From Coffea arabica (taxonomy: Eukaryota; Streptophyta; Magnoliopsida; Gentianales; Rubiaceae), in assembly GCF_036785885.1 (NCBI RefSeq), contig NC_092317.1, positions 3,412,501 to 3,476,500 of the forward strand: DNA of 64,000 nucleotides, in the 5' to 3' direction. Below are positions 1 to 64,000 of the stretch, in pieces (position 1 is the stretch's first letter; every line of letters starts with the position of its first letter). The position numbers were made by a program, and so were the translations under genes. The notes under the pieces are model-generated. The model saw only the letters and a program-made list of their open reading frames with translations, was not told where the DNA came from and ran no database searches.

Positions 1-2367
1 TCATAATTGCACCTTGTTCTTAACACGGGTGTATACTTTCTTGATTCCAAGTCATCAAGAGCTTCCTTCTGATGCTTCTTTTGTAAAACTAATTCATAGA
101 TATTAAAAAATTCTTTCAAGGTTGTCTGGCTATTTACATACCCATCGAAGAAAGGGCTCATGCAATCTCCTGGAGGAAAAGTAACTAGTCCCGCAAAAAA
201 GGTATCTTTCAAGTAAACTGGAGCCCATCTTTCTCGCTCTTCGTAATAAGTCTGAAGCCATTTATGATCTCTGAGTCCAAAGTGCTGGATCATTTCCTCC
301 CAAGCCATTTCAAATTCATCAGCTTTCAGTGAATTGTAAACTGTTCTATTAAGTACATCTTGAAAGACTTTCGATGCCCCCACTTCTAATTTATCAAGAA
401 TGCTTTGCATGACGAGGGGCAAATATAAACGATGGTGAGTCCTGGGAAAAACCTCAGAGATTGCACTTTGCAAGGCCTTGCAGCGGTCTGTTAAAACTGT
501 TTGTGGAGGACGTCCCGACATACATGAAAGCCATGCTCTCAGCAACCAAATGTAAGTCTCCATGGTTTCATCTACAAGTAAGCCACAAGCTAACAAAATA
601 GACTGCAGATGGTGATCTACTCCAACAAATAACAACAGAGGAATATTGTAGCTTTTTGACAAACAAGTTGTGTCGATTGCTACCACATCGCCAAAATAAC
701 CATATGCAGCCCTGGACCTGGAATCAATCCAAAGCACATTCCTCAAATGCCCTTCATCATTTAGATCCATAACATAGAAAAAATTGGGGTTTGTCAACTG
801 CAGCCGACCAAAAAAGTTAGATATATATTCTGCTTCGCCTTGATGAAGTTTCAAATGCTTGGACTGGTCAACTTGGTTCCCACTCTCTCTTTCATTTGAG
901 CTTCTGTTGCCCACCGTATCAATTACAGGAGTACGATACAACTTGATTGTCCGTACTTCCACATCAACAGATGGTTCCAACTTCCTCTTGCTCCCTGGGT
1001 CCATCTTCTTGTGTGATTTACAGTTTTGAACCCTTTCAGGGTCAAATGGATGGTTATGTTCGATCTTCACTTCATCCACCCTCCACCTGTTGGACTCCAC
1101 TAATCTCAACCTTATCATTGCTAGGCAACCGGTTCTTGTTTCCTTTCTTCTACTGCTTGCTTCTTTCATTGTTTTGAAACCTTCACAGTTACAACAGAGC
1201 ACTGCGCCACGTTTCTCCTTGCTGTTACGTTTTGTCCACGAAGATTTAACCCTGATTGCAAATCCAAGCTCTTTGGCATAGCAGTTATAATAATTATAGG
1301 CATCATCATAAGATTCAAATTCCATCCCAACCACAGGTGGAAGATAGTCCTTTGCCCCAGAGACAAGATTCTGATCGTCTATGACTGTATCTCTATCTAT
1401 GCCGTTGTCAAGGTTACCACATTGAATCTCAAGCATCTGTTCACTATTATGATCATGGCCATTCCTTTCAAAATCAAGCACCTGCTTGTCATTCTCAAGG
1501 TCATCCCTGTTAATTCCAAGCATCTGATCAGCAGTGTTAGCTATATCAACATGTTCAATTGCAAGAACCTGGTTACTGTCATCTCCAAGGTCAGTACTTT
1601 CAAATCCGAAGACTTCCTCCCCATCAATCTCTTGCTCGCTGCCTTCATCTTGGTGCAGTTGTTCGCCATCCTCTGAACTCCCTTCCATCTGGAGTCCGAA
1701 AGGACAAAAATAAGTCGACCAGAAAACATATTTCCCTATGTTTCAAAAACAAGTTTTTCAAATACAATGCTACAGTAATATACAAACAAAAACAATTCAA
1801 AAAAAATTCCATATAAAAGTTTTTCATATACACTGTTATGGTCAAAAACAGCTAATCCAAACGAAGCAATAGTAAACCAGTACAACAAACCACGAATGAC
1901 AAACTAGGTGAATTTCAAGTAGCTACAACTATATTAAACTTCAATTCCTTGAACATTTCTCCAGTAAATTCAACAATCATGCTACAAATGATAAACTGAA
2001 GTAAAATTAAAATTCCAAGAATTTCTATTCTACTACCACTTTGGGGTTAAATAAATTAAGTAACTATACAGCAAGCTGCAAGTTACCCATCTTTACTTTC
2101 AACTTTACCCGGCATGCCCCATTAAAACGAACTCACACAATGCGGCAATTAAGCAGCTAAATGCTCTGAAACTCCACAATTTTCCGGGAAGAAGAACATA
2201 ACCCCCAAAAAAAAAAAGATTTATTAAACAATGATCCAACGTAGACAGCATAGGAAACGTGATTAATCGATAAGAGAGGACAAATGAGAGATTCTTACGG
2301 TGATTTCAATATCTGGGTTCGGCGATAAGCCCTCGTCGGCCGGAGGAAAATTGTGGTCGTCCGTCAT
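1..2367 (-). CDS. FAR1-related sequence (FRS/FHY3 family) protein, partial
   Basis: Nuclear factor descended from a Mutator-like transposase; characterised members (FHY3, FAR1) act in phytochrome A signalling. Exon 1 is 2299-2367 (23 codons, starting MTDDHNFPPADEG). Exon 2 runs from 1688 leftwards and is open to the window edge, giving about 585 residues, so the C-terminus (rest of the transposase region and the SWIM finger of the family) lies outside. Visible parts: an acidic N-terminus with imperfect repeats of the type QMLGINRDDLEN; a FAR1 DNA-binding domain at about residues 146-239 ending in EHNHPFD; and a MULE transposase domain with the aspartates of AIDTTC (about 360) and LTDRCK (about 424). 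The reading frame has no break, so this looks like a domesticated gene and not a decayed transposon. Unusually, the place where many relatives have a C-x-x-H motif reads HHRLYLPLVMQS. Which FRS subgroup it belongs to is not resolved. Confidence 0.9.
1737..1862. mobile_element. MITE copy inside the FRS intron
   Basis: The block starting TTTCAAAAACAAGTTTTTCA and ending in TAATCCAAAC lies in the first intron (1689-2298) of the FRS gene. It matches a second copy at 16358-16550 over most of its length, including the ACAATNNTANAGTAATA core and the TTTTTCATATACACTGTTA stretch. The other copy starts with GTTTGGATTA, the reverse complement of this copy's right end, so the pair together define the terminal repeat. 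No target duplication is clear here. Confidence 0.6.
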
Positions 2368-3269
2368 GGTTGAAGTAGGAGCTGTCACGTGACTTGTGTC
2401 AAAGTCGGGCAGGTTAATGTTCTCTCGACCGAGTTCAACTTTTTCTTTATTAGTTATTGGCCCTTGTATTTTGTTGGTTTTACGGAAAGCGTAGGCCGAA
2501 GCATTAGAGCAGAGTAAATGAACACATTTAGAGCAAGAAGTAGTAGAATTGGAACATCGTCAAAGCGTTAGGGTCTTATATTGGAAGTAGTGGTAACAAA
2601 TAAAGAGGTAAATTGATTGATCTAGACATAATAACAAAAAGTTGGTAATAATATGCTATAAAATGTGGTGAGAGAAGAAAAAATATTAAGCATAATGCAA
2701 TCATCTATAATGATTAAATTATCTCTTCTTTGGCAATTAGAACATTATTTCTCTAAAATTACTTATATATATATATAACAAAGATACATAAAAAGCTAAA
2801 AGAATTAAACAAATAAAAAATTGCAAGCATGAAGAGAGTGATATTTATGTCTATTAGTACATGTATTGTTAATGTATACAAGATTAGTCTCTTATTTATT
2901 AAGATAACACTTCAATTAAATACGTCTTTGAACGAGAAAAGGTACTTAAAATTACCTTAACATACTTGTTACTGGCTAAGAGGCAAACAGTATTAACAAC
3001 GTTGATGAATGGAAAAGAAATAATCTTTAAATAGTCCCAACTGAAAAGAAATTAAGTTAATAACACAAGATTTTTGCAATTTCACTTGCTCAAAATATTC
3101 ACTAACTTCCTTAGGGGGCACTGTGAAATCAATCAAAAGATACCACTTTTTTGTGAGAACTTCAATAGTATGAGGTGGAGCTTTCAAAAGTTTGAAAAGG
3201 CAGATTAAGTAGTCAGTGGTGTTGGTTATGCTCAAAATTCCCTCCACTCTCTCAACCTCATATCATCAA
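2368..3269. other. Intergenic region between divergent FRS and hydrolase genes
   Basis: About 900 bases separate the two divergent start codons, so both promoters and 5' leaders must lie here. The middle (2600-3000) is very AT-rich with a short TA run near 2766-2776. I see no convincing coding sequence or RNA gene. Confidence 0.6.
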
Positions 3270-6200
3270 ATGGCCTTCTTTCTGGGGTCTCCTCCTCCAC
3301 CAACTCGCCTGAACTTCCAAGCTTCCTCATCTTGCTCCACCTCCTCATCTTCCTCGCGGTTCAACAGCACCGCTGGACGTGTCCATGGATTTTGGACTAG
3401 TAGAAGCAAAAGAAAACCAAGGTTTCCTAAAATCTTTGCCAAAGCTTCAGAAAAGGAGGACAATGACAAGCCAGCATTCAACCCTTTTGGATTTGTCACC
3501 GATAATCCTTCCAGTAAGAGTGCTATTCAACTCCCTGAATCCCCTGCCGAGGACGGCAATGTCGGCCAAATGCTTTCCGTAAGCAACTCCGATCTGCTTT
3601 GCTGTCAATACTACAGCAGTCTTTTTGGCCTTTGTATCTTAAAATGTGTATGCACATTCTAGTAGTTATTTGTAATTTACGTTTGTTTTGGCATTTTCGA
3701 TGAATGCCTTAATGCCTATGCCCTAATAACTTAGCAGTCTTCCCCGCTTTAGCAACTTGAACAACTGAAATCTTGTCTCTGCCCCACTTTTTAGAAAGTT
3801 ACAGTGGACTTCGATGTGAGCATAAAAACTGTCATGTCGGCTAAAGATTAGACGCTGCCAATCAAGATCTTTGCATTGAAATTTCCATGTAGAACCTTGA
3901 GCTAGCTAGGATTGTTGGAGTCTTGTGAATTGTGCAATTTTATTGTTTGTAAATCTCTCTCTAATGTTTGTTTGAAAGGGAAACAAAAACTTGTTGGCCT
4001 TTCGAATTAAAGCTGAAGCACCTCGAGTGCAACCTGAATAGAAATCACCACTTAAGGACTTGAGCTTATCAATCTATATCTCATTTTAGAAGGACAAAAC
4101 TTATGCAGCATCCACAATGTCATGCTTGCTGCGCAAGGTGATCCCAAAGGCAAAAGTGAACAAGAAAAACTGCATTGGACAGTAACTCCTTATAAATCTT
4201 CTTGCTGATTTTTTTTCCTTCTGCATTCGAATTATATTTTCTGTTTAAGAAGATGCTTCCTGTGAGAAAGGTTAAGGTGTGGAAGGGAGATATCTGCATC
4301 GTCTTTCCAGTTTGTAGAGAAATGCTTCATTCAGTGTGATGTGATGATTTAGCATTCAGGGGTTAATGTACTTGTACTCCTGTTTACAGAGAATAGAAGA
4401 CAAAGGAAGGGAATATGGCTCATACATCAAATCTGGAGGGCTAAGATGGTTTGTGAGAGAAACAGGTCAACTATGCATTTTGCTGCTGTTGGTTATTTTC
4501 TTCTACAGGACTCAAGAAAATCTGTCTGCCCTTTGCAGGGTCAGCTGCAAGCAGACGTGGAACCATTGTGTTTCTTCATGGGGCTCCAACACAATCTTAT
4601 AGCTATCGTAATGTCATGTCTCGGGTCAGCTTCCTCTCTAAGCTAAACCTAAGGTTGTATCGAACTCTGTGCAATCAGAAAACCAGGATGCTACTGCAGC
4701 TTAAGTTTTTTGCCTTTTTCCAATTTTCCTCTTTATTTCACTTTTATAGTTCTGAGTTAGCCAACTGTTTTGCGCCTGTACATGTCTTTGAGAACTTGGC
4801 ACATTTCTAAAGCAACAAAAAGTATTGACTCTAGAGAAGAAAAATTTTGTCGTACTTTAGTGAACTTATAAATCTGATAATGCAAAAGGAAAAAGAAAAT
4901 TACAAAAGAATGCACGGTTAGCAATCAGAAAACACTACAGTGCTACATTGGTAAAATTATACATGTTTGAGCAAGTATTTATCCATTTATTGTTGACACC
5001 ATCTTACATGGTGGTTTATCATTTCATCTGTGTTAATCTGTGACTAACATCTTTGTTTACCAGATGGCAGATTCTGGGTTTCACTGCTTTGCACCAGACT
5101 GGATAGGATTTGGGTTTAGTGACAAGCCACAGCCTGGATATGGTTTTGATTACACTGGTTGGTAAATTTTGCAAAGATTCAGATCTGACAGTATTAGAGA
5201 AGAATTTTATGTGGCGCTATTGCTTCGTTTCTGAGATTATGAGAAATTCATTGTGACAGAAACAGAGTTCCATGACGGATTTGATAAGTTACTAGATGTC
5301 CTTGGGGTCACATCTCCATTTTTCCTCGTTGTTCAGGTTAGAAAAGGTTTCATCAAGCTAAAGATCTATAGAAGTGATATTCTTATTGGTACATGCAAAG
5401 CAACACGTACCCTCAAAAAATTGTTTGATATTTAGTTTTTAATGTACATCCTACACTGCAAGTTTTGATTGCTCAAGAGTTGCAGGATTTGCCGTGGTGT
5501 ATGAATATCATGATCTAACGGTAGTCAAATCACATTTCTAAACTCTCCTATTATCATTTTTGCGCAGGGATTCCTTGTAGGCTCTTATGGATTGACTTGG
5601 GCTTTAAAGAACCAAAATAAAATATCAAAGCTGGCAATTCTGAACACTCCATTGACAGTTTCATCTCCTATTCCTGGACTCTTTAAACAGCTCAGGTTTA
5701 ATTTTTAAGTGTTGAGCATTGGTGTAAATTCATCAAGCAGTAACTTCGTTAAAAATTGATGAGTCAAATTATATTCTTCATATATAAATCTGGAGATGTT
5801 GATTTTACTCAATTAGTTTGAGAATCTATCTAGTGCGTCAACGAATATTGTCTTCTTTGAATCTCTCATAACATGTTGTCTTCTTTTTTGGGGGATTAAG
5901 TCACTATGGTTAACCACTAATTTGTTTAGGTTTGGAAGATAATATGCATATGTGACCCCCCCCTCCCCCCTCCCCCCTCCCTTTTCCCGGCATCCCCCTC
6001 TGTAGCATATTCAAACAGAAGTTTAGTGAGTTGACTTCAGTAATATTATACATCTTTTGTACGTTTCAACTGAGACTTGGATTTTCATGAAGTCATCCTA
6101 CTGTATAACAGTTAAAAGCAGTTAATTCAGAATAATTGACATTACTAATTCTTGGAAGCATCTGCTTCCAGATTTCTCGTTAGATACACCCAAAAAGTAA

Positions 6201-8360
6201 TTATAGGAAACTCAGAAGCAGCATATTGTCTGGCTAAACATTCCACGTATACCTGCTTCTGATGCAGTGACACTTTGGAAGAAAATTAGACAGTGACGTA
6301 CTTTCTGACCATATGGACATGTTAATTGAACCCCTCAGTATGTTGTTTGACTGTATTGATCCATGCTTCTTGTTCTTGGTGAAATGGAAAAGGAGAGAAG
6401 TGGAGAGGTCAATCTGAAAACAGTTGATAACTGCCCTTTTACTTTTAACGTCAAACATCAAAAGCAACAGGCTGACACGGAAACTCTCTTTTCTTCTGCA
6501 TCGGAAAAGAGTGTAAAGGCTATGTCATAGAGAGCTTTTGTTGATGATATGCTTTCATGTCTCATGGCCATTTTCTTTCATTCGGCTTATAATCCACAAT
6601 TTGAAGAAAGTGGTTGACCTGTTTCCTTAATAGTCTACAAATGGTTTATCCACGGTTTGATTGCCAATACTTATTATGCTGATGAAGAAATGAACATCAT
6701 AAAAAACAGAGATGCTGCCATATTTTTTCTCGAGGATCTTGTTTGCTATTCAAAGTATGGTATACTATGTTGTCTTAATTCTGTATTATACGCCACTAAA
6801 GCTTATATAGTATGTTCTTAGAAAGTATGCTTACATTACCGTTTCTTTCCACTATCTCTGTTATCTATAGGATTCCATTCTTGGGTGAGTTCACTTGCCA
6901 GAATGCTATTATGGCTGAGAGATTTATTGAAGCAGGTAGCGCGTATGTATCTGGAATTTGTTCTGGAAGTAACATTATAGATACTTTTTATTGAACTACA
7001 GTGAGATAGATTGTAACTTTGTATGGTAGGGTATGTTGAAACTTGAACGAATAATCTCAGAAAAGTATAACAAATCAAAACAGAAGATAAACCAGCTCTA
7101 ATGGGATAAGAATTTGCTCTGGCCATCTTGCGTTACACATATAATGTCCAACAGAACATCCAAAATTCATGTATGTAAGTTATACACATTAAGCATTATG
7201 AAACTGGAAACGCTGTGCCTTTGCCTTTCTAGGCTTCCAAAACTAACTAGATCTTCGCATTTTTCTTGATTCATTTTGTGCTCTTTTGTTTTTTTAAACA
7301 CGAGACCGGCTTTCATGGCAGTTATGTTTTGAAGCTGGAGAAGGCTGAGGTGTACAGATTACCATATTTGTCAAGCAGCGGACCCGGATTTGGTCTGGTT
7401 TTCACTCTAATCATCATGCTTCCTCTTTTTATTGAAAATGAACATGTTGGATTACCAGCTAGTCTTTCTCAGTTCACTGTTGCTATGACACTAAAAAGCA
7501 TCATTTTTTTTTTGGAGCAAAAATGGTTTCCTCCGAGATACCCTCTCGTAGTAATGTTCTCTTGTATGTTTTGGTTTCCAGCACTGCTTGAAGCAGCAAA
7601 AAAAGTGAACTTCAATGAGTTGTTGGGTGAAATTTCATGTGGGTTTGCTTCAGGAAGGTAAATTTATGTATTTAATTTGTAATAGTGTTAACAGGAGTTG
7701 CAAATCCCTGTTATGTTTGTACGCTATGTATACCTACCTGTAAAGTATACCTTCAGGTGGAGAAGTCATTGCAGCTGAATGTAGCTAACAATGAATTAAA
7801 CCAAGCATGTGTTTTGAAGTGAAGTGCAAAATCATGTTTTTGAGTAACTAATAGGCTGAAGCAAAAGTGTTAGGGGAACTTTCGGTGCTGCAAAACCGCA
7901 TAGAATTATTCAGCAATAATCATATACACTACAGCTGATTGGGCCTGCAATTCTGAAAGTCGTTGAATCTAATGTTATCAAACGAAACCTTTCCACAGCA
8001 AATTTTCAAATCTTATACTGATAGCTTTTGTTGTTTAAGGCTGTTAGCACTGCTTTTGTTGTGCTTTTGACACTGGAATGATCTGCATACTGATTACAGG
8101 TGGGATAAACCAATCTTAGTTGCATGGGGAATATCGGACAAGTATCTTCCTCAATCAGTGGCAGAAGAATTCCAGAAAGGAAATCCCGAGGTTGTCAAGC
8201 TTGAGTTAATTGAAGGTGCAGGTCATATGCCGCAAGAGGACTGGTATAAAACTCAAAACTCTTTACTCAACAAAATTCCCGCTACGTGCTTGGTTTTTAT
8301 TGCTGTTTTACCATTAACAGGCCAGAGAAAGTTGTTGATGCCTTGAGAATATCCTTCTGA
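3270..8360 (+). CDS. Plastid-type alpha/beta hydrolase (haloalkane dehalogenase-like)
   Basis: Eleven exons: 3270-3578, 4390-4465, 4509-4624, 5064-5157, 5260-5336, 5568-5695, 6871-6942, 7322-7392, 7582-7657, 8100-8243 and 8321-8360. They join in frame to 400 residues. The first 70 or so residues are rich in Ser, Pro, Arg and Lys and lack acidic residues, like a chloroplast transit peptide; the mature part starts near AFNPFGFVTDNPSS. Hydrolase landmarks in order: oxyanion-hole HGAPTQS, the SYRNVM helix, a nucleophile-elbow-like VGSYGLTWAL, a candidate acid in WGISDKYLP and the histidine of GAGHMPQEDW. The dehalogenase GHDWG elbow is absent, so that name is only structural. It closely resembles an uncharacterised Arabidopsis hydrolase (from memory At4g12830). 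An upstream in-frame ATG exists at 3216; I chose 3270 because MAFFLGSPPPP gives a more normal transit peptide. Substrate unknown. Confidence 0.9.
5956..5981 (+). repeat. C-rich tract with G-quadruplex potential on the minus strand
   Basis: Within hydrolase intron 6 the sequence is eight C, T, six C, T, six C, T, three C. The complementary strand therefore has four G-runs of three or more separated by single A loops, a near-ideal G-quadruplex pattern; the C strand could form an i-motif. Confidence 0.85.
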
Positions 8361-8856
8361 ACCGCAAGGAGCCAACCCATTGCGTACATCAACGACAAGC
8401 CCCCATATGTGACTGAACCTTGGAAACTACTTGGGGAAATGTACTTTATTGGTTACCGCAATTCTAAATTTAACATCAAAAGATCGCATACAAGTCAAAT
8501 GTATTCTTAGCTAAAAGCTAGATTCCGCCTATAGTCATTTCTTGTTTTACTGCTTCCCGTGGTGGGGATTCACAGTTATAACTGTTGGGAAGGTCCAACT
8601 TAAGGCTTCATTGAATTAGCTAAATTGCCAATCATTCAAAAGGAGCATCTACAACTTCCTACAGAAACTTAATCATCAAAGTTTCTACGGCAGATCAAAA
8701 CTAAAATGAGCATGAAGGGAATTACAACAGGTTTGAGGCACTGTAAATTCCTTACAAAAAGCAACAATACCATGCTTGGTACCTGATCCCTATTGTTTCA
8801 GAATAAGGGTAGGGAGTATAGACAAATCACAAGTGACGAATGCATATCATCAACTA
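8361..8856. other. Convergent 3' region of hydrolase and FPG1
   Basis: The 496 bases between the two stop codons must hold both 3' untranslated regions and polyadenylation sites. No further gene is seen. Confidence 0.6.
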
Positions 8857-11800
8857 TTATACTTTCTTCCTGGTCAACCTCCTGGTCTGACTGGTATCAA
8901 CCTTTTCCTTGGGTGCCTTCTGAGCCTTGGCTTCTTTTCCATTTTTCTGATTCCCATCGTAATTTTTGTCATCATCACTTTCAACTGGCTTTCTTTTCCT
9001 AGCAGAATTTTTCCCTGTATCTTTCTTGAACTCAATTCCACTATCATCTTTGCAGCTTCCCTTGGGCATACTTCTTGCAGTAAGTTTCTTATTTCCATTT
9101 TTCTTTGGATCTTCATCGCCATAGTCTCCATCATTATCATCATTGGAATCATCACCAGCCACATTGGGACTTTTCTTGGGCTTCGCTTTCACAGGGGCAT
9201 TTGTACCTCTAGCAGCCTTTTTCCCTCCTATCACTTTGGATTTTCTAGTTTTTGCATCTTCCTCACTTTCTGGTTCATCATCATCATTATCATCACTACC
9301 AACACCTTTTTTAGAATTTTTGGTGTTTTTAGCTGAGCTTTTCTGTGGTTTACTTGCTTCTTTTGCAGCTTGTGCTCCCCCGAGTTTTTGAAGTTCTGGC
9401 ACGTAAGCTGTCGTCTGAGGTAAAAGCAGCAGGCAGCTTCAGATAAGATACAAGAATATCATAATCTACAAGTTGCAAGAAACATACCCTGCCACCAGCA
9501 TTGATAAACTCAATTTTCTTCCCTGGCATAAAGAGAAATTTATTATTATCCCAACGGTACACCACTCAAAACAGCTAAAGATTGTATGGTAATAGATGCA
9601 CAAGACCAAATCTAAAAATCCCGCTTTTGTTTTCCAAATCAACGCATGCTTGGATAAAAGGAAAAACTACTCTCTACTCACTACTATAATCAGGAATTCA
9701 AGAAGAATAAATAGAAAAATTGTGGCACAACAGTGATGTGGCACAATTCAGGGCCTCTAGTCAAAGTTTTCCTTTGGTTAGCCTTCTATTACACAGGGCT
9801 TAAACTGGAAGTAGTGTAATATCAATATCTTGAAAAGTTGTGGCTTATCCCAACACGTTAAAGCACAATAAGCATTTATCGATGACACACGCAAGATACC
9901 ACATCAGTCAGGAGTCAAACCATCAACAAAAGCCTTGCCAGGCTTCTTTTCCCGGAAATGGAATATCCAATTACTGGGAAACTGATTACTATCTGCCCCG
10001 ACTTCAATAGCCTTTCCAATCACCTGTAAAATGGAATGTATTGTCAAGATGATGCATACTCTTAAATTATCTCACCCTTAACTTTTCCAGGCTTTTTCCC
10101 CCACCGATAATGAAACAACCATTGACGAGGGAAAGAACCGCAGTCAGCATCAACTTGTACAGCAAATTGTATAACCTAGAAGTATAGTCTCCATAGCACG
10201 ACATGAATAATGAATTCTCAATGAAACAACCTATCAAAATAGAAAAGAAAAAAAATTTAAAAAAAAAAAAAAAAACTTGTGACATTGGATGGTCACCTCA
10301 TTAATACAATTGAGCAATGTTCCACAGACTTCTATGGACATGCTGGAAGCACTTTGCAGGGGATGAATTTTAGCCTGTTCACAAATAGACACACAGAAAA
10401 AAATAAATAATGAATAAATAAAAAAAAACTCCCACTATACGGCCAAAAAAATAATATGTACTAAAGCCATGAATATGCAATTCAAATTTCAAAACAATTA
10501 GCAGAAACTTAACTGGAAAATGTAGAAAATTCTCATCTTAAAAGAGCATTATCAGACAAGAGAAACAGAAAACAAAGAAATCACACTTGTACATGATTCT
10601 ATTATGCCTAAAATTTTCTTTATTATTTTCCTAGAGGGATGTCATGCACAAAAAACGTTCCAGAGTTCCCCGTGTAACTACAAAATATATGCAACCTAAG
10701 GTTAGAACCAAATCCCAATGAACTGACAAAAATGATAGACACTCACCTGATATAGAACTTCATCAGCAACCCAGTTGCCAATTCCTGAGATAAAACCCTG
10801 AGACAAAGCAGTTCAAACATCTACCAGTTGAAAAGAGAATAATTACATTCACTAGACATGTTTTAAAGATACGTTGAAACAGCATTAACCATTCTCATCG
10901 TACACCGAACAAACTGCATCTGCACAGCTAGAATACGAGCATTACAAAGAACATTCAATAGTGGAATGTAAGATATTAATCAAATCCCACTAAATCATCT
11001 TATAAACATGTTTGTCCCCCAAGACTAGAATGACCATAACATCCTCGTAAAAAAGCGCCCCCTGCTCTCTCTATTTTCTAAATACGTTTTTCACAGTAAG
11101 TCCATCTTCCTCGTAACTAAATTTTTGGGGATATGATAGATTAACCAGGAGTCTACAATGGGAAGCAAGTCTCAAAAAATTCAGTTGCTTTACTAAATAA
11201 CACCCACATTTGTCATTTACTTTAAGAATCTTCTAACTACATACTCTAACAAGACACAATGAAACAGTATCCCAAAAATATCAACCATCTTAAGTTGCAA
11301 GGTAATGTGTATTGGCAGATTAGAGGCCAAATAGTAGTCCAATCAACATTTCTGTTACACAATCTTAAAAGGTCCACACAAGTGACCAGAGGGGTGCAGA
11401 AGCCAAAAATATGCATTCCATTAACTACTTCAGCATCAATTTCATCAGTATCCAGAAAATAAAACATCAGTTAGTCAAGATGGAGACCATTTATGGGTAA
11501 TTCAAATAATTAACCCACTACAAAAATATAACAAGGATTTCATAATGATAAAACAATGTAAAAGCAAACAATCACACGTATCCAGGATTATTGTCATTCT
11601 CTATTATTCTGAATCTCAAGCTGAAAGCAAACTTTTTAACCTGATCAAGTAAAAGAGCCTTGATGCCTAAATTCTTTTTACTCAACAACTTATGGAACTC
11701 ATCTACAGCCATAGGCTCCAGCAATGCATCTGGACCAAGTTCAGATATTGGTGGTACTGCAACAGGCTGCAAAAGTGATCCATGATCATCATTTCAATGG

Positions 11801-13759
11801 AAACCTGCTCTAAGAACAAAAGCACATACAACATTGCGAAAATAAGACAATGAGTATTCGAATACATTGTCAAGTAAGCGAACTCTTGCAAAACGCCTCT
11901 TATCAGTGAATGAGAGCTCCAAACCATCATTTAACTGCACAAGAGAACAAGAAGAAACCCACTGTGTAAGAAGAAATACTTGCAAAATGAAAGAACATTC
12001 TTTTCCTTGGCATGATTACAAACTTTGACAGCTAAACATGATTTTTCGTTAATTCAGATACAACCAAGCAACTGAGAAATAGATAAATTAAGCATTGAAA
12101 TATCAGACAAGATTTTTCTAACTTTAGAAGATGGATAGCAGATAAAGACTTAAAACTCCCTAGGGAAAAGTTTACATTTAGAAAAAAATTTACAGATGTT
12201 AGGCCAGCATTTTCATTGTTAAGCTGAGAGGTTTCAGACAAAAATGACAACAACATGGCAAAGCTGCACTAAAGAGCATTAACCAGGCCCAATATCTTCA
12301 TGCATGCTCCAGAGAGATGGTAATAGGCTACTCATTCCACACAACCCAGGAATAGCTTCTGGTATTCTGAAGCAGAAAAACTAAAAGGTCAGAAGTACTT
12401 CGTGAGTTTACCAACCAAAGTCCATCTCAGGCATATGACAAGGACATACAGTTTAGGTTACGTGGACTCGCCTACAATAAGCCAAATATGCATGTTGAAC
12501 GCTTAACATCCAACAAGGACATGAAATATGGTTTGACAAACCTATATAATGCTGTAAACCTAGCATGATATATCATTGTTCAAATTTTACATTCTTTCTA
12601 TAGTAAAGTCTACTGCTAATTTATGGTAGGAAGTAGCAGTTGCAGTTCAAACTTAAAACCAAAGCAGGCAATAGTTTGATTAATATGAGGCAGCGATGCT
12701 GCTTACCTCAACAAAGAACTTGGAATACTTCGAAGGCCACTCATCAGTGTCTTTTACAGAAGACCTGCGAGTAATAAAGCAATTTATCCTCATCGGTACA
12801 CAAAAGTTTTGAAAAAGAGCAACCATATCTGTAACAAAGTCCAATAATAGAAAAGTTCTTTCATTAGTATCAAGTGCAACTTAATTAAGCACAGGAGAAG
12901 ATATGATTGGTTTCCCATGTTTCCTCCACACAAATTAATGAAAACAGGAAGGAAAAACAAGAATGGAAGGACTTAGTTCAGAAAAAGAACATAATCTGAA
13001 CCTTAACTTCCACAATCGTTATCTTAGTGCACTCCCCAATAATCACCTATTTCTGTTTTTCCATTGACTCAGCCAATTTACTTCTGTCTTCTGATCTCCG
13101 TCTTTATCTAAATAATAAAATTGCAGAGCCTCGAACATGCATATACAGATCTGTATCCGCAACAATCTTAACATCAAAAAACCATTTTGACAGAAATCAC
13201 GCAGCAGCTCACGCAGCAGCTTAATTCCAGAAAGAACAGCATTTTCCCGGGGAAAAAAATTTTCAAAGCTTTCCGCACAACATCTTATAAAATTACGAGA
13301 TACAAGATTATCACTTTATAAACTGGGACCTAAACAAACCAAATAAAGAAGAGCAAGAGCAAGAAAAAACTTTTCACCTTTTATAGTTAGTAACTGCAAC
13401 TCCCTTAATATATATCGCACCAGTCATCCCTTTAAACAAAAACACAAAAATGATAAACAATTTAAAAAAATAAAAATGTTAACTTTACTGCTGCATGAGC
13501 TTTAGGGTTCCTAGGGAAATGGGATTGTACCGAACTGGAAAGAGGGAAAAGGAGGGGAATTGAGTTGGAGCCACATGTTCTTCCCCTTGCGATGAGCGGC
13601 GACGATGGTTTTCCCATTTAGGGAGGCTTCGAAGTCCTTATGAGATACCCCATCGACGACCTTGGAGTCGTCGGCGATTATTGACTTAACAATCTTCTTG
13701 CCTAAGCAGTGCTCCTCTATAGCTCTTCGAGCAGCTTCGACTTCCGGAAGCTCCGGCAT
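8857..13759 (-). CDS. FPG1: Formamidopyrimidine-DNA glycosylase (FPG/MutM type)
   Basis: Base-excision repair enzyme that removes oxidised purines and nicks abasic sites. Ten exons, right to left: 13531-13759, 13378-13429, 12707-12764, 11866-11934, 11641-11766, 10747-10797, 10297-10374, 9921-10023, 9488-9522 and 8857-9414. They join in frame to 452 residues. The N-terminus MPELPEVEAARR carries the family's catalytic Pro2 (Schiff base) and Glu3; HRKGKNMWLQL carries the beta-strand lysine. Later landmarks are LLDNPVAVPPISELGPDALL, the helix-two-turn-helix region with GIGNWVADEVLYQAKIHP, and NAGGRTTAYVPELQKLGG. The bacterial C-terminal zinc finger is missing, as known for plant FPGs. Instead there is a tail of about 180 residues with alternating Lys and Asp/Glu/Ser clusters (SDDNDDDEPESEED, SARKRKP) that ends in TRRLTRKKV, likely nuclear targeting and DNA or chromatin contact. 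Plant FPG transcripts are known to be alternatively spliced. Confidence 0.95.
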
Positions 13760-14446
13760 CCTCCCGTTCTCACAACAGTGTGTGTGGTGTGTGCCAATGT
13801 TTGGCGCGCTTTTCTGTTATGCTCTCTTCTTGTCCCCAGTCCAGTAACTCCGGGGCTTTAGCTTTGAAGATTTTTCACCCGATTCACCGTGGTCGAAACG
13901 ACTTCGCATCGTCTTCGCAATTCTAGCACTTGGATTATCAATCTTTCCTTTCCACGGGGCCCAGCCTGCATCAAAGATTTTTCTGAGGCCCAATAAACTT
14001 AAGGAAAAAAGGATTTTTTTGACCTCTGGTCCATTAAAAAAAATTAGTAGTTGTTTGCTTTACATGTTGTCGGGGAAACGGCAATAAATTGGGAGAGGGA
14101 GGACATGCATCTTGCCAGCAGCCCTTTGGCCATCCCCTTAAGTTTTAGTGGTGTTGACTCTCCACCAATTGCCAATATATGTGGTCGTTTTCAGTGACCT
14201 TTTTTAATGGATTTTCTATTCTCATCGACTCCCCCTCTTAATAAATTAGGATAGATTGATTTATAGAAATATTATCGTTAAGACAAAAAAAAGAGGGCAT
14301 GCATTCTTGCTTAGGCGTAGGAAGAAAAGATAAACAAAGATTCAGCTGACAAACAAGGCTACACAACCTATTTATGTTCATAATTCATTTTCTTTTCTAT
14401 CAAGAGGAGGCAGAAGCCACAAATACGTGATGCATAAAAGTAGCCA

Positions 14447-14540
14447 AAAGATAATTGGGAAGGTAAAAAGGTGTATTGAAAATTGTAATGATGATGTAAG
14501 CAAATAAATTTGGGGAAATAAAGCCCAATCCAAACAAACC
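14447..14540. mobile_element. Partial MITE of the GTTTGTTTGGATA family
   Basis: The segment with ATAATTGGGAAGGTAAAAAG and TGATGTAAGCAAATA, ending AATCCAAACAAACC, matches 40005-40098 closely and 48470-48569 in part. Only the right half is clear here; the left half is lost or too diverged for me to trace. Confidence 0.55.
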
Positions 14541-15685
14541 ACTGAGTCAACCTGCGTAACTTCTATCAATTCCCGCCGTAAATAAAGAAACAGCATTATA
14601 AGTTGTAGCATTAATTTGGTAACTAACTTAAGTTGGCCCTATATTACACGATAGGCCGTACCCTAATCACGCATGTTGTCGTTGGAGGCATAATATGTTA
14701 ATTACTGGATCATGGGTGACTGGGACAACTATTTCAGGATGGCACTGTATTTTTCGTTGAAAGATACCAGAACAAAGAACATGCCTGAAGCGTTGTATTG
14801 ACTTCTTTCTTCACATCTTTGGTATTTCTGTGCGAGGAAAAAGGTTGAATGCGTCCATGCCAAACACTTTCTTTTACCATTTTATTTTATTTCCCCGATC
14901 ACATTCTTATAAGCTCACTTACCGTCTCTCGTTGCAGCAGGCGACAAGACATACCAAAACAAGCCAAAGGGAACATCTTAAGAATATTCATGAAGTCGAC
15001 CGTCCAAAATATTTATTATCTGATCTTGGAATTGGACAAAACAATCAAATTCCACGTAGAAGTCAGTTCCTTTTGGGGGAGAGTGATCCCAGATTCTTGA
15101 TCGAGGCCTCTGCAATGACATATTGTTGATTCTACATTTACTTTTCGTAATCATCTTCTTATTTTTCGGTTTTGTCCCCCTGGATTGTTTGTTGCTAAAT
15201 TAAAAAAAAAAAAATTTGACCAACTAACTTTTGAGCTGATTTGCTGCTGTTCTCTTAAGTACCTCAGAAGCCTGCCCAAATAAGAAGAAAGAAAAAGCAG
15301 CGAACTTAGAAAACGCCTTTAGCGAAGAATTGTCGCATAAATCCAGCTTGCAAACCGTCGTCATTCACAATGGAAGCAGTTCAACCAGCCCAAAAACTCC
15401 AGCTTTCAAATTAATTTGGGATTAGCTCCGCCGGCAACAGCTACTAACAATTGAAGCAGAATACATTTGCATTATCTACCGTTTGATTTCATGAACTGAA
15501 AGCTGCTGAGAAAGTTTTATAAGTCGGTAATAAGGTCAAGAAGCGTCTCAACCAACGTAGGATACCACTACCATGCTGCTGAGACCATGTGTTCCACGTG
15601 CACCACAAAAATTGATTGTCACCGTACCAGTAGTCACCATGACCTAACAACTCACTCATTACGCACTCATGTCTCTGAATCTTTC

Positions 15686-15780
15686 TTTCGGACATTTCCT
15701 TCAAAAAAAAGAAAAAAGAAATTTTCGGACATCTCCTTCGAAAAAAAAAAAAAGAAAGAGAGAATCTTTCGGACATGTGG
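15686..15780 (+). repeat. Imperfect tandem repeat with TTTCGGACAT units
   Basis: TTTCGGACAT recurs at about 15686, 15723 and 15767. The first two are followed by TTCCTTC or CTCCTTC and then a purine-rich A-run, so the period is roughly 37-45 bases. It looks like slippage or a small duplication; no coding role is apparent. Confidence 0.6.
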
Positions 15781-16357
15781 ACGGATTTAAATCTTTGTCA
15801 GCCTTTTTTCTTTCTCTCTGAAAGTTGCCAGATTTGATGGTGTTATAAATGATCAATAGCTTGAAAAGGATTGAGTACTGGTGGGGTTGCATGGTTGAAA
15901 GACGGGGGGCCTAATTCAAACCGTTAAAAAGGTATTTGCCTTTGCGCCTATAATTGTAGAGAATACGATCTGTACATAAGTACTATTTCACTCGTACCAC
16001 AATTAACTTAGTTTCCAATATCTCAAATTTCTTTTAGTATATCTTTCAAGTAGATATCTTCCAAGTAGAGAAACACAACAATCTTCCAAGTAGATGATTT
16101 TTATCTTAAAAAGAAAAGGTAGATGACTTGTATCTTAGGATTAATTATCTATATCCTAACCCTGTATATATTGTTAATTTTAGATCAATGATAAATATGT
16201 AAATTTTGAATTTAAAATTTAATTTTTATATATCTGTCATGAATCTAATGGTAATTATGTATATGCACAGTTAGTGTCATACAAACCTTACTCTTTATCT
16301 TATTAATACAAGTATTTCTAATTAACCAATTAAAGTTTGTCTGGTATCTACTACTCC

Positions 16358-16550
16358 GTTTGGATTAACCTATTTTTCAAAAACAAGTTTTTCAAATACA
16401 ATAATATAGTAATACACAAACAAAAATAATTCAAAAAATATTTTATCCATATAATATATCATCAGTATTTCAAAAAACATGTATAATAGTTTTTCATATA
16501 CACTGTTACAGTATAATATTTCAAAAACACCCTCTCTGATTGGAAACAAA
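16358..16550. mobile_element. MITE copy, same family as 1737-1862
   Basis: Starts GTTTGGATTA and carries CAAAAACAAGTTTTTCAAAT, an AGTAATACACAAACAAAAAT core and TTTTTCATATACACTGTTAC, all shared with the FRS intron copy. The right terminal repeat has decayed to GATTGGAAAC, so the right border is approximate. Confidence 0.6.
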
Positions 16551-17151
16551 ATCTACAAAAATATTTTTAAACTTGAACACACTCAGGCAAAGGCAGTTTC
16601 CTTCAAATTTACACATATTGGTTAAAGTAGAGAACTAAAGATTCCTTTTCTCTCTCTTTCTCTCTCTCAAATTGTGATTTAAAATTTAGCTAAAAATGTG
16701 GGTATCTCGTTTATCTATTCCCCCTCTAAGCTCCACTAGCTTTCTTAGCTTGGCAGCCTTCAAAATTTATTGGACTGTTCATTCATTAATACTCGCACCT
16801 ACGTAGACGACGGTACCTACCAACACCTAAAAGAAATAGCTTGAAGCCATTTAAAGCACATGTAGTTAAGCAGTCAAAACCAAGAAGGGAATGTGCTGAA
16901 GCCGTTGATGACTTCATTTAGTGATAAAAACAATTACATCGTCATGTAAGTTAAGAAGATCGTGAATCTGTTTATTTGAGTAATCAAGTATTTTGATGAG
17001 ATTTGAAGATGTTTAACTAAAAACAAGTTGAGAAAGTAGGCCCGAGTTTGTGTGGCACCGTGTTCATCTTGATCTAAACCACTTCTAGCCTGCACGATTC
17101 CATGTTTCGTATAAAACACAACAATTGCTGCCTCCTCCTTTCTTTCTTTTC

Positions 17152-17186
17152 GTTTCGTTTTGTTTTGTTTTGTTTTGTTTTGTTTT
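17152..17186 (+). repeat. (GTTTT)n microsatellite
   Basis: About seven pentanucleotide units, the first with a C substitution. Simple sequence repeat in the intergenic region. Confidence 0.85.
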
Positions 17187-17460
17187 GAGGAAGACTTTAA
17201 ACAGCGATCTGAAAGTGAAGTGAACCAGGAATGTTACGATTGCTTGACCACATATTGTCCCTACCTCTTCAACCGCAAAATATATGTTTAATTCTTTATC
17301 TATTTCACACTTAATCCGAAGTCATACGATCGATGCTATTTGAAAAAAAAAAAATCATTGGGCGTGTTTAGATACATATTTTTTCTCAAATATTATTATT
17401 TTATTTTACACATTTTATGATTATATTTTTTAAAAAAATTCACGTATATCATATTACAAA

Positions 17461-17605
17461 TGATTAATCTTTCCTGCACTGACAGTGTATACGCTGTCAT
17501 CGTTAGATTCATGAAATTCAACTTTTACACACACTTGCAAAAGTTGAATTTCATGAATCTAAGATGACAGTGTTTACACTGTGACAACGTATATAAGATT
17601 TACCC
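17461..17605. mobile_element. Fold-back MITE with 9-bp TSD, Mutator-like
   Basis: Nearly the whole 145-bp element is an inverted repeat. The left arm ends TTAGATTCATGAAATTCAAC and the right arm begins with its reverse complement, with a spacer of about 12 bases (ACACACACTTGC). The outer parts carry CTGACAGTGTATAC-like motifs. The nine bases TATTACAAA lie directly on both sides (17452-17460 and 17606-17614), the target duplication length of Mutator-like elements. A transcript would fold into a long hairpin. Confidence 0.8.
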
Positions 17606-18725
17606 TATTACAAAAATTATTGCAATTGTTACTTGGAAATTAGAGCCAGGTCATGTGCTTTGAACTTTGAAGACGTTGGGCATTGGCTGAAAAGCTGCAG
17701 TAGATAAAATTTTATGCGCGTCAGCAAACGAGATTTTCGTGAGCATTTCCAAGCTTGCTGGTCGGAAAATGGACTCATTATTATTTAAAAAAAAAAAGGA
17801 GCCGAGGAAAACGATGAAGAGCAAGCACCAAGTTAACACAACATGAAACCCGTGTCATTGAAAAAATAAACTGTACGTTTTCGCTTAAAATTGAACCAGC
17901 ATCTCTTCTCCTCCCAATGGACTCAAAAAGTGCCAAAAACAAAGTAGTCTCAGAAACAGCTCCCGATGGTTGAGAAAATAATACATGTAAGACTCTAGGA
18001 GGAGCGGAATCCAGCCAGCTGAGAAAACAAGAAACACGGCCACCATACCAGACCAGCAAAAACCCAGCCCATTTTCACGCCACGTGGCACGAGACTGAAC
18101 CGTCTCCTTCGTTTCCCCACCAATTTTGTTTTTGTCTGAATGTATATGGGTGATGGGGCTGCCTGCTGCCCTTCCCCCTTAAAAAAAGGAGCATCGCATC
18201 TAGTGTGTGTTTTGTGCGTGGAAAAATAAATGAGATCAGCAGAGCCCCAAATAATAAAAAAGAAAAGAAAAGAAAATTGTATTTTGAAAATAAAAATAAA
18301 AAAAAGGGTAAAAGAGAGAGAGAGAGAGTGTGTGTGGTGGTCACTGGGTCAGCAGCCATCAGTGTTGTGGTGTGTGTGCGTGTGTAAATTGTAATCTGTA
18401 ATATATCAAGCAAGCAAGAAGGAGAGGTCAGGATTTCTTACAAATCCACGAGAACCTCAACCTAAAACCCTTATCCTATCTTCTTTCTTTCTCTACCCCT
18501 TAAGATTTTCCCTTCACCCCTTTTCTTCCTTTTTATCATCCAATACACCTAATAACACCTAACTCGTACTCCTCTTATCTATCTCTCAGCTCCCTAACTC
18601 GTATTCCTTCTTCTTCTTCTTCCTTTTTTTAGTTATGAAGAGCTCTTCCATCCGATTTTGCATGGGCATGCCGGCGGCCATTAATGCATAACTTTCACTA
18701 ATAATCCAAGTTTCAATCCCAGTCG

Positions 18726-18733
18726 TATTTATA
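18726..18733 (+). promoter_or_regulatory. Candidate TATA box of the REC gene
   Basis: TATTTATA lies 77 bases before the ATG at 18803, followed by a pyrimidine-rich leader. Position and sequence suit a TATA box, but the start site is inferred. Confidence 0.45.
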
Positions 18734-18802
18734 GCGAGGCTAGCCAGCTCCCTTCAACTCGTTTCTTATACATATTTCCTCTGAAAAAGAAAGAATTAGG
18801 AT

Positions 18803-21800
18803 ATGGCCCCAAGGTCAGGCAGGGGCAAAGGAAACAAAGCTAAGACTGATAAGAAGAAGAAAGAAGAGAAAGGTTAGAATCTCATATATATGTTACTTTA
18901 TTATGCCCATGTACTCCTATGCTGGAATGTTTCACATTACACGAATTCTTTGTGAATTCATCAGCTGTGGATTTTTTTTGATATCTTATCATTTCAGAAT
19001 TCACGATTGATAGCGTCGTTTGATTTGTCTTATCACTTGCAGTTGTACCTGGTGTTCTTGACATAACTGTCATCACCCCATATGAAACTCAAGTCATACT
19101 CAAGGTATTTGATTTTTTGCCCATGCCAGAAAGGGTTTAGTTAGTTAATGTGAATGACCGGTCTGACGAATTTGCACTACTGTTTTCTTTGTTTGTTAAG
19201 CTTGCTCAGTTATTGATTAAAAGAGAATTTTAACTGTTTTTTTTTTTTTCATCTTTGGGAATCCAGGGCATCTCGACGGACAAGATACTGGATGTGAAGA
19301 AGTTGCTTGCTGCCAATGTTGAAACATGCCACCTTACAAACTATTCTTTATCTCATGAGGTGATGACGAATTCTTTTTAAAAAAATAAAAAAAAAAAATT
19401 TTCCGTCCGTATAAACTAAATTCATACTAGTATTTATTACAAGTTAAGTCCAGGTAGGTGTATATATTATATGCCTAGTGTTTGGCTGATGAAAAATTTT
19501 AATCATGCTTTAGTCGTCGGATTCGATTAACAAAATGGAATAGCCTAAACTGCAGGTTAAAGGACAAAAATTAAATGACAAGTTGGAGGTTGTCACCCTC
19601 AAGCCATGTCTGCTGAAGATGGTCGAAGGTAGGTGATGATTATAATACCAATATGTTCAGCCCTCGTGGCTCTTCCTAGTGCCGTTAAATCTATGCTATC
19701 TATATATGATTTGCTAGTCATTTTAAGAATCCTATGCATAGTAAAAATATTCTAGCCAATCTATATATATATATATATATGTACGGGCGCACATTCAAGT
19801 CTGCATTCGGCGCAGTACAGGTTGTTTGTTCCTGGCCAATGCCCAACTGGTCCTTGTCCATTACTTAATTGTTGGAATTTTCGAGGCTGTGTAGTGGGTT
19901 TTCTCGTAGGAGGGGAGGGGTCGAGGGTAAATGAACGATAAGTGCAAGCATTATTATATTATTGCGCTCTCTAAATTTTATATTAAACAAATAAAGCAAA
20001 GCAGGGTGCTTTTCAAAATGTTCTTTGGCTTATTATTATTAGATTAGCTGATAATACAACGAGCCATCAACTTGGATTCCTGTGGCTGCGGTCCCGCTAG
20101 GTTAAATGAACAGCAGAAGAAGGCATATACTTTTTTTTTCAGAAGAAGGCATCTGCTTGGTCGCACCATTTCTACAGTTTTTACTATATCTATATATGAT
20201 GTTATAAAACCTATTATGTTTATGCACCATTTGTTGCTCTTTTCCTGTTTTGGCAGCTTGCAAATACTTGTTATTATTTATTATTAGTATAAAAAAAAAA
20301 TAATGGCCAGTAATAGTAGAAGATGACAATCAGAACTCGTAAACTCCGCATTGGGTCGACCATTCTTATTAATTTAAAGCGTTTGACATAAAAGATGTTT
20401 TGTAGAGTCATAATAGATGTACTGACCTAGCAGGTCATAATAGTGTCTTTGTTTTGACTCCATTACACCCGTCAGAATCGATGTACTAAAAAGATGGGTT
20501 GGCACTTGGCAGGTCATCAAGCTCACTTTTTCACCCACCACCTAAAAGAAAGTACTAGTAGTCTAAGTCAAGATTTTTTTTTTTTTTGGAAGGAAGTATA
20601 AGTCAAGATCAAAATGCCAACAAAATCCTAAAGGGGTATGGAGTATTGAACAAAATATTCTTCATGATAGAAGAAATAAAACGCAATTTGACCAAAAAAA
20701 AAAAAACAAAACCCAAAGTGATTGTGTTGTTGCCTTTTTGGACCCTGATATGAGACGGTTCTATAGTTTCTCAAAACACTCTTGATTGAGTCAAAGATCA
20801 CCACTTTGAGTTTGATGGGAACATTTTTTCATTTTTCATGGTTTTAAAACGATTTTTGGTTCGAATGATAAACGTTTTTGTTTACTGCTGTTTTGGACAA
20901 CAAACGCACGATCCACGTGGTTGATGTAAAAATGCACCAACACGTATTATTGGTGCTTCGGCATCCATCATTCAGATTTCTATTACCCAAAAACATAATA
21001 TTGAGATTTTCCCATTTTGCAATTCAATTGTTCAAACTCATCAAAAATTAGTCAAAATTACTGTATGCTAATTTCAATCCCATGGCCCTACATAATACTA
21101 GTAGTACTGAACCAGTGGTAATTGCCACGTAGAAGGAATAGAGGGGGAAAAAAAAAAGTACTAGTAATTACCTGTCTTAAACATATTGTCCAATTATTCC
21201 TTCTTATTGACAAAATTGCCACTCACTTGTCTTTCCTCAGAGGACTACGCAGAGGTGTCTCAAGTGTTAGCCCACGTGCGGAGACTACTTGACATAGTCG
21301 CGTGCACTACACGCTTCGCCAAGACCAGAGGTGGAAGAGCCGCCACCGCTGGCGGCGGAACAGAATCTCGTGCCAAGAAGAACAAAACCCAGCAAAATAG
21401 TCCATCTGGCCGACCGTCCTCACCGGCTGATGGAGAAGTCCGGCCACCGGATTCTCCATCGCCGTCGCCGGCGCCGGCGGCAGCCGTAGGTGAAGGCTAT
21501 GATATGGTGGCTATACACCCGATTCCGAAGCTCTCCGATTTCTACGAGTTCTTCAATTTCTCCCACCTAACTCCTCCAATATTAAGTGGGTTTTTTTCTC
21601 TTCCTTTTCCTTTTTCTACTAGTGGAGCATTTAATTCCAAAGTTCAATCTTTTTTATCCATTTTTTTAATGTAAACTGTATTCTTTCCATTTCGGCTTCA
21701 TGCAGATTTGAAAAGGGTGGATCGTAAAGATGGAGAGATGGGGCGCGAAGGAGATTTTTTCGAAATGCAGGTGCATTTTTCTTCTACTCCTGTTGTTTTT

Positions 21801-24800
21801 GTAAAGATGTCGTTCTCCCCTCCCCCCCCAACCCTCCTCCTTCTTTTGTAGTATAGAAGTTTTAGAAATTGAGGACGTTGATGATGGAAATTGTGTGCAT
21901 GTAGATCAAAATATGCAATGGCAAATTAATACAAGTGGTTGCATCAAGAAAAGGTTTCTATACTATGGGAAAGCAATTTTTACAAAGCCACTCCTTGGTT
22001 GATCTTCTGCAGCAGCTTAGCCAAGCCTTTGTTAATGTAAGCTATTTTCGTAATGCTTCACTGCTAACTACTTCAGCTGCTTAATTTGCATAGAGTTGAT
22101 GATATGATCTTGCACTCTTCTTTCGTATGATTCGGTTTTGTGCATGGACAAGTTAAATGTTTGCTGTGGTCAAGCACAAATATTTATTACAGTATATTAC
22201 AAAGTGTGCCATTTTCCTTTTATGGCTAAAACTTGGATTTTGTTCCGATTCCAACTAATATCTCTACTTAAGAGAAATACCATTTGAATGATGGCTAAAT
22301 CTTGAGCAATAGTTCCAACTTCCAACTTCATTTCGTGGAAAAAAGGCATTTGTTTGACCGTTTTTAGACTCAGTTAATGGCTACTTTACTGAAAACTTGG
22401 ATAATTTTCTCCAAATGACGTGACTTGGTTTTTTATCTTTGCATGGCATGTGAGTTCTCCAGCTACAGATGTGTTGAAATGGTACCTAATTTGCTTTACT
22501 GATGAGTAATAGCTGTGACTTTTGTGCAGGCATATGATTCATTAATGAAATCCTTTATAGAACACAATAAGGTGACCACTGTTGTACTATACAAGCTTCT
22601 ATTTTAAAATTTGAATACGATAAATTGGAAGAAGTGAACTGATTACAATGCACTCTTCAGTTTGGCAATCTTCCATATGGTTTCCGGGCCAACACTTGGC
22701 TTGTCCCTCCATCTGTAGCCGATCCTACATCGGAATTTGCACCCCTGCCAGCAGAGGATGAAAATTGGGGAGGCAATGGTGGGGGTCAGGGAAGGCATGG
22801 AGAGTATGTGTTGAGACCATGGGCTACAGAATTTGCAATATTGGCAAGCCTTCCTTGTAAAACTGAGGAGGAGAGGGTGGTCCGCGACCGGAAGGCCTTT
22901 TTGCTTCACAATCTTTTTGTTGAGGTTTCAACCTTCAAAGCAGTTTCAGCCATAGGCGAACTAATGGATTCCACTGCAAAAGGTAGAATCAATTCTTCTA
23001 CAGGTTCAATATTGCTTGAGGATCGTGTTGGAGACTTGTCTATAACAGTAAAAAGAGATGCAACAGATGCGAGCTCAAAAGCAGAAGTTAAAAATATCTT
23101 CTCGGGAATTCCTAACCAATCCTCTCAGGAAGTGACTCAAAGAAACTTACTTAAAGGGTTGACTGCAGATGAGAGTGTAGTTATGCATGTGGGTAACTTC
23201 CACTTCTCTTGACACTGCTTTGTTATTCTTTATCACCTGATCCAGCACAATCTTTTGAATGCCAACAAACCATCTTGCCACTCTTTTATTGGAATATTTA
23301 GTCGGTACTCATCATACATGTTAACTATCATAATTAGTTGATAGTAAGATCCAGAGTTGATGGGGTTATGGTCCTTCAGGATCTATTTAATTAGAAGGAA
23401 AGAGTCAAAAGGTAGATTTGGTGGATTTTTTTTTGTATAATATCTTCTATCAAATTAAGGTCCTAGCTTGATTTTGAAAGAAACTTTTGGATCTGAGATG
23501 ATTATGTCGAAAGTAGGTGTGCCACCACTCACAACTGAAACATTCTCCTGGCAGAAATTACAGGGAATTATCAGACAAAAATTTATTCCTCCTTTCTCTT
23601 CAGTCATTGACTTCCTTTCTGATCTTATCTGAAGAGATTAAGAATATAACTAATTCTGTTGCAGGATACTCCCTCATTGGGAGTTGTTGTTGTGAGACAT
23701 TGCGGATATACTGCAACAGTTAAAGTTATTGGCCATGTCAAGAGGGGAAGGAATTTAGTGAATAACATAGAAATTGATGACCAACCGGAAGGAGGAGCCA
23801 ATGCACTCAACATTAACAGGTACCCATGACATTTCTGCTTTCTCCACTTTGAATCTATGAAGTCAGATAACGCTTCAAAATGAAGTTTCAGCTCAAAACA
23901 AATTTACAGTTCCTCTTTTTAAGGATGGAAGTTCATGTGGGTAGGAATCCGCCGACCTCATAATTAAACTAGAAATTGTAGAATTGTTGTTTCATTGGGT
24001 GGATGGTGGTGCAAAGCAGAAATCTGTACGGCCAACTTTGTTTAAAAAAGAGTTCATATGATTATCAGTTGATACAATGTGCAAAATGCCAAAGAAGTTG
24101 CACTTGCACTTGGTTCTGCAACTAAACTTGCACCTTGGATTTCAGAGGAAGTCAAACTCTATGGAATTAATTTTCAAAATGTGGAGCTTTATTTTTGCGT
24201 GGGGTCTCAAGGGGAACATTGCTAAACAACTTTTAATCATCCATAATTATAAAGTTAATCTCTTTTAGTAGCCTTGTTTAGTAGATTGAACACAAAGTTC
24301 CTGCTGTAATGTGTCAAAATTTGCATAAATGCTCTGGATTTTCATGCTTACTCCGGTTCTATGGTTTTTGGCAGCTTGCGCATTTTGCTTCACAAGTCAT
24401 TTACTTCTGAATCATCTGGGGAAGGCCAATCACGTAACTCCCATTACTGTAACTTTGAGAAATCAAGGTGCATTGTTCGAAAAATAGTTGAAGATAGTTT
24501 GAGTAAATTAGCAGACGAAGCTATGCATGATAGGACTATCAGGTGGGAACTTGGTTCTTGCTGGTTACAGCATCTACAAAAACAGGAAACACCAACAGAA
24601 AACAGTTCAAAAAATAAAGAGGATGATAACAAGGTTGAGCCAGTGGTTAAAGGCTTAGGGAAGCAATTTAAAATGCTGAAGAAGAGGGAAAGGAAACCAA
24701 ATAGTTCAAGTAGCATAGAAGAAAATGAAGAAAGTGGCGGAGTCAGCGGTTCCAACACCAAAAGCAGCATTGATGAGTTAAATAGCAATGACTCTGAATG

Positions 24801-25452
24801 TGGAAATGAGTTGAGGAATATTATTTCTGAAGAAGCTTATCAACGTCTGAAAGAAAGTGGAACCGGTCTTCATCTCAAGGTATTATTAGGCTTAATTCAA
24901 CAAACAAAAGTCATGCTACTATACACAAAGTCAATTGAGTGATTCAACCGTTCCCCTCCCACACATGCGCACACACTAAGTGGGAGAAATTATGAGAAGA
25001 GGAAGGACACGAGTACATAGAGGGAAACTATTCTTGTATATAGTTTGTTTCATACTTATAAGGGTTCATCCTGTGCCTTTCATTTTCTTTCCTTTTGTGT
25101 TCAATGGAATTTGATTGGCCATTGAAATATACTTCTCCTGAGTTTATAAGCTTCTGTTAACAGTCTGTCGATGAGCTCATGAAGCTGGCCCATAAGTATT
25201 ATGACGAAGTTGCTTTGCCTAAGCTGGTAAGATGTATCTTGGTTCTAAATTGGAGGGTTTTAAGAAGTTCTACCATTGTTGTCTGCACAGTGTTATAGCT
25301 CGATATCTTGTCTATTGTAGGTTACGGACTTTGCATCTCTTGAACTGTCCCCAGTTGATGGACGCACGCTCACTGAGTTCATGCATCTAAGAGGGTTGCG
25401 GATGTGTTCTTTGGGTCGGGTGGTAAGATACTAATTCTCTGTTCTCCCTCTC

Positions 25453-25525
<73 letters not shown>

Positions 25526-28500
25526 TCATGCAAGTTACACATACTCTTCCTCATTCTGCTTGTTTGTATTGTTTACACGTAGAAAACAATCTTCATGAGT
25601 ATCAAACAATAAATAAATCATTTTCATATGAATTGGATTGGTATTAATTTAGTGAAACTGCTTTCCAAATGAATTAGGTTGAACTTGCGGAGAAGCTTCC
25701 TCATATACAGTCGCTTTGTATTCATGAGATGGTTACTCGAGCTTTTAAGCATGTACTTAAGGCAGTTATTGCTTCTGTTGACAATTGGGCCAACTTACCA
25801 GTAGCAATTGCGTCATCACTTAACTTCTTGCTTGGCTCCTGCACTGCTGAGGACACTGGTTCAAACTTTAGTGATGATTATACACTCCATTTAGAATGGT
25901 TGAGGACATTTTTGGCAAAAAGATTTGGTTGGAGGCTGAAAGATGAGATTCTGAAGTTGAGGAAGTTGTCAATTCTTCGGGGACTTTGTCATAAGGTAGT
26001 ACTTTCATCAAACTTTTTTTAAAAACCCTACCTTATTTTAAGATGTTTATTCTTATTTGTATATATTTAATTCAGGTCGGGTTGGAGTTGGTTCCAAGAG
26101 ACTATGACATGGGAAACCCAAATCCATTTAGACCATCTGATATTATCAGTGTGGTGCCTGTCTGTAAAGTATGCTCTCTTTCTCACTCTTTGGTGCATGT
26201 AGACTCTAGACTGCAATTGATCTTCTGTTTAATTTGTACATTCTATTGGTTAATGGCTTCAGAATAACCTGCTCTTAATATGTACCCTTGCAGCATGTAG
26301 GATGCTCTTCTGCTGATGGAAGAAATTTACTAGAGTCATCCAAGATTGCACTGGATAAAGGGAAGCTTGAAGATGCTGTTAATTATGGAACAAAAGTAAT
26401 ATACAAATCAAGTTTATGGTAAATTTCATTGGTTGATGGCCGCTTAGGTATATAATTTGATTTTAATTTGTGTGACTTAATTTGCAGGCTCTTGCGAAGA
26501 TGATAGCTGTATGCGGTCCCTATCATCGAACAACTGCAAGTGCCTACAGTCTCCTGGCTGTTGTTCTTTATCACACTGGAGATTTTAATCAGGTGAAAGA
26601 AGGTTCTTTCATTTTCAAGTTGATGATTTTTAACCATCTTAGCATTATCTTTTCCATTTTTTCCTGCTTTTCTCTTTTTTTTTTATAATTATTTTTGCTC
26701 TGACAATGCCATGGACAGAATAGTCTTTTTTTTTTTTTAAGAGAATGACAAATTATGCTTTTAGAGAAACAGTTGTATTTTACTTGTACTAGAATGACTC
26801 CAATCTAACATCTACCTGCAATGGAGTCAATTGAAGAAGTAGAAGCTATACCCATAAGTTTCCATCTAAAAAGCATAGGCACTTGTTAAATCTTTTGATT
26901 GCATGAGATTTGTATCTGGTATTTCATGCAGACAAGTGAAAGACACTTATATACTTCTCATTTCATTGTTATGGGTCTGGCTTTGTGATTATCCAACGCG
27001 AAATATGACATCTTTCCTAAATATAGACCAGTTACAGGGGAGAAATATAAGTGTCATTACATGTTAGCTTTCTATATAAGCATGATATCAGAAAAGGAAA
27101 CAATTTAAATTTTTGGTATATGATTTCAGCTTGTGTTACAATTATGTAGAAGTCAAAAAGGATGCATACCTTTAGATGCTTATTGCTGGTTCCTATTCCA
27201 TTTCACATATTTTCATCACTCTACTTTTATGTATAATGAATAATTTTGGAGAAATGTTTTCTGATTTAATTGTTGGAAAGGTTGTGTGCATATATGGACC
27301 CATGTCCAAATAGGAATATAAGAGTAGACCGAAGTCAGGGGTAGTTCGCCACATTTTAAGCGCGCCATGTCCAAATAGGAGTATAAGATTTGAGTTCATT
27401 AACTGGATTTGCCATAATAAGTGTCTTGAAGTTAATGAAAATTCATAATATTACTTAAGGGTATGTTGTATGCTACACTTAGTGTTACTTTCGTGTCCAT
27501 GCTTTGGTTGCTATCAACATAAGCCCATGAAAGTTTCTTCTGCCTGACCATTCCCATTTGTTGTGCAGGCAACTGTTTATCAACAAAAGGCATTGGATAT
27601 CAATGAGAGGGAGCTAGGACTTGACCATCCCGATACAATGAAAAGTTATGGGGATCTTTCTGTGTTTTATTATCGTCTTCAGCACATTGAGTTGGCACTC
27701 AAGTGAGTATCATGCTTCAAATTTCAATTGCATGTTTCTTGCTTTTAAAAGTATGTTTTCTCCTCTTATTGATATCATATGAAGACATAGGCAGGATGGT
27801 TGTTTCAATAGAAAAGTTTTGGATTTTCTTATTAACATATCGCACTCTTTCTTTCACCCAAAAAGCATATGTAGTGCTTTTTGAAGTCCCTTTTCTGATG
27901 TTTCCAAAGCTTCAGCTCAGTGCTTGTAGTAACCCTCATTGTCCCACCTCTACCAAACTGAGATCTTTTCTTTTTGAAATGATTCAAATATCTCTTGCCC
28001 TGCGCTGATCTTTTCATTTTTTCTCCATACTGTTCCTTTCTCAACCCTAATTGTTATTATATGGCAGATATGTCAACCGTGCTTTGTTTCTTCTTCATTT
28101 TACCTGTGGACTATCTCATCCGAATACAGCTGCTACGTATATAAATGTGGCCATGATGGAAGAGGGAATGGGTAATGTTCATGTGGCTCTCAGATATCTG
28201 CATGAAGCCCTTAAATGCAACCAAAGATTACTGGGAGCAGATCATATACAGGTAGCTCTCTCTTTTTGCATTTTCGATCAATCACATACACGTATGTTAA
28301 AGCACTTTCTGGTTCATATTCGATAATGACTCACTTTTCCAGTACATAATGATTATGTTTCTTATTGCTTGTGAAGACTGCTGCTAGCTATCATGCCATA
28401 GCCATAGCTCTTTCATTAATGGAAGCATATTCACTTAGTGTGCAACATGAACAAACTACACTACAAATTCTTCAAGCTAAACTGGGATTGGAGGATCTCC

Positions 28501-31221
28501 GAACTCAGGTGAGCCCAAAATTATAGCGTATGATTTACCTTGACGTGGTTATCAGGCTACGCTGCTTTGTCCAAATTGAACTACCCGCCTATTGGCTTTT
28601 GTACTTCCTCTTTTCTAGTGTTCTTACCATGCTTTTTGCATACTCATGACATGAAATAACAACAATTTCCTGAGAAGAAAATGATGATACCAATAATGTT
28701 GTGCACCATATGGTTTTGGGTATACGACGTCATGATCATGAGAAAAGTGGCGCTTCATCATGAAAATTTTCATGCCCAAAAAAAATAGTTTTTTTTTAAA
28801 ACAAAAACTACAATGGACTATGATGATACAAATGATTTGTAGAATATAGTATCTTTTAAATTGGGTTAACACCTTACAACTGCACAAAATGTGGTGCTTT
28901 TGTTATCTTGTAGTCTAAAAAGAAATGTCATGTTATTGTGATGTCCAAAGTTGGAGAGTGATATAGTAATGAACTTCAGGATGCTGCTGCATGGCTGGAA
29001 TATTTTGAATCAAAAGCCCTGGAACAGCAAGAAGCAGCAAGGAATGGAACCCCAAAACCTGATGCATCTATAGCTAGCAAAGGACATCTTAGGTATTAAT
29101 ATGGTATTCCCAAATTACTTTAGTTATAATTCAAGCACTTGTGCCCCTATGAACAAAAATCTTTGATCTTGTATTGCAGCGTATCTGATCTCCTTGATTA
29201 CATAAGTCCTGATCCAGATTCAAGAGTCACAGATGCACAGAGGAAGCGACGTGCAAAGGTAGGTTTCTTTCCTCTATTTCTCTATATTTTTCTTGTTTAT
29301 AAATTCACTTTTTTTTTTCCTGCTAGCCGAAGTCAGAAATGTGAAGTTAACTTTGAAGAAATTTAACTTTCCAACTCACTCAAGCTAAAGCTTATATTCC
29401 ATTAATGTCAGACTGGAAAGGATTCAATTCCGACTACGAGATCAACTTTCTCAGAATGCATACATAGTTGACGACGTTCTTTTATGTGTGGTCTCTCAGG
29501 TGTTGCCTGTGGGTGATAAACTCCAGCAGGGGCTGCATGATGATAGAAATGATGAGTCCACAAGTGGTGATGTTATTGATATGATTGTGACTGCAGCAGG
29601 AAGTGACAATGTGGAAACAAAGGCAATCAAGGTTCCCATCCAGGAGCCCGAGGTCATTGATAGCAGCATTACCACTTCTCCAGTTATAGAAGAAGTTGTC
29701 CAAGATATCAGTTCAGATGAGGGGTGGCAAGAAGCTAACCCAAAAGGACGGTCTGGTAATGGGTCTGGAAGGAAGTTCAACCGCAGGCGGCCAAATCTTA
29801 CGAAGTTAAAGCTAAACTCTGAATGGCATAATTTTGGAGACAACAGTCAGCGAAAGGAAGCTATTGCACAGGGACGTAAACCATCATCCAAGACTATGTC
29901 AGGTGATATTTCTCTGCAGAAGCAAGCTAAGACTGCTAGTCTTGGTGCTATTGAAGATTCAAGTAAACCACCAGCCAAGTCTTTGGATGCTAGAGTTTCT
30001 CCAACATCAGCTTCTAAAGTGTCCTTAAATCCTGCCAGTCTCACACCCACGGCTTCCAAGTCTTTGTCATATAAAGATGTAGCCGTGGCAGCACCAGGTA
30101 CGGTTCCAAAGCCCTTTCTGGAGAAAGTAGAACAAAAGGTAGAAGAATTAAACGAGGCACACACTGATAACCCAATCTCCATTAGTCAACCCGAGACATC
30201 AGAGAATGGGAAAGAAAGCATAGCTCTAGACGATGCATTACCTAATCCTGAAGATACAGGATCACCAGTTGAAGGTGAGGTTAATGGAAGTGGTAGCAAG
30301 GCAGAGAATTCAACCCCGGAGTTTGAGGATGTCTTGAATCCAAATGATCAAGAAAAACATGCAGAAACAAATGGGAGCAAGCTTTCAGCTGCAGCTCCAC
30401 CATTTAATCCAGGTGCCTGCCCCTTGGTCCACTCATTGAGCTCCCCTACGGCAACTAGTGTCTATGATATAGTAGCAAGTCAAAGCATGCTCACAGAACC
30501 AGCGGGTTTCCCCTCAGTTGCGGCTAGAGTTCCTTGTGGTCCTAGATCACCTTTATACTACAGAACAAGCCATTCGTACCGAATGAAACATGGGATCTTA
30601 AATTACCAAATCCCTATAATGGAAAGAAATGAATCTGTTTCGCCAAAAACTATGAACCCTCACGCACCGGAATTTGTTCCCAGAAAAGCTTGGGGCCAGT
30701 CTGCGGCAACTGAAGGTTCAAAGGGATCTACTTCTTCTGATTCCTCGGGAGACTCCAATGCATCAGATCCTGAAGTTTCCTCAGAAGAGAAGCTTGATAA
30801 AAAGGTAAGCAACGGGCTCCAAGAAGCGAGGTCAAAGAAGAGTAGTTCAGAAGCTGAAAAGGCTGAGTTAGCGAGACAAATACTACTAAGCTTTATTGTC
30901 AAGTCGGTGCAGCATTCTTCAGATTCTCAAAGTGAGTCCCTTGTCAGTGAGAAGAAGCGGGAGGGTTCTGCAAATTCTGCTGAAGCAATTGCAAATGACA
31001 GTGCAATAATAAAAGTCCTAAACGGAAATGAAGGAAAGAAAGAAATGGTGTCCGAAGGCAACAAGAATGAAAAGCCAAAAATAGTCGATGTGAATAAGAA
31101 TAGGCATGGGGATGGCGAAGGATTTATTGTTGTTACAAAACGGAGAAGAAATAGGCAGCACTTCACGAATGGGGTGAATGGGTTGTATAATCCACGATCT
31201 ATATGTGCTTCAGTGCGTTGA
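18803..31221 (+). CDS. REC: REDUCED CHLOROPLAST COVERAGE / CLU-family TPR protein
   Basis: Large cytosolic protein of the CLU (clustered mitochondria) family; in Arabidopsis the REC1/REC2(TSS)/REC3 clade affects the cell volume devoted to chloroplasts. 23 exons: 18803-18872, 19043-19104, 19267-19359, 19556-19628, 21241-21585, 21706-21770, 21905-22036, 22530-22571, 22661-23188, 23665-23819, 24375-24879, 25164-25226, 25321-25422, 25678-25995, 26076-26168, 26294-26395, 26488-26592, 27569-27702, 28068-28251, 28377-28508, 28980-29092, 29180-29258 and 29500-31221, joining to 1738 residues. Order: basic start [14 protein letters not shown]; ubiquitin-like CLU N-domain (about 25-100, [20 protein letters not shown]); Pro/Ser-rich linker (about 125-175); CLU domain from about 295; eIF3-p135-like region around 745-880; TPRs about 885-1100 (including [19 protein letters not shown]); long low-complexity tail ending [10 protein letters not shown]. 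Intron 4 is 1.6 kb and intron 13 contains a long CT repeat. Which REC paralog it matches is not settled. Confidence 0.92.
25444..25525 (+). repeat. (CT)n microsatellite in REC intron 13
   Basis: About 80 bases of CT dinucleotides with a few interruptions, starting some 20 bases after the exon 13 donor. On the opposite strand it is a GAGA tract. Likely length-polymorphic. Confidence 0.95.
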
Positions 31222-33469
31222 AGAGGGTCAAGCTGTAATCCTGGAATGAACTAGAGCACAAAGAGTATGATAATCTTCTCCCAGTTCAAGCATGGCGGAG
31301 ATATCTTTGCATCAAATCAAGAAACAAAACAGTGGCGGCTCACTAGATAACCAGTTCTAGATTTCATTAATAGAGAATCCTGATTTCCTGTTTTGGTTGC
31401 TCTAGTAATAGTTGTAAAGTTTTCTTGCCCAGAAATTTTGTTCCCTTCTTTGTATATTATGCAGTAAATGTTTTCTCCTCCTCAAGCTTCTGTAATCCGA
31501 CGACATTACTGATCGATCTGCCAAAATGATGAGTTATTTTTTAATCTGTTAACTTCGCTTCCTGTAGATTGATGTAACGTTATCATGCAAAATTAACAGC
31601 AAAGACAATATGACCAACTTCCCAGTCGATGATAACATCATACTAAGATATGGCCTCAATAGCGTACAATATCAACATAACTTTTTTTTTTTTTTGAAGA
31701 GAAATGACACCCAACGTTGATGTGAACATATTGACTTCTGTAAACTAACTTAATGGTCGATAGATTGGTCTTAAAGTAGCAAAACCGTATGATTCAGAGC
31801 TCGAATTTCCACTCGGTTACCCGAATTTCCACATGTCACCATCCAAGAAAGAAAAAGAGAGGATGGTGTGGGAAGGAAAAGAAGAAAATGCAGACTCATT
31901 TCAACGCGATAGGCACGATGAGGAAAGTCGTTTAGACCACGCAAAGTCTAAACTCAAAACTTAGATGAGAAATTTCTGCAGCAAATTTGCTAACAGGTAA
32001 CATCTGCTAAGCAAATAATTTCCTTTAGGAGAAAAGGGTTTGATTTAGCAAGCAATTCAAGAAGAGGTCTCTTTCGTTAGACTAATGAAGCAAACACGGT
32101 TCTGTACACATATTTCTTGATTCCTAGGCAATCTAAAGTATTAAGTGTGGAATTGTCATATTCGGCTAAAGCGTGTAGCCGTAAAAATGTGGATCCCTGA
32201 AGAAAACCAAAGCTCAAAATAGAAAACAAGAGGGGGGTAAAGGTTCCTGATGACCCTGGCCCTGCGGCTCGGCCCTCCTTGTCATAAGCTACGCAGAATC
32301 AAAGACCGACCCGGATGTCCTTTTCTTGCAAGGCTCGTGTCTCGTCATCATCTTTACTTCAAAGGATGAAGATTTTAAAGTCTTTTTTTAAGGGAAAAAC
32401 TCAACATTTATTCTATGTTTGGAGGTCGACACTTTCACTGTTCTAACAGACTTCCAAAATAAGATACTTGACCTTAGTGTTATTTATGCACCTCTAATTC
32501 TCTTGAACGTATGTTACTACTGGATTTGGAACTATATGAATGTGTACAAAGGGAAATTTATATACTTTATAGCAGCTAACATGACCAAGAAGTGTTTACT
32601 TTTACTAGTAAACAACGCTTATATTTCTACATCTCACACTTGGGGAGATCCAAACTGGTTTTCCCCGGCCGGGATCCATTTTAATACTGCATAGCAATCT
32701 CCATCTAAAGCATTTTGATTGAACATGAAATATATATATATATATGACCAATATAGACATTAACTAGAAAGACAAATAATAAAAGAGACGTCGAGAATTC
32801 GTTGTCGGCTGCGGCCATTGCACATACATGTTATCCAATATGTTTCTTTCCCTGACTGCTTCAACCATTCTGCTAATTAAGAGGGGTTTTGAATTTGAAG
32901 TTGTTTTGTTGGTGCATGAATTTGAAGTTTTGAAAAACATACGAGAATGACGAATTAAGACGCGAATTTAAGGTGGAAGCACTTAATCCTACGTACGGCA
33001 CATCCTATATTGTCCGCAAACTGTCCCGTGTGGAAGTTCTCATGCACTATTGCCAAGAAAAAAAAAAAAAAAGAGACTTATCAATGCTACACTTCTATCT
33101 TCAGCATTGCTATTCAGTTGATGGAAACGCCTAAAGTCCTCAATCCAAGCAAGCAACTCTTAATTCCACTAACTCTTTAGGCCCATTTTACTTCCCTTTT
33201 ACCTTTGTAAAGAGAGGCACGGCACATTGATAATCACTTTTTAATAAAAGGATAAAAACAATTTTAAGAAAGATAATAATGTCATAGAAATTTGGATAAT
33301 TTTCCATTGAGCTCCATCAACCAATCATGTAAAGATTGTTCCTCCTGTCTGACATTCCCGTTTTACTAACAAGACTGAGCACATACAGATAAATGTTTGT
33401 TCACCGCTATCTCCCTCTAAATTTCTCTCTATATCATGATGATCATATGATTATTACCATTGAAAAGAA
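31222..33469. other. Convergent intergenic region between REC and VQ genes
   Basis: The first 250 bases are probably the REC 3' untranslated region. A GC-richer patch lies at about 32240-32350 and a short TA run near 32732-32744. No gene, RNA or bounded transposon could be supported. Confidence 0.55.
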
Positions 33470-34174
33470 CTAAGCACTTGAAGTAGGGTCTTCGTTCTCA
33501 ACAGCATCAATATCAAGACTATTTGGATAACTTGGATGAATGGGAAACAAAGGCAAAAGCGGGGGTGGCTTAGATCCTCCGGGAGTATCACTACTAGTGG
33601 GGAGCAAATAATAACCCTTCTCATCAATCCCCTGCATCTCTTCATCCAACGGTGCTGAACAAGTTATCCTCTGCGGCGCTTTTGTATTCCCACATGCCAA
33701 ATTTTCCATCGGCGACACCGTCACCTGGTCGAAGCTGAACCCAAAAACTCTTCTTGGCCTCGCGGAAGAACCCGAGGAGGAGGAGGACGATGAGGAGGAG
33801 GAGTAAGTGGAGGATGAGGATGATGATGACGACGACGACGATGATCCACTTTTACCACCACAGTCAAGGAGGCGGCCATTGTTGTTAACCTTGATCTCCG
33901 GCACACATACGCTCCGCCTTCGTTCATGGAGCTTGAGGCCTGGTCTCCGGGCACCCATGTCGCGGGAGGGTGGTTTCCCGGCGACAGGATGCGGGTAAAC
34001 GGTCGGTGGATTTTCTTCGGGTAAAGCGGTGAACTTTTGGACCACGGCTTTGAAGTTGGAGACGTCAGTTTCTATATAGATTGTCCTGCGGCTTGGGGGT
34101 TTTTCCTTGACTGAGGAAGCTGGTAAAATTCTGTAGGCATCGTTGGTTTTCTTGTTGGAAGATGGAGAAGCCAT
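33470..34174 (-). CDS. VQ motif-containing protein (MVQ-like)
   Basis: Intronless gene of 234 residues. VQ proteins are plant-specific cofactors that bind WRKY transcription factors through a short motif. Here the motif is in NFKAVVQKFTALPEE at about residues 40-55 (F-x-x-x-V-Q-x-F-T-A). Further on are PSRDMGARRPGLKLHERRRS, the conserved block VCVPEIKV, two serine runs (about residues 105-135) and a C-terminal GYYLLPTSSDTP and PPPLLPLFPIHPSYP. A tyrosine-leucine-proline element followed by LLPLFP is typical of the subgroup phosphorylated by MPK3/MPK6 (for example VQ4, VQ31, VQ33), and several Ser/Thr-Pro sites are present. I chose the ATG at 34174 (MASPSSNKK); an in-frame ATG eight codons upstream (34198) would add MIFFLSPF. 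A TATA box and TTGAC W-box cores lie upstream. Confidence 0.9.
   Translation of the reverse strand: MASPSSNKKTNDAYRILPASSVKEKPPSRRTIYIETDVSNFKAVVQKFTALPEENPPTVYPHPVAGKPPSRDMGARRPGLKLHERRRSVCVPEIKVNNNGRLLDCGGKSGSSSSSSSSSSSSTYSSSSSSSSSSGSSARPRRVFGFSFDQVTVSPMENLACGNTKAPQRITCSAPLDEEMQGIDEKGYYLLPTSSDTPGGSKPPPLLPLFPIHPSYPNSLDIDAVENEDPTSSA
33774..33845 (-). repeat. Coding triplet repeat (polyserine) in the VQ gene
   Basis: On the plus strand the segment is a run of GAG, GAT and GAC triplets; read on the minus strand it encodes two serine runs split by Thr-Tyr. Mixed codons suggest age, but the pure stretches could still vary in length. Confidence 0.85.
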
Positions 34175-34498
34175 GAAAGGCGAGAGAAAAAAGATCAAGG
34201 TAGTGAAAGATGATGCAAAAACTGCACTGAACAGAGAAGCGGAAAATTAGGCATAGATTCTGGCGATCTTTTTCATGTTTAGAAGTAAAGAAAAACCAGA
34301 TATCAGCAGAGGTCTTGTACAAGTACAGGGAATTAAGGCATGAATGAATTGTTGCTAGTAAGTTTCCTGCAAATTGCTATGAACTTATATACTTTACTAG
34401 TAGTAAGCAGAGGGTACATGAAACTGGAGAGCTTTTGGTATGGGGAAAGAAAGGTGTTTTGTTTGATTTGTGGAAGAAGTTAGTCAAATAGTGGGGTG

Positions 34499-34506
34499 TT
34501 TATATA
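34499..34506 (-). promoter_or_regulatory. TATA box of the VQ gene, with a nearby W-box core
   Basis: The minus strand reads TATATAAA about 325 bases upstream of the VQ ATG. A TTGACT W-box core on the minus strand at about 34482-34487 lies just inside the transcribed side, and another TTGACT is on the plus strand near 34664. W-boxes would fit WRKY control of a WRKY partner, but this is inference. Confidence 0.5.
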
Positions 34507-34880
34507 CAAATCAAATGGGGGAATTTTACCAACCCCGGGCTCTGCCTAAAGGATTGAGCAACACGGGCTAGAATTTCAACGCTGGGATACCCTCATTAAT
34601 TTTTTGTTTGAATAAATGGCATTTATTCCTCAATTAATTGTTATTCCAAATTGGGATATTTGTTGACTTATAGATAGGCCAATTTGATTTTTGTGTCATT
34701 ACTTTTCCATTCTCAGAAGATTTGTTTGGTTTATGGCCAAGAAAAATGCAAGCAAGTATAGATTTTCTCGGCTGAGGTGACATTTTAGTACAAGAGTAAA
34801 ATTAATAATGTACTTTGATTTTGAGTAAAATTAATGTTCTTAGGGGGGTTTGGGGTTGGGTTTGTAAGTCCCTGGAAGGA

Positions 34881-34911
34881 CCTCAAAAGTTGCCGACTTT
34901 TGAGGTTTTTT
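34881..34911 (+). other. Perfect 10-bp hairpin followed by six T
   Basis: CCTCAAAAGT, spacer TGCCG, ACTTTTGAGG, then TTTTTT. It looks like a bacterial-type terminator, but the setting is plant nuclear DNA, so it is more likely the core of a decayed fold-back element; G-rich AGGGGGGTTTGGGGTTGGG lies 20-40 bases upstream. Confidence 0.5.
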
Positions 34912-37315
34912 CTGGGATTAGGTTTATATATCTAACTTTCATCAAAAAGATTTTGAGTGGACAACTATAATCTTAAACCTATAACAACATATATTTATTT
35001 ATGGAGGGAGACCTTGCACTATACTACAATTAATTTACAACCATAACAAACCATTTATGGTGGAGAACTAGTCCATCAAAGTTTGGACTTTGGATGGATA
35101 CATACATACTGCTGTTGTCTTGTTGGATAAGAACTAACTCACAACTTTAACACGTACAAGGCATTAATGTCAGTAAATCAAATTGTGATTTGTAATTACA
35201 TATTTTTCAACAACTGTGTTACGCGAATAAGAATATATAACCCGAAGAAAATGCCCTTGTTTTTTTTTCAACACATTAAACATAAAAATATTCTTTTATC
35301 CCAAATTTATTAATTAGTAGAAACATGCAATGAAAAAAAGAGGATAAGTACAAATATGCAGCACCACCAAAAACATAGTGGAATAACGTATAAAAGAAAC
35401 ATCATGCTTAAAACAAATACTACAAGGAATAGCGTCGGTTCATTTGCTAATCATAATTTTAATTTAAGAAAACAAAAGAAACTAAGTCTTGTTGGATATA
35501 CGAAGTTAACTTCTTCAAATAGTTTTGTTGTCTTGATTTACCAATTTTACATACGAAAAATATATTTTAGATTACCACAAACACCCAATTATGAGATTCA
35601 AGCACAAGCGACAAGACCTCTTACCCGAGTTTAACATAATAATATTACTAGACTTTAAATATGATTATGAACTATGACAAGTCTTCTTACTAATTATATG
35701 TTTTGTGAACGTAAAATTATGTTAGAAAACGTTAATGTTGCTTAATGCATATTCCAACAACTTAATTATACATCAAGTCTACTGATCAAGCATTTATCCG
35801 GGTATAATGCAAATTAGAGGAATCTTTTATTAAAAGCTTTAAACGAACTGAAAGATCATGGCGAAAGAGTAGTGCAACCTTGTACTTTTGGTAGCATCAA
35901 TAGAACAGTTGTTGTATTGAAGGCAATTTGTTACGAAATCATTTTGATGCCACGGAATTGAAATGATCCAGAGAAGTTTCTCAAGAATTGCCTGAAGAAT
36001 AATAAAACAGTGGAAAGTTGGATTGAATGTCGATTGGGTGAAAAATGGATAGGCACCAGTCTAGTAGTAGGCAGGGTTGAATTTTTTGCGAGGGGGCGTT
36101 AAGAGCTGAAAAGTTTGAAAATGGAAGAAGCAGAAAAGAACAATATAAAATCAATGGGGAATTTCAATCTAGAGCTAGCTAGCTGGCCATGGATGAGTCA
36201 TGCGGGGTCAGCGGGGCGTTGAAACGGGAAACGAGGAAGACTTGGCAGCACCAACCACAGTGGCACATTTGCTGCTCAGATTCCTCATCTCATCTTCTTC
36301 CATCCCCGGGACGGGAGACTCTCTGAAGATTTCTCATTCCTCCTCTATCTTCTTTCCACTGCGTAACATAGCTGTGCTAAAGAGTTACCCTTATCCTAAC
36401 ACGCAACTGTAAACTAATCCATCCCCTACCCATAAATAAAAAAGAAAAGAACTGTAGACAAATCCAGCATCTGCTGCATTTACGAACATATAGGAAAGAA
36501 ATTACTTCACTTCTCATCAGGTAAAAAGTAACTCCAAGACTTCTTCATGAGCATAAGAAATCACTGAATTTCATGGTACATATCAGTTGTATTTAACATT
36601 TTTGGTTACCAAATCGATATAAAAAAAAAAAAAAACAAGTCAAAACCAAATGTCTGGTGAATCTTTTTTACTTATTCGAAGTCACTTTTGTTTCAAATGG
36701 TATATCAACTCCTTAATCACTAGCATTATTTTTTTGATGCAAGTAATATTATTGTGGTTCTTGATGAACTTCTGCATATAACTTTGAAATCTAAGAACGT
36801 ATGTAGTACGAAAACATGTTAAGACTATGCATGCGGCAAAAATAGCTTTGCTAGTAATTCGTTTACTTGTTACACTAGGGCACATTTTTACAGCAGTTGC
36901 ACCAGAAAAGTTTTCAACAAACGACCCTGGTTTCTTCCCTATCGTTTGCGTGAAGGAAATGAACTTTGAAAATGGGGTCAAAAAGATTGCACCATTCTTC
37001 CTTTCTGTTCCATAGCTTGGGCTTTTTTTGTACTATGTTTATGCAGTTTCTTTGCTTTACACTTCTCTTCCGTTTCCATGATCGATCAGTTGCTTTGCTG
37101 GGATGGTTTTGTTTTTGGTTCCAGACTTTGTTATCTTATCTCACGGAACCTTTCTCTTTCATAAAATTTGAATTCTTGGAATGTTTCGCTTCACATTATC
37201 CAATCATTTGCACCCTTCCCTTCTTCTTAGTGCTTGGCGCCCTTCTTCTCAGTGCTTTGCGTATTTGCATTTTCGTTCTCTTCCACTACTGTGTTTTCAC
37301 ACAAAATCTTAGGTT

Positions 37316-37454
37316 GTGTTTGGATTGCATTTTTTTGGATTTTTTATCAAAAAATTACTGTAGCGATTTGATGTATGTAAGATAAAAAAGTGATAGAGAA
37401 ATGTGTTCATAAAAAACATAGCAATTTTTCGGTGAAAAATGGCCGTCCAAACAC
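37316..37454. mobile_element. MITE with GTGTTTGGA terminal repeats
   Basis: Begins GTGTTTGGATTG and ends GTCCAAACAC. Inside are ATTACTGTAGCGATT, GATGTATGTAAGATAAAAA and TTCATAAAAAACATA, shared with the copy near 45411-45550. About 139 bp; no clear target duplication. Confidence 0.65.
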
Positions 37455-38489
37455 CCATACAGTCATACAGTAACTAGTACAAGATAGCTTGGTTAAAGTT
37501 TGTACTCTGATAGCTTCAAGGAAAAGCAAAAGATTCACTGCCAAATTATCAATTTTCTGTTTAATTTTTTTTTTTAAGTAATGACAATGAGTGATGAAAT
37601 TTAAGAAGTGAGGACGGCGAAGAAGAAGGATTTGAACTAAAAAAAATTGTTTAATTGTTATTAAGTGACAAAAATCTAAACACGATTGCATAATTTAATT
37701 TTGCAATGCCAAAGTATGAGAACAAAGTAGCATTGACTAATTGAGCAATTGTGATGGGATCCAAGAATCTTAATTAATCATCATTCTAAGCCTAGACATT
37801 AGCGGGTGTGTATCCATTGACAGATTTTAAATGAACAAACCAAAAACAAGAAACGAAAGAATCTATTGCTGTAGTCAAAACTTAAGTTATTTCGTCCAGG
37901 TGTTGCTTTGGAATTCCCTACACCGCAAGAATGATGTGAACGCAATGCTCAATCATAAAGAGCCCTGTGTCTGTGTGGAAGACAACATGATAGCATGGCT
38001 GAAAATGTCGCCAAGAAGTTTCAAGCGGACTGGTTATTGAACTGACGAGAGATCAGAATATTTACACGTTCATGTGCTCGAATTCTAAACAATCCCACTC
38101 CTACTATGACTAAAGATAAAACGAACAAAAAGTGGATTGAAAAATAAACACCAATCCATGTATACATGTCTCCAAACCCTGTGGCTGTGAGGACGACGTA
38201 CTCATTATTGGTTCAAAAACATAATAAAGATGTGCACTTCAAGACCAATTAAAATGGTATAAGAGAATATATATATATACATACAGTGGCCCTGAAAAGA
38301 AAGCAAAATTTGACTTTTGAGGATATTTACATTCCCATTTCAAACTCCCCAAAATATTCTATATATGTTGCACAGATTTTTTACCTTAATCCACTTGATG
38401 AGCGCCGTTATTTATTTTTTTATTTTTGGTTTCAATCACATCCACAATTACTACAACTTTTTCATGAGTAGTTATAAAACGAACCTTTT

Positions 38490-38600
38490 AACCACCAGAC
38501 CTTTGGTTCAATGGCCACCAAAAAGAAATTTATGTTTGAATTATAAGTCGGAGGTTCAAGGTGAAATTTCAAAGGAGATGTCAGACACCTCTTTAATATA
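38490..38600 (+). mobile_element. Possible tRNA-derived SINE fragment
   Basis: TGGTTCAATGG at 38504-38514 fits an RNA polymerase III A box, and GGTTCAAGGTG at 38553-38563 is a partial B box, 49 bases apart as in SINEs. A possible A-rich tail is near 38680-38690. No target duplication was found, so the borders are uncertain. Confidence 0.4.
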
Positions 38601-38655
38601 GTCATATCTACATACCTGCTAGTCCGTTACACAACTTTTTTAGGCTCCCTCTCCC

Positions 38656-38663
38656 TATAAAAT
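38656..38663 (+). promoter_or_regulatory. TATA-like box before the small orphan gene
   Basis: TATAAAAT lies 107 bases before the ATG at 38763, which suits a plant core promoter with a short leader containing the TA repeat. Confidence 0.35.
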
Positions 38664-38697
38664 ATGATAGATTAAGTTAAAAAAATATTATCATTGC

Positions 38698-38700
<3 letters not shown>

Positions 38701-38730
<30 letters not shown>
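38701..38730 (+). repeat. (TA)n microsatellite
   Basis: Fifteen TA units, located between the TATA-like box and the start codon of the small reading frame. Confidence 0.95.
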
Positions 38731-38732
<2 letters not shown>

Positions 38733-38762
38733 TAAACTAACTAATTCCTTTTTTGCAGAAAC

Positions 38763-39026
38763 ATGGCAGACGAAGGAAGCTCATCATCATACCATCCAGA
38801 AAAGAAACAAACAAACAACTGTTTCTTTGAAGAATACTCTAATTGGGTGCAAACCTGTGATGGAGAACTAAACAACAATCAAACCATTGATAAAGGCCAA
38901 ACATCAAATTGGGATTGGATTCCTGATGAATCAACCTCAAATTGGATACCTGATGAAGCAACTTCAGACCCGTTCCAAGCTATCGATGAAAACTCAACAA
39001 TAAATAAGCTAGGTTCAGAAAACTGA
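38763..39026 (+). CDS. Small orphan protein with WIPDE repeats
   Basis: 87 residues, very acidic and polar, starting MADEGSSSSYHPEKK. I do not recognise the family. It has two copies of a Trp-Ile-Pro-Asp-Glu unit (SNWDWIPDEST and SNWIPDEATS, about residues 48-68) and an earlier related SNWVQTCDGE; there is no signal peptide or membrane segment. The start codon context AACATGGCA is good. Directly upstream is TTTTTTGCAG, a strong splice-acceptor match, so this may be the last exon of a spliced gene; alternatively the TATA-like box at 38656 drives it as a single exon. The sequence is less AT-rich than its surroundings and uses balanced codons, which suggests real coding. It could also be a remnant of a transposon protein. 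Confidence 0.4.
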   Translation: MADEGSSSSYHPEKKQTNNCFFEEYSNWVQTCDGELNNNQTIDKGQTSNWDWIPDESTSNWIPDEATSDPFQAIDENSTINKLGSEN

Positions 39027-39268
39027 AGATAATGAAAATCCATTTTTAATTCCTGGGGACCCTACTACTCACTCCTTCCAAATTATTCATACATATATAT
39101 ATATATAAGAACCTTTTATTCTTTTTAAACTTTGTGGATTCTATTATAAGTATCATGATATGATATAGACTGACTTTAATGGAATCAGTCTTCACTGATT
39201 ACAAAATGGTATTTCTTTTCACATTTTGTCTGTTATAAACGTAATTTTAAAACAAAAGAACTACTATT

Positions 39269-39547
39269 ATGTCAAGGAATCAGTTAATTAAAGTTGGAAC
39301 TTACAAGGAGAGGAGCAACTCACAAGGTGAACCGACGCTTTACTTTAGCAACCCATCTAAAGAATTTATTAAAGAAAGAAAGAGAGAAAAAAGAAATACT
39401 ACTATAGGCATTAGAGAATTGTATTATGGTGTTGCTCCAAAAAAGCTTTGGACAATAGACAAATTTATTTTCTCAAGTATACTTGAATTAGGGAAAATGC
39501 AACTCTCTCGTGAGCGATCACAACTCTCTCGTGATTTTTGTGTATGA
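39269..39547 (+). CDS. Unidentified open reading frame, possibly a gene fragment
   Basis: 92 residues, basic, with EPTLYFSNPSKEF, a lysine/arginine cluster KERKREKRNTT and IRELYYGVAPKKLW. It follows the WIPDE-repeat frame by about 240 bases in a different reading frame. I do not recognise it; the middle part reads like real protein, while the end contains a short tandem duplication (CAACTCTCTCGTGA twice at about 39499-39533). Could be chance or a pseudogene fragment. Confidence 0.2.
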   Translation: MSRNQLIKVGTYKERSNSQGEPTLYFSNPSKEFIKERKREKRNTTIGIRELYYGVAPKKLWTIDKFIFSSILELGKMQLSRERSQLSRDFCV

Positions 39548-39949
39548 TCCAGCACTGAAAAAGACAATGAAGAAGGAAAAATCCTAAGATTTGAATGACC
39601 CAAAAACAAGATAGGTAACTTCCAAGTAGTTGAGTGTTGTATCAGCCCATATTTTACCTACTCGGGAAGCCCACCTAAATTCATCCTTCTCTCTTTTGAT
39701 AAATAAAATAAATGGTCAAAATATCTTGTGTATGCATATGCAACATTTGCCGGCCCGAAGCATTCAGGTCAAATTACACATTTTCATTTATCCCGGGACA
39801 CTAATTGTAGTAATTCTGGCTTGTTTTCATATATACTGTGCAGTGTATGTATCTTATCAAATAGTACATCATTTATTTCCAACTCAGGTGTTGCCTTTAG
39901 TTCTGCTAGATCTTCAAGTCTTTTGTAATTGGATGGAAAAAATATGGGT

Positions 39950-40098
39950 AATTTGAGATATTTTTACCGTAGCATTTTTTGTGATGTGATGTATGTGAGA
40001 TAAAAAGGTAATTGGGAAGATAAAAAGTTGTATTGGAAATTGTAATGGTGATGTAAGCAAATATATTTGGGGAAATAACCCACTATCCAAACAAACCC
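39950..40098. mobile_element. Partial MITE of the GTTTGTTTGGATA family
   Basis: Contains GTAGCATTTTTTGTGATG, TGATGTATGTGAGATAAAAA, GGTAATTGGGAAG and a right end ACTATCCAAACAAACC, matching the full copy at 48403-48570. The left terminal repeat is missing or diverged. Confidence 0.65.
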
Positions 40099-41178
40099 GA
40101 TCATTTCATAAAATTAGGAGCGGAGGTTTTGATGTTAAAAGTACTTTTAATAAAAGCTCAAATTTAGTACTTTTATAACTGCTTTTGTGTTTTTAAAAAT
40201 AAAATACGTTTAAAAATTTATCCTCTATTATGAACTAAATGAAATGATAAATACGTTTAAAAATTTTCAAATATCAATCTAATAACAATAAAATGCCATA
40301 ATTTCTTGTCCAATAAAACATGCGTAAAAATAGAAAAAAAAAATAAGCTGGAGTTTGAGTGATTCACAAACGGATAATTGGATATATCCATACCCATTTA
40401 TTAAACGGGTAATCATTTATACCCATTACTCAATTATAACCCGTGGAATCATCTATTTTGACACTTCTAGCCTTAAGGATAGGTGTATGTGTGTTCCACT
40501 CCCTAAGGTTCATTATAATGCATTAAGCCTACTTAAAGCAAGTTTAGCCACATTATGGTACTTTAGAAGCTTGAACTTGTTAGTCTTGGGACGAATGAAA
40601 GTGGCCTGTTGGTGCGCCAGAACAATTCTGATGGGGGAAAGAAATTCTGCCATAGTCAAATTCATTTAGAACAACATGAATAAACAAAAATTCAGATACC
40701 ATATCGGTCACAATTAATTGGTCTGTCTGGTCATCCAAGGTCTATTGATTCCTCGGTATCACAAGAACTTGACAATTTACATAGCTCCGGATGCAAAGGT
40801 AATTTGGCTTTCGTAGACGTCGGCTGAGCGTTTCTTTGTGTTTATTAACAGTATGGAGTATGGACATTTTTGTAACCACAAAATGCATGGCAAACAAACA
40901 TTTGAAAGCTGGAACTCTATCTATAGGCATGCACGACTAATGGCGACCTAAACTGTATCATACTGCAGAGGTTTAGCAAAGGTATTTGTGATTTGTGATT
41001 CAAGCATGGTTATAAAATCAGGTACTTTCTCTTTTCCTGCAAAGTAGTACCGAAAGGGAGGTTCAACCGAAGAAGATCAAAGAAGTCATCCGAAATAGCT
41101 TTATTAACGAGGGAAACGAAGACACTAAGAAAAGATAACCGAAAGTTGAGAATATGTCACATTGTAGGCGAGGGATAA

Positions 41179-43640
41179 TTACAGAGATAAATCAGCTAAA
41201 TCAAAAGTTCGTGAAACAGCTTTGCACCAAGATTCCACTTTCTTCTTCCTCAATCCTTCCTCTAGAACTGGTTGGAAGGTAGTCGCTTTCTTCATCTTTT
41301 CCCCAGCAGAAAATATTTCATCTTCTGTCCATATGCCAACGGCTAATCCAGCCGCATAAGCTGCTCCAAGTGCAGTTGTTTCTATGTCAGCTGGTCTCAC
41401 TACAGGGTTACCCAGCAAGTCCGCCTGCAGATCATTTTAACAGAATTGAATTTTATGATTATGATGCTTATCTAGCCACACAAGAACTAATGTTTCCATA
41501 AACTATCAACTTAAGACAGAAAAAGTCAGGAATCAGATACAAGGAACATGGAAAATAAAGGCCCAAGGAATATCCATATAAATCAACTGAAAACATCAAA
41601 GGAGCACCAAAAATTTCCCCTATTACCACAGGAATACCCTCCAGCAGTAAAGAGTCAACAGAACAGACATACTTTTGTTAACCCGATTGGTTTTCTATGT
41701 ACCAAGCCAACATGGAAAATTCTTTGTTTTTGACTAAAGCTTTCATAGAAGAGAACAGATTGCAAACTCGTCAAGTGTAGGTAAATATTCAGCAAGTAGG
41801 GATACTATAAAGTTGACAGCAACACGAAAGTTTGAAATCCATGAGTAATTGACAAATGATGCAATTTGATCAACAGATTGAACGTGGAAAAACCTACCTG
41901 AATTTGCATCAGAAGATTGTTCACTGTTGCACCTCCGTCCACTCTAAGTAAAAACTCCCCCTTTTCATTTTTAGTCTCACCGGTATCTCCAGCATCTTTG
42001 TGCATGGAATCCAAAACATCTTTCACCTGAAAGCACATGCTCTCAAGAACAGCCCGAGCAATATGTGACTTGTTTGTAAACCGTGTGATCCCTATGCAAA
42101 CTCCTCGGGCATCATCACGCCACCAGGGAGCAAACAAACCATTAAATGCTGGCACGAAATAGACTCCACCAGTCGAGTCAACCTTCGAGGCTAACTCCTC
42201 AATTTCACTTGCGCTGCTAATTATGCCAAGACTATCCCTAAGCCACTGAACAGCCGCCCCAGCAATAGCGATGGAGCCTTCTAGAGCATAGTTGGTGGGA
42301 GCTTTTGGCCCAAGCTTGTAGGCCAAAGTGCTCAATAGCCCATGATTTGACTTGATCATTTCCTCTCCTGTGTTTAGAAGTATAAAAGCCCCCGTACCGT
42401 AGGTGCTTTTGGCCTCACCCTTCCGACAAGCTTGCCCCAACATTGCTGCATGTTGATCACCAAGACATCCTGCTATAGGAATCCCAGTAATCGGCCATCC
42501 CTTAGTGATGTTTCCAATGATCTCAGAGTTACTAATGATCTTTGGTAAAATACCACTCGGAATTCCCAATGCATCCAACGTAGGCTTATCCCAGTCAAGT
42601 GTTTTCAGATTCATCAGCATGGTTCTCGATGCATTGGAAATATCAGTGACATGTAAACCATTTCCAACCCCCCCTGTTAAATTCCAAATTAACCACGTAT
42701 CTATAGTCCCGAACAGGGCATCCCCTGATTTCACAGCCTCCTTGACAGCATCAACATTTTCCAACAACCACAACAACTTCAAAGCACTAAAATAAGTGCT
42801 TATCGGCAAGCCACATGTGTCGACAAAGTGAGTTCTTCCCCCTGGTAACTCTTGCTCCAATTTTCTACACAAAAACAGATAATAGTACCAAAAGTCAAAC
42901 CAAGCAAAAATAATAATTATAGCTAATTATTAAGCAAAGTCCAGAATCATGATCAACCAAATCCAATCTCACGTAGAAGCCATTCAACTATGGACAAATA
43001 CGGGATATGCAAAATATCAAATGTTTGGAAATCCAATAAAATATTAACAGCTAAACTTTTACCCATGCCATAAACCAACAAATTTCTCGATCCAAGAGTA
43101 CAGTTTTGAATCAGAACATCAGATAAACCAAAGAATCAATAGAAAACTTCATTAAAACATTTTTTTTTTGACCTGCAGATAGGGCTGGTACGAATATCCA
43201 TCCAAACAACGGCATTGTAGAGCGGTCTGCCAGTGGATTTGCTCCAAACAACAGTGGTTTCCCTCTGATTAGTAAGGCCAATAGCTTTCAATCCACCATC
43301 AACATTATGTCCTTCTGCAGTCGCCTTATCAATCGCCTTGCTAATACAAACTCTGACGCTCTCAAGAATCTCATTGGGATCATGTTCAACCCACCTACAA
43401 AAAAACCCAATACTTAAACCCGATAAAAAGATTGAAATTTTCACAAAGTTGGAGAGAAAAAATAGCAACTTTCTGATTATTGATATTCTAAAGAGCGGAA
43501 CTTTACCCTGCTTGTGGATAGAACTGAGTGAACTCCATTTGGTGAGATCCGATAGGTTTGGCTGATCGGTCATAGATGATGAATCTTGTGCTGGTTGTGC
43601 CTTGATCAATGGACCCAATGAAAACTTCTTCCCCAGGCAT
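41179..43640 (-). CDS. GLPK: Glycerol kinase (GLI1/NHO1 type)
   Basis: Phosphorylates glycerol to sn-glycerol-3-phosphate with ATP; in plants it is cytosolic, limits glycerol use, and the Arabidopsis gene (GLI1/NHO1) also affects nonhost resistance. Four exons, right to left: 43507-43640, 43173-43394, 41898-42864 and 41179-41424, joining in frame to 522 residues, the size I recall for the Arabidopsis protein. FGGY-kinase landmarks: [17 protein letters not shown] near the start (phosphate binding), [10 protein letters not shown] (Arg-Glu for glycerol), [17 protein letters not shown] (Tyr), [25 protein letters not shown] (catalytic-type Asp), [32 protein letters not shown] and [17 protein letters not shown] chose MPGEEVF because an in-frame ATG further upstream (43721) would add a 27-residue basic stretch unlike the family. 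The frame is intact and all key motifs are present. Confidence 0.96.
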
Positions 43641-44348
43641 TTTTTCTTTCTCCTTCTTGCGTTTGCTGCGCGGTGGTTCGGGAGGAAAACAGAGAGAGTT
43701 CGTTAACTTGGCTGGAGTCAATGAGTCAAATCATATAGGGGAGATGCGGGAAGGGGTAGAGGTTAAAGAGTAAAATGTGGAGATAACAAAGGGTAATTTT
43801 CATTGGGAATGCCGAAGTATTTGTCCAATTACTTTATCTAAAAAGATTTTTTTTATTTATTTTGGAAACTGTCTCCTTCATTAAATATATTTCACTGAGA
43901 GCTACAGCTACGTCAAGTATTAAATTTGCATATAACTTCGATTCTGATTGCATGATTTGAGGGAGTAAAAAAATGTATTTTGGGATAAAAAGAAAAAAAA
44001 AATCGAACTTGACAGATTTTATGGAAATTCTTTGAACATGAAATATTTTTTTTGACAAAACATGGAGATATTTAACTGCAACCTGAAAAAGTGGTTGTGC
44101 TGGATTTTGACTTTCAAAGTGCATCTACGTGTCCAGCCCGGACCTTCGAGCAACTAAGCAAGTCTCTCTCCTTTTCTCATTTGCTAATCCTTCAATGACA
44201 GCGTGCGTGGAATCTTCAATGACAGCGTTTGTTTGTTGGTTGGTAGGTAATGGGTTATCCAATTGCAATTAATTTGGAAGATTATCCAAAATTCTAACCA
44301 ATCAATCTTCTTGGCTTCACCGGTATTGAGGACATGGTGGGTCAGGCC

Positions 44349-44811
44349 TAGGGATGTACGCGAGCCGAGCTACTCGCGAGTAGCTCGGTCAACGACTCGG
44401 CTCGAACTCGAATGAAAATCGAGTCGAGTTTCGAGTCGAAATAGCCCAGCTCGAGTCGAGTCGAGTAGCTCGACGAGCCGGAGTTATTTAAATAATATAT
44501 TTATAATTTAAATAATATATATGTATTATAATTATAAAATGACCATTATGGGTATAAGTTATATGAAATTTACAATATATCCTTCTTTATAATAAAATCC
44601 TATAATGGCAAAAAAGTAATAACATAATTGTAAAAAAACCTAAAATGAAAAAAAATTTCGAGCCTCGAGCCTAAAGGAAATTTTTCGAGTCGAGTCTCGA
44701 GTATCGATTTTTTGGGCTCGCTCGAGCTCGAGCTTTGGTGTATATGAGTCGAGTCGAGCTCGAGTATAGCAATACTATACTCGAGCTCGACTCGGCTCGA
44801 TTACACCCCTA
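44349..44811. mobile_element. hAT-type MITE with 8-bp target duplication
   Basis: 463 bp. Left end TAGGGATGTACGCGAGCCGA, right end (reverse complement) TAGGGGTGTAATCGAGCCGA. GTCAGGCC lies directly on both sides (44341-44348 and 44812-44819), the 8-bp duplication typical of hAT transposons. The sub-terminal parts are dense in GAGTCGAG and GAGCTCGAG words in both directions, likely transposase-binding repeats; the middle (44480-44650) is AT-rich. It has no coding capacity, so it is non-autonomous. Confidence 0.9.
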
Positions 44812-44952
44812 GTCAGGCCAGCTTCTAGACACACACAAGTATCCTTTCTCTGATTTGTTATCACCGTAGCCCGCGCTCAGTCATCCGAGTTATTTCCAGA
44901 TAATGCGAAGTTCCCAACCAAATATTTCTGTCTTTATATATATATATATATA

Positions 44953-45383
44953 CTCCCTCCGTCCTATTTTAATAAATTTAATTTTTTCACATAATTTAAA
45001 AAAGTAGTTAATTTTATTAAAAAAACAAATTTACGTTGCTATTTTTCTAAAATATTCTTATATTAAATAAAATACAATTTTATATTAATTATTCATAGAA
45101 ACTTTAATTAATGGTTTATGGAAACTTTAATTGATGATCAAGAAAGAATCAATTCTCATTTATATATCAATATGCTTTGGAAAATCTAAATTTTTTAAAT
45201 GAAGTAGGTTATATCCAATAACAATTTATATTAAATAAGTTAGTTTATACTAATAACAACCTATATTGAATAAGGGTATTTTAGAGAAATTAAAATATAA
45301 TTACATTTTTCAATTGAAAAGTGGACTATAATTTAGAACAGACGAAAAAGAAAAATAGAACTATCAAAGTGGGATGGAAAGAG
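44953..45383. mobile_element. Stowaway-like MITE
   Basis: Left end CTCCCTCCGTCCTATTTTAA; the right end reads, in reverse complement, CTCTTTCCATCCCACTTTGA. CTCCCTCCGTCC is the well-known terminus of plant Stowaway (Tc1/mariner) elements, and TA flanks both ends. About 431 bp, AT-rich, non-coding. Confidence 0.85.
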
Positions 45384-45410
45384 TATATAAGATGGCCTGC
45401 CCTCTTGCCC

Positions 45411-45550
45411 ATTTGGATTATTATTTTCTATAAATTTTGTAGAAGAATATATTGCAGCAATATGATATATGTAAGATAAAAAGATAAATAAAAAATATAT
45501 TCATAAAAAATATTTTTTTGGGAAAAAAATGACAATTCAAATAAGTTCTA
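45411..45550. mobile_element. MITE copy related to 37316-37454
   Basis: Shares CATTTGGATTAT, TTGCAGCAATATGATATATG, TAAGATAAAAAGATAA and TTCATAAAAAATATTTT with the 37316 copy and ends ATTCAAATAAG. Diverged, so borders are approximate. Confidence 0.5.
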
Positions 45551-46004
45551 AAATTTCAACCACGTGGAAATAAGATTTTGGCTATTGATGCAACATTCTG
45601 TCAGTTTCAACACAAAAACTTGCAGTTTGATCTTTTTTTAATCTTACAATTAATATCTTTTTATCTCTAAGTATGCAATCAAGGCACCTTTAACACCAAT
45701 CCTGAATCCTGATCAAACCAAAAATCAATACGTGCACAGAATCTTTGCTTACATGTTAGTGCGTGCGCCGGAAAGTACCAACGAAAGGGCTTTGTTTTCA
45801 GCAACATCAGCTGATGATGAAATGCATTTGTAGTCTCCCACATTAAGTAACAGGTATGTATGAGCAACCCAATCCCACTACAAAACAGAAGAACGCTGCC
45901 GAGAAGTGAATCCAAAAAGACCCAACCCCGGCTTCCTCTCAAGTTAGAATAGTTTTCATCACCTTTGTGTGTGAAAAATAAGTACGTATTAAAAATTAGT
46001 TTTT

Positions 46005-46230
46005 GTAACGGGTGTTTTTAGGACGCTCCTTAGAACACCTAACATTCATTTGATCTACCATATACATACACATATTAACAATGATTATTATTTATTATAT
46101 TTATATACTTTTCTTATTTAATTTTACCTACTATTTCTTGTATTTATTTATTTTCTCTACTTAAATTTATATTTTCACAAATATAACATCTGAAACATAG
46201 ATTAATGATTGCTCTACAGGCACCCGTTAG
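46005..46230. mobile_element. Possible MITE with TAACGGGTG ends
   Basis: TAACGGGTG at the left and CACCCGTTA at the right are inverted copies about 225 bases apart around AT-rich DNA. The match is short and no target duplication is evident. Confidence 0.3.
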
Positions 46231-47699
46231 ACATACTGTAAAAATCATAGTGTTAAAACAAAAAAAAAAGAGGAAAGAAAAAAAAAATTATAGCGATAAG
46301 ATTAGCCTTATTGTAACATATATCGCGGCCTTTTTTTTTAAACCTTATTGTAACAGGTCGAGGCTCGAAAATAGCCACTGTCAATTGTACTTCAACTCAT
46401 GTTCACCCATATCGTACTCTGCTGCATTTTTCTATTGCATAGCAAAAGGGTATCATTTGAGTAGGTATTTTCCACTTGAATAGCTTCAAATGTTGACACT
46501 CCTTCATGTTTATGGTATGTGTGAATAAAATGGATCGAAGCATTTACGGGGGACCTCTTCCTTTCCAAAAAAAATGTCGGCACAAGGGCTGGCTGTCAAA
46601 GCTTTTCTGGTTGGTACCCAAATTTGTTCAGTTGAAAAAACTTGCAAAACACCGGTTGTGCATGCACTTATTTTCAGCTTTGTTTGGTGGCGCATATTCG
46701 AATATACTTCAACCAGCTTGGTGGTCTCTGCAATTATTTATACATCTGGACGTACGTGACAGGAGGTTGTTGTAAAGTCTAAACGCAGGGGAAAAAAGGA
46801 AAAATGCTGAAATGAGGTACCACCAAAATTCATCAAGTCTCACTCTAACGAGTAAAGAATAACTCTTTTTTTTTTTTTGTTTTGCAGCTGATAATTTGAA
46901 ACTGATTCGATACCCTCATTCATTGGCGAGACTTGTGTGAGTTGGTGACGATGGAGGTCTATTTCTTGCGAAACAAATCCTTAGAAACACTACCGCTCTT
47001 TTACGTGGCCAGGTGTTTCACAATTATTGATCCATTCTCCAACTCAGACATTCTTGCAAGACGAAGGCATAAAGATAAAGGTGTGTGTGAGAAGTGGAAA
47101 AAAAGTAGCTAGTGACGTAAACAAAAAGAGAATAAAGAAGTTTATGGCAGGCATAGGGATTTGGATGAATCTTTGCTCAGGTTCCTCCCCAAAAAAAAAA
47201 AAAGGAAAAATGGAAGCACAATAATGTCTCGTTCAGGCAAATGGTGCATCTGTCCACTGCCACTGGGTGAAGCTTTTGCTTCACCATAAGCAGAAAGGTC
47301 ACAGGCTCATAGCGTAGCAATGGTCATTCAACGATTTACAATGTCTAGTTTTAGTAACTAAACTTTTTTCTTTTTTTCTTTTTTTTGGGGGAAGGGGGGA
47401 TTGGTGGGCTCTTAAATTGTCATATTGCTATTTCAAGTGACTCGTTTTACCTATTTCAACTATTTTTTTCGTTAAGTTAGTCAACAAATCCTGCATCTTA
47501 GTTAATTGCACCTACTTTGAAGCATTTTCATCTATTAGCTTCACAAAAAAAATGATTAAAAAATCATGACACGTTTAAATCATAGATACACATACGAGAA
47601 CTTCTAAAATAAAAATTATGAATCATCATTTAGCTCGTATCTCTCGTATAGTCCTAAGTCTCTTATAGTAGTATTTTCTTTATGTATAAAAATGAGATG

Positions 47700-47982
47700 T
47701 CTATACAATATATAATGACTGAGTGAAGACAATTGGTATAAACACTTTTTATCATCTTTTAACTTTCAATTTTACTCTTATAAAATTATTTTTTACTCTA
47801 ATCATCTAATCACATTTTACCAATATAAATACTCATAACCATCCTAAGTATTGTAACTACCAAAATTTTTCATTAAATTTTTGTATAAATTTTTTTGTAT
47901 GTAACAAACAAAATTTATACAAATTTGATTCATTTTAATTATTCTCTAATCGCACACGCATTGGGTGTGCCGCTAATACTAG
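47700..47982 (+). mobile_element. Candidate non-autonomous mini-Helitron
   Basis: The 3' end has the full Helitron signature: GCACAC, loop GCATTGG, GTGTGC, eight bases, then CTAG followed by T (47952-47983). About 280 bases upstream, TCTATACAATATATAATG resembles the TCTATACTA-type 5' terminus of plant Helitrons. The base before the 5' TC is G and not the expected A, which leaves the 5' border less sure. No protein is encoded. Confidence 0.6.
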
Positions 47983-48402
47983 TATTGATTGGTTGAAGAG
48001 GGCTTAATCTAGTGAATCAGGTTAAGATTATAATAATCAGAGGTTTTAAGTTTAATCTTCATTCACTTCTTACTTCTTAAATACTAACCATCCCATGCTT
48101 TAAAAAAGTTAAAATAAAAAGGGTTTAAAGAAAATGAGATACATTGATGATAAAACGGTGTTTACTTAAACCAAAAACAAGAAAATACTAAGAAATAGTA
48201 TATAACTAATTTAGATGCGAGGTGTTAAGTTGAAGGGGTAAGTAGAAGGAAAAATGATGAATTGGATGATATGGATGAAGGAGTGTAAATGAGAGTTCGC
48301 GGACTCTAAATTTTTCACTTGCACTTTAAAAATGAAAAATGAGTTGAGAGAGTAAGTTGGCAAAATTAGATAAGAATGGGTAAGATATGACACTTACATA
48401 TG

Positions 48403-48570
48403 AGTTTGTTTGGATAAGAGTTTATTTGGATGATTTATTTGAGATATTTACTGTAGCACTTTTTGTGATGTGATGTATGTGAGATAAAAAGGTGATTGGG
48501 AAAATAAAAAGGTGATTGAGATTTGTGAGAATAAATTAAGCAAACCAAATTCTCTCTATCCAAACAAACT
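48403..48570. mobile_element. Full-length MITE with 14-bp perfect terminal repeats
   Basis: AGTTTGTTTGGATA at 48403-48416 and its exact reverse complement at 48557-48570 bound a 168-bp element with TACTGTAGCACTTTTTGTGA and ATGTGAGATAAAAAGGTGAT inside. It is the reference copy for the partial ones at 14447-14540 and 39950-40098. The target duplication is unclear. Confidence 0.75.
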
Positions 48571-50129
48571 TTGTGCTTTTGCTTAGAGTAATGCATAAAT
48601 GCCAAACTAGACCAGAAGACGATTAGACATCAAATGCCACTTGTACCTTTATAGAGCGAATCACATCAATTGCCCGTGCATTTATTAAGAAGACGATCAA
48701 GACATTTCGCAGGATTCCTAAGTGGATTGTACAGTTCAATTACCACTTCTAGATACTGAAATTTAATTATTATTATTATTATTTCTATCTTTTACTTAGC
48801 CATGAGTGATTGTTGGTCACGTACTTGAATCCAGCTTTGCATTAAAATATATGTAGACGTTGCACAACCGAAACCTAAAGTTTTATACATACAAAAGCTC
48901 TCGTTTGAATTACTATGTTTTAAAATTTTTATAAAAAATATTTATATTTATGACAATTGGATGTATAAAATATAAAGCGGTATCTCCACTTTGGTGGGAT
49001 ACTTGATGATGGATGGAGGCCAAAATGAGTATAATCTAAGAAGTAAGAAGTAAGAAACCAAAAACTAACGAAAAGTACTTTCTTGACGTGAGGAGGACAA
49101 AGGGATTAAAAAACAAAAACAGCAAAAGTTCGGAAAGGACTTTGGAGACTGAAGATAAAAATAAAATTTTAAAAAAAAACAAAAAGATTATCTGATGGGA
49201 AACCAGGAGCAGAGCTGTCTGTGCACGCCATTCAATACAGCGTAACGTCATCTACCGCTCGACCACTTCCAAAAAATGCCATCTTCTTTATCCTACGATA
49301 CAACAGACAAAGCAACTCTAACCTGTTCACAAGTCCATTGCAGGCCATGCACCCCCACCCCCTTTAACTGTAGAAGTAACCGTCTTCAAGATGATAAAAA
49401 TCCATGATCCATTTCATCGGTTGCTGCTTGTCCAGAAGGACTTTTCCCCCCAAGGGTCATCCTAATTTTCTTTCATTTTAACATCAATCTAACTTTTTTC
49501 CTAATTTATTATAACATAAATAACGTTATAAAAAAATAAAATCAAAGAATGATCCACGTGATTAGTGGCGAATAATGGAGAAATCTCTTTAATCCTTCTT
49601 AAAAATATTGTTTTTATCCTTCCAAAAGCCCCACTCAAAATTTGGAGAAAAATGAACAATAAAAAATGGAAGCCCCCGGTTGAAGCACAAGCTATGTCCC
49701 ACGAGCACTCATTAGCTACTTATACTTTGCCATCATAGAAAGCGTATGGCATTTGATAGTTGCGAGGAGCACGGAATAGATCCCTCATCACCAACTTAAA
49801 AAGTTGAAACGAAAAATAAATAAATAAATAAAACAAAAAATAAAAAAGAATTGAAAAAAGCCAGTGCGTGTAATAACGCGCTGCATTTAGCCTGCATTCC
49901 CGCTAACTCTTTCCCCTTTTCAAAAACCTAATGCAAGGCCATTTTCTCACCACCTTCACCATTCGCCACCTCATCAACAATTCCACACCGTTCGATCATA
50001 TGGAGTCTCCAACTCTCTAAAACCTCGATCAATCCGACGGTCGAATTGAGATGCCCCACGATCGCTTCCCACAGACCGCGTTACACCATATTACTCCACC
50101 TTATCCTGGGATTTTCTCTCTCCACCGAG
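48571..50129. other. Upstream region of the proton pyrophosphatase gene
   Basis: AT-rich, with a short ATT triplet repeat near 48769-48783 and several A-runs. From about 49900 it becomes pyrimidine-rich, probably promoter. No gene seen. Confidence 0.5.
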
Positions 50130-50137
50130 TATAAAAG
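50130..50137 (+). promoter_or_regulatory. TATA box of the proton pyrophosphatase gene
   Basis: TATAAAAG, 138 bases before the ATG, followed by a C/T-rich leader. Upstream ATGs (for example at 50051) lie before this box and so would not be in the transcript. Confidence 0.65.
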
Positions 50138-50274
50138 CCTCGGCCAAACCCTTCCATTCTTCACAGTGTCTGTGCCTCACTCTGTCTTGGGTTCTAGTTT
50201 TCTATTTATCTTTTCCCTGTTAGTTTTCCGGCCGGTTACTCCGGCGAGTTGTCTAGAGCTTAGGTGAAGGAAGG

Positions 50275-53200
50275 ATGGCGTTGTTGCCAGATCTAGGAAC
50301 GGAGATCGTGATTCCGGTGTGCGCTGTCATCGGAATCATCTTCTCTTTAATCCAATGGGTACTCGTCTCGCGCGTGAAGCTCTCACCGGAGCGAAAAGAG
50401 GCGAATAATAACAGTAAGAATGGATTCAATGATTGCCTGATTGAAGAAGAGGAAGGCATCAATGAACAAAACGTCGTCCTTGAGTGCGCCAACATTCAGA
50501 GCGCCATCGCCGAGGGTAAGATTTCAGCTGTCTGGATCTTCATGGCGCATTTCTACATCTAATTCCTCTTTTTTAGCTTAAATTGTTTGAGCTTTTCATT
50601 GGATTTATAGATCTTTGGTGGAGTTCTGCTTGTTAGCCTGAAAGTAGAGGAAAGATCGAAAGAAAAGTTAAAGTTTCGTTGTTTTTGCTTAATTTAGTTG
50701 CTTGTGCTGTAATCCTGATAATGAGTGATTAGTAAAAATTGAATCTTTGTACTTTTGAGTGATTGTTTTGAGTTAATTTTTTTTTGTATAATTTCTTGGC
50801 GGTCATGGAACTATATTGATAATTTGTATCTTATTGGCGGCGAATGTCGGGTTTAGGGTTTCGGGTGGGAGAGGTGGATAGTAATGAGGTTATGGCGTAT
50901 TTACGTGATGCTGAGGTGGCACTTTGGATAGATCTGATATAGGGAACTGAATACTTTTGTTATAAATGCTGTGACTGTAGTTATTTTGTGATAAGTGTAC
51001 CGCGATTTTTGGAAGATTGGATTAATATTTAATTGGTAAATACTGTGAAAGATTAAGGTTTAACTGGGGGAGTTGATTCTCCACTATCTTTTCCTGGTAA
51101 AGCTTTCTAGATTTATGCCAGTGGTTGGAGATTTATTATATTAAGCCTGATATCAATAGCATGTGTGCTGCACGTGGTGCCATCTGGCATGTGATGAATT
51201 CTTCTGTGAACATTATTGTTTCGCTTGCTTAATTTATTCTGGGTAGATTCTGTTGCACTACTATGTAATGCTTTTACTTTATATAACAAAGAATAGAAAT
51301 CAATTATTTTCAAAGGCATTTGTTTTTGTCTTTTTCACAAGGTTTATTTATTTGCATTATTATATTCTTTTATGTATTTATAATCTCTAATTGATATCAT
51401 TATGCATCATTGGCCAACCTTTTTTTGGTAAATATTCTTATGCAGTAAACCTTAAAACAAAAATCCAAATTTTAAAGGAAAAGAATCTTTCTCTGTGGTG
51501 AAAGTGTTTCATGCTGGCAGTGTTGTAATTGTGAGAGACGGGTTCTTTATATCTTTAGACTTAGGACATCTGCATTTTTCTGTTGATTACAAAAATTCTT
51601 GTGTTTTTCATGCAATTGGTTTGTGGATCTGATGATAAATTTCACTGGAAATTTTAATAGCTGGAGTTCTGGTAATATTGGCAATTTGCTTATCAATGAC
51701 CTGCATTGCTAGGAAGTTTTGGCTGCTCAAATTTTGAACTTTATTGGATACATCTTTGGTTAATATCTGACTTTATCTGACTTGCCTACAAATTTTGTAC
51801 GGTTTGATGAGTTAAATTTTTACGTTGACAACCTTAAATAAAATCTACAGAGGCTGCCTTTGATTTTTAAAGATCCAATTTTTCTTTTTGGTAACAAGGA
51901 GTATTAGATTTATAGTTTAGTTACTGTTTCTGGATGTGATCATCTTCTTGATTCTGGAGTAGAGTTGTTGGTACTGTGTTCTGTTTCATGTTTATTAATG
52001 CTACAGACTGATGTTGTGCTTTATTGTGGCAGGTGCAACATCATTTTTATTCACTGAGTATCAATATGTTGGTGTTTTCATGGTTGCTTTTGCAATTCTC
52101 ATCTTCCTCTTCCTGGGCTCTGTTGAGGGCTTCAGCACAAAGAGCCAGCCATGCACATTTAACAAGGAGAAATTCTGCAAGCCAGCTCTTGCAACTGCTG
52201 CCTTTAGCACTGTATCCTTCTTACTTGGTGCTTTCACCTCAGTTATTTCTGGTTTCCTTGGCATGAAAATTGCTACATTTGCCAATGCAAGGACAACTTT
52301 GGAAGCTAGGAAAGGTGTTGGAAAAGCTTTTATCACTGCATTCAGGTCTGGTGCAGTTATGGGTTTTCTGCTTGCTGCAAATGGCCTTCTGGTGCTCTAT
52401 ATTGCAATCAGTCTCTTCAAGCTGTATTATGGGGATGATTGGGAAGGCCTTTTTGAGTCAATCACTGGCTATGGTCTTGGTGGATCATCAATGGCTCTCT
52501 TTGGCAGAGTTGGTGGAGGAATATACACCAAAGCTGCTGATGTCGGTGCTGACCTTGTTGGAAAGGTTGAAAGGAACATTCCTGAAGATGACCCCCGGAA
52601 TCCTGCTGTAAGTCAAGAGTGCTTTCTTGATGTTAAAGCCTTTGAATCTCAAGGGGAAAGTTGACATAAAATTTTTTTTTCTTCTACTTTGCAGGTGATT
52701 GCTGACAATGTTGGAGACAATGTCGGGGATATTGCTGGAATGGGGTCTGATCTTTTTGGTTCATATGCAGAATCATCATGCGCTGCCCTTGTTGTGGCTT
52801 CAATCTCCTCATTTGGAATCGATCATGACTTCACTGCCATGTTGTATCCCTTGCTGATTAGTTCCATGGGGATTCTTGTCTGCTTGATCACAACTCTTTT
52901 TGCTACCGACTTCTTTGAGATCAAAGCTGTGAAGGAAATTGAACCAGCATTGAAGAGGCAGCTTATTATCTCCACTGCTATTATGACTATTGGAATTGCA
53001 ATAGTTACCTGGACTTGTGTGCCCCCAACATTTACAATCTTCAATTTTGGTGCTCAGAAGGTTGTGAAAAACTGGTAAGCATTATTTTCATATTGAAAGT
53101 CAACAAGGTTCTTTGGAAACATAATTCTCATATTGTTTTAGTTGATTTCTGGAAGAATTGTTATGTCCCTTGTGTTGTTGACAAGCTGACTGATGCCTTT

Positions 53201-55298
53201 TGCCACCCGGTCACTGCTTTGCTTCCTGGATATAAAATCCCCTCACCCTTTGTTTTATTCTAGATGGTTGTCTTTGGTTCTGTGAATCATACCATTGGAG
53301 AGAAAATTTGTTGTGGAGCTTTTTGCCTCTTTCCATTATTTATCTCGTAGTTTCTGTTTCTTATTTTTGAAGCAACACAACCTTAGGTAATTTCAATTCA
53401 CGTTTATTGACTTTTGGTGGTTCTTTTTCTCAGTTTTACTATCTGAGTTTCACACTCCTGTCAATTTTGCAGCTGCTATCACGATTAGACAGCCCTGCAT
53501 GTATTCATCCAGATCGAGACTGACAGCTTTTCTGGTTTTGCAGGCAGCTTTTCCTGTGTGTTGCTGTTGGTCTCTGGGCTGGGCTTATCATTGGTTTTGT
53601 CACGGAGTACTATACCAGCAATGCATACAGGTTTCCATAAGATGAGCATTTTCTTTTTCTGCCTTTTATTGCAGTGCTTCTTAGTAAAAACTTGCTTGAC
53701 TGTAGTTACTTTACTTCAATTTTGCAGTCCTGTGCAAGATGTTGCTGATTCCTGCAGGACCGGTGCTGCAACTAATGTTATTTTTGGCCTTGCCTTGGGA
53801 TACAAATCTGTCATCATCCCTATTTTTGCTATAGCAATCAGCATTTTTGTTAGTTTCTCGTTTGCTGCCATGTATGGTATTGCAGTTGCTGCTCTGGGAA
53901 TGTTGAGCACAATTGCTACTGGGTTGGCAATTGATGCTTATGGTCCCATCAGCGATAATGCTGGAGGCATAGCGGAGATGGCTGGAATGAGCCACAGAAT
54001 AAGAGAAAGAACTGATGCCCTTGATGCTGCTGGGAACACCACCGCTGCAATTGGAAAGGTACCATGATATTTCCTTTTGTGGCCTTATTGCCTTTTGATG
54101 TTATTATCTAAACTGTGGCTGAGTGATATTATCTGATGCATTTTGCTTGTTAGGTTTACAATCAGCAATAGCTTGTTCTTTGGATCCCAGGGCTATTGTT
54201 CTTCTCCAAGAGTGTGTAGTGTTTATTTTTGGCGTTACCTTTCGTAGTTTAATGCACATCATGTGAAAAATATCAGTGACTGTAGCTGGGCTCTTGTGCT
54301 TCATTAAATTGAACCTCTTGTTGATGGTTTTTTAGTGCTTGTGCATTCTTTAAAATTTTACCCTTTTCATTTGTTTCCAGGGGTTTGCTATTGGATCTGC
54401 TGCTCTTGTTTCGTTGGCACTCTTTGGTGCCTTTGTCAGTCGAGCTGGAGTTTCAACAGTTGATGTTCTGACTCCCAAGGTCTTCATTGGTTTAATTGTT
54501 GGCGCCATGCTCCCATACTGGTTTTCTGCTATGACAATGAAGAGTGTTGGTAGTGCTGCACTAAAGATGGTTGAGGAAGTTCGCAGGCAGTTTAATACTA
54601 TTCCTGGTCTCATGGAGGGCCGTGCAAAACCGGACTATGCAACTTGTGTCAAGATCTCTACTGATGCATCTATCAAGGAGATGATTCCACCTGGCGCTCT
54701 TGTCATGCTTACACCCCTCATTGTCGGTACCTTCTTTGGTGTGGAGACTCTCTCTGGTGTTCTTGCTGGATCTCTTGTTTCTGGTGTCCAGGTATGACAT
54801 AATTTCTTGACATAACGTTCATTGGCTACATGATCTGTTGCATGGTGCTAAGGTCATTAAAGTTTTTGATAATTCCTTTTTGTGAAGCTGATGTGAGGAT
54901 TGATTCTTGTTAATTTTTGCTCTTTTGCACGTGATGTTTACACAGATAGCAATTTCTGCATCTAACACCGGTGGTGCATGGGACAATGCCAAGAAGTATA
55001 TTGAGGTAAATATATGGCAAATGGCACTACAGTGATCATATGATTTGAATATTGAGATGGAATTGATATTTATTTAATTTTGATATAATGCTAGGCTGGC
55101 GCTTCTGAGCATGCGAGAACCCTTGGACCCAAGGGATCTGAACCACACAAAGCAGCTGTTATTGGGGATACCATCGGGGATCCTCTGAAGGACACTTCAG
55201 GGCCTTCACTTAACATTCTTATCAAGCTCATGGCTGTTGAGTCTCTTGTTTTTGCTCCCTTTTTTGCCACTCATGGCGGCCTTCTGTTTAAGATATGA
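50275..55298 (+). CDS. AVP1: Vacuolar-type inorganic pyrophosphatase, proton-pumping, type I
   Basis: Tonoplast pump that couples hydrolysis of cytosolic pyrophosphate to proton transport into the vacuole. Eight exons: 50275-50515, 52033-52607, 52695-53074, 53544-53630, 53728-54058, 54381-54791, 54946-55005 and 55095-55298, joining to 762 residues (the family is about 760-770). Landmarks: N-terminal membrane helix ([18 protein letters not shown]), the pyrophosphate-binding [11 protein letters not shown], the acidic [46 protein letters not shown] and [20 protein letters not shown], with many hydrophobic helices between. [10 protein letters not shown] (about residues 530-539) has Ala where K+-independent enzymes have Lys, so it is the K+-dependent type I form. 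Intron 1 is 1.5 kb and could carry enhancing signals. Arabidopsis AVP1 is the reference member; other plants often have several paralogs, so the exact ortholog is not certain. Confidence 0.97.
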
Positions 55299-55852
55299 TG
55301 GGAGTGATGACCATATATCAACTGGGGACAAAGATGCTATCCTACTTTTCAAGGCAGCTGTCTATTTTAGTCTCCATCTTACACCACCCTTCGCTTCGTG
55401 AATTTCTCACCACAATCAATGAGCTTCCAAGTTAGTTTATAGCTAGTTGAACATTATTTTTGACGAGTCGATGGTGATGATGATGATAATTGTGATCACT
55501 GCAGAGTTGAGAACAGATGTAGTATGACAGTTTGTAACAGTTAGATTCCTAGCTTCTGCTGTAACGTCATTATTCTTGGCTGATGAGAGCAATAGCATGG
55601 TCGAACTGGGATGTGGCTTATACTTGACTGTTTGCTTAGAGTTCAGAACGGAGTGTGTTGCTTGTCTTGTTTTGTAGTATTACTTTTTATCCTCGAAAGA
55701 AAAACAAGATTTTCTGTCATTGAATGCATGGCGTTTTGGCATCCCGAGTTACTTTAAAGTTTCTTTTTTAATTCTTTTTACGGTTACTATTTTCTTTTTT
55801 GGCTGGTGGCTTTCTGTATATCCAACATGTTCTGTATTTGGTTATTGCAGCA

Positions 55853-55878
55853 GTGTGTGTGTGTGTGTGTGTGTGTGT
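55853..55878 (+). repeat. (GT)n microsatellite
   Basis: Thirteen GT units downstream of the pyrophosphatase gene. Confidence 0.95.
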
Positions 55879-56323
55879 TTTAAAGCAGTCCTGCAATGCA
55901 ATGTGTTATCAAATTGAGTTGGCTGGAAGGCCCGTTTACGTGTCAAGAAAATCTGGCGGTTAGCTGCGAGCTTAGTGGGTCAAATGTTGGTTCGAAAATT
56001 GATGTATGAAATTCCGGTTGTGTGAATGGAGGGGCGCACAATTTTTGGACGAAGCAAAAGTTCAAAGGAGTGACGACTAACAAACAAGAAAACTAAGAAA
56101 AGAAGACCCAAAAGAAGGCAAAAAACCCGAGAGAGAGAGAGGGATACAAATCAAGGGATCCCTCTGCGTGCATACTTTGTATTTGCATCACTTATACCTA
56201 AGTAATATTTGCAGATTGAGTAATAGATGCAACGAAACCAAGAGTTTCAATACGACGTTGCTCATTCTCATTCGCTGTAGAGTTTCTTCCCATTAAAGCT
56301 GATTTAAGTGAACACGAGTGCTC

Positions 56324-56406
56324 TATCTTATTTGTTGTATGTATGTATGTATGAAATTTAATCATTTATCTTATTTGTTGTATGTATGTATGAAATTCAA
56401 TCATTT
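56324..56406 (+). repeat. Tandem duplication, unit about 42 bases
   Basis: TATCTTATTTGTTGTATGTA followed by ATGAAATTYAATCATTT occurs twice in a row (56324-56366 and 56367-56406); the copies differ by one ATGT unit and one base. Confidence 0.85.
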
Positions 56407-57339
56407 AATCAGTAATCGAAAATTCGAAAATCAAACTTCAATATTTATTCCAGAATTATTATACCAAACTTTAAAAATGAGTTATAAATGGATTTCACCC
56501 ATATCTTTGCGGCGAATATTTGATATCCGATTTAAGTTGGATTCGATCTTCTGTTTTTTTTTTTCTCAAAATATTGAACATTCCTTTTTTATTTTTTTTG
56601 CAAAAAAAAAAAGGCATTTGTAGGCTGCCCAACAAAAAGCTGCCCCTTTTTGCACCCTATTGCTAGTAAAATACAATGGGCCTGAGTCATGTGCCTCGGA
56701 GAGTAGATGTTAAAGCCCAACCCAAAGATGCATACAATCATCACTAAACAAGTGTAATGAATGCCTTTTCACTCTATTTCTTATTTTTTTTTTTTTTGGA
56801 TAAACATCAGAATCAAATGCCGCGTCACCTTGCACAGACGAGAAAGGTTACCTTATTGATTGTAAACTTGTAGTCCGATGATGACAAAGTTATCACAATA
56901 GATTCCTTTGTCTGATACAGAATTATGGTCTTATTATCGATTACTGTTATAACATAGTTAAACTTATATGTCATCACGCACCAGTTCTCTCTCTTAACCG
57001 TCCCCAACGCTTTCACACCCCTCGGTCTTCATCCCTTCATTCTTCGAATTTTCAGGTCTCTGTTTATTCTTTTATTTTCGAATTATTAATTCCAAGGTCA
57101 TTGTTCCATATGCTGCAACGGAAACAAGTTAAGAATACATGATTTTGATTGTGGAGTTATGCTGTTTTGTGAACTTCATTGACTTTCTGCATGGAGATTA
57201 AGATTCGTTCGTTTAGTGCTGAAATTAAGATAGATGATCTGTAATCAATAAAAAAAAAAGCCGATTTTGATTGATGGACTTAATGGGCTTTGTTTCTTTT
57301 GTTTTTGCTAGTTATTTGATCGCTGCAGTGAGATAGAAG

Positions 57340-60300
57340 ATGGGTAATGCTTCATCCACGCTGACTCAATATGACATTGAAGAAGTACAACGACACTGTA
57401 ACAATCTTTGTATGTCTTCCTTGACATATTCCCAAGCTTTGTTCCTTTTTTCAAGGATGCAATTTGAACTGAAAACTGTCCTTTCCTTGTAATTGTTATA
57501 GTTTCCCAACAAGAGATAGTGTCTCTTTATCAGAGGTTTTGCCAACTCGATAGGAACGCAAAGGGGTTCATATCAGCTGATGAATTTTTATCAGTTCCAG
57601 AGTTTGCCATGAATCCACTTTCTCAGGTGGACGTTGGGATTATTTATTTATTTTTTTAATTTCTTCTTGTTATTTTATTTTTAGAACCTTTTTGGAATCT
57701 AATCCTGCTTAGTTTGTATATCGCTGCTTTTCTGGTTGGCTGTTTTCTATTAAGCGTGTCATTTCGTTTTACTTTGTGGTTCTTTACAGAGGTTGCTTAA
57801 GATGGTGGATGGTTTGAATTTCAAGGATTTCGTCGCATTTTTATCAGCTTTTAGTGCTAAAGCAAGTCTAGCCCAGAAAGTTGAAGGTAGGTTCACCATC
57901 TCTCTGTTTCTCTTTTAGGAATTAAAATTCCCAGTAAACATGATCTGATGTCTCTCACTAAAATACGTGATTGTCTTTTGAATTACTGTGTAATTGAACT
58001 TGTTGAATGAGTAAATGAAGGAGTTGAGTGTGGTTCCTAACTGATGCAAGTTTTCTTAAGTTGGTTTTGCAGTTTTTTATGTTTATCTGATACATATCGA
58101 GAGTATTATTTTGGATCTAAAGGAGATCAGACAAATTTTTGTTTACTTATTTTCTTGATATGTAGCTCTGAATGAAAATTTTTACAGAACGGAATCAGAT
58201 GGCTAGCACTGTAATATCGTTGTGACGTTTCGTAGGAAGTTTTAGTACTTAGTCTAAGATTTGTTTAATCTTGAGTATTTGGACTTTTGAGTCTCACTAT
58301 TGTAATTGTGAATGCATATGTGAAAATTGATTTCATGATGAATGAATTGTACTGTTCCCCTCCACCAACTATTTCCTCTGTGCTCTTTACACTGGACTTG
58401 AGTGCAAAAATGAATTTCCAACAAAAGAGTATACTTTCTTGAACATATTGTGCATTGACTAATGTGTTTGGTGGTCTATGTAATGTGTCCCTTGTATTAC
58501 TTTTCTTGTGTTTTTGTTTCTCCTTTAGCATATTGTTAATCCTTGTGACATGCCTGACAGTTATTTTCAAGGTATATGATTCTGATTGCAATGGGAAGGT
58601 GACATTCAATGACATGATACAAGTGCTTCAGGATTTGGCTGGCTCTTTCATGTCAGATCAACAAAGAGAGGTATTTTTGCTGCTAACCTTCCTGTTTTAG
58701 GTTACTAGTAGCGATGTATTGCTGAACTTAAGGGCAGCAGCTATCACTAACTTTTGCAGTTCTGGTTAATTTGCTACTTACAAAACATTTGAAGAAATTC
58801 CTTGTTTAAGAGGTGTATATACACCAAGTTGTGCCAGTTTTCAAGAGTTAGTAGCATATTCAGTTACTGGTAGATCATGCACAAATACAAGACATATCGG
58901 GGAACATTATCTTTAATTCAAAAGAAGCAATCATGACCATGTAAAGCTTCTAGATGGACTTGGAGAGGTCCAGAAGATGGTAGAAATTCAATCTTTCAAA
59001 GGGAATTCTGAGATTTAGTTGAACATTGAGAATATTCTGATATAAAGTAATGACTCACCTGTTTAGGTGTAGTTCACTCTGGCTGTTTTTCATACAATTG
59101 ATAGTTTATGAACTTTCTATTTAAAATCTGGCATTAGCTTGACATCTAGCGACAACAATGATGCCCCAATAGATAGCATGTGGTGTTGCACCATGAGGAC
59201 ACACCATAGTCTCATTACATGGTTTTGCTAGTCTCTTCTCATGCCTAGGACCAAATTCTATCTCCAATTGTGCATAAACAAGTATTCCCAACATAGCAAA
59301 TTTGTCATAAATCTTGTGTGTACAGTAATTGATGGAGTCACTTAATTTTCAGATGTTGATTCACCTTGGTTGCTTCTGAGTATTTTCTTAAGTGGTCCTT
59401 GAATTCCTGAGGTTGCGCTTTTATTTTTTCCATATCTTTTTGTCTGGTTGCTGTACATCAGAGAGTCATATCCTAGTATTCCATTTTCAACTTTGGGTAT
59501 GGCAACAAAAGCATGACAAGCTCTTGTTCGTTTGATTATATTTTCTGTAGGAAGTATTGGGCCAAGTTTTGCACGAAGCTGGTTATACAAAGGAGTCTGT
59601 GCTACTCTTGGATGACTTTATCAAGGTTTGTTTCTTAGTGTAACTTGCAAAAAGATTATCTACCTAAGAATGGGATAGAAGAAAGGTGTACCCGGGCTAA
59701 ATGACTTGTTTCCAACTCAATTTTATGTTTAGGAAGCCTGTAATACTTACATTTTCCTACTTCTCATGAATCTGGAAATTAGTGAGGTAGAGATGCAACA
59801 TCTTTAGCTCCATCTATTTGTCGTGAAGGATATGATTTTAAGACTCTTAATAATGATTTGCAAAGGAAATTACCATTGCATAAGTCAAGAGTACTTTCAC
59901 AGAGAGTAAATGAAGCCTGCCCATCCAGATTATGACGATTCAGTTTTTGAGATAGGGAGCCTATCTACGCCTGAGAAAAGTTGGTAAAACATTAATGTAT
60001 AGGATGGTGTACCTATAGTTGATCCATTTGATACAGCGTTTGCCTATTCTATCTAGACTTCTGATGTTTTCTAGTTTCTAGATCTTGATACTGCTGTAGA
60101 TGAGCTACTCTTGTGTCTGAAACTTTCAAGAATTAGATATCATAATGGTGGTACTTGTCCTTCTCTGTCGTGGTAACAGCCAATTAAGTGATACCTATGT
60201 TATATTAAACTGCCTCACTTGGGGCTGCTGCTTGTTACTGTCTATCATAATCTGCTCTCTCAAAATGATCATTAACCTGCTTTTGTGTTAGGTATTTGAT

Positions 60301-60342
60301 CATGCTAATTTGAAGATGGAGGTGGAAGTTCCGGTTGACTAG
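57340..60342 (+). CDS. Calcineurin B-like EF-hand calcium-binding protein
   Basis: Six exons: 57340-57409, 57502-57626, 57790-57886, 58561-58670, 59551-59625 and 60292-60342, joining to 175 residues. The N-terminus MGNASSTL is a good N-myristoylation signal, as in calcineurin B. EF-hand 1 (DRNAKGFISADEF, about 46-58) and EF-hand 3 (DSDCNGKVTFNDM, about 103-115) have most calcium ligands. The second (VDGLNFKDFVAF) and fourth (GYTKESVLLLDDF) positions are degenerate, so two sites probably bind calcium. It resembles an Arabidopsis calcineurin-B-subunit-like protein (from memory At3g18430) and is shorter than and distinct from the CBL family that pairs with CIPK kinases. Plants lack the catalytic calcineurin A subunit, so the partner is unknown. 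Introns 4 and 5 are long (880 and 666 bases). Confidence 0.93.
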
Positions 60343-61657
60343 CTAAGCTTGCAGTCTATGTTCTTCTTCTGTAGCTTAATTCAAGATGACTTTGCAAAGT
60401 ACATCCAGCCGTCCTTTGTAAAACCACAACTCTGTATTAAAGTCATTTGTCGTTTTTATTTTCTGGGTGAAGGTCTTGAAGTATATAGGTTGAACGCTGC
60501 AGGAATCACCCAGTGACATGTATTTAGAATAATAAAACCTGTGCATATATTTCTTGTTCTGCCACTAATCTCTATTCATCTTCACCTTCCTTGTGCCTCT
60601 CCTAACAGTCTCAAGTGTGCTTCATTACACGCATACCGTTGTACTTGAAGATATAGATACTTTACTATTTCATTTCCTTTTTGCCACTTTAGGCTACATA
60701 TTGCAGTAGGTTTTTTGAAGAAATTGCGGGGGTTAGATCAAATATATTTCCAAAGTTATAACGCTTGGAAGCAATGCTGACACAAAGCTTCGACCATAGA
60801 TGAACAACTTTCATCTGTGGCTTAAAAGTTTAAAAACATGCACAATGTATATATATGGCCGGTATTCAGAACTCAATTTTAGCAGATTATTTTGACACAA
60901 TTCAGGTCCTTCAAAACTCACCTTGATTGTGGGTTTCTTTAAAATTTGAACCCCTTTTTAGTGCCACATTCACATTCTGTTGATGTCCAGCCAAATTTTC
61001 TCAAGGCCGAAAATATTGTCTACTAGAATCAGTTCTCACAGGAGGCAGGCAGAGTCTGCAAGAGTCACCAACCGACTAAGCACCTTCCTAATTGCTACTG
61101 CTATAATTACAGCCGAAACTTCCTGCCAAACATGTGAGAGACAATTCCTGCGGCCGCGGAATTCAAAATTGTCAGTAACTGCAAGTCTGCAACTGCATCT
61201 CATCAATTAATAATTCCGTGATATCTCATGTTTCCTTCAGCCCCCGGCAACCCTGAGTCCCTACTTCTCCCTTGCTATAGGGGAATCAAAGAGCGCTAGT
61301 ACCAGTATAGATTGTAAACTTCTTTCCTACTCCTTGAGTTATCTCAGACAAGCAACCATCATCCACTTGAGAATCATGTGATCTCACCAACATACATGAA
61401 CTTAGCTTTAAATTTCATGCATCATTTGTGGGAGGACTTATCGTCCCTAAAACCAAACTTGTGTGATTTTCATGCACATGCATGCTTTGTTTCCGCATCA
61501 TCTCCATTGTATTGTGTACGTATATACTAGTTTCTTTCGAGTTCTCAATTTCCACGCAAGTTCGGGCAGAGTTGTTATGACCACGTTGTGAGTGATTGCA
61601 ATCAAGAGAAAAAAGAAAACAATAAGAGGGTTTGATCCAGTTGCTCTGGATTTTGGC
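60343..61657. other. Intergenic region after the EF-hand gene
   Basis: Probable 3' untranslated region up to about 60540 (AATAAAACCT near 60530). The rest is unremarkable; an open frame near 60980-61210 has no recognisable feature. Leader or upstream exons of the next gene may lie near its end. Confidence 0.45.
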
Positions 61658-62249
61658 ATGTCAGGCAGCAGGAGCGTTACTGCTCAGTCACTGGAATTGA
61701 GGGTTTTGAATAGAAATCATGCGTGTGAGATCTCATCAGATACAACTAGTTCTGGGAAAAGGAATCACGAGAGGAAGATGCACGTCAACAGCAAGCTAGT
61801 TAAGCAACTGGACCAGAGATTGGGAATTCTTGAAGATGAAGGTGAAATCCTCAAGGGAGAATTCATGAGAAGCATGCAAGAAAGGGCAGAGTTAATCGCT
61901 GAGGTTCGCAATCACTTTGAGGATATGCATTATTATTTTCGTCTCAAAAGCCAAGAATGCGGAGACATTTCCTCCCAAGGAGCTTTGACCATTGAACCTC
62001 TCAAGGTAATGCCTCGAGTTTCCTTTCCCGTTCTTGTGTCGTGTACATTGATGCTTGGTCCCTCACTTCCCCCAAGGCCCCAACCCACAAAAAAAAAAAC
62101 AAGAAAAAATCAGTAATTTTGTCATTTTTTCCCTTCGTGATGCACAGAAGGAGAGGAGTGGCCTTTTACAAGTACTGTGCCAAGAATCAAATCCATCACT
62201 TTTGACCAGAACCCTGAGTGCTCTCGTGTCGGGTCAGTTCAGCCGGTGA
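61658..62249 (+). CDS. Unknown coiled-coil protein with SINE-altered C-terminus
   Basis: Two exons, 61658-62005 and 62148-62249, joined by a clean donor (CTCAAG/GTAATG) and acceptor (TGCACAG/AAGGAG), giving 149 residues. I do not recognise the family by name. The first exon has a basic N-terminus (MSGSRSVTAQSLELRV, then GKRNHERKMH) and a predicted coiled coil, LVKQLDQRLGILEDEGEIL to AELIAEVRNHFEDM (about residues 48-88), with leucine or isoleucine at heptad-like spacing. Exon 2 encodes KERSGLLQVLCQESNPSLLT, then runs through a target duplication into an inserted SINE and stops there, so the last residues (after LSAL) are SINE-derived. An in-frame ATG upstream (61592) would add 22 residues with a KRKKK cluster. 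Earlier exons cannot be excluded. Frame and splice sites are intact, so it may still be expressed, but a pseudogene is possible. Confidence 0.55.
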
Positions 62250-62395
62250 ATCCTTGGAGTATTTCTTGTGAGACGCGATTTGAGTCTGGCTTCACATATC
62301 GTCTGGGTGCTCTTGGGAGGCGGGATACTTCAGGTCGAGATTAGTCCGGCAAAACTGGGATACTCCCTGATTGACAAAAAAAAAAAAAAAAAAAA
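62224..62395 (+). mobile_element. SINE insertion with poly(A) tail and 19-20 bp target duplication
   Basis: 172 bp ending in 21 A residues. The 20 bases before it (GACCAGAACCCTGAGTGCTC, 62204-62223) are repeated after the tail with small differences (GACCAGAACCTAAGTGCTC, 62396-62414). GATTTGAGTCT at 62277-62287 resembles an RNA polymerase III B box; the A box is degenerate. Length, A-tail and long duplication fit a SINE mobilised by LINE machinery. Confidence 0.85.
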
Positions 62396-62599
62396 GACCA
62401 GAACCTAAGTGCTCAAGCAGGACCCAGCTAAATATATGACCAGTTCCCAAGCATATAAAATAGTAAACTAGTATTTGAGGAATATTGAAATTCTTCCAAG
62501 GCCATGGAATTTTGCAAAGCTTACTCAATGTTTTGCATTTTTGGCATCACTTGAGACTTGGATGTCTAATAATTTCTGTTCCAGATCTCTTCTATCAGT

Positions 62600-62735
62600 T
62601 GTACCTTTAACGAGCTTATGAATTAAATAACGATCTGTTCAAGAATTTTGCTCCTAAGACCTTTGTCTCAATCAGATTTAAATCTAAGATCTCTAATTTT
62701 TGAAATCTTTAACTTTAACCACTAGGCTGTTACAC
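62600..62735 (-). mobile_element. tRNA-derived SINE relic
   Basis: On the minus strand AGCCTAGTGGTTAAAG (62713-62728) is a classic SINE/tRNA A box, and GATTTAAATCT (62674-62684) is a decayed B box about 40 bases downstream. Borders are not defined. Confidence 0.5.
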
Positions 62736-62972
62736 TATTACTTAAAAATTATTAGTTTTAATAAAATAATACCTTGTAGTATCAATTTATGCCACAAATT
62801 TTTATCCCCCGAAAAAAAAATTATGCCACACATTCCAATCATTGAAAAATCTTTAACAAATTTTTTTCTAAAAGAAATCCTTTGGAATCAATTTACAATA
62901 AATTAACGCTTTATGCTTTCAACTTATTATGCTTTCGTTAAAAAAAATCCTATAACAATGTCAATCAAGGTT

Positions 62973-63122
62973 TCTAATACTGTGACATATGTCAAATTTT
63001 CTAAGGTTGTTGAGTTACAATTGATGCTATTCAATAGTTATTGTTTGTTAAATTCAAATCACCAAATCTCGATATTTAATCATTCGTTGTTCTCGTGCAT
63101 ATAGCACGAGACATAAAGCTAG
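62973..63122 (+). mobile_element. Candidate Helitron 3' terminus / mini-Helitron
   Basis: CTCGTGC, loop ATATA, GCACGAG (63092-63110), eight bases, then CTAG and T at 63119-63123: the hairpin and CTRR ending of Helitrons, with the same 8-base spacing as the element at 47700-47982. TCTAATACTGTGAC at 62973 is a possible 5' end, but that is weak. Confidence 0.45.
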
Positions 63123-63123
63123 T

Positions 63124-63846
63124 TTTAGCTAAAAGAAATCCTTTCAAAACTCTGAAAATAGTTACCGAGTATAAGTGAAAATGTTTGACCGCTGGAAAGC
63201 AAGATTTCAGGTAAGTTTTCAAGTGTTAAAAAGTGAATTTCAATAGTATCTAAAGCTAATAAAAATTTGAGAATTGAGAAATAAGTCTTATAAGGGTAAA
63301 ATGAATACTTTATCAGCGAGTAATAGTTATGATTCGCTTTCGAAGATGCCCAATAATTAAATGGGACAAGGGGCGGAACGATTCGTCAGAAAATTGTTTG
63401 GATCGATTTTATATAAGATACATAAGACGTAACTTTATATACATACGATATAATTCATTTTTAATAAAGTATAATTATAAAATAAAATTTTATATACCTC
63501 ACACATGATATTAAAAATTATATATAAGATATAATTTTAATTTTTTTTTTATCAAATCTTGACATGAACTTGAGACCGTTCCTGCCCCGCCTCCGATTGG
63601 ACGATAGAGGAAAGACTCCCAGTCCTAGGAGAATAGAATATTCTACGTACTTAATTTTTTCTGCGCACCAAGCATTTGATTCCGAGAGATTGGAACTTTT
63701 TCTGTAGGGCGAGAACCGCCACATATTCACATATCCATCACCCATATCCCCCGCTGCTCCACCAGTCACCGTCCTAATTCTTCCCCTACTTCACCACTAA
63801 ATCGACTTCTGTTACCAACCACCACCTCCAGCGCCGCCGAATCATA
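63124..63846. other. Promoter region of TTM3
   Basis: AT-rich to about 63550 with several ATATAAGATA-type words, then GC-richer with an inverted CCAAT motif (ATTGG near 63596) and a C/T-rich leader from about 63720. No other gene seen. Confidence 0.5.
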
Positions 63847-64000
63847 ATGGAAGTAGAAGTAAAGCTCCGTTTACCAGACTCAAACGCCCACCAACGCCTC
63901 TCCACTGTCCTTTCACCTTTCCACCTCAAAACCCACGTCCAAGAAAACATTTTCTTTGACGGGCCTAACTCTGAGCTGGCCACCAACCTCGCCGCGCTCC
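63847..64000 (+). CDS. TTM3: Triphosphate tunnel metalloenzyme 3 (CYTH domain), partial
   Basis: The first 51 codons are present; the window edge cuts the gene. The start MEVEVKLRLPD contains the E-x-E-x-K signature of CYTH/triphosphate tunnel enzymes, whose charged residues line the tunnel and bind the metal and triphosphate. The next part (FHLKTHVQENIFFDGPNSEL) matches the second beta strand region of plant TTM3. The Arabidopsis enzyme hydrolyses inorganic tripolyphosphate. The later catalytic residues are outside the window, so activity cannot be judged. Start context TAATGGAAG is acceptable and the frame upstream is closed by the TAA of CATAATGG's neighbourhood. Confidence 0.85.
   Translation, partial: MEVEVKLRLPDSNAHQRLSTVLSPFHLKTHVQENIFFDGPNSELATNLAAL

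Follow-up and report, generated by a model that had tools for sequence, protein, structure and literature searches.

How does a small plant gene come to close its reading frame inside a repeated element, and what becomes of a protein whose C-terminus has been exchanged in this way? The question is raised by a two-exon frame (61658-62005 and 62148-62249, + strand) in the window, i.e. the whole 64,000-nucleotide stretch of DNA that was analysed (C8:3412501-3476500). We consider it very probable that a SINE insertion replaced the C-terminus of the encoded protein and that this swap of tails was nearly neutral.

Gene model and insertion site

The features of the locus are given below; P numbers refer to protein sequences and L numbers to places in the genome.

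61658..62005, + strand: first coding exon, 116 codons, from ATG to a GT donor; P0001 and P0002 read across the junction (...TIEPLK, then KERSG or KERTG...)
62006..62147, + strand: intron, 142 nt, GT...AG; absent from the P0001 frame, present in the matching genomic copy L030
62148..62249, + strand: last coding exon in its present reading, closing at TGA 62247-62249
62204..62223, + strand: left copy of the target site, 20 nt; the one target found in each of the empty paralogues L031 and L032 is identical to it
62224..62395, + strand: SINE-like element, 172 bp, with an A20 tail (62376-62395); repeated in the genome
62247..62249, + strand: stop TGA supplied by the SINE, at which the frame now closes; 18 of the 20 other copies that were examined also have it
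62277..62287, + strand: B-box-like site GATTTGAGTCT; family consensus GGTTCGAGTCT
62396..62414, + strand: right target-site copy, 19 nt, with one C lost and one G-to-A relative to the left copy
62414..62431, + strand: orphaned old codons QAGPS and old stop TAA (62429-62431), now 3' of the new stop

Named homologues of the gene come from Cinchona, Paulownia, Rehmannia, Olea, Handroanthus and Phlomoides. The window protein matches no Pfam family above the cut-off; the best match among nine members of its family is bZIP_1 (E 5.5e-4; three of the nine at E <=0.1), and other coiled-coil-type families match this set more weakly; it was the sequence-only reading that labelled the gene coiled-coil. 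The family motif GLLQVLCQESNPS occurs in exact form in P0004, P0005 and P0008, and slight variants of it are found in P0003, P0006 and P0007. Upstream of the ATG the window frame remains open for 22 codons (61592-61657) and begins at a GTG where P0001 has M; P0002 carries a stretch similar to this region.

The element sits in the last coding exon. The 20-nt target closely follows the family motif, and the element starts eight codons after the motif. As the sequence-only reading had proposed, a poly(A)-tailed element (62224-62395) lies between near-identical repeats of 19-20 bases (62204-62223 and 62396-62414), an arrangement confirmed by the empty paralogue sites described below. Translation of the present frame also reproduced its entry into the SINE and its end at TGA 62247-62249 (...LSALVSGQFSR), and the old end predicted for the left copy was obtained again: with that copy kept and the element removed, the frame reads ...LSAQAGPS and closes at TAA 62429-62431. 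With the right copy kept instead, it ends ...LLTRT. The size of the exchange had been put at about four residues lost for about eight gained; the eight stand (L-V-S-G-Q-F-S-R), whereas the loss amounts to five (Q-A-G-P-S, codons 62414-62428). The first base of the old Q codon is the last base of the target repeat. The two target copies differ by one indel and one substitution, and the right one reads ACC-TAA, both as originally noted; to this can be added that the two changes differ in age (see below).

Taken by itself, the target repeat could be chance. In a test based on local alignment, in which the repeat need not abut the A- or T-run, its score of 28 was reached at 19 of 20,000 random window positions, and at one other (57250-57259) of the 34 A- or T-runs of at least 10 in the window. 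For the SINE-like element, the explanation of the repeats as a chance match was dropped because of the empty sites in paralogues. In the region of the other run, 57141-57282, the 10-base A-run is followed by three bases and then by 20 bases that nearly repeat, with one gap and one mismatch, the sequence at 57141, and the whole resembles a second, short retroposed insertion; the frame downstream of it (58443-58700) we take, judging from its translation, to be EF-hand-like.

Empty and filled sites in the same genome

The genome searched, to which the window itself belongs, comprises 1.198 Gb in 131 contigs. The gene region (query 61500-62223) was found at four places: the window itself, L030 on C7 (95% identical), and L031 (C8:29.40 Mb, 74%) and L032 (C7:26.32 Mb, 66%), the last two matching only the later part of the gene. 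Both L031 and L032 contain the target once, letter-identical to the left copy of the window; it is adjoined by sequence matching that found 3' of the right copy in the window, the TAA falls at the same codon, and both would end LSAPTRPS. These two older paralogues have frames that look interrupted, and in L032 a portion of the second exon is missing as well. The insertion is settled by their empty sites, taken together with the 39 further copies of the element that were scored elsewhere in the genome.

The sequence-only reading had suggested a search for an empty site; besides these two cases at the DNA level, such a site is seen at the protein level in P0002 and P0003. P0002 ends PRTLSVQAGPC, an empty-type ending, and P0003 (Cinchona) has RSSSARAGAI at the corresponding position and then continues. 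In all six reading frames of the window (127,996 residues), one six-residue stretch scores as high as the match of QAGPC plus stop to QAGPS plus stop, and the shorter QAGP occurs twice. P0004-P0008 also lack the element-derived end, and their tails differ too much for the old QAG to be recognisable in them. None of the four genomic places encodes P0002, since they match it at no more than 77% in the first exon.

The copy on C7, L030, has the element at the same place. Like the frame in the window, its frame stops at the SINE-borne TGA, and its protein ends ...TRTLSALGSAR. The L030 product is identical to P0001 over both exons, except for residue 1 (GTG read as start). P0001 was predicted from a 942-base contig, and the intron is already removed from its frame; we treat it as a transcript because a genomic contig would show no spliced frame unless it were a retrocopy. 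We take it to have been transcribed from the C7 copy or, in a relative, from a copy nearly identical to it, and the SINE-derived end of the C7 copy is probably transcribed. The cluster of P0001 has six member sequences.

A codon-aware cost test, comparing the P0001 tail with the 5' end of the element, gave weak results and was made unnecessary by the discovery of the C7 DNA. In its first form the P0001 tail was equalled or bettered by 51 of 3000 random tails and by 4 of 24 permutations; in its second, the counts for random tails were 36 and 40 of 2000 for two consensus forms and 92 of 2000 for the window, and those for permutations were 5, 5 and 7 of 24.

The element and its family

A search of the genome with the element (query 62230-62400) gave 98 candidates, 40 of which were scored; all 40 matched, including the window's own, so that the family has at least 40 members. 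The best 20 of the 39 other scored copies were taken with their flanks and aligned; since they include five pairs with matching flanks, they do not represent 20 independent insertions. A-rich tails are found in these best 20 copies, and all 20 have a direct repeat of at least 9 nt near the element ends (12 exact, 8 imperfect; a count without a chance control). The new stop was brought in by the element, because the columns that form it near the element start also read TGA in 18 of the 20 other copies, the exceptions being a TAA and a gap. Compared with the consensus of the 20, the window element differs at 16 of 142 compared bases, all 16 being transitions, and 6 columns are gapped.

Against the B-box pattern GGTTCGANNCC, the family consensus has one mismatch and the window copy three, and at most one mismatch is found in 8 of the 21 copies. 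The best A-box match has two mismatches in both the consensus and the window, and one or two in single copies, at differing places. Neither ARAGORN nor Rfam detected a tRNA-related head in the window copy or the 20 other copies, although both may overlook degenerate heads of this kind. With Rfam at E <=10, the window copy gave one match, far below its gathering score, and the 20 further copies gave five, every one below the gathering score. A blastn search of the 64-kb window revealed no second copy of the element (outside the A tail only short hits, E >=0.36). Exact-pattern pieces of it gave no match in prokaryote and viral collections, as expected for a plant element, and its RNA fold is no better than that of shuffled sequences (z -0.05; an equally good or better fold in 96 of 200 shuffles). 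In view of the tRNA results we call the element SINE-like, a class that would rest on its structure and copy number, and leave a tRNA origin aside.

It resembles the plant SINEs described for AnnoSINE, with its A tail, target repeats, many copies and B-box-like site; in the window copy the A-box-like and B-box-like sites are 31 nt apart, which falls within the A-box to B-box distance of 25-50 given there (PMC8825457). It departs from them in lacking a tRNA head recognisable by ARAGORN or Rfam.

In mammals, Alu-derived coding sequence stems mostly from spliced intronic copies and not from direct insertion into a coding exon. The likeness to the present locus is that a SINE provides a host gene with codons or a stop; the difference is that here the element inserted directly into a coding exon. 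Another parallel is the Au SINE of wheat, which is described as forming part of coding sequences, with variants that have starts inside the SINE and altered protein lengths, in a report that also mentions the mammalian Alu case as a SINE contribution (PMC5787218). According to the same report, 35 of 40 insertions in the tabulated wheat genes are intronic, entry into the coding sequence being by intron retention or exonization (PMC5787218). In both plants a SINE contributes to coding sequence; in contrast to the mostly intronic wheat insertions, the one described here occurred directly in the last coding exon and has empty paralogues in the same genome. That SINEs can contribute to coding sequences in plants is thus already known from the Au SINE of wheat (PMC5787218), and this locus is a new case. 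As a plant record it is unusually complete: two paired chromosomes each carry a filled copy, the paralogues preserve the empty site, and both copies of the target as well as a spliced sequence are available.

Order of events and fate of the new C-terminus

C7 and C8 look like paired chromosomes, either homoeologues or two assembled haplotypes. Five more pairs of element copies with similar flanks lie on C17/C18, C3/C4 (twice), C13/C14 and C21/C22 (the last with a flank difference of 14.1%). The insertion predates the separation of the C7 and C8 copies. Both left target copies have the full 20 nt and both right copies have 19 nt, so the C was lost from the right copy before this separation, or at insertion. 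The G-to-A change that turns the right copy into ACC-TAA is private to the window and absent from C7, and is therefore younger. The net difference between the C7 and C8 tails is 9 nt, in frame. Close to its start the window element contains bases that the family consensus does not have, and the C7 element is short of bases there, so that more than one indel in this region is likely. The common frame of the two copies may either have been kept throughout or have been reached twice. In addition to the change near its 5' end, the L030 element is missing 47 aligned columns, in one block, from its middle.

The course of events can be outlined as follows. A SINE, presumably copied by a LINE reverse transcriptase, inserted into the last exon of the gene, eight codons past the conserved motif, where it split the fifth codon before the old stop and duplicated 20 bp of target. 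Translation would now pass through the left target copy into the element and end at the TGA at element nucleotides 24-26, so that QAGPS would have been replaced by LVSGQFSR. A stop in the last exon is not expected to elicit the decay triggered by a downstream exon junction, and, as the new stop lies 3' of the only known intron, the mRNA would presumably escape exon-junction-dependent decay.

The exchange might simply mark a relaxed gene, itself decaying and making no useful protein. Several observations point in this direction: L031 and L032 look broken, the window protein falls below every Pfam cut-off, and the C7 and C8 copies differ over their 141 shared codons by 3 synonymous and 6 nonsynonymous changes (88.2 and 334.8 sites), a nonsynonymous to synonymous ratio of about 0.5 on nine changes, which would only weakly favour constraint on the protein. 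However, both filled copies retain an intact frame, a spliced form of the C7 product is on record, and the asterid homologues retain the motif or a close variant of it; we therefore regard gene decay as unlikely. It is less likely still that the mRNA of the window copy avoids the SINE by splicing or early polyadenylation, leaving the SINE-derived end on paper only. The spliced sequence does match the C7 copy and not the window copy, but the two genomic copies are 95% identical over the searched gene region, and the C7 one corresponds to a spliced sequence that reads the SINE-derived end.

Omitting gapped columns and a short stretch around the ends, the window and C7 elements differ at 17 of 93 aligned columns (18.3%; 13 transitions), and their flanks at 23 of 720 (3.2%). 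The five other pairs (L013/L022, L015/L018, L017/L026, L011/L028 and L014/L024) gave element/flank differences of 13.9/1.4, 19.1/4.3, 21.5/4.0, 9.0/6.7 and 15.9/14.1%, i.e. three strong excesses in the element and two slight ones; with the window pair (62224-62375 against L030), four of six are strong. Transitions account for 123 of the 136 element differences in the six pairs together, and deamination of methylated cytosines is the likely cause of the rapid change. After the separation the element thus changed faster than its flanks, and the two frames, with unlike SINE-derived tails, close at one and the same TGA.

Recruitment of the SINE-derived tail for a function, maintained by selection, is very hard to accept: the C7 and C8 frames do close at the same SINE-borne TGA, with tails that differ by an in-frame length, and the C7 product does exist as a spliced sequence, but LVSGQFSR and LGSAR are unlike in both sequence and length, tails vary across the family, and the element changes faster than its flanks, which is the opposite of constraint and disfavours selection on the new tail. 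Since the C-terminal tails of the family differ in length and sequence (those of P0003-P0008 being of varied length), the swap was most likely nearly neutral. The insertion was probably harmless; there is no sign of a function for the new tail, and its effect on the protein appears small.

The order of events is clear at this locus, which also serves as a natural test in which the decay rate of an exonic SINE can be compared with that of the surrounding gene. It is conceivable, though we find it doubtful, that the exonic element is still silenced as methylated transposon DNA and thereby places a mutation hot spot at the end of the protein. If so, an exonic SINE would provide a gene with a tail whose rate of evolution is several times that of the remaining gene and which is closed by a stop that the element itself brought.

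Elsewhere in the window, on the - strand, lies a gene for a VQ-motif protein (33470-34246). Its best hits are unnamed proteins that share 45% and 42% identity with it, and none of its named relatives is close, the best sharing 37%; the protein contains long serine runs.
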